From: a virus
Strand: one strand, 5' to 3'
IMG/VR virus record: IMGVR_UViG_3300003314_000006
Span: 1-28,878 of that record
Length of the DNA stretch: 28,878 nt
In this document: piece after piece, positions 1 through 28,878 of the stretch
Position numbering within the stretch: position 1 is the first letter of the stretch
Layout of the letters: every line of letters starts with the position of its first letter
The notes under the pieces: model-generated
Databases searched by the model: none
The model's input: the letters and a program-made list of their open reading frames with translations, nothing else
What the model was told of the DNA's origin: nothing
Program-made: the position numbers and the translations under genes

Positions 1-69
1 CCCTGATTGACCTACTATAGACAAGTGGGGTTACACGGATAAGGCTAACCGTAGGGTTGGCTGATAGAT

Positions 70-81
70 TATATAAAGGGT
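70..81 (+). promoter_or_regulatory. TATA-like box, rightward
   Basis: The 12-mer TATATAAAGGGT occurs here and again at 1416-1427. TATATAAA fits a haloarchaeal TATA box. No gene starts 25-35 bp downstream, so the transcript, if real, would be non-coding or have a long leader. Confidence 0.4.
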
Positions 82-103
82 GATTAATTCCACCACTACA
101 AGG

Positions 104-117
104 CTCAATGAGTTGAG
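104..117. promoter_or_regulatory. CTCAA-N4-TTGAG dyad, operator-like
   Basis: CTCAATGAGTTGAG is a perfect 5-bp inverted repeat with a 4-bp spacer. Related dyads lie at 879-892, 1603-1616 and 16458-16471. Here it is followed by GGGTGATACCCC, itself GGGT and ACCC around a short centre. It is probably bound by a dimeric regulator; that is inference. Confidence 0.45.
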
Positions 118-181
118 TCTGTAGGGTGATACCCCCCACTATAGAGCCTGATATAAGCAAACCCGACTAATCCATACCCCA

Positions 182-211
182 CGGTTTTGCCGGTAAATAT
201 TTGGAAAACCG
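182..211. repeat. Inverted repeat CGGTTTT/AAAACCG
   Basis: Seven-bp arms at 182-188 and 205-211 flank an AT-rich centre containing TAAATATTT. It could be an operator or a replication-related site. No gene is adjacent. Confidence 0.4.
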
Positions 212-304
212 CAGTACGGGTGTACGTCTGACGCTATCGTGTTAGAGAGTCTAAATATCATGGTTCTGCCCTTATGGATAACCCCGTAATTAAGTGTGAT
301 ATGC

Positions 305-377
305 CGGTCGTGGGGTGTGATCGTGCGGTGGGTGTGGCGTGGGGGTGATAGTGGGGTGATAGTGGCGTGTTGGTGGC
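305..377 (+). repeat. GT-rich tract with tandem 11-bp repeats
   Basis: About 70 bases are almost only G and T on the plus strand. GGTGATAGTGG occurs twice in direct tandem (344-354 and 355-365), and related GTGGGGTG units surround it. Strong strand asymmetry of this kind is seen at origins and packaging sites; function here is unknown. Confidence 0.5.
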
Positions 378-432
378 CTCAGCTGTCCGATTTGAGCATA
401 TCTGAAGTCTCTAACAACAGGCTGTATGGACG

Positions 433-465
433 CTCGAGGGGGATATAGAGAGCTATACCCCTGAG
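433..465. repeat. Imperfect inverted repeat with GAGCTATACCCC
   Basis: Left arm 433-448 and right arm 453-465 pair as CTC-AGGGG-TATAG with small bulges. The right arm includes GAGCTATACCCC (450-461), identical to 1589-1600 just upstream of the first late gene. The shared 12-mer suggests a common regulator. Confidence 0.4.
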
Positions 466-572
466 AACCACACTGCGCGGCGCTGTGTGTACGATACAGG
501 CGTCTGGACAGGTACGCGCGTAACAATTACAAGAAATATGGGCTGATGTTAAATATTCTACATCACTTTATT

Positions 573-584
573 TCACGATCGTGA
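573..584. repeat. 12-bp perfect palindrome TCACGATCGTGA
   Basis: A perfect palindrome in the gene-free left region, next to an AT-rich stretch (about 541-573). It has the form of an operator for a dimeric repressor. There is no direct evidence of function. Confidence 0.35.
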
Positions 585-652
585 GCGGGGTGTGTGAGAG
601 TGTGTCATACCCCCATCTCGAGGGGATCGACTAGCTGAGAGACAGTCTGTGT

Positions 653-702
653 GCATGTACACACAGCTATCCACACAGAACGTACACACAGCGCATGTAC
701 AC
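653..702. repeat. TGTAC/CACAC direct repeat cluster
   Basis: GCATGTACAC occurs at 653-662 and 693-702, and GTACACACAGC at 658-668 and 682-692, within 50 bases. The cluster resembles iterated protein-binding sites (iteron- or operator-like). No gene overlaps it convincingly. Confidence 0.4.
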
Positions 703-785
703 CGCATGTGGCAACTCGAGGGGTTAGAACTTTAACTACGATTGTGCGTGCGCTACTTAGGTAACTCCCTCTCTGAAATTCCCAA

Positions 786-798
786 TTCTGAGTCAGAA
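786..798. repeat. Palindrome TTCTGA-G-TCAGAA
   Basis: Perfect 6-bp arms around a single G. It is a small operator-like dyad in the gene-free region downstream of the HalOD1 gene. Confidence 0.3.
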
Positions 799-879
799 AA
801 ATCCGATTTCGCACTCCCCCGCTTCCCCCGGATGGTTCAACCCTACGGTCGCACTCTCGAGGTCGCTAACCTCAGGTGT

Positions 880-1221
880 TCAATTCATTGAGGCGGGGTG
901 TTCGATCAGTCCCTCCTGGTGTCTCGCTTCGTCGCCGAAGATCGAGATCGAGCCGCACGTACAACACTCGACTGTATATCCCCCGTAGTCGAACATAGAT
1001 CGGATACATGAGTCGTCGTTCTCATGAAACCTATATCCTTGATCGAGTATTTCGGTGTCTATAATATCCGACAGGTTGAGTGGAATCTCCGCCGGATCAA
1101 TGGATAGTAACTCTGAGATCGTTTCAATCAGAGTGGTACTGAAATATGTGTTGTTAGTATCCGTATGTGACCGCTGGATTAACTCATCATTGGTGGCACC
1201 CAAACTATGTCGGGAGTGCAT
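880..1221 (-). CDS. HalOD1-domain protein
   Basis: A 113-residue protein and the only convincing leftward gene. Residues about 26-95 match the haloarchaeal output domain HalOD1: a segment beginning FSTTLIETISELL, then DPAEIPLNLSDIID, then a short strand FDYGGYTVEC and a final strand SISIFGD. The family occurs alone or fused to sensory domains and is thought to be a signalling output; the mechanism is unknown. Unusual here are C86, C87 and C89 in the turn where relatives usually have a plain GDG-type hairpin, with C72 nearby. A TATA box at 1245-1252 lies about 25 bp before the ATG, so a leaderless mRNA is likely. The last codons and stop form a CTCAATGAATTGA element on the minus strand (879-892). 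A regulatory role is inference. Confidence 0.75.
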   Translation of the reverse strand: MHSRHSLGATNDELIQRSHTDTNNTYFSTTLIETISELLSIDPAEIPLNLSDIIDTEILDQGYRFHENDDSCIRSMFDYGGYTVECCTCGSISIFGDEARHQEGLIEHPASMN

Positions 1222-1244
1222 ATAAGTAATTGCTATTTTTCGGG

Positions 1245-1252
1245 TTTATAAA
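1245..1252 (-). promoter_or_regulatory. TATA box of the HalOD1 gene
   Basis: TTTATAAA centred about 27 bp upstream of the minus-strand ATG at 1221. This spacing places transcription start at or within a few bases of the start codon, as in haloarchaeal leaderless mRNAs. Confidence 0.65.
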
Positions 1253-1266
1253 ACTGTCGCGGCTAC

Positions 1267-1273
1267 TATATAT
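1267..1273 (+). promoter_or_regulatory. Rightward TATA box, divergent from HalOD1
   Basis: TATATAT centred about 25 bp before the GTG at 1295. Together with 1245-1252 it forms a compact divergent promoter pair only about 20 bp apart, so one bound regulator could affect both. Confidence 0.45.
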
Positions 1274-1294
1274 CATTGTGAGAAATCATACTGC

Positions 1295-1579
1295 GTGTCA
1301 GGATATTATTTGGTAGTACAACCAAGAGATAGAAGCAAAAGCACCCTCAATGTGGTGGTACACTCGAGTAATAGTACCGGGATAATGAGAGTTCACTTAT
1401 ATACCCAGTGGGGGGTATATAAAGGGTTTACCATTAATAGTAGTGTAGGAGGTTGTCTTCTACAATATTTCTCTCTTTGCGGTATCGGAGTTGGTAACTT
1501 CGACTCTCTGGTTCTGGTTTATTTGGTTCTCAGCTTGGGGGTTTCCCTGAGTTTTCTTTTCTCTCTGTTTTTCTACTGA
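1295..1579 (+). CDS. Doubtful 94-aa ORF with hydrophobic C-terminus
   Basis: A GTG-started frame placed exactly where a leaderless transcript from the TATA box at 1267-1273 would begin. The C-terminal 25 residues (about 70-94) are strongly hydrophobic and could form one membrane helix, but that part is encoded by a T-rich tract that may instead be a terminator. The protein is not acidic, unlike all confident genes here, and a second promoter-like element lies inside it (1398-1427). It may be a small membrane protein or a chance frame; I recognise no family. Confidence 0.25.
   Translation: MSGYYLVVQPRDRSKSTLNVVVHSSNSTGIMRVHLYTQWGVYKGFTINSSVGGCLLQYFSLCGIGVGNFDSLVLVYLVLSLGVSLSFLFSLFFY
1398..1427 (+). 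promoter_or_regulatory. TATA box overlapped by 9-bp inverted repeat
   Basis: TATATACCC (1398-1406) and GGGTATATA (1413-1421) are perfect inverted arms around 6 bp, and the right arm forms the TATA box TATATAAAGGGT (1416-1427). An operator lying on the TATA element is a typical way to repress an archaeal promoter. The expected start is near 1445, about 200 bp before the first late gene. TTTACCATTAATA (1427-1439) recurs at 21897-21909. Confidence 0.5.
1551..1573 (+). terminator. T-rich stretch, possible terminator
   Basis: Several T-runs in about 23 bases resemble archaeal oligo-T terminators. They would end any transcript from the promoters at 1267 or 1416 before the late operon. Confidence 0.35.
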
Positions 1580-1588
1580 CTGTTGGTT

Positions 1589-1645
1589 GAGCTATACCCC
1601 GCCTCAATGGTTTGAGACACTCATTTTATACATTCATAATTTATC
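1589..1645 (+). promoter_or_regulatory. Candidate late promoter of the head operon
   Basis: GAGCTATACCCC (1589-1600) leads into CCCCGCCTCAATG (1597-1609) and the dyad CTCAATGGTTTGAG (1603-1616). The ATG at 1646 begins 36 bp after the 13-mer ends. The same 13-mer lies at the same distance, 36 bp, before the start codon of the tail operon (16500). TTTATACATTC here (1625-1635) and TTTACATATTC there occupy similar positions. This argues for one class of late promoter; the regulator is not identified. Confidence 0.55.
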
Positions 1646-2422
1646 ATGGCGTCAGAAGAAGTAACAGGGGGTACTCCGCAAGAGATTGCGGAAATGGAGT
1701 TTAAGTACAAGAAGTCTAACAAGTATGAGCAAGAGGGAACGCCCTTCGAGACTGCATACTGTTTGACAAGAGTTGGCAAGCAACCAGACGACTACGACGG
1801 ACCAACTCGATATTGCAAGAATCGAGTCTTGCGAACTGATGACGGTGGTCACACCGCATCATGCAACTTCCACGGTGGGAGTAACGACGCAGCGAATCAT
1901 AACGATAATCTCGAAAAGTTAGCGGCTATTAAACACGGAATGTACGCAACAGACGAACATCTCGAGAGCGAATTTAACGAGAAGGATCAGAAGCTCTACG
2001 ACTGGGTTATGTCGTGGGCTGATACCTACGGCTGGCCTTCTCGAGAAGAAGATCCCTCTCGTTACGACGATCTACACGCCATCGCAATGGCGAAGGTACG
2101 GAACGCGAGAGCTAATAAGTACATTCTTAGCGAAGGGGAACTCAAGCGGCAGGAAATCTATGACGAGAACGGCAACCTGCTTGAGAAAGACAATCCCCAC
2201 GCATTGAGTGAGGACGTTCGACTCAAGCGGAAGCTGATTACGGACATCAAGAAGGAACTTGGCATCACTCCGAAAGCGCGATCGAAGATGGATGCTGACG
2301 AAAAGGAAGCGAACGCGATGGAGCAGTTGACTGAAGTCGCTTCCACTGCGGTCTTGGGAGATTCTGGTGAAGATTCGCCAGAGTTCGATCCCGACGACGA
2401 TATTTTCGAAGACAGTGGCTGA
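1646..2422 (+). CDS. Putative terminase small subunit
   Basis: A 258-residue acidic protein and the first gene of the head module, a few genes before the large terminase. Residues 39-76 hold C39, C57, C73 and H76, a possible zinc site. The segment from HGG at 76-78 to KHGMYAT at 96-102 resembles the HGG...N...KHG-Y-A segment often seen in phage small terminases. The middle and C-terminal parts are helical and charged, ending in an Asp/Glu-rich tail. The expected role is recognition of viral DNA for packaging with the large subunit. The assignment rests on position and this short motif, not on full-length similarity. The start is preceded by the candidate late promoter, without a Shine-Dalgarno sequence. 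Confidence 0.55.
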   Translation: MASEEVTGGTPQEIAEMEFKYKKSNKYEQEGTPFETAYCLTRVGKQPDDYDGPTRYCKNRVLRTDDGGHTASCNFHGGSNDAANHNDNLEKLAAIKHGMYATDEHLESEFNEKDQKLYDWVMSWADTYGWPSREEDPSRYDDLHAIAMAKVRNARANKYILSEGELKRQEIYDENGNLLEKDNPHALSEDVRLKRKLITDIKKELGITPKARSKMDADEKEANAMEQLTEVASTAVLGDSGEDSPEFDPDDDIFEDSG

Positions 2423-2675
2423 ACCATATCTCCAATCCTTCTCGAGAGATTACGCGATCGTCCAGAACGCAGAAGTTCGGACATGGAACGAGGAGGAGGC
2501 TCACATGGACGCTGATCTCTACTACGCACTGGAAGATCGACTTGGTGGACCCGTCCAGGGGCTTGTCGGCGGCTTACATTACATTTTCAAGCCCTCAACG
2601 CAGGTGCTTTCTAAGCAGTGTGCGATTCCGAAGCGTCGTGGAGAAGATCCATCAGCTTTGCTGGTGATGAAGTGA
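2415..2675 (+). CDS. Small protein of unknown function
   Basis: An unrecognised frame of 86 codons if started at the GTG overlapping the previous stop by 8 bp. Codon choice looks coding throughout. A shorter version of 56 codons starts at ATG 2505, which has the strongest Shine-Dalgarno-like sequence in the window (AGGAGGAGG, 2491-2499) at good spacing, although those bases also encode Glu-Glu-Glu. The product has a Gly-rich centre (LGGPVQGLVGGLHYIF) and a basic C-terminus, unusual among its acidic neighbours. The start is uncertain. Confidence 0.5.
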   Translation: MAEPYLQSFSRDYAIVQNAEVRTWNEEEAHMDADLYYALEDRLGGPVQGLVGGLHYIFKPSTQVLSKQCAIPKRRGEDPSALLVMK

Positions 2676-2682
2676 ATTGACT

Positions 2683-2808
2683 ATGAAATGCTTTAATTGC
2701 GGTTATAGCGCCCCGAATGGCGGTGATTGTCCGACTTGCGGTGTTGTTCTGTCGGATAATCCCATTGAGCGGGGGGTTGAGATCAATAATGTCGAACGAA
2801 ACATCTGA
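2683..2808 (+). CDS. Mini zinc-ribbon protein
   Basis: A 41-codon frame starting 7 bp after the previous stop. It begins MKCFNCG and continues after nine residues with CPTCG: two CxxC knuckles at residues 3-6 and 16-19, the usual form of a small haloarchaeal zinc ribbon. The remainder is short and acidic. Such proteins bind zinc and often contact nucleic acid or protein; the partner is unknown. Its last 20 bp overlap the next small gene in another frame. The Cys spacing makes a chance frame unlikely. Confidence 0.65.
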   Translation: MKCFNCGYSAPNGGDCPTCGVVLSDNPIERGVEINNVERNI

Positions 2809-2902
2809 ATTTAGTGTAGAAGACGGAAAGCTCGTCCGAGAGGATACTGAGGAAGCGAATTTCGAAGAAAATCTGACCTTCGAGGGAGATGATGGTGAGT
2901 AA
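2789..2902 (+). CDS. Small acidic protein
   Basis: A 37-codon frame from ATG 2789, overlapping the zinc-ribbon gene by 20 bp and the next gene by 14 bp. It is almost wholly acidic and polar, with no motif. The frame is open further upstream to 2717, but that part is hydrophobic and shadows the zinc-ribbon gene, so the internal ATG is preferred. I do not recognise it. Confidence 0.45.
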   Translation: MSNETSEFSVEDGKLVREDTEEANFEENLTFEGDDGE

Positions 2903-3086
2903 TTTCGAGATCGAACCTCCACAAAAACATCAAGCGGGTCTCGAGGCCGTTGAACTGCTTGATCGGGCGGGATTTGTTCTCCAAGATTTCGATATTACCG
3001 CTATTGGGGACGATCCTTATTTCGAACTGAGTGTTAGTCTCGCAGTTGGCGAACATGAGCGGCCTTTGGAAGCTCTCGAAGGATAA
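2889..3086 (+). CDS. Small acidic protein of unknown function
   Basis: A 65-residue frame with two adjacent ATGs (2889, 2892) and a GTG (2895) with the better GGGAG spacing, so the start could be any of them. It is predicted to have one helix (AGLEAVELLDRAGF) followed by strands. It lies in a run of short genes between the two terminase genes, a common place for virus-specific small genes. No family is recognised. Confidence 0.6.
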   Translation: MMVSNFEIEPPQKHQAGLEAVELLDRAGFVLQDFDITAIGDDPYFELSVSLAVGEHERPLEALEG

Positions 3087-3088
3087 TA

Positions 3089-3292
3089 ATGACTGAAGAA
3101 CCAGTAGGAACGGAACCAGACGTTGAGATCGACCTCCCAACCCCCGATCAAGTCGCTTATGACGAACTCGTTGGGGAATTTGGAGAAGAAATGATCGATT
3201 CAGACATTGAGGAAGTCGTTAAGAAGCATATTCGGTCGCTGTACGACAACCGAGAGGCAATTCGACAGCGACTCGCTCAGCAGGCAGTTTGA
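3089..3292 (+). CDS. Small helical protein of unknown function
   Basis: A 67-residue acidic protein starting 2 bp after the previous stop. The N-terminus is Glu/Pro-rich and the rest is helical (residues about 20-64). It is the last small gene before the large terminase and could be an assembly factor or the true small terminase partner; there is no direct evidence. Its final codons and the bases after its stop contribute to the hairpin at 3291-3334. Confidence 0.6.
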   Translation: MTEEPVGTEPDVEIDLPTPDQVAYDELVGEFGEEMIDSDIEEVVKKHIRSLYDNREAIRQRLAQQAV

Positions 3293-3334
3293 GTGTTGGA
3301 GAAAGGTGGTTCGACTCCGCCTCACTCGCTTTTT
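3291..3334 (+). other. tRNA T-arm-like hairpin before the large terminase gene
   Basis: GAGTG (3291-3295) pairs with CACTC (3323-3327), and GGTGG (3305-3309) pairs with CCGCC (3317-3321) around TTCGACT, a perfect T-loop consensus. TTTTT follows at 3330-3334. It may be an RNA hairpin that attenuates or processes the mRNA, or a weak terminator. There is no anticodon arm, so it is not a tRNA. Confidence 0.4.
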
Positions 3335-3342
3335 GAAGTGTA

Positions 3343-5046
3343 ATGCAAGAAGTAGCTGAAAAGTTCGCAGAAGGTAGCGATGATACCGTTGACCAGCTCA
3401 TTGAGCGGTGGAACGGGCGTCCAGACCTTCTCGCTGAAGACATACTCCGGGCGAAGAACCTCGAGACGGAAGAAATCGAGGATTTGAGCCTTTTCAGGCC
3501 ATATCAGCCTCGGATTATGCACGCTTACTTCTATGGGGAAGGGAAGATCCTCAATATCTACAAGGGGCGTCGTATCGGCGTTTCCTACACAATTGCGATC
3601 TGTATCCTACTTGAAGCGATACTCAAGCCAGATACCTTCTACCCAATCCTCTCGAAGACCAAATCTCAGTCCGAAGCGCGGATTGGAGATATAGAACGTC
3701 TAATCAGAGACGCGAAGATCGATATACAGACTGAGAAGATCAACAACGACAAGATCGTTCTCACGAACGGTTCCACGATCAAGGCATACACTGGCGACCC
3801 GGACTCCGCTCGTGGTGATCCAGCGCCGAAGACGGTCTTCATTGACGAGATGGCTTTTCTTGAGGATCAATCAGCCACCCTCGATGCGTATCTACCCACC
3901 ATCAGCCTCGGCTCAGCGCAGATGGTCCAGGTGTCCACGCCGAAGGCGAGCAATGACGAGTTCCTGAATGCTAACGAAGCGGGAACAGCCGATGGAAAGA
4001 ACGATCGGGGTATCCTCGCGCTTGAACAGCCGACGTTCGAGAACGCGGATGAGATTGACACTGATATTTCCCTATTCGAGCAGGACGTAAAGCCAATCCG
4101 ACCGGACTTTGACCTCATGGCAGCGGAGACTCAAAGGGCTTCAGACCCCAATGGGTTCTCTCAAGAGTACCTCTGTCGTCCTGTGTCCGACGAGTACCGA
4201 TTCTTTTCGATGGGTACTATAGAAGACGCGCAAGAACGAGGAAGCTCTCCTGAGTGCGACTATGGACTCAAACATCACGAGACGACCAACGCGATGGTCA
4301 TGGCGGTGGACATTGGGTTCAATTCCGACGATACGGCTATAACTGTCTTCGAACACGCTGGTCCTCGTCGATACTGTCGTTATCACGAAATTTTAGACGA
4401 CAAAGTTCTATCTCGAGCGGGTATTAGTCCAGCGAGTCGCCAAAACCCCCGATCGGTCGCTCGAAGAATCGGGCAGATTTACGACCGTATGGATGTAACG
4501 AGTGTTGTCATGGATATGACCGGAGTCGGTCAAGGATTCCATGATGAAGTCCGTCGAGAGATTGGTCGTGGATATACTGGATTCAATTTCTCTGATAAGG
4601 ACTCAGTAGAGGAGATGATGGGCGATATGAACTACGCTCTACATAATGATCTCGTCTATCTTCCTGATGATACCGAGATGAAGGAACAACTCGGTGCGAT
4701 CGTCAAACAGCAGACCTACGAAGACTCTAAACCACGATTTTCTGGAAAGAAACACGCTCCTGATGGAAAGGACGACCTCGCTATGGCTACTGTGATGGGC
4801 GCTTTCCCTCCGAATTTCAAGGGAGACAAAGCTCGAGAGCTTCAACAGCGGGATGAAGTTAGCGTGGATCAATCCATTGAGGGGGCGGAATCGACTGACA
4901 GTCTCACTAAAGACGGATGGACTGGTCTGAAGGTTACAGACACATCCGAATCACAAGGTTACAGTCTTTCAAACAGCCGCTCCGGTAATACAAGAAAGTC
5001 TCGGTACTCTCGTAAGAGTACGAAACGACGTAGACGCGCTTTCTAA
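3343..5046 (+). CDS. terL: Terminase large subunit
   Basis: 567 residues, normal for the family. This is the packaging motor ATPase with a C-terminal nuclease. The ATPase half shows a Walker A-like loop KGRRIGVS (74-81), Walker B TVFIDE (164-169) with the catalytic Glu at 169, and the coupling motif STP (198-200). The nuclease half shows the three acidic clusters expected of the RNase H-like fold: D323 in AVDIGF, D391 in VVMDMTG and D477/D478 in GKDDLAMA. The Walker A loop is a variant, with Val where many relatives have Lys, as happens in other terminases. The C-terminus is a basic Arg/Lys/Ser tail. ATG 3343 lacks a Shine-Dalgarno sequence. Confidence 0.95.
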   Translation: MQEVAEKFAEGSDDTVDQLIERWNGRPDLLAEDILRAKNLETEEIEDLSLFRPYQPRIMHAYFYGEGKILNIYKGRRIGVSYTIAICILLEAILKPDTFYPILSKTKSQSEARIGDIERLIRDAKIDIQTEKINNDKIVLTNGSTIKAYTGDPDSARGDPAPKTVFIDEMAFLEDQSATLDAYLPTISLGSAQMVQVSTPKASNDEFLNANEAGTADGKNDRGILALEQPTFENADEIDTDISLFEQDVKPIRPDFDLMAAETQRASDPNGFSQEYLCRPVSDEYRFFSMGTIEDAQERGSSPECDYGLKHHETTNAMVMAVDIGFNSDDTAITVFEHAGPRRYCRYHEILDDKVLSRAGISPASRQNPRSVARRIGQIYDRMDVTSVVMDMTGVGQGFHDEVRREIGRGYTGFNFSDKDSVEEMMGDMNYALHNDLVYLPDDTEMKEQLGAIVKQQTYEDSKPRFSGKKHAPDGKDDLAMATVMGAFPPNFKGDKARELQQRDEVSVDQSIEGAESTDSLTKDGWTGLKVTDTSESQGYSLSNSRSGNTRKSRYSRKSTKRRRRAF

Positions 5047-5051
5047 TTTAT

Positions 5052-6530
5052 ATGACTCAGAATTTTGTTGACCCACCCGATGAGCGGCAGGATTTCGCCG
5101 CTGATTCTCCGAAGGGAGTAATCAAAGAGAAAGACAGTGGTAGTGCAGGTTCCTTCGAGGGGCCGCGATCTTCGGAACCTCCGAAAGACGAGATCGAGGA
5201 TCATCGGGATATTGCCCGAACAGATGCTCACGTCCATGAATCGCTACAGACCCTTGTCGACTGGATTTGTGGTGACGGATTCAATATCTCCCCACGGCAT
5301 ATTTCGGGAGTTAATGGATCTGGAGGAACATCTTCCGGCGCTACCGCCAACGTCGACGAATCGAAACTCGCTCAGCAACAGCAGGTTCCATCACTCCGCC
5401 TGCTGATTCATAATTCTGAATTTGGGCGTGTTTACAATCAGTGGGTCGAATACGCTGTTCAAGACGGGCATGCGTTCATGGAGTTGGTGGTTGAGGAGGA
5501 GCGGTTCCGACCGCGTTTACTCCCAACCGAACGGATGCACAAGAAGACTGACGAATTTGGATTCGTCACGCAGTACGCTCTCGAACCTCCTGGTGGCGGC
5601 AGTCCTGACGACGATGATGCCACCAAATACGACCCACATGAAGTAGCTGAACTCTGGTTCACTAAAGATCCGACTGAAGACTTCGGTCGATCGTTCGTTG
5701 AGCCGGTCAAGGAGCAAGCGGATATGCTCCGAGACATGGAGTTCGATTACGCTCGATTCGTTGCTACGAAGGCTTATCCTCCGATCCTTTGGACTCTCGG
5801 TACTGAAGAAGAACAGTGGTCCGAGGATCAGATTCAGGGATGGCTGGATACTGTTGAGGAGATCGAGCCCGACTCAATGCTTGCAGCCCCTCACGATGTT
5901 AACCACGACACCGTTGGTGTTACGTCTACATCATCTTCCGCAGGTGCGATGAAGCTCGAGGGGACGTTCAAACATCTCGAGGATCGAATCGTCACCGGAC
6001 TTGGCGTTCCTTCCATTCTTCTAAACATGGAGGGGGGTTCTGGTGAAGCTACAGCCGCTATGCCTGCGTTCAAGCGTAGGATCAAACGGCTACAGAACGT
6101 CGTTAAAAGTGCAGTCGAACAGCAGATTTTCAAATCGCTCCTGGTCGAGTCCTCTCTCGAGGATTTCGATGGAGTGGTTCCCGAATTTGAGTTCGGTGAG
6201 CATTCTAATTCCGAGAAGCGTCTTGAGATTGATAAGCTGATTAAGCTGTATCAGACCGGGATGCTAACTCGTGAAGCGTTCGCTGAGCGTGCGGGAATTG
6301 ATCCTGAGGTGGAACTACCATCGCCCGACGAGCTTACTGGGGAGATCATTCCTCTAATCACTGCGCTCGCCGGGACTGGAGATCGGGCTCAAAATCCTGA
6401 TGGTGGAAGTCCGACCGATACTGGTACGGGCGTTGAATCCGCTGGAGGTGAGGTGAAATCTCGAGAGTCATCTCGTGACGAATCCAACCAACGAAATCGT
6501 CAGTCTATTACTGAAGATGAAGATGCATAA
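5052..6530 (+). CDS. Portal protein
   Basis: 492 residues following the large terminase by 5 bp. This is the dodecameric portal through which DNA enters and to which the tail attaches. The order fits: an N-terminal arm, the region FGRVYNQWVEYAVQDGHAF with following strands (about 120-190), a segment with RSFVEPVKEQADMLRDMEFDYARF typical of portal helices, the LGVPSILLNM stretch, and long C-terminal helices. The last 70 residues are a disordered acidic Ser/Gly/Glu tail. Its stop overlaps the next start (TAATG). The assignment rests on gene order plus these portal-like segments. Confidence 0.9.
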   Translation: MTQNFVDPPDERQDFAADSPKGVIKEKDSGSAGSFEGPRSSEPPKDEIEDHRDIARTDAHVHESLQTLVDWICGDGFNISPRHISGVNGSGGTSSGATANVDESKLAQQQQVPSLRLLIHNSEFGRVYNQWVEYAVQDGHAFMELVVEEERFRPRLLPTERMHKKTDEFGFVTQYALEPPGGGSPDDDDATKYDPHEVAELWFTKDPTEDFGRSFVEPVKEQADMLRDMEFDYARFVATKAYPPILWTLGTEEEQWSEDQIQGWLDTVEEIEPDSMLAAPHDVNHDTVGVTSTSSSAGAMKLEGTFKHLEDRIVTGLGVPSILLNMEGGSGEATAAMPAFKRRIKRLQNVVKSAVEQQIFKSLLVESSLEDFDGVVPEFEFGEHSNSEKRLEIDKLIKLYQTGMLTREAFAERAGIDPEVELPSPDELTGEIIPLITALAGTGDRAQNPDGGSPTDTGTGVESAGGEVKSRESSRDESNQRNRQSITEDEDA

Positions 6531-6820
6531 TGATAGACTCGGACGACAAATCTGACTCTGAATCTGAAATCGAAATTCTCCGGGGGATTCTGAGCGAGGT
6601 ACAAGACCTCAATGCACAGCTCGCCCGGACTGATGAACGCAGTCGACAGAACCGTAGTGACGTTGAAACGCTAAGAGAAGATCGAATCGCCCCTCTGGAA
6701 ACAGATGTTGTGGAAAATTCGAACCGCAGCCGACGTAACTCATTGGTTCTCGGGGCTGCTGTCACACTTTTCACGATTGTTTTCGGTGGAGGGGTCACTT
6801 ACGTATTTACGATTCTATGA
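6530..6820 (+). CDS. Coiled-coil protein with C-terminal membrane anchor
   Basis: 96 residues: an acidic N-terminus, a long coiled coil (about 12-62) and one membrane helix (about 72-94) after basic residues RSRR. The layout resembles XhlA-type phage membrane proteins and holin accessories, but sequence identity is not evident. It lies between portal and protease, coupled to both (1-bp and 4-bp overlaps), an odd place for a lysis gene. It may anchor procapsid assembly to the membrane or act in exit or lysis; both are inference. Confidence 0.7.
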   Translation: MIDSDDKSDSESEIEILRGILSEVQDLNAQLARTDERSRQNRSDVETLREDRIAPLETDVVENSNRSRRNSLVLGAAVTLFTIVFGGGVTYVFTIL

Positions 6821-7557
6821 CTGTAAACATCAAAGAAGTAGAGTTTTCAAGTAACGATTCTCCATCAGATTCCGATGGAGTAACGCCGGTTGATATGGAC
6901 GATCGGCTCGAGTTCACTGCTGGTCGAAACTTCCCCGATTCGATCGACCTCGATGGTTTCAACGACCACGGTGTGCGTGAGAATCGAGACGATGAAGGGA
7001 ACCTCGAGTCGGTCGACGTAGTGTACGAAGCTATGGAACCCGGTGCGCCTGAAGATAGAAACGGCGTTCGGGTGACTGAGGATTTCCTTCGCGAAGTTGC
7101 CGACAAAGACTACTCAGGCCAAGAGCCGTACATGCTTGGTCATTCTGAGAAACCTCTCGATGAAGTTGGGAAAATGAAGGAGGTTTGGTTCTCGGATTCT
7201 GTTGAGAAGCTGATGGTGATGAACCGTGTGTTCAACACCGGAGCTGCTACGCACGATGAGGTAATCAATCGGCTGACGCATACCCCTCCGACCATGACTG
7301 ATGGTTCGGTTGGGTTCGGTAACAATTACGAGGCTGTCGTGAACGCCTCTGGAGAGCCTGAACTCATTGACGGGCGGATTCGGGAATTTAGTACCGTTCC
7401 GTTCCCCGGTGGGTATGACGAAGGTGGAGTTGGCCTCCCGGCCACTGCCTTCGCTGAGAAGGTTCTCGACAAGGCTGGTGGCGATTTCGATGATGGGGAC
7501 GTAGAAGATACCCCGGAGAACTTTGCTACCGCCGTCACGGAGACTATTTCCTTTTAA
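6817..7557 (+). CDS. Prohead maturation protease
   Basis: 246 residues between portal and scaffold, the usual place for the protease that cleaves scaffold and capsid proteins. Two segments fit the HK97-type prohead protease pattern: a His in MLGHSEKPLDEVGKMKEVWF (H109, followed by the strand the family uses for its G-x-V segment), and SVGFGN (164-169) followed by IREFSTVPFPGG (188-199), which matches the family's L-x-E-V-S-x-V-x-x-P motif with S192. The C-terminus is acidic. I propose H109 and S192 or S164 as catalytic; this is not proven. Confidence 0.7.
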   Translation: MTVNIKEVEFSSNDSPSDSDGVTPVDMDDRLEFTAGRNFPDSIDLDGFNDHGVRENRDDEGNLESVDVVYEAMEPGAPEDRNGVRVTEDFLREVADKDYSGQEPYMLGHSEKPLDEVGKMKEVWFSDSVEKLMVMNRVFNTGAATHDEVINRLTHTPPTMTDGSVGFGNNYEAVVNASGEPELIDGRIREFSTVPFPGGYDEGGVGLPATAFAEKVLDKAGGDFDDGDVEDTPENFATAVTETISF

Positions 7558-8012
7558 TGCTAACTATGGATTTCTCCAAGGTTACTTTTGACGAAGACGT
7601 TGATGAGCTTGAGGCTGATGAAGCCCGAGAGCTTGTCAGCAAATTCCAGACCGCACAGGAACAGAATATCGCTGAGTTCGAAGATGCCAGCGAAAAGATC
7701 GACGACCTCGAAGGCGATTTCGCTGAGTTCGAGGATGCTGATGAGGAGCTTACGGCTGAGGTTGCCGACGCTACCTTCATGAGCGAAGATGAAGCCGCTA
7801 ACCTTGATTTCTCCCGAAAGCGCGAAATTCTCGCTGATTTCTCCGAGGAGGAGGAAGATGAAGGTGAGGATGAAGGCGACGAAGGAGATGAAGGTGACGG
7901 CGGCCAGACGTTCTCCGACATGGGTCAGAAGGGCGAGACTCATGATGAGGATGAGGCAGAGCGGAATTTCGCGGAGAATTATCTCGGCGACGTTCCGGGC
8001 CTCCAGCTTTAA
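7557..8012 (+). CDS. Capsid scaffold protein
   Basis: 151 residues, extremely acidic, with a predicted coiled coil (about 15-70) and a run of Glu/Asp/Gly (about 95-118). Size, composition and place between protease and capsid genes fit an internal scaffold removed during maturation. Start ATG 7557 overlaps the previous stop by 1 bp; ATG 7566 is an alternative. No enzymatic motif is present. Confidence 0.65.
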   Translation: MLTMDFSKVTFDEDVDELEADEARELVSKFQTAQEQNIAEFEDASEKIDDLEGDFAEFEDADEELTAEVADATFMSEDEAANLDFSRKREILADFSEEEEDEGEDEGDEGDEGDGGQTFSDMGQKGETHDEDEAERNFAENYLGDVPGLQL

Positions 8013-8035
8013 ACAAAATTTTCTACTAACTACTA

Positions 8036-8551
8036 ATGACGAACTTCAAATTCGCTAAGTTCAAGGACACTCCGCTGAACCGCGACGGTGAAACTCTCGA
8101 CCCTTCCGTTACGCTTCCAGTTCTGGAAGGTGACGTTATCGGTCTGACTGAGGACGCTGATGGGAATACCATCGTCGTCCCCGCCGACGCTGATTCCGGT
8201 GTTGCACAGCCCGCTATTGGCGTTCTCATGGAGGAGGTTCGAGATCGCTCCTACTGGAGCGCAACCCTCCATGACAATGGCGCTATGGGTCGCCGTCTGG
8301 ACGATCTCTACGATAAGGAGCGTACTCAGGCTGGCGACGAAGTTACCTACTTCACTCACGGGATCTACCTGGAGGACGAAGACGGTGACGTTGACTTCAC
8401 GCCGAACGAGCCGGTCTATCTCGCTGCTGGCGGTGGAGTCACTCAGACTGAGCCTTCGACTACGGGCGACGTTCAGCAGGTTCTTGGTGTCGCTGTTAAC
8501 ACCACGACGTTCCTGCTCGATGTTGACTTCGATTACGCTACCAGCGCGTAA
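8036..8551 (+). CDS. Capsid decoration protein (putative)
   Basis: 171 residues, predicted mainly beta, with repeated Gly turns: DVIGLTEDADGNTIVV near residues 33-48 and QQVLGVAVNTT near the end. This resembles small head-decoration proteins encoded just before the major capsid gene, which trimerise on the capsid surface. The high use of preferred codons, like the next gene, suggests strong expression. Exact family not confirmed. Confidence 0.6.
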   Translation: MTNFKFAKFKDTPLNRDGETLDPSVTLPVLEGDVIGLTEDADGNTIVVPADADSGVAQPAIGVLMEEVRDRSYWSATLHDNGAMGRRLDDLYDKERTQAGDEVTYFTHGIYLEDEDGDVDFTPNEPVYLAAGGGVTQTEPSTTGDVQQVLGVAVNTTTFLLDVDFDYATSA

Positions 8552-8596
8552 TCGTTCTAACGATTCAAACACTTAACTAACTCTTTCTAATTCTTT

Positions 8597-9553
8597 ATGG
8601 CACGACCACGCGAAATTCATACGAAGGACGACGTTCCGCTCGTTGAGATTGCGGAGCAGACGCAGAATCTGATCAATTACTTCAACGATGCGGATCGTCC
8701 GTTCCGCGACCTTTTCGTTGAGGAAGTCGACCAGCAGACTTTCCTTCAGGAGATCGAGGCCGAACCGGGCGAGTGGGAAAAGCTCGCAGAGGGCGAGTTC
8801 CCCGGTACGACTCGCGCACAGGACGACGACTACATGCAGATGACGATCCGTACTCAGGAGTACGGTCGTTCTCTCGGCTTCACGCAGAAGTTCCTCGAGA
8901 ACTCGACTTCGGACCACGTTCTCAAGCAGGTCCAGAACGTTCTCGAGGAGGGGATGGAGACGGAGGATCGTATTATCCACGATGTTATCTTCAATGGCAT
9001 CGCGGATGGTACGGAAGACGTTTGGTTCGACGTTCCCGATCACGGCGACTATGGTTTCACCCGAAGCCACTCGCACACGTTCGCGGATACGGAAGAACTG
9101 TTCGGCGACACGAACGCTCACTCACACCTCGACCACGTTGAGGAGGCTGCTGACGACCTCTATCACCACGGCTGGAACGGTGACAAGGTTCTTCTCGGTT
9201 CCCTCGACTTCAAGCGCGGGATTCGTAACGAGCTTGAGGGCCACAACTTCCACATCCCGATGGCGACTGGGATGCGGAGTTCCGACATTCGGGATCTGAC
9301 GGTCAACCCCCGTGGTGTCAGTATCCTTACGACCCCGTACCTGACGGGCGACGAGTTCTACATCATTGACGTTGGCGAGAACCCGGTCAAGGAGTACATC
9401 GACCGTGAGATGCAGATCACGCGACCGACTGGCGGTCCTGCTGTTGAACCCGGTCAGATCATCAACAGCCACGCGACGATGGACTTCGGTGTGTCCATGA
9501 CGAACCCGCTTGGTGCTGTCCACTTCGAGGGCACCAACACGAACTACAGCTAA
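8597..9553 (+). CDS. Major capsid protein, HK97 fold
   Basis: 318 residues, the best codon-optimised gene here. It shows the features of haloarchaeal tailed-virus capsid proteins: an N-terminal arm, an E-loop region (about 55-90), the long spine helix (TSDHVLKQVQNVLEEGMETEDRII, about 103-127) and a beta-rich P-domain ending in SMTNPLGAVHFEG. An insertion rich in His (GFTRSHSHTF to AHSHLDH, about 152-180) may bind metal. A 45-bp gap precedes it and TTTTTT at 9567-9572 follows, so it may be transcribed or terminated separately to raise its level. No CTCAATG element lies between 6615 and 10133. Confidence 0.88.
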   Translation: MARPREIHTKDDVPLVEIAEQTQNLINYFNDADRPFRDLFVEEVDQQTFLQEIEAEPGEWEKLAEGEFPGTTRAQDDDYMQMTIRTQEYGRSLGFTQKFLENSTSDHVLKQVQNVLEEGMETEDRIIHDVIFNGIADGTEDVWFDVPDHGDYGFTRSHSHTFADTEELFGDTNAHSHLDHVEEAADDLYHHGWNGDKVLLGSLDFKRGIRNELEGHNFHIPMATGMRSSDIRDLTVNPRGVSILTTPYLTGDEFYIIDVGENPVKEYIDREMQITRPTGGPAVEPGQIINSHATMDFGVSMTNPLGAVHFEGTNTNYS

Positions 9554-9566
9554 ACCAGCTTAGTTC

Positions 9567-9572
9567 TTTTTT
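9567..9572 (+). terminator. Oligo-T after the capsid gene
   Basis: TTTTTT follows the capsid stop by 13 bp and precedes the next ATG by 6 bp. Oligo-T runs terminate archaeal transcription, often partially. This would enrich capsid mRNA over downstream genes; inferred. Confidence 0.4.
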
Positions 9573-9578
9573 ATACTA

Positions 9579-10013
9579 ATGGCTAACAGCGACGAACAAC
9601 TCGAGAGCGAAGTTCGAGGCTTTACCGGCGTCGATACTGCTGTTGTTGATGCTGAGGAATTTACGACGGTACTCTCAGACGCAAAGCGGCATATTCAGAC
9701 GCGACGTTCGCTGGGGCCTGAACAAACTGATTGGTATGGCGACTCTGCTCAGGAAGAAGCTCTAAACTGGGCTACGAAGCTGTTTCTCAAAGTCGCCGCT
9801 GGTGAATTGGACTCTCAGACAATCCAGGTAGGTGCGATCGACCACGACACCCTTCTCGCGAAAGGAGACGACGATTACACCGTCTGGTATCGAAACATGG
9901 AGCGGGCGATTCGGCAGATCAATCCTGAAACTTCTTTCGGGATTGCAACTACCGAACGTCGCGTCTATGGCAGCGATAGCGAAGATGATTCTGGTGGCGG
10001 TATTAGTCTATGA
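9579..10013 (+). CDS. Head-tail adaptor protein
   Basis: 144 residues, the first gene after the capsid gene. It is mainly helical (LNWATKLFLKVAAGEL in the middle) with a disordered acidic C-terminus, as in gp6/gp15-type adaptors that bind below the portal. It overlaps the next gene by 4 bp (ATGA). Assignment by place, size and helical pattern. Confidence 0.7.
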   Translation: MANSDEQLESEVRGFTGVDTAVVDAEEFTTVLSDAKRHIQTRRSLGPEQTDWYGDSAQEEALNWATKLFLKVAAGELDSQTIQVGAIDHDTLLAKGDDDYTVWYRNMERAIRQINPETSFGIATTERRVYGSDSEDDSGGGISL

Positions 10014-10345
10014 ACCGTCAAGTTCGTTCTACGATTCATAGACTCGGTAACGAGGTAACGATCAAGACTCGATCGACGAGCGGATCTAACTCGTTCAATA
10101 ATCCACAGTCTACGTGGTCAGAGTCACACACCACTCAATGCGTTCGAACATATCCAAACCGTAACACTCAGTTCGAAAATCGAGGTGGGAGTTATAACGA
10201 AGATCGAGCGTTGTTCATCTTCGAGCGGGGAGAAGCTCCCGAGTCCGGTTCACGAATTGTGTATGACGGACAAGAGTACGAAGTAAAATCCCCGACGCCT
10301 TACGACACTCACGTTGCTATTTTCGGTGAACCTGTTTCGCAATAA
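10010..10345 (+). CDS. Head closure (stopper) protein
   Basis: 111 residues with an SH3-like beta pattern ending in GQEYEVKSPTPYDTHVAIFGEP. This is typical of SPP1 gp16-like stoppers that seal the filled head. It overlaps both neighbours (ATGA, TAATG). Family membership is inferred from pattern and position. Confidence 0.65.
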   Translation: MNRQVRSTIHRLGNEVTIKTRSTSGSNSFNNPQSTWSESHTTQCVRTYPNRNTQFENRGGSYNEDRALFIFERGEAPESGSRIVYDGQEYEVKSPTPYDTHVAIFGEPVSQ

Positions 10346-13300
10346 TGGTTAAAATAAAGGTAGATGTAAGCGGGATTGAGTCCACCCTCAATGAGATTGA
10401 ACGCGATCTCCATCGCGGTATGGAGAAGTCAACTGATAATCTCGTTGATAACGCGAGAGATCACGCTCGCAAGGTTATCTCTGAGGAGGACGCTATCTTC
10501 AATTCGGAAGTCTACGCAGGCTTTCGTGACGCTGAAACTCGCAATTCTACCTATACCGTTCGTGCGAAACTCTACAACAACGTAGAACACGCTGATGTTC
10601 TCGAGGAAGGAGCGAAATTTCCCGCAGAAGGCCCTCCAGTTGAAGCACTACTCCCTTGGGTAGTCCGAAAGATGAACTGGCGGCCTGATGGCGGCCTTGA
10701 CTTCGATAATGATGATGGCGGTCGGCCTGATTCATTTGACGATGATGATTCAGGTGGCGATGGTGAGGATACCTCCATTGACCGGAGTAGTCCTGATGAG
10801 GATAATCCTGAGAATTGGAACGATCTTTCTCGAGATTACTCCGAAGCGAAGGAGATTCCTGAAAACGCTATCCTGAAAAACACCTACGCTAACGCACCAG
10901 TTAGACGGTTTGATGATGGTATTTACTTCGGATGGAACGAAGACAAATACCAGATTCGACCGACCAGCTCAGGGTTCGAGCATTATACTCTCCGAAAAGG
11001 CGAGTATGAGTACGTCGGCACAACCGATAGTGCGAATTACTACGTTCCCGACGAAGCAGATCAAGTCTTAGGTTACAAACGAGCAACTGACGACGACTTC
11101 AACTACGACATTTACCGACCTCGAGACTTACCTACAGGGATCACTCAAGATTTCTATCGGAATGATTGGAACGATCTCGAAGACTTTGAGAATAAGGTTG
11201 GGCGTGAGCTTGCTTATCGAGACAACTACGGGATAATCCATGAGGGTGAAGTTCTCAAAGTCGATGACGATGGATCTGTTACACTCGTAGATAATGAGAC
11301 TAATCAAACAACAGAGTGGCTTCCCGATCTTAATCAAACTGAGATTGTAGCTGTTGAGACTGTTGACTTTGAGAAGAATAATCCCCTTTTCAATGTAGAA
11401 AAAGAAGACGTTCGAGTTGGTGAGAAAGTCTACGCGAGTAGTTCCAAATATCGAAGGCTCGAGATTTCTGAAAAGAAGGGAACTACTTTCATAGGGACAG
11501 ATGACAACGGATCTGCGTTCGAGCTTGAGTATGATCGGATCGTCAGCCGCCTTGAACACGGTCCGGTTTCAAACCGCATTGACGAGTGGGAGACTGGCGA
11601 TCGAGTCACGTTCTACGATGAAGATGACGATGAGTTCATTGACATAATCCTCACCGGCAATCGTGATTTCTCTGGTGAGAGGTTCGAAGCAATCCACCCT
11701 CAGACGAAAGATCCGATGGGAGAGATCCCACAGGCTCTATTCGTTGAGTGGGAATCAGCTCCCAACATTGACGAGACGAAGATCACACCGTCAATGCGGC
11801 GAGTCACTATCGGATCATCCGAAGTTGGCAAAGATGAGTTATCATACACAGACCAAGATGTAGTCCTGTATCACCCCATTGAGGGGGAGACGAGATCGGC
11901 AACGGTCACGTCCCCACCTTGGAATGATAACTATGAAGTAACTCTCTCAAACGGAGATGTAATCGACATTGACTCTGATGATTGGCAAATTCGCGCTGGT
12001 GTTGATTTCAAAACTCTCAGCGACACAGATCAAAAGAACGCTATAGCAGATCACTTTGAGAATAGTGTCGACATTTCTGGCGCAGATTCTGAGGATATAG
12101 ATTACTACAAGAAAGCTCTCAAGGATTCCATCCATGAAAATTATAGTGATGATGATAAGCTCGCTCAGACAGTCTTCAGCTTGACGGAAACTGCTGTAAA
12201 CGACAATCGAGCGCATGCTGCTAACACCGCATCCAATGATGGATGGTCGCTCCAGATGAAGCCGAAGCCCAATACCGATAGCAATATGCTGGTTCGAGAC
12301 TGGTATCAGACATTCGACCATGAATTTGGTCACGGATACAGTAAACCCACCGTAGGTGGGACAAGTGCTTACAGAAAAGATCCAAAGGAATACGACTTCT
12401 CTGGACCTTGGGGTAAGAAAGACGATCCAGACTACGATCACATGTATGTAGCCGATCTCCCCAAGTGGGAGTTCGGTTCAAACAGCCCTATGCATGGATA
12501 CAAAGAGATGTATATGTTCACCCCCGGCGATGGGAAGATGCAAATCTCTTATAATTCTGATGGGGATATTCAACTCGACTCTCGAAACTCAATGAATCCA
12601 TATGGGTTCGATGAGTGGGGAGATAGAGTGCGAGAAAAGGCGATAGCTGATGCAGAAGGTACAACTCTCGCTCAGAAGGAAATGTCCACTAACATCCGTG
12701 AGTTGGATGATAAGCAAGTCTTCGGTTCTATCGATGAGGACTTCGCTATTGATGAAGGCGATTACGTCGCTTTCGATGTTGATGGAGAGACTGTAATTCA
12801 CGAGTACACTGGTCGAGAGGGAATGTCTACTAACTTCAGTCAAAATTCTGATGAAGATGTTCCAACATCCGGGGAATCAGTCACTTTCGAAACCTTGGAT
12901 GGAGATTACAACTACTTCTACGTAGGAAGTGATGGAAATGTGTATGATACGGAATACACAGATAACGGAACTACAGTCCTGACAAAGAAGAATGACACCT
13001 TCATCGGGACGGCGACGATCTCGAACTACGACCCCTCCCTCAATGAGTTTCCCGACCTAACGGAGACTGAAAACATTGAGCGGATGCAAGAAGCCGCGAA
13101 TATGGCTTGGTGGTATCAGGCTATCCACATCGAACACGACACTTCTACGGACAAGGAGCGTTCAAAGGAAATCGTCCTCTCTGGTGGATACTCGTCCACT
13201 TACGCGGAAGAAGTTATGTCAACCTTCACTGAAGCGATAGCACATCCCGATCCGCCATATCAAGCTATGGAGGATTTAGAGATGATTATAGAACGGTATC

Positions 13301-13386
13301 CGTTCTTCATAGAGCAAGTGCTTAAGGAAAGAAAGCCCGTAAGTAATAGGGTGGAGCAGGAACTCAAGGAGGAAGGATTCCTATAA
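10345..13386 (+). CDS. Neck protein (HK97 gp10-like) fused to zincin-like domain
   Basis: 1013 residues where a 110-150 residue tail-completion protein is expected. Residues 1-112 match the HK97 gp10 type, including YNNVEHADVLEEGAKF and the ALLPWVVRKMNW end. A disordered Asp/Gly linker follows (about 113-160). Several beta, SH3-like units come next (starting near 285, 355, 414, 500), then a helical part. HEFGH at 659-663, after DWYQTFD, is an HExxH zinc-protease motif. A further insertion with beta units (about 800-885) precedes a terminal helical part with STYAEEVMSTFTEAIA (951-966), where E955, E956 or E963 could be the third zinc ligand. This resembles toxin-type zincins carried on phage structural proteins. 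The late stop overlaps the next ATG by 1 bp. Protease activity is predicted, not shown. Confidence 0.75.
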   Translation: MVKIKVDVSGIESTLNEIERDLHRGMEKSTDNLVDNARDHARKVISEEDAIFNSEVYAGFRDAETRNSTYTVRAKLYNNVEHADVLEEGAKFPAEGPPVEALLPWVVRKMNWRPDGGLDFDNDDGGRPDSFDDDDSGGDGEDTSIDRSSPDEDNPENWNDLSRDYSEAKEIPENAILKNTYANAPVRRFDDGIYFGWNEDKYQIRPTSSGFEHYTLRKGEYEYVGTTDSANYYVPDEADQVLGYKRATDDDFNYDIYRPRDLPTGITQDFYRNDWNDLEDFENKVGRELAYRDNYGIIHEGEVLKVDDDGSVTLVDNETNQTTEWLPDLNQTEIVAVETVDFEKNNPLFNVEKEDVRVGEKVYASSSKYRRLEISEKKGTTFIGTDDNGSAFELEYDRIVSRLEHGPVSNRIDEWETGDRVTFYDEDDDEFIDIILTGNRDFSGERFEAIHPQTKDPMGEIPQALFVEWESAPNIDETKITPSMRRVTIGSSEVGKDELSYTDQDVVLYHPIEGETRSATVTSPPWNDNYEVTLSNGDVIDIDSDDWQIRAGVDFKTLSDTDQKNAIADHFENSVDISGADSEDIDYYKKALKDSIHENYSDDDKLAQTVFSLTETAVNDNRAHAANTASNDGWSLQMKPKPNTDSNMLVRDWYQTFDHEFGHGYSKPTVGGTSAYRKDPKEYDFSGPWGKKDDPDYDHMYVADLPKWEFGSNSPMHGYKEMYMFTPGDGKMQISYNSDGDIQLDSRNSMNPYGFDEWGDRVREKAIADAEGTTLAQKEMSTNIRELDDKQVFGSIDEDFAIDEGDYVAFDVDGETVIHEYTGREGMSTNFSQNSDEDVPTSGESVTFETLDGDYNYFYVGSDGNVYDTEYTDNGTTVLTKKNDTFIGTATISNYDPSLNEFPDLTETENIERMQEAANMAWWYQAIHIEHDTSTDKERSKEIVLSGGYSSTYAEEVMSTFTEAIAHPDPPYQAMEDLEMIIERYPFFIEQVLKERKPVSNRVEQELKEEGFL

Positions 13387-13688
13387 TGAAGGTTGTATTC
13401 ATGAAAGGCGGTGGAAAGGGTGAAGCTGAGTATGATTCCTCGGATGGGACATACTCCTGGTCGTATGATCGAGATGATCCTGCGATCGAGAACATCCTAT
13501 CTGAGCTTGAAGATGGTCGACATTACTCTAAAATAGCGACTGATCTTCCAGATTCATATGATGGCGATGAAATCCGTGAAGTCGCTACTGAAGAAAGCCA
13601 CGAACCGCTCCCGTGGGATGAGCAGATCAAAGCTCTCGTTCCGCCGTTGGAGCGGAATGGTGCGGAAATCATATATCTCGGTGAATAA
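13386..13688 (+). CDS. Unknown protein after the zincin gene
   Basis: 100 residues, acidic, predicted alpha/beta, with no recognised family. TAATG overlaps couple it to the zincin gene before and the small gene after. Small genes directly behind a toxin-like domain are often immunity or accessory factors; this is only positional inference. It is otherwise in the place of neck genes. Confidence 0.7.
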   Translation: MKVVFMKGGGKGEAEYDSSDGTYSWSYDRDDPAIENILSELEDGRHYSKIATDLPDSYDGDEIREVATEESHEPLPWDEQIKALVPPLERNGAEIIYLGE

Positions 13689-13888
13689 TGGCTGACGACG
13701 AAATGACGGCGCTGGTTGACGAGTGGGGAGAATCCAACGTTCAAGCGGCGTTCTGGTTACAGCAGGAAATCAAAGATCGTGGCCTCGAAGGTATTGGATA
13801 CATGGAGGCGGCGAGGAATCATCTACATTCTACTGGCGAATTTACAGTGAAGAAGAAGATGGAATCGCAGATGAATAACGACTACTGA
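13688..13888 (+). CDS. Small helical protein, unknown
   Basis: 66 residues, mostly helical, less acidic at the C-terminus (VKKKMESQM). Coupled by a 1-bp overlap to the gene before and followed by TTTTTT at 13895-13900. It forms a small accessory block with the previous gene between neck and tail terminator. Function unknown. Confidence 0.65.
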   Translation: MADDEMTALVDEWGESNVQAAFWLQQEIKDRGLEGIGYMEAARNHLHSTGEFTVKKKMESQMNNDY

Positions 13889-13894
13889 CGCGGC

Positions 13895-13900
13895 TTTTTT
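13895..13900 (+). terminator. Oligo-T run after accessory neck genes
   Basis: TTTTTT in a 21-bp gap, preceded by GC-rich bases (GACGCGGC). It may be a partial terminator. Confidence 0.3.
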
Positions 13901-13909
13901 CTACGGCTA

Positions 13910-14416
13910 ATGCTACCCAAGAAAGCTATTTCTACCTTTATTAGCGCATTGAATAGCCGGATTCCCCCTCCGGTGCATACAGCCGGGATTCAGGATTCAC
14001 GTCCTGTTCCGGCAGTTCTCATTGAGAATATGGCAATCGATGAGAAGAACTATCATAACTCCAACCACGCCGGTTCGGAGTATGATTCAAATGGTAATGT
14101 CACAACAGAGATTTTCCGACATTACTACGAGCTTCGATTAGAACTTCTCGTTCGAGATGACGATGAAGTTCAGGCATTTGATTATCTCGGTCAGCTCAAA
14201 ACGGCGCTCGCTGAGATGGGTCGTGACCCACAAGGAACGATCCACAGCCACGTCAATGAACTGAATACCGGCGATTCTGGAGAAGTTTCTTATCAGTTCT
14301 ACGAGCCGGTTGAAACCGAGATCAATCAATCAGTTGTCTTGACAACGTTCTACGAGTCTCAAAATTCGAATCCCGATACCATCCAGAGCATCGGGAGCGA
14401 CTACACTTTCTCTTAA
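13910..14416 (+). CDS. Tail terminator / tail completion protein
   Basis: 168 residues directly before the sheath gene. Strand-helix pattern with YYELRLELLVRDDDEVQAFDYLGQLKTALAEM (about 66-97) fits the tail terminator fold: a central sheet with a long helix that caps the tail and joins it to the neck. Family inferred from fold pattern and order. Confidence 0.65.
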   Translation: MLPKKAISTFISALNSRIPPPVHTAGIQDSRPVPAVLIENMAIDEKNYHNSNHAGSEYDSNGNVTTEIFRHYYELRLELLVRDDDEVQAFDYLGQLKTALAEMGRDPQGTIHSHVNELNTGDSGEVSYQFYEPVETEINQSVVLTTFYESQNSNPDTIQSIGSDYTFS

Positions 14417-14422
14417 TTTACT

Positions 14423-15730
14423 ATGGCAGATTACGGCACTACAGTTGAACCCGGTATTGTTACCGACGTTTCGAGCGCGACGACCGTCTCTACCGGCGGC
14501 GCTTCGCCCTCGGACGTTGGCATTGTTGGACAGGCGGATCTTGGAGGTGGCTCTGCACAAGGCTCAGCGACTCCCAACGAGGTTTATCTCGTCACCCGGT
14601 CTACTGATGCTCGGAACTGGTTCGGTGACGAAAGCCTTCTAACTGAGGCTGTTACGGACGCCCTCAATGAAGGGGCATATCCGGTCTATGCAGTCGCGGC
14701 TGAGGAAAAGACGGTCACTGGAGAGGATATTAGTGGAGCGAGTACGACGAATATCTCTCTCGCAGAAGCACCTCTCTCCGAGGATATTTCCGATATTACG
14801 GTCACTATCGACGGCACTGAGCTTAGCGGTAGTGTTGTTTACGACGATGTGACTACCCACTCGCCAGCGGCTGGTGAATACGTCGTCAATCCGGTCGAAT
14901 CGGAACTTGAGGTTGACGAAATCAACAGTGACTCAGACGACACGAATGACACTGTTGATTACGCATACTACGATTACCCCACAGCGCACCAGGCGATGGT
15001 CGACGGGGCGAGTGAGGCGATCGACTTCTTCGTTACCCTGAGCGAGAATCTGGATGTCAAGACGGACGTTCAGACGAAGGTCGGCAACATGGCGCAGGAA
15101 TACAACTTCGCTGTTGCTATTGTCGGAGCTGGCGCGAGAGTTGATCCTCAGAACTACACGAACAACTTCGATGACTCTCGAGTTCAGGTCGTCTACCCCA
15201 CTCGAGATGGTGACGACAAGAGTATCCTCGGCGCTTACGCTGGAAAGCGAGCGGCGCTTGGAATTACGACTACGCCGATCAACAAGCGACTTGACGCCGA
15301 GAAGGATCTCGCTGTCGGCCTGGACAAAGCACAGCGTGGTGAGCTGATCGATAGCTACGTCGTCCCTCTTGCTGAAGAAGCAGCGGGCGCACGTATCGCT
15401 GACGACGTTAATTCAGTCAGTGATAGCAACAGTGAGGAGGCGAACATTCGCTACGGCTTCACTCGTCTTGTTGTCGACTACGCTATCGAGACGGTTCATA
15501 CGAATGAAAAGCCGTTCATTGGGCGTCTCAACAGTCAGGCTATCCGCGATTCGCTCGAAGGTCTTCTGACGAGCCAGCTTCGGCCGCTCGAGCGTAGTAA
15601 CTCGATCATCGATTACAACGTCAGTGTTCGGAAGGTCGACGCGACGACCGCGAGTGTTGAGCTTGGCGTTACGACCGCGAAGCCTCTCCGCTTCATTGAG
15701 AACGAGATCGCCATCGGCGGCGTGCAGTAA
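14423..15730 (+). CDS. Tail sheath protein
   Basis: 435 residues. The N-terminus begins with the usual short arm (YGTTVEPGIVTDV), then an insertion domain. The C-terminal half contains the conserved sheath region: NIRYGFTRLVVDYAIETVHT, KPFIGRLNSQAIRDSLEGLLTSQLRPL and the final strands ending RFIENEIAIGG. It polymerises around the tube and contracts to drive the tail through the cell surface. Its presence indicates a myovirus-type particle. Codon use is close to that of the capsid gene, which suggests high expression. Confidence 0.93.
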   Translation: MADYGTTVEPGIVTDVSSATTVSTGGASPSDVGIVGQADLGGGSAQGSATPNEVYLVTRSTDARNWFGDESLLTEAVTDALNEGAYPVYAVAAEEKTVTGEDISGASTTNISLAEAPLSEDISDITVTIDGTELSGSVVYDDVTTHSPAAGEYVVNPVESELEVDEINSDSDDTNDTVDYAYYDYPTAHQAMVDGASEAIDFFVTLSENLDVKTDVQTKVGNMAQEYNFAVAIVGAGARVDPQNYTNNFDDSRVQVVYPTRDGDDKSILGAYAGKRAALGITTTPINKRLDAEKDLAVGLDKAQRGELIDSYVVPLAEEAAGARIADDVNSVSDSNSEEANIRYGFTRLVVDYAIETVHTNEKPFIGRLNSQAIRDSLEGLLTSQLRPLERSNSIIDYNVSVRKVDATTASVELGVTTAKPLRFIENEIAIGGVQ

Positions 15731-15755
15731 ACACTTATTTTCGAGGCTTTAATTT

Positions 15756-16262
15756 ATGGCAAACGCACCTTCTACTGTTGATCGCGTTGAATCGGCTGCG
15801 AACATCACTCTCACCATCTCTAAGGGTGGCGAAGCAATTACACCCGGTGGAGATAGCGGTTCCGAAGCAACCAGTGATGAAGTTGGAGCTGAAATTCTCA
15901 AAGTCCCGATCTCCCGCCTTGACCGGACTAAGGATATTGAGATTTCCGAAATTCGAGAGTCTTCGCTAAAAGCAAACGGTTATTCAGTCACGTCGATCTC
16001 GTTCTCCGGTTCAATGATGTTCAAGGGCGAGCGTGTTCGTGGAGAAGATGGATCTCCAACTCACATTGAGGATCTTCTCTTTGACGAGAACGACGTTCCG
16101 AACCCGGTTTCCATCACTATTTCCCACGAACTCTCTGGCAAATCCGAGACGTTTCAGGACGTTCTCGTGACGAGCGATGCGTATGAGAGTCAGAACGAGT
16201 CTGAAACTGAGACTTCGTTCGACTGGATTGCGATGGACAAGGATACCAGTTACTCGGAATAA
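15756..16262 (+). CDS. Tail tube protein
   Basis: 168 residues directly after the sheath, the normal order in contractile tails. It is beta-rich with a Gly/Ser loop (about 24-40), the strand pair YSVTSISFSGSMMFKGER, and a C-terminal strand-helix segment. The product forms the inner tube for DNA passage. It ends the first long operon, followed by a non-coding spacer. Confidence 0.8.
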   Translation: MANAPSTVDRVESAANITLTISKGGEAITPGGDSGSEATSDEVGAEILKVPISRLDRTKDIEISEIRESSLKANGYSVTSISFSGSMMFKGERVRGEDGSPTHIEDLLFDENDVPNPVSITISHELSGKSETFQDVLVTSDAYESQNESETETSFDWIAMDKDTSYSE

Positions 16263-16499
16263 TAACCAACTAACAACCCCATCGTTGTGGTGGGAGAGCA
16301 TATAAGGTCTTTAAAGACTTAATTCGGTATCTTTAAGTATTTAGTTACCGTCTATAGAGTGTGTGCGGTCGTGTGCGGGAACGAGCGGCCGTAGTGTTTT
16401 ACTCTATTGTATATGCTTAGTAATTCAATTCATTGAGGGAGGGTACTGATACCCCGCCTCAATGAATTGAATCACACAACGTTTACATATTCTATTACT
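16263..16499 (+). promoter_or_regulatory. Regulatory spacer before the tail operon
   Basis: The largest non-coding gap right of 1646. In order: ACAAC/GTTGT stem (16273-16288), TATA-like CATATAAG (16299-16306), perfect palindrome GTCTTTAAAGAC (16307-16318), tandem GTGTGCGG repeats (16361-16378), then the large inverted repeat 16423-16472. The start codon at 16500 is 36 bp after the late element. It probably ends the head operon and starts the tail operon. Confidence 0.6.
16423..16472. repeat. 16-bp inverted repeat containing the late element twice
   Basis: Arms 16423-16438 and 16457-16472 are perfect 16-bp inverted copies (ATTCAATTCATTGAGG and complement). Inside, GGGTA (16441-16445) and TACCC (16450-16454) pair around CTGA, with only two mismatched positions between the inner and outer stems. 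CCCCGCCTCAATGAATTGAA (16452-16471) is identical over 20 bp to the complement of 879-898. Confidence 0.75.
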
Positions 16500-17009
16500 A
16501 TGACTGAAGAATCTGAGAACCCCGGCAGTGACGACGATGTGAATATTTCCCGACTTCGAAATATCGCTACTCAAGGGAAGCTGTATCGAGAGACGCTGGA
16601 AGTTACCTACTTCGGCGAAGACCTCGAGCTTCACCTCCAGCCTGTTATCTCTCAGCGATTCCTGCCTATCGCAGCGATGCTTGAGGATAAGATGGACATG
16701 GACGCTGATGAAGCGCAGGATCGTCTCGAGAATGAGAAGGAGGATGGAAGCATTGATCCTGCGAACTTCGACGAGGAGTTCGTTGTTATCATGTCGGAGT
16801 TGGCTATCCGTGGCATTGACTCTGAGAAGGGTGACGCGGAAGGTGAGACTGAGGAAGGTCTTCGAGAGATTTTCGGTATCTCGGATGAGGAAGACGAGAA
16901 CATCGGTCTGATCGGTGGGATTGTACTCGAGATCGCCGAACGTGTTCTCTCTATCTCGTCCGACGCGGAGAAGGCAGAATCCTTTCGCAGAGACGGGGGC
17001 AGCGAGTAG
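16500..17009 (+). CDS. Tail assembly chaperone, short form (gpG-like)
   Basis: 169 residues from ATG 16500. The open frame extends upstream to 16467, but that part lies in the operator, so this ATG is preferred. It lies between tube and tape measure, the fixed place of tail assembly chaperones. It has an N-terminal strand region (YRETLEVTYFGEDLELHLQPV) and then acidic helices. The next frame, shifted by +1 relative to this one, is open from 16915 and overlaps its end, suggesting a ribosomal frameshift to a longer form as in lambda G/GT. Chaperones coat the tape measure during tube assembly and are absent from virions. Confidence 0.75.
   Translation: MTEESENPGSDDDVNISRLRNIATQGKLYRETLEVTYFGEDLELHLQPVISQRFLPIAAMLEDKMDMDADEAQDRLENEKEDGSIDPANFDEEFVVIMSELAIRGIDSEKGDAEGETEEGLREIFGISDEEDENIGLIGGIVLEIAERVLSISSDAEKAESFRRDGGSE
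16995..17000 (+). other. Candidate programmed frameshift site
   Basis: GGGGGC lies three codons before the TAG at 17007 in the frame GAC GGG GGC AGC. A shift of -2 or +1 here joins ...RRDGG to AASSIIGMQSEMG in the next frame. The site resembles the G-rich -2 site I recall for phage Mu tail chaperone genes. Prediction only. Confidence 0.5.
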
Positions 17010-17019
17010 TATAATCGGG

Positions 17020-17280
17020 ATGCAGTCTGAGATGGGGATTGGTATCGTCGGCGAGGACCAGACCGACATAACCCCATTTCAGCGCCAAGTATTCGAAGCT
17101 GAGCAGGCGAGGAAGGCTCGGGCGAAGGAGAAGAAGATGGAGGAGGCCAAAGGTGGTGGCGGTGGACGACCGCGAAACTCTGCCGCTGGTGCTGGTGGAC
17201 CTACTAAATCGAGATCAGAGACTGTCCGGTACAATAGCGAAGGCGAGAGGGAAGACGACGATACGCTTGAAGTGATCTAA
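17020..17280 (+). CDS. Tail assembly chaperone, downstream part (T-like)
   Basis: 86 residues if read from ATG 17020, but the frame is open from 16915 and the ATG has no clear Shine-Dalgarno sequence, so it is more likely made as the C-terminal part of a frameshift fusion with the previous gene. Residues include a charged helix (QVFEAEQARKARAKEKKMEEAK), a Gly-rich linker and an acidic end. In other tailed viruses the T part recruits the tape measure. Its stop overlaps the tape-measure start (TAATG). Confidence 0.6.
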   Translation: MQSEMGIGIVGEDQTDITPFQRQVFEAEQARKARAKEKKMEEAKGGGGGRPRNSAAGAGGPTKSRSETVRYNSEGEREDDDTLEVI

Positions 17281-19310
17281 TGACTGTTAGTATTGACATT
17301 GACTTAGACGCCCTTGGCGCTAAGCAGGAGATCGGACAGCTCAAGCTCATGCTTGAGAGCCTGGACGATGACCTGAATATTGACTTCGATCTCGATGGCG
17401 ACATTGGGGACACTATTGACAAGCTCAGTGAGGCTATGGACGATCTTTCTGAGTCTTTCAACAGCGACCTCAATGAAACGATCGACCGCCTCGAGAGTCT
17501 GGAGTTTGATGATATTAGCGTCAAGCGTGGGTATGGTAATTCCGGTGGCGATACCGGGAGTGATAGCGGAGATCGACATGTCCCTTCCGCTCGGCAGTAT
17601 TTCTCTGGTGGACCTCTCAATGATGACGATGGGGGACAACCACTTCAGAGATCCCTTCAAAAATTCCATCGGAATATTGAGAGTATTTCAGACTTCAACG
17701 GTGTAGCCTCCCGCCTCAATGATTTCGAACGTACTGATCGGTTCAGTAGGATAAACAGTGATGTTCCTAATTGGACTGGTGATTACGACTTTGATTCTTC
17801 GTTCGAGGATCGTATAGATAGTTCTATATTTGACTCCTTTGATCGAAGCGAGGAGGAGATTAAATCGAGGATGGGGTATAGCCCTACTGAATCGATGAGT
17901 AGGATTAGAGGGACCAGTGATATGGATCTCCTATCTTGGGATGCGGATCAACCGTCCCCACTCTCTGATGAGCTGAGAAAAGTTTGGGGAGAGCCAGAGA
18001 ATACCGACCCCTTCAACTTCGGAGCTGATATTGGTCTTCCGGGGAAAAACAAGAATGGAAAAGGGTCTTTATCTAATCTTCCGAAAAAGTTCAAGAACAT
18101 CAGAACCGTCGTTGATGGACTGAGTAATTCAGTCAAACGGTTAATCCCGTCGATGAGTACGTGGATTAACCTCGTCGGTATGGCTGTTCCTGCTCTTGGT
18201 GCATTAGCTGTTCAAGCACTTGGAGTTGCATCAGCTATGGGTGCGATAGCTCTGGCTGGTGGAGCTATGATCGGCCTCGGTCTGCTCGGTCACGGAGATA
18301 CGATGGCTGAGTCCATGCGGAACGCAAAGCAGCAGATTTCCAATCTGAAGCAGAATCTGTTCGAGGAGTTCGAACCTGTTGCTGACATGTTCGCCCCGAT
18401 ACAAGAGGAGTTCTTCAATTTCATCCCGACGCAGATGGATGGGATTACTGGATCTCTGGAGGGTCTTCGGGTTTTCAAAGACGATATTTTCAGCCTATTC
18501 CGTGGCGGGACTCAATTTATTTCTGAGTTCATTGATGTTATCACTGAGAATGAATCGATAATCAGCGACCTCACAAAGACGTTCTCGAAGTTGATCGGGC
18601 AGAGTATTCTCGATTTCTTCGAGTGGTTACTCCAGTCCACAAGTGAGAATAAGCAAATGCTCATTGAGCTTGGGGGAATCCTCAAGACGGTCGCGAGTGC
18701 TATCTATAACGTCTTCATGATGGTTAGCCGTGCGATCATCATGCTCCGTCCGTTCTTCTCGATTCTATCATGGATTGGGAAGCTGATGAACAACTCTCTC
18801 ATTTCCGGTATGGTTGCGGTTGTCGCAGTCATGTATGTAGTCGCCTCGGCTATTGGAGGTATCATCTCGAGTATGACGGTATTAGCCTCAGTTCTTGGGA
18901 CTGGACTAATCCCGTTATTCAGTTCGATGTTCACCTACCTCTCGACATATATCTTCCAAACGTTAGCGGCGACTATGGCTAACTACGGTCTTGCTGCATC
19001 AATCGCCAACGTCGCTGCTGCTCTTGGAACTCTGTTGGCGATGACTGGAGTCGGACTTCTCCTTGCTGGTGGGGGTCTTGCTCTTGGTAAGATGATGGGG
19101 ATTGGTGATGTTCCTGGTGGTAAGGGAGCATCTTCCTCTATCGGAAATTGGAGTGGTGGTTCTGGTGGTGGAAAGACCGTGGTCAATGAAGGCGATACGG
19201 TGAACGTCGATATTGGAGACTCTGACACCGCTTCTATTGAGAAGTTCGCAGACATGCGTGGAAGTGGTGGTGATAGAGGGCCGATCGGCGGCAGTTACAC
19301 CAGCGACTGA
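17280..19310 (+). CDS. Tape measure protein
   Basis: 676 residues. The N-terminus is a coiled coil (about 10-80) with DALGAKQEIGQLKLMLESL typical of tape measures, followed by a long polar stretch. Hydrophobic Gly/Ala-rich segments (about 290-340 and 485-610) could cross the membrane during ejection. The C-terminus is Gly/Ser-rich. At the usual rise of about 0.15 nm per residue the tail would be near 100 nm. Encoded after the chaperones and before baseplate genes. T-rich bases follow. Confidence 0.9.
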   Translation: MTVSIDIDLDALGAKQEIGQLKLMLESLDDDLNIDFDLDGDIGDTIDKLSEAMDDLSESFNSDLNETIDRLESLEFDDISVKRGYGNSGGDTGSDSGDRHVPSARQYFSGGPLNDDDGGQPLQRSLQKFHRNIESISDFNGVASRLNDFERTDRFSRINSDVPNWTGDYDFDSSFEDRIDSSIFDSFDRSEEEIKSRMGYSPTESMSRIRGTSDMDLLSWDADQPSPLSDELRKVWGEPENTDPFNFGADIGLPGKNKNGKGSLSNLPKKFKNIRTVVDGLSNSVKRLIPSMSTWINLVGMAVPALGALAVQALGVASAMGAIALAGGAMIGLGLLGHGDTMAESMRNAKQQISNLKQNLFEEFEPVADMFAPIQEEFFNFIPTQMDGITGSLEGLRVFKDDIFSLFRGGTQFISEFIDVITENESIISDLTKTFSKLIGQSILDFFEWLLQSTSENKQMLIELGGILKTVASAIYNVFMMVSRAIIMLRPFFSILSWIGKLMNNSLISGMVAVVAVMYVVASAIGGIISSMTVLASVLGTGLIPLFSSMFTYLSTYIFQTLAATMANYGLAASIANVAAALGTLLAMTGVGLLLAGGGLALGKMMGIGDVPGGKGASSSIGNWSGGSGGGKTVVNEGDTVNVDIGDSDTASIEKFADMRGSGGDRGPIGGSYTSD

Positions 19311-19321
19311 TTCTGTTTTAC

Positions 19322-19327
19322 TTTTTT
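19322..19327 (+). terminator. Oligo-T run after the tape measure gene
   Basis: TTTTTT lies 11 bp after the stop and 7 bp before the next ATG, preceded by another TTTT. A possible partial terminator; equally it may simply be AT-rich leader sequence. Confidence 0.35.
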
Positions 19328-19334
19328 GTACTTT

Positions 19335-19847
19335 ATGACACAATCTACTGAATTAGAAGATGCTGGACCTAACGACCAATTAGTTTTCAGCGTTGTCGCT
19401 AAAGATGAAGATGGTAATAGAGCTTTTTCTGACGGAGATGATTACTATCTAAGATTTTCTCCAGAATTTTATCCAGATAGGTTTAACAAAGTAATGGAGA
19501 AAGAGTTGAACCGAGATGGGAACCAATGTCAGGGGGAAGACGTTTCTATCAAAAATCTAAAAAATTCTGATATTCATGCAACTGGTGTATGCTTCGCAAG
19601 ACAAGTTCCAGTTCTTGAAGAAATGCATGCACATGAAGGGAAGGTAGACCTCTACACACCGATCTCTCCCAACGGCGGCCTCGAAGCGTATGTGAAGAAA
19701 ATAGAAATTGGAGAGATAAACGGTTGGAATCCACATGAAGGTGAGTGGATGTTTGATTATACTCTCGACTTTGTTTCTACTGGTCGTGATGAATATGGGA
19801 CGGATGGTCGAAATGACGTAATCACCTCTATGCTGAAATCCAAATGA
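19335..19847 (+). CDS. Tail/baseplate adaptor protein (gpU-like, tentative)
   Basis: 170 residues, the first gene after the tape measure. The frame is open to 19326 (TTG), but ATG 19335 is preferred. The pattern CFARQVPVLEEMHAHEGKVDLYTP...AYVKKIEIGEI...FDYTLDFVSTG suggests a beta-rich tail or baseplate adaptor, comparable in place to P2 gpU or LysM-adjacent hub proteins. It starts AT-rich compared with its neighbours. It overlaps the next gene by 4 bp. The specific family is uncertain. Confidence 0.6.
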   Translation: MTQSTELEDAGPNDQLVFSVVAKDEDGNRAFSDGDDYYLRFSPEFYPDRFNKVMEKELNRDGNQCQGEDVSIKNLKNSDIHATGVCFARQVPVLEEMHAHEGKVDLYTPISPNGGLEAYVKKIEIGEINGWNPHEGEWMFDYTLDFVSTGRDEYGTDGRNDVITSMLKSK

Positions 19848-21292
19848 CTTGTGAAAACTCTGCCAACATCAACTTCGAATTTCGGGATAACGATGAGAAC
19901 ACATATCTGAAGATCCGCCCCCGCTCAATGCAGTTTGACAGAACGAGAGGTAAGTTCGATTACTGCGAAGCGGAGTTTTCAGACGAGGTTGCGAATCATC
20001 TACGACCAGCTCTCGAGAACGATGATTCTGTCCTACGGCATCCACTTCCAGTGTATATCTTCATTGACGGGGAGGCTATCTACCGACTCCTTTGGGTTCC
20101 TGACGGAGTGAGATTCGTCGAGGATGGAGTTCACGTAGAGTTCCACGATCCTCAGAAGGTCCTCACTGAAGGTACGGTAGACTGGAAACGGGAGAGTGTT
20201 ACTCTCGAGGAGGCGTATGATTATGTCTTCAACCAGCGTGACAAATCTGGTCCGAATTTCTTCAACGGGATAAAATACACTGTCCCTGAGGAAGCGTATG
20301 ACGAACTTCGTACTACCAGGACTGATGGACCTCTATGGCTTACTGGTGACGATCGAGAAACTGAGGATCTACTCCAAGAGGAAGCATACGAGGAAGAAAT
20401 CTTAGGCTTTTCAGAGAGCAAGCAGATTGCAAAGCTCGAGGAAGAAAACGTCTACAACATCATCAAAGGACATTACGCGATCGACTTCGATAAGATTTCT
20501 CCGTGGGAGTGTATCACGAAGCTGAACGAGAAATTCGGTGTTCGAACATGGGCTGCTCCTGATGGTTATCTCTACGTAGGCGCTCGATCTTCTACTGGAG
20601 TACACCACCTTACAGCGCCTGACGATGAGCGTGTGTGGAAGTTGACTGACTATGGAATCACCCCACCTCGAGATCCTGTTGTTCGGTCAGTCGTCCGTGG
20701 TGGATGGACTGACGATCCGAGTGAGGGATGGGTTGAGCAGGCTGGTGAGCTTCTGAATCTAAATCGAGGGACGAAAGACTTCCGAGTTGAAGCAGTCGCC
20801 TCTCGAGAGATTAGCTCATTCCTCGGTCAGAAGATTACATACGAATATCCAGGCGCTAAGCGGGACGTTCTTGAAAGCCTCGCGAAACAGAAGATGATGG
20901 CTAAGCAGCGGGAACAACAGTCTGGATACATTGAGCTTCTTCCAGAGTTCTCTGGATCTGCTGTTTCGAATATCCGCTACGCGGCGATCGGGGATACAAT
21001 TCAGACGATCCCACCGGATGATGACTCAGACGATGGGTCGGTCTGTGATACGAAGATTCACAACGAAACTTTCGACGTTGTTGGTGTGCAGCATGAATTG
21101 ACCGACGATGGGAATTGGAATCTGAGGCTGGACGTTACGAAGAAGCTTGATGGAAAGTTAGATCCTGCGAACATCGATACTCAACTTCGCTACTACGACC
21201 CCCACGCTAAGGAGTACATTGAGGGGGATAATTACGATAATCTCTCTGACAAGGAAGGAGACGGATTCTTCGCAGGAATGGAGCTTGGATAA
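19844..21292 (+). CDS. Baseplate hub protein (gpD/gp27-like)
   Basis: 482 residues. Size and layout fit hub proteins of contractile tails: an N-terminal beta domain (residues 1-120, with FDYCEAEFSDEVANHLRP and VYIFIDGEAIYRLLW), a central helical domain, WECITKLNEKFGVRTWAAPDGYLYVG (the late-control-D-type segment, about 224-249), and a C-terminal beta domain with FDVVGVQHELTDDGNWNLRLDVT. It would form the trimeric hub that carries the spike encoded next. Confidence 0.8.
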   Translation: MTCENSANINFEFRDNDENTYLKIRPRSMQFDRTRGKFDYCEAEFSDEVANHLRPALENDDSVLRHPLPVYIFIDGEAIYRLLWVPDGVRFVEDGVHVEFHDPQKVLTEGTVDWKRESVTLEEAYDYVFNQRDKSGPNFFNGIKYTVPEEAYDELRTTRTDGPLWLTGDDRETEDLLQEEAYEEEILGFSESKQIAKLEEENVYNIIKGHYAIDFDKISPWECITKLNEKFGVRTWAAPDGYLYVGARSSTGVHHLTAPDDERVWKLTDYGITPPRDPVVRSVVRGGWTDDPSEGWVEQAGELLNLNRGTKDFRVEAVASREISSFLGQKITYEYPGAKRDVLESLAKQKMMAKQREQQSGYIELLPEFSGSAVSNIRYAAIGDTIQTIPPDDDSDDGSVCDTKIHNETFDVVGVQHELTDDGNWNLRLDVTKKLDGKLDPANIDTQLRYYDPHAKEYIEGDNYDNLSDKEGDGFFAGMELG

Positions 21293-21301
21293 TACTGATT
21301 T

Positions 21302-21883
21302 ATGAAGCATGGAATAGTCACATCTAAAGAGATCAATAGCGACGGTAACGTAATTCTCACAGTTCAATCCAGCCGTGCGGGAGTGACGTGGAAGCCGGTT
21401 CCCGTAGCTCAGGATCATCCTGGTGCTATTCAAAACATTGAGGAGGGGTGGCACGTAGCCCTCGCTCAATGTGATGATGGTCTTTGGATCTGCATGGGAG
21501 TTATCAATACAGATCCAGACCAGCTTCCAGACTCTCTCGAGAAGAAAGAGCAGTCCATGAAGTTCGATGACGGTACTGAGATTTCTACCCGGTTGAACGA
21601 CGCTGGTGATTACGACATGACGGTTTCAGCGTCGGGTAAGACGACGATCAAAGCGACTGGAGATGTGGAGATCACGTCAGAAGGGAACGCTCTACTGAAT
21701 GCTACCGGAGACGTGACGATCGGAGATGCAGCTAACGCGGTGAAGCTTGCGGTGCAGAATCACACTCACGATTACGACGATAGTACGATAAATGACACTG
21801 AAGATGGTTCTGGCAGTTCGTCAACTTCTACAAAGACGACTTCACCGCCTAAAGAGGCTGGTACTGCTACTTTAGTTGAATAG
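21302..21883 (+). CDS. Baseplate spike protein (gpV-like)
   Basis: 193 residues. An OB-fold domain (about 1-70) is followed by a beta-helix with short repeats (KTTIKATGDVEITSEGNALL, ATGDVTIGDAANAVKL) and the end motif NHTHDYDD, where H154 and H156 form the HxH used to bind iron at the spike tip in P2 gpV. The last 35 residues are a Ser/Thr-rich extension. The trimer pierces or binds the cell surface at the tip of the tail. Confidence 0.87.
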   Translation: MKHGIVTSKEINSDGNVILTVQSSRAGVTWKPVPVAQDHPGAIQNIEEGWHVALAQCDDGLWICMGVINTDPDQLPDSLEKKEQSMKFDDGTEISTRLNDAGDYDMTVSASGKTTIKATGDVEITSEGNALLNATGDVTIGDAANAVKLAVQNHTHDYDDSTINDTEDGSGSSSTSTKTTSPPKEAGTATLVE

Positions 21884-21929
21884 GGTACTTAAACCCTTTA
21901 CCATTAATATTATTAGAGAACTCTTTTTT
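21882..21929 (+). promoter_or_regulatory. Spacer with inverted repeat, shared 13-mer and T-run
   Basis: AGGGT (21882-21886) and ACCCT (21893-21897) pair around ACTTAA. TTTACCATTAATA (21897-21909) is identical to 1427-1439. TTTTTT (21924-21929) precedes the next ATG. It may be an internal promoter or a terminator/promoter switch for the baseplate wedge genes. Confidence 0.45.
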
Positions 21930-21930
21930 C

Positions 21931-22257
21931 ATGGTCGATCTTGCCCTCGATAGCGACTTCTCCGTTTTTCTAAACGACAAAAACGGGTTGAGTACAGTAG
22001 ACGGACGTTCTGAGTTTGAACAATCTGTTCGTGTCATGGTCACTGATTTCATGTACCGATCAGTCATTGGTGACTCTGATCCTGAGGAGATCGAGAACAA
22101 GATTCGACTACAAGTTTCGCGCGTAGCTCGTCGTCATGATCGATTGAGCAGTATTTCGAATATTGACGTATCTCCATCTGACGACGATCCTCATACTTAC
22201 AACGTTCGTATCAATTATAATTCCGATTCTATTTCTGAATTTGAGGTTTCTGAATGA
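21931..22257 (+). CDS. Baseplate wedge protein, gp25-like
   Basis: 108 residues. The order LNDKNGLSTVDGRSEFEQSVRVMVTDFMYRSV followed by a helix and a final strand pair (DPHTYNVRINYNSD) fits the gp25/W family, a lysozyme-like-fold wedge protein that starts sheath polymerisation. It is followed by baseplate J, as in most contractile systems; the overlap is 4 bp (ATGA). Confidence 0.85.
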   Translation: MVDLALDSDFSVFLNDKNGLSTVDGRSEFEQSVRVMVTDFMYRSVIGDSDPEEIENKIRLQVSRVARRHDRLSSISNIDVSPSDDDPHTYNVRINYNSDSISEFEVSE

Positions 22258-23495
22258 CATTTGAAGATGGTATTTATCTAAGCGATACACAAGAACAAGT
22301 CCTCGATGCGATGGTTGCTGACGCGAAGGACTACTTTGGGGAAGACCTCAAAGACGACGAACTCGCGACTATCCGTCTTTTCTATGCACCCATCGCAGTA
22401 CAGTTCGCTGAAGCGCAGGATGATATTGGCCTTGTTCTACAGTCGGCTCAGATTGAGTACGCTCAGAACGAACAACTCGATCTCCTAACCGCGCTTATTG
22501 GAGTCAAACGAGATCCTGCTACCACAGCGAGTGGTAGTGTTACGTTCTCTCGATCTGATTCAGCGAGTAAGGATTACACAATCCCAAGTGGGACGACTGT
22601 TCAAACTGACTCGAACGATCCTACTAAATATACGACTACCGAAACTGCGATTCTATCTGAAGGCTCTACCAGTGTGTCAGTGCCCATTGAGGCAGCTACT
22701 GATGGAGTTAATGGGAACGCTGGTGCCAATACGGTAACAATCCTTCCAAGCCCTCCCGCTGGAGTTGAGAGTGTTACTAACCCTTCCGAAATCGTCGGTG
22801 GTACAGACGAGGAAACTGACGAATCACTACGCTCTCGAGCGAAAGAGGAATTGGCTACTGGATCTCGAGCGTCTGCACAAGCTCTGATCTATGGAGCGAA
22901 GGCTATTGATGGAGTGAAATCGGTCAGTATCTTCATCAATGATACGAACACAGACAACACTGGCTCTGGAGGTCTTCCCGATCACTCCTTCGAGCTTGTT
23001 GTTTTCGGTGGCGATCAACAGGAGATCGGTCAGATGATCCTCGATACGAAGGCCGCTGGAGACACATCGTGGGGAGGATCAAACGGTACAGAAGTGACCG
23101 TCAATGCGGATTTACCCAACGGCCAAACACACCAGATTTCGTACTCAGAACCGAACGGAGTTACGATCTACATTGACTTGGATCTGAAGAAGACTGACGA
23201 GTTCGAAGGTGTTGATGCAGTTCGGGATTCTATCGTCGAGTACATCGGCGGGATTACTTCCGGTGGCAACGATAACTCCGGGGATATTTACGTTGGAGAT
23301 GACGTTCTATACGGTCGTGTTGAATACGCTATTCGTGACGTGACTGGAGTCTACGACATTAACACTCTCGAGATCGGCACTTCTGATGATCCAACTGGAA
23401 CTTCGGATATTTCCATCTCCGATAGCGAAGTTGCTACCACAGACGGCTCTGACAGCTCGGTAATTGGAATCACTACAAATGATGTGAACGTCTAA
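22254..23495 (+). CDS. Baseplate J-like protein
   Basis: 413 residues. Family features are the N-terminal helical segment with LRLFYAPIA-type wording, the central TIPSGTTVQT with later EAATDGVNGNAGANTVTIL and VTNPSEIVGGTDEETDESLRSRAKEEL (about 175-203), then two alpha/beta domains. These are the hallmark elements of baseplate J (gpJ/gp6) proteins, which form the wedge around the hub. The C-terminus is Ser/Thr/Asp-rich. It overlaps the next gene by 1 bp. Confidence 0.94.
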   Translation: MTFEDGIYLSDTQEQVLDAMVADAKDYFGEDLKDDELATIRLFYAPIAVQFAEAQDDIGLVLQSAQIEYAQNEQLDLLTALIGVKRDPATTASGSVTFSRSDSASKDYTIPSGTTVQTDSNDPTKYTTTETAILSEGSTSVSVPIEAATDGVNGNAGANTVTILPSPPAGVESVTNPSEIVGGTDEETDESLRSRAKEELATGSRASAQALIYGAKAIDGVKSVSIFINDTNTDNTGSGGLPDHSFELVVFGGDQQEIGQMILDTKAAGDTSWGGSNGTEVTVNADLPNGQTHQISYSEPNGVTIYIDLDLKKTDEFEGVDAVRDSIVEYIGGITSGGNDNSGDIYVGDDVLYGRVEYAIRDVTGVYDINTLEIGTSDDPTGTSDISISDSEVATTDGSDSSVIGITTNDVNV

Positions 23496-24130
23496 TGGCT
23501 GTGGAGATTAGCGATTCTGGAGAGGATATTTTCAAAGGGCTTCCATCGTGGATGCCCGTCTCTGAATCATCGGGGAATTTCAAACTTCTCGATGTTGTTG
23601 GACGACAGATCGATAGTCTTGAAGAAGATATTTCAGACGCTGATGATGCAGTCAATGTCCAGACAGCTCAATCCAACGCGCAACTAAAGGAACTTGCAAG
23701 ACTTGTAGATTTATCTCCAAAATCTGACGAGGGTATTGAGAAGTACCGAAGGCGGATCATCGGCGAGTTTCAGAATACTACTAACGAAGGGGATCTTCCG
23801 GGCCTTTTCAAGAACGTTGCTGTTCTTCTCGATATTGAAAATGAAGATGTTGGATACATTGAGCGGCCGGAGAACGGGGATTTTCGTCTCTCAGTTCCCG
23901 GCCCTTCTATTGAGTCAGTCGCAATCACAAAAGACGATCTAACTCAGATATTCTCGAAACAGGTTGCAGCGGGTTTCAGTATCGACTTTCAGATTCGTGG
24001 AACGTTCACCTACATCACTCCAGAAGATTATCAGAGTGACCTCCACGACGCCTCAATGGGTTATGACGGTCTGGATACTAACGGAGATCCGAAGGACAAT
24101 GGCGGTACGTATTCTGGATTCTTAAGATAA
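23495..24130 (+). CDS. Baseplate wedge / tail protein I-like
   Basis: 211 residues after baseplate J, the usual place of gpI or YmfQ-type proteins, which link wedge to fibre. The segment LKELARLVDLSPKSDEGIEKYRRRIIGEFQN (about 65-95) fits this family. A following helix and a strand region end with a Gly/Asp/Asn-rich tail. Confidence 0.7.
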   Translation: MAVEISDSGEDIFKGLPSWMPVSESSGNFKLLDVVGRQIDSLEEDISDADDAVNVQTAQSNAQLKELARLVDLSPKSDEGIEKYRRRIIGEFQNTTNEGDLPGLFKNVAVLLDIENEDVGYIERPENGDFRLSVPGPSIESVAITKDDLTQIFSKQVAAGFSIDFQIRGTFTYITPEDYQSDLHDASMGYDGLDTNGDPKDNGGTYSGFLR

Positions 24131-24145
24131 CTACTTTTACTATTT

Positions 24146-25387
24146 ATGGCAAATTATTCTACTAACCTCAAAACTTGGGGTTCGGCTGGTTCGGAGTACC
24201 CTGACGGGTACAATTACATCGAAGGAGAACAACCTGTAGACGAATGGGATAACTTCCTCCGGTACAACTCCATTGAGGATGTGAGTCACCTAATCAGTCT
24301 TACTAACAAACGAATTGAATCTGAGAAAGGGACATCCCATCCGACGAGTCCTGAGAACGCTCACCTATCGTATCGAACTGACAATGAACGTCTTTCTCAT
24401 TATGACTCTACCGAAGGGTCTTGGCATGGGCTTCTGAAAGTCGATGGCGACACCCTCCAGGGAGAACTCGACGCTGGTGGTTATCTGATCGGGAACGTGG
24501 GGAAGTTGGAACTTAGTGGGAATGTCGATCTCCTTGGGAACGATCTCAATGACACCTCCAGTTCTAACACGATCTACGACTCTGCTTCTGGTCACGTTCC
24601 GCTTGCGATCCTCGAGCAGTCGGATGTGACTATCAACGCTGGATCTCATCTTTCTGGAGGGAAGACTGTTTCACTCGGCAGTTCCCTGACCCTCAATGTA
24701 CAGGACGACTTTCTGTTGAACACTGGGGATTCATTAGAGGGCAACCTCGATATGAACGTCAACGACCTTGTTGATGGGGCGACGACGATTTGGGATTCTG
24801 GGAATGGATATATCCCCTCCGCTCAAATTCAAGGACTCGACCCTCACCTTTCTGCTACTGATAATCCACATGGTGTAACTGCCGCTCAAGCTGGTGCAGT
24901 TGATCTTGCTGGTGATACCATGACTGGGAACCTCGTTCTCGATGGAGCATCAGTTCAATACAGTACAAGTGGTGCAAGTATAGCGGAGCTTCCTAATTCA
25001 TCAGGTTCGAGTTTGAACATTCATGATAGATATAATGGTGAATCTATTATGGCATTCAATGAAGGCGGTCCAGTAGAAGTTATTAATACAAATTTCGATG
25101 TCCAAAGTGGAGATCTCCAAGTTGGTGGAAATACAATTTCCAAAGGTGTTCCCGCTTCTGGACAAGTTACCTTGAACAGTGGTGCTGCTGTTATCGATAC
25201 TGAGATTAGTACCATTGATGCTACTTTCAATCTCGCTCTTGGTGTAGACGATCCAGACGCAGACACCAAAATTTCAGGAAGGCTATTTTGGGACGATAGT
25301 GTTGGAACATATCACATCGAGGTTGTGGAAACTGACACAAATGTTGGAAACCCCACTGTCAACTATGACGTAATCAGAGTGAGGTAA
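24146..25387 (+). CDS. Tail fibre protein
   Basis: 413 residues. The N-terminus (residues 1-55, with GEQPVDEWDNFLRYNSIEDVSHLI) looks like a haloviral fibre attachment domain. The shaft contains Gly/Asn-rich beta repeats and the fibre motif LDPHLSATDNPHGVTAAQAGA (about 231-251) followed by DTMTGNL, widespread in trimeric tail fibres. The last part is AT-rich and probably the variable receptor tip. It would bind the host surface together with the LamG proteins downstream. Confidence 0.87.
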   Translation: MANYSTNLKTWGSAGSEYPDGYNYIEGEQPVDEWDNFLRYNSIEDVSHLISLTNKRIESEKGTSHPTSPENAHLSYRTDNERLSHYDSTEGSWHGLLKVDGDTLQGELDAGGYLIGNVGKLELSGNVDLLGNDLNDTSSSNTIYDSASGHVPLAILEQSDVTINAGSHLSGGKTVSLGSSLTLNVQDDFLLNTGDSLEGNLDMNVNDLVDGATTIWDSGNGYIPSAQIQGLDPHLSATDNPHGVTAAQAGAVDLAGDTMTGNLVLDGASVQYSTSGASIAELPNSSGSSLNIHDRYNGESIMAFNEGGPVEVINTNFDVQSGDLQVGGNTISKGVPASGQVTLNSGAAVIDTEISTIDATFNLALGVDDPDADTKISGRLFWDDSVGTYHIEVVETDTNVGNPTVNYDVIRVR

Positions 25388-25388
25388 A

Positions 25389-25661
25389 ATGAGTTTTCTT
25401 TCCGCCGGGTTATTCGACACAACTAATATTACCATCACTGCTTCTGTAAACACCGATTCCCCGACGATGGTCTGGTACGAGGATATTGACGGTGATGGGG
25501 AACCAGACAACACCACCCAATTCACTCTCCTCAATGGGACGAACAGCTACGATACTGGATCTTTGGAGCTAACTGGAGGCGATCTCTGGTTCGAGGTACA
25601 TGACGGGAACAGGACTGTAACGGAAGACATCGATATTGAAGATATTAAACTTAATTACTAA
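25389..25661 (+). CDS. Small beta protein with calcium-loop-like motif
   Basis: 90 residues starting 1 bp after the fibre stop. The segment DIDGDGEPD (32-40) is like the calcium loops of thrombospondin type-3 or dockerin repeats. The remainder is strands and polar turns, resembling one Ig-like or jelly-roll domain. Its place among fibre genes suggests a fibre-associated protein or fibre chaperone. Family unknown. Confidence 0.65.
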   Translation: MSFLSAGLFDTTNITITASVNTDSPTMVWYEDIDGDGEPDNTTQFTLLNGTNSYDTGSLELTGGDLWFEVHDGNRTVTEDIDIEDIKLNY

Positions 25662-26056
25662 TGGCACACTCTTACAAAATTATTAGCGCGACGACTGAAG
25701 ACACGGCTGCTGACTACGTTCCTGACCCCGCACCACCAGCACTTACTGATGTGCTGCCTGACAGGGTTGAGAACAACATCAAAACGAAGTTTAAGCCTGT
25801 TTGTGAAAGTCAGGAATCTCCCATGTCTAAATCCATTGACGAGGATGACCTTGAATACGTTGAGGGGAGATACCGCTTTGATGACGGCGATAGTAAGGAT
25901 ACCATCTGTGGCGTGATCGAGAATGAAGTGCTGAACGACGCTGAATGGTACATTGTCAAACACCACGAGTGCGACCACGACAAAGACGAGAACGTTGGGT
26001 GTAGTGGCGATACGAAGATTTGTAGTAAGGGCACTGTTCCTGAACGGTTCAAGTAA
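25661..26056 (+). CDS. Cys/His-rich protein among fibre genes
   Basis: 131 residues, overlapping the previous stop by 1 bp. The N-terminus is polar; the C-terminal half contains C83, H101, H102, C104, H106, C114 and C121, with C48 upstream, so one or two metal sites are likely. Cys is rare in the other structural proteins here. It may be a metal-bound virion or assembly protein. No family is recognised. Confidence 0.7.
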   Translation: MAHSYKIISATTEDTAADYVPDPAPPALTDVLPDRVENNIKTKFKPVCESQESPMSKSIDEDDLEYVEGRYRFDDGDSKDTICGVIENEVLNDAEWYIVKHHECDHDKDENVGCSGDTKICSKGTVPERFK

Positions 26057-26058
26057 CT

Positions 26059-27447
26059 ATGCCGACGATTGAATGGACTCGAGCAGATCTCCGTAGAGAC
26101 GAGACTAATAGTGGCTTCACCACCGACGAGCTTCACGGAGAAGACCTTACTCGAGGATACGAAACTGGAAGCCTCAACGACGGTCTGATCGCCTACTATC
26201 CGTTTGACAATGACGCTGATGACGGTTCTACGGCTATAGACTCTGCCCAAGACCATCATGGTCAGATCAACGGTGCTGTTCACGATACAGATAGTGTTGT
26301 TGGCGACACGTCGATGAGTTTCGACGGGACTGATGATTATATTGATTCAGGGAATAAAAATACTCCTACCCAAGTAACTGTTACATCTTGGGTTTATAGG
26401 TCGTCTACAGGAGTTGAGCATAGGGTTGTTGATTTTGGACATGACAGTAGTAATAATTATGGATTCCGTTTCGGCCCCACTAATAATGATTCAGTGAGGT
26501 TTGATTTCGGTGATGGATCATCATTTTATCAAAATAGTGGAGGGTCAATCGGGAGTGGACAGTGGAAATTTATTGCAGGAATATATAATTCTAATGGCGA
26601 TTGGTCTATTTATGTAGATGGTTCAAAAGTTAATAGTGGAAATAGTGGAAATGGATCAATTGCTGATGGAAGCCGACCTTTACGAATTGGATGTGCGTCA
26701 TATAGTACAACTGATTCTAATTTCGATGGAAAATTGGATGATGTGCGTATCTACAACAGGGCACTCTCCCAACCCGAGATCAAGGCACTCTACTCGCTCA
26801 CCGCACCGAGCGGTTCGCTCGTAGACGATGATCCAAGAGAGAACTTGGTAAGTCATTGGAAACTCGATGGTACGGCGGTAGACGCCGTAGGCTCTAACGA
26901 TGGCACTGTCAACGGCGCAACGGCTGTTGATGGCTTCTACAACCAGTGTTACTCGTTCGACGGGACTGATGACGAAATTTCAATTAGTGATGGATTGACA
27001 AATTATCCGTTAACTCTATCTTGGTATGCTAATTTCCATAGAAAAAATACTACTAACGAGTTAATTCACATAGGGTTCGATTATAGTAACAATAAAGGTG
27101 TCAATATAAAGGACGAGGACGGAAACATAGCAGTTTTAATTGGAGATACATGGAGTATTGGAAGTACCCAGAACATTGATCTCATAATCACCAATGAGTG
27201 GCATCATTATACCCTTATTGTAGATAGAAGTGGACAAGCAAGTTTATATAGAGATGCTGATTACATAGTAAGTGGAACTTCTGAAAGTAACTCTGGAATT
27301 ACATCTACATCTGAAATTTCACCAAACGGAGCTATAGATGGCAAAATTGACGACGTAAGAATCTACGACCGTGCTCTCACTGCGTTCGAGGTACAGCAAT
27401 TGTACGAATATGGCAAGCGAAAAATTCCGGAAGAAAGTAATCTATGA
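26059..27447 (+). CDS. Receptor-binding protein with two LamG domains
   Basis: 462 residues. After a 40-residue N-terminal segment come two concanavalin A-like LamG (Laminin_G_3) domains, about 43-246 and 262-452. Each begins with a GLIAYYPFD- or NLVSHWKLDG-like strand, contains YSFDGTDD or MSFDGTDDYI, and ends with DDVRIYNRAL or DDVRIYDRAL. Such domains bind glycans. The middle of each domain is AT-rich with unusual codons, while its edges match the rest of the genome, suggesting exchange of variable cores. The stop overlaps the next start by 4 bp. Confidence 0.85.
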   Translation: MPTIEWTRADLRRDETNSGFTTDELHGEDLTRGYETGSLNDGLIAYYPFDNDADDGSTAIDSAQDHHGQINGAVHDTDSVVGDTSMSFDGTDDYIDSGNKNTPTQVTVTSWVYRSSTGVEHRVVDFGHDSSNNYGFRFGPTNNDSVRFDFGDGSSFYQNSGGSIGSGQWKFIAGIYNSNGDWSIYVDGSKVNSGNSGNGSIADGSRPLRIGCASYSTTDSNFDGKLDDVRIYNRALSQPEIKALYSLTAPSGSLVDDDPRENLVSHWKLDGTAVDAVGSNDGTVNGATAVDGFYNQCYSFDGTDDEISISDGLTNYPLTLSWYANFHRKNTTNELIHIGFDYSNNKGVNIKDEDGNIAVLIGDTWSIGSTQNIDLIITNEWHHYTLIVDRSGQASLYRDADYIVSGTSESNSGITSTSEISPNGAIDGKIDDVRIYDRALTAFEVQQLYEYGKRKIPEESNL

Positions 27448-27545
27448 GAAATTTGGAAATTGAAATCCAAGCGACGGGAAGCGAGACGCCGCGCCGCCCC
27501 TTCCCGCTGAACACAGAAATTGAAAACAGAGTTGATAAACAATGA
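27444..27545 (+). CDS. Micro-ORF between the two LamG genes
   Basis: 33 codons, exactly filling the gap between the LamG genes with ATGA overlaps on both sides (27444-27447 and 27542-27545). The product is polar with a TPRRPFPL segment. It may be a real small protein or a coupling peptide that passes ribosomes to the next gene. Nothing similar is recognised. Confidence 0.5.
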   Translation: MRNLEIEIQATGSETPRRPFPLNTEIENRVDKQ

Positions 27546-28878
27546 GTCTTGTAGCACATTACCCTTTGCATGAAAGCTCTGGACGAGCTAATGATCTTTC
27601 CGGAAATGGAAATCACGGAACAGTAAATGGGGCAACACAAGGGGTTGCTGGCAAAGGGGGACTGACGAGTTATAGTTTTGACGGGAGTGATGATAGAATA
27701 TCTACTTCAGATAGTTCTGAATTTAGTGGATTAAGCAAGATTACAGTCTCTGTATGGGTGTATGTTAGAAACCCATCTAACACTCAAGGAATTGTTTGTA
27801 AAGGAAACGACGTTTCTAATCCGGGTACAAGGGAATGGGTTGTAGAAATACGGAATGGAACAGTTACATTCGGAACAAGTGATGGAAATTCACATGATAG
27901 TATTAGTGGTGATATAGGACTTAATGACGGTGAATGGTACCACGTCGGTTGTACTCTTCGTAATGGTGATAGAAGTATCTGGATCAATGGTGAGTTAGAT
28001 AACTCAGATACCACAACCCTGTACGGGAATAATGAGTCTGGTCGTCTTCAAATAGGCGCTAATACGGACGGAAGTGGGAATGAATGGTTCAACCAAGGTA
28101 ACATCGCTGACGTTCGTATCTACAACAGAGCGTTAACCCCCAAGGAGATCAAGACCTTGTATGAAAATGGTGGTCAAGGATCTGCCAAACCCAATGGAAT
28201 CTCCCGCTACAAGCTCGATGGAGACGCGACAGACAGTTGGGGGTCCAACGACGGGACTAACAACGGAGTGAGTTGGGTAGACGGCAAATTTGGGCAAGCA
28301 GGTGAGTTTGACGGGAGTAGTAGTTACATTGATATACCGCATCTTCTCACGTCTGAACCACAATCATTCTCTATATCAGGTTGGTTTAAGACCGATATGG
28401 CAAATGATGGAAATTATAGAAAAGCTGTTTATCATGGTGGGAGTAATGAATGGCAATTAATAAAATCTCAAACTGGAAAATTTAGATTTTCCGTCAAAGG
28501 ATCAGATGAAACGTGGTATGACTGTCAGTCCACGACCGTAGCATCTGCTGGAGTTTGGTATTATGTAACGGGAATATATGATGGTTCCAATTTACACATT
28601 TATATAAATGGGGAAATGGAAAATACAGATTCTTTTGGAGCGAGTGATATTTACGATACTGCAAACTCTGGGAATGTAACTTCATCCAGTATTGGTTCCC
28701 ATGATGCTTCATCATCTCAAGTATGGGATGGCCTCATTGACGACGTTCGTATCTACCCAAGAGCCTTAACCTCTACCGAGGTTTCGGCTCTTTACAACGG
28801 TTGGCAGGATCTTGCGTCACCCCCTACAGATGGTGTTGCCTACTACCCGCTTGATGGAGATCCTTCAGACAAGTGGGG
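27542..28878 (+). CDS. Multi-LamG adhesin, 3' end outside the window
   Basis: At least 445 residues, without a stop before the window edge. It has two complete LamG domains (about 1-208 and 217-422, ending in ADVRIYNRAL and DDVRIYPRAL) and the start of a third (GVAYYPLDGDPSDKWG). There is no N-terminal attachment region before the first domain, so it may attach through the preceding proteins or be exchanged with them. AT-rich cores alternate with conserved, GC-richer edges as in the previous LamG gene. Predicted receptor binding. Confidence 0.83.
   Translation, partial: MSLVAHYPLHESSGRANDLSGNGNHGTVNGATQGVAGKGGLTSYSFDGSDDRISTSDSSEFSGLSKITVSVWVYVRNPSNTQGIVCKGNDVSNPGTREWVVEIRNGTVTFGTSDGNSHDSISGDIGLNDGEWYHVGCTLRNGDRSIWINGELDNSDTTTLYGNNESGRLQIGANTDGSGNEWFNQGNIADVRIYNRALTPKEIKTLYENGGQGSAKPNGISRYKLDGDATDSWGSNDGTNNGVSWVDGKFGQAGEFDGSSSYIDIPHLLTSEPQSFSISGWFKTDMANDGNYRKAVYHGGSNEWQLIKSQTGKFRFSVKGSDETWYDCQSTTVASAGVWYYVTGIYDGSNLHIYINGEMENTDSFGASDIYDTANSGNVTSSSIGSHDASSSQVWDGLIDDVRIYPRALTSTEVSALYNGWQDLASPPTDGVAYYPLDGDPSDKW

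Follow-up and report, generated by a model that had tools for sequence, protein, structure and literature searches.

A conserved TTT_CGC codon pair as the probable +1 frameshift site in the tail assembly chaperone genes of haloarchaeal myoviruses

We analyzed a 28,878-base virus record, hereafter called the window, of a haloarchaeal myovirus related to HF1, HF2, and HSTV-2. Between its tail tube and tape measure genes lie two overlapping frames that very probably yield two tail assembly chaperones, G and the fusion G-T, through a +1 ribosomal frameshift at a UUU_CGN site. Comparison of related sequences established the place of the switch between frames, the two frames themselves, their conservation, and the lack of a conserved start codon for the second frame.

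Gene order, overlapping frames, and relatives

The capsid block of the window shared approximately 75% nucleotide identity with 17 phage records over 19% of the query, and the sheath, tube, chaperone, and tape measure genes matched PHROG families. The kinship of the capsid and tail genes to those of HF1, HF2, and HSTV-2 makes the virus Hafunaviridae-like, a description that reflects gene matches and is not a formal taxonomic assignment. An unusually long open reading frame (ORF) of 1013 aa was observed in the head-tail junction region (10345–13386) and is likely an insertion or a fusion. Imperfect direct repeats of 46–57 nt, spaced by approximately 0.6–1.4 kb, were found in the tail-end genes from 26059–27447 to the end of the window, where they have the look of repeated domains.

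All features of the chaperone locus are on the plus strand. The tail tube gene (15756–16262; phrog_12452, E = 1.2e-68) is followed by ORF G (16500–17009; 169 aa; phrog_14268, tail assembly chaperone, E = 2.5e-56), which ends with the TAG codon at 17007–17009. A second frame, +1 or, equivalently, −2 relative to G, is open from 16912 to 17280, with 16912–17006 lying before the G stop, and ends at the ATG of the tape measure gene (17280–19310; phrog_14901, E = 1.3e-113). The T part, read in the +1 frame at 16984–17280 (phrog_12163, E = 2.2e-25), comprises 98 residues counted from a Phe that it shares with G, and a G-T fusion would have 259 residues. The coordinates and PHROG matches thus bear out the original prediction that two overlapping frames lie exactly between tube and tape measure, with the second frame open for 95 nt before the G stop.

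The openness of the second frame is in itself weak evidence, as the −1 frame is likewise open, for 118 nt before the same G stop. The overlap is nevertheless more than chance because the peptide encoded in the +1 frame is homologous in all 28 clusters of related sequences (see below) and phrog_12163 matches both frames. We therefore rejected the possibility of a chance open frame.

The assignment of the two frames to tail chaperones was based on their position between tube and tape measure and on homology to phrog_14268 and phrog_12163, whose names are annotations and not the outcome of function tests. Pfam yielded nothing for G or T. The fold predicted for G (pLDDT 79, pTM 0.75) aligned with modest scores to the HK97 tail chaperone 2ob9 (Z 5.4, rmsd 9.2, 91 residues aligned) and to YqbN 3klu (Z 5.1, rmsd 4.1, 92 residues aligned), the top rows of a second-look alignment. 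A Foldseek search of the PDB returned no significant match; the search of BFVD returned two good but unnamed matches followed by weak ones, some of which were named tail assembly chaperone. Taken together, annotations, PHROG matches, gene order, and relatives support a programmed frameshift that joins the tail chaperone frames of an archaeal virus, as had been predicted.

Homologues of ORF G were detected in 53 phage records (tblastn, E ≤ 0.01), all of them haloarchaeal viruses by name and host. Profile searches, with patterns placed in the part of G outside the overlap, yielded 48 loci in IMG/VR, two of which were also obtained by another search, and two loci on genome contigs (Halospeciosus flavus and Halorubrum halodurans). 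The collection comprised 68 sequences including the window. In 66 of these, the G stop was on the contig; the other two (L057 and L060), in which G runs off the contig, were dropped. Removal of 12 sequences identical to another over 250 nt left 54 distinct sequences, which fell into 28 clusters when the fused proteins were grouped at 85% identity. Cluster representatives were as little as 25% identical to one another; the clusters share ancestry, so counts over them are not independent.

The motif CCYCAATGNNTTGA, with at most one mismatch, occurs eight times in the window (at 103, 880, 1602, 4869, 11871, 16425, 16457, and 21430), compared with 0.33 copies expected and eight reached in 0 of 100 shuffles. 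Two of the copies make up a long inverted repeat (16408–16487) just before the gene start at 16500, possibly an operator or a leader hairpin. By eye, an inverted repeat of a different sequence was seen at the corresponding place in two relatives (L009 and L010). In addition, two 40-nt stretches (1594–1633 and 16449–16488), which are 78% alike and end approximately 12 nt before the gene starts at 1646 and 16500, perhaps reflect shared control of two transcription units.

The conserved TTT_CGC and the switch of frame

The proposed shift site is TTT_CGC at 16983–16988. TTT_CG was found in frame within 45 nt of the G stop in 64 of the 66 sequences, and the other two (L061 and L062) had TTT_CCG at the corresponding place. 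TTT_C was present in all 54 distinct sequences and all 28 clusters, and TTT_CG in 53 and 27 of them, respectively, with the codon after TTT being CGC (47 sequences), CGT (six), or CCG (one). A separate search using the T part alone gave a similar picture: of the 42 loci obtained, 40 had TTT_CG at the junction, including all five on contigs not seen before, while the remaining two were again the TTT_CCG contigs. The distance from the first T of TTT to the start of the G stop was 24 nt in 36 sequences, nine in 13, 42 in three, and six in two. The zero-frame tail thus varies in length across the 54 distinct sequences, while the +1 peptide from the shared Phe is conserved. Such a placing of UUU ahead of CGN, in the zero frame and within an overlap with a +1 frame, characterizes the UUU_CGN class of +1 sites.

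The use of TTT at this place is unlike that elsewhere. In genes predicted for the 28 cluster representatives by a simple pick of non-overlapping plus-strand ORFs of at least 100 aa, TTT accounted for 271 of 1457 other Phe codons. G has one other invariant Phe, residue 94, which was encoded by TTT in four of the 28 representatives, in contrast to 28 of 28 for the Phe of the shift site. Judging from these codon counts, the TTT is more than a conserved Phe.

The coding constraint changes frame at the same codon, as is typical of the UUU_CGN class. Upstream of TTT, variation falls on the third position of the G codons and most of the +1 translation lacks conservation; the three bases of TTT itself do not vary; and beyond it, variation falls on the third position of the +1 codons. 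The change-point score peaked at codons 0 and +1 (7.1) and was 7.0 at codon +2, compared with 2.9 for no shift. When the clusters were bootstrapped (n = 1000), the change point fell at codon +1 in 769 replicates, at +2 in 223, and at −2 in eight. Two relatives bracket the putative shift event independently of any model: the +1 frame becomes open 14 nt ahead of TTT in L058, where the G stop follows 6 nt after the first T, and 5 nt ahead of TTT in L061.

Alternative slip sites, directions, and starts

The original prediction placed the slip at GGGGGC (16995–17000), three codons before the stop. Its coordinates for this run and for the overlapping frames were correct, but the run is not conserved in the relatives. 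Of the 54 distinct sequences, 29 have GGGGGC between TTT and the stop, as do 16 of the 28 clusters; the other 25 sequences, including all HF1-like ones, lack it before the stop. The junction is better placed eight codons before the stop, at the conserved TTT_CGC, whose TTT_CG is 12 bases upstream of the G-run in the window. In the HF1-like viruses, the sequence reads AAG TTT CGC AGA TAG, with the stop ahead of any G-run; there and in L058 and L059, G ends 6–9 nt after TTT, before a G-run would be read. In the +1 frame, the codons that separate TTTC from the G-run are conserved throughout the family, so this frame is entered upstream of the run, and GGGGGC itself belongs there to conserved T-G-A codons, which account for its presence.

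On these grounds GGGGGC was rejected as the shared slip site. A shift there, be it −2 or +1 (the latter with the Gly tRNA moving from GGG to GGG), is very unlikely as the explanation, even though the run is in frame in the window, allows full +1 re-pairing there, and precedes the stop in over half of the distinct sequences. A GGG-to-GGG slip in the window is possible as a minor event. The tail chaperone genes of phage Mu are joined by a −2 frameshift at a G-run. The present family resembles Mu in the net frame and in having a G-run in some members, and differs from it in that the run is not conserved and re-pairing favors +1.

The original prediction had also left open whether the shift is −2 or +1. 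These give the same frame, and public records propose −2, close to where G ends: among the 17 of the 53 matching phage records whose annotations we compared, nine carry a joined coding sequence (CDS) noted as a "putative programmed translational -2 frameshift" (L004, L008, L011, L012, L013, L016, L020, L021, and L022), one carries a joined CDS without a note, and seven carry two separate CDS. The −2 notes conflict with the comparative support for +1. All 54 distinct sequences allow full re-pairing after a +1 slip at UUU_C (UUU to UUC). For −2, in the stretch that begins 12 nt ahead of TTT and extends as far as the stop, full re-pairing is possible in only six, three of them at AAG and three at a G-run, and never at the conserved TTT site. 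This comparison, which follows codon-anticodon logic and is not a measurement, argues for the +1 direction; we rejected −2, which we consider the least credible of the alternatives weighed here and a very improbable one. HSTV-2 was likewise called a very likely +1 case in the consulted part of a 2016 review (PMC5009743).

A third alternative is that T is initiated independently as a separate protein and that no fusion is made. In line with this, seven of the 17 records annotate two CDS, and the claim that the second frame lacks a convincing start of its own was only partly right, as GTG 16915, TTG 16921, GTG 16942, and ATG 17020 (17020–17022) are present in the window; ATG 17020 or GTG 16915 could serve. 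In the family, however, no start position is conserved. From the opening of the +1 frame to 45 nt past the site, 11 of the 54 sequences (six of the 28 clusters) have no ATG, GTG, or TTG, and, apart from the window and L009, in which the positions differ, no sequence has an ATG within 45 nt downstream of the site. Moreover, the conserved segment F-A-E-T-G-A-A-S lies upstream of 17020. An independent start of T was therefore rejected and is, in our estimation, about as improbable as a shift at the G-run.

With +1 at UUU_CGN as the preferred reading, the locus very probably works as follows. The majority of ribosomes would read G and stop at 17007. In a minority, with UUU 16983 in the P site and CGC in the A site, the tRNA-Phe on UUU would move one base forward and re-pair with UUC; GCA GAG ACG GGG would then be read in the +1 frame up to the stop ending at 17280, giving the 259-residue fusion. 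In haloarchaea, one tRNA-Phe would read both UUU and UUC. The same has been stated for the amalgavirus motif (PMC5052127). For the window, the tryptic junction peptide expected from +1 at UUU_C is AESFAETGAASSIIGMQSEMGIGIVGEDQTDITPFQR. By analogy with lambda gpG and gpGT, whose division of labor is described in PMC5009743, the role of G would be to coat the tape measure protein and that of the T part to recruit tube subunits. We infer that the shift occurs, how efficient it is, that the tRNA moves in the +1 direction, and that the chaperones have these roles.

No consistent RNA structure that could act as a stimulator was found across the 28 clusters: mean z was −0.33, −0.55, and −0.38 downstream and −0.60 upstream, and for these four choices of stretch z was below −2 in three, four, one, and four clusters. 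RNA structure was accordingly rejected as a stimulator. A rare or slow A-site codon, the stimulator that has been proposed in influenza, is not evident from viral usage either, because these loci use CGC more than any other Arg codon (528 of 1989). Away from the site, the representatives have TTT in six of 49 Phe-CGN pairs, three of which lie in the window (at 10522, 19880, and 23882), compared with 264 of 1405 other Phe codons. In-frame TTT_CGN is thus present elsewhere and not significantly depleted (p-value 0.35), so the hexamer may be only weakly slippery or need context. By eye, a GGAG-like motif was seen upstream of the site in the window and in HF1-like lineages; it is missing in L012, L027, and L058.

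Known systems and implications

The phenomenon and the motif have already been published for a sister group. Dyall-Smith et al. 2020 (PMC7230728) propose, for six HF1-group genomes, a +1 shift at a TTT-CGC that lies within 15 bp of perfect conservation, cite the influenza and amalgavirus work, and call for experiments. The HF1 group has the same gene pair, TTT_CGC, an inferred +1 shift, and proteins homologous to those of the window; its six genomes end G at AGA TAG, whereas in the window, which represents another lineage, the zero-frame tail is 24 nt long and the site is followed by a G-run. The call of very likely +1 for HSTV-2 is repeated in the corresponding passage of a 2021 review of archaeal recoding (PMC8211752), and in the passages of Liu et al. 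2021 (PMC8651126) that were covered the word frameshift appears only in a reference. Our literature search, which covered listings, the starts of abstracts, and some passages, found no family-wide analysis of and no experiment on this frameshift. What is added here is the lineage of the window, the Mincapvirus, Laminvirus, and Minorvirus records, and the genome and metagenome contigs, together with comparative grounds for excluding both GGGGGC and −2 as the mechanism that these viruses share.

According to the parts of PMC3498833 and PMC5052127 consulted, influenza A PA-X and the plant amalgaviruses have UUU in the P site, then CGN, and an overlapping +1 frame, as here, and the window also has the codon preceding the influenza site, UCC. 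The systems differ in that this is an archaeal DNA virus and in that CGC is common in its viral genes, as opposed to CGU, which is rare in influenza hosts. In the lambda-type G/G-T systems, which in the source text consulted include those of HVTV-1, HCTV-1, 2, and 5, and HATV-2, the order tube, chaperones, tape measure is the same as here, and two products share an N-terminus, as proposed for the window. These lambda-type and haloarchaeal siphovirus systems, unlike the window, shift by −1, with the downstream product of HATV-2 being in the −1 frame. Among five records of other haloarchaeal tailed viruses, in which the tail gene positions were not known beforehand, the chaperone pair was found only in HATV-2, annotated as −1.

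The results suggest that the −2 notes of public Hafunaviridae records be revised. The site is short, fixed over 28 clusters, and testable by one synonymous change. According to the 2021 review, a single archaeal programmed −1 frameshift and no more had been reported, and other archaeal events were unconfirmed (PMC8211752). If functional, the present site would be a worked archaeal +1 site, UUU_CGN would act in archaea as it does in viruses of eukaryotes, and the idea of a rare A-site codon could be put to the test with a codon that the viral genes use commonly. We give even chances to the broader proposal that the archaeal ribosome obeys UUU_CGN by itself, the influenza and amalgavirus +1 site having become fixed throughout a family of archaeal DNA viruses with neither a rare A-site codon nor an RNA structure. 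If that is true, slippage would be a property of P-site UUU_C beside A-site CGN and not of tRNA scarcity, and would have been met independently in two domains of life.
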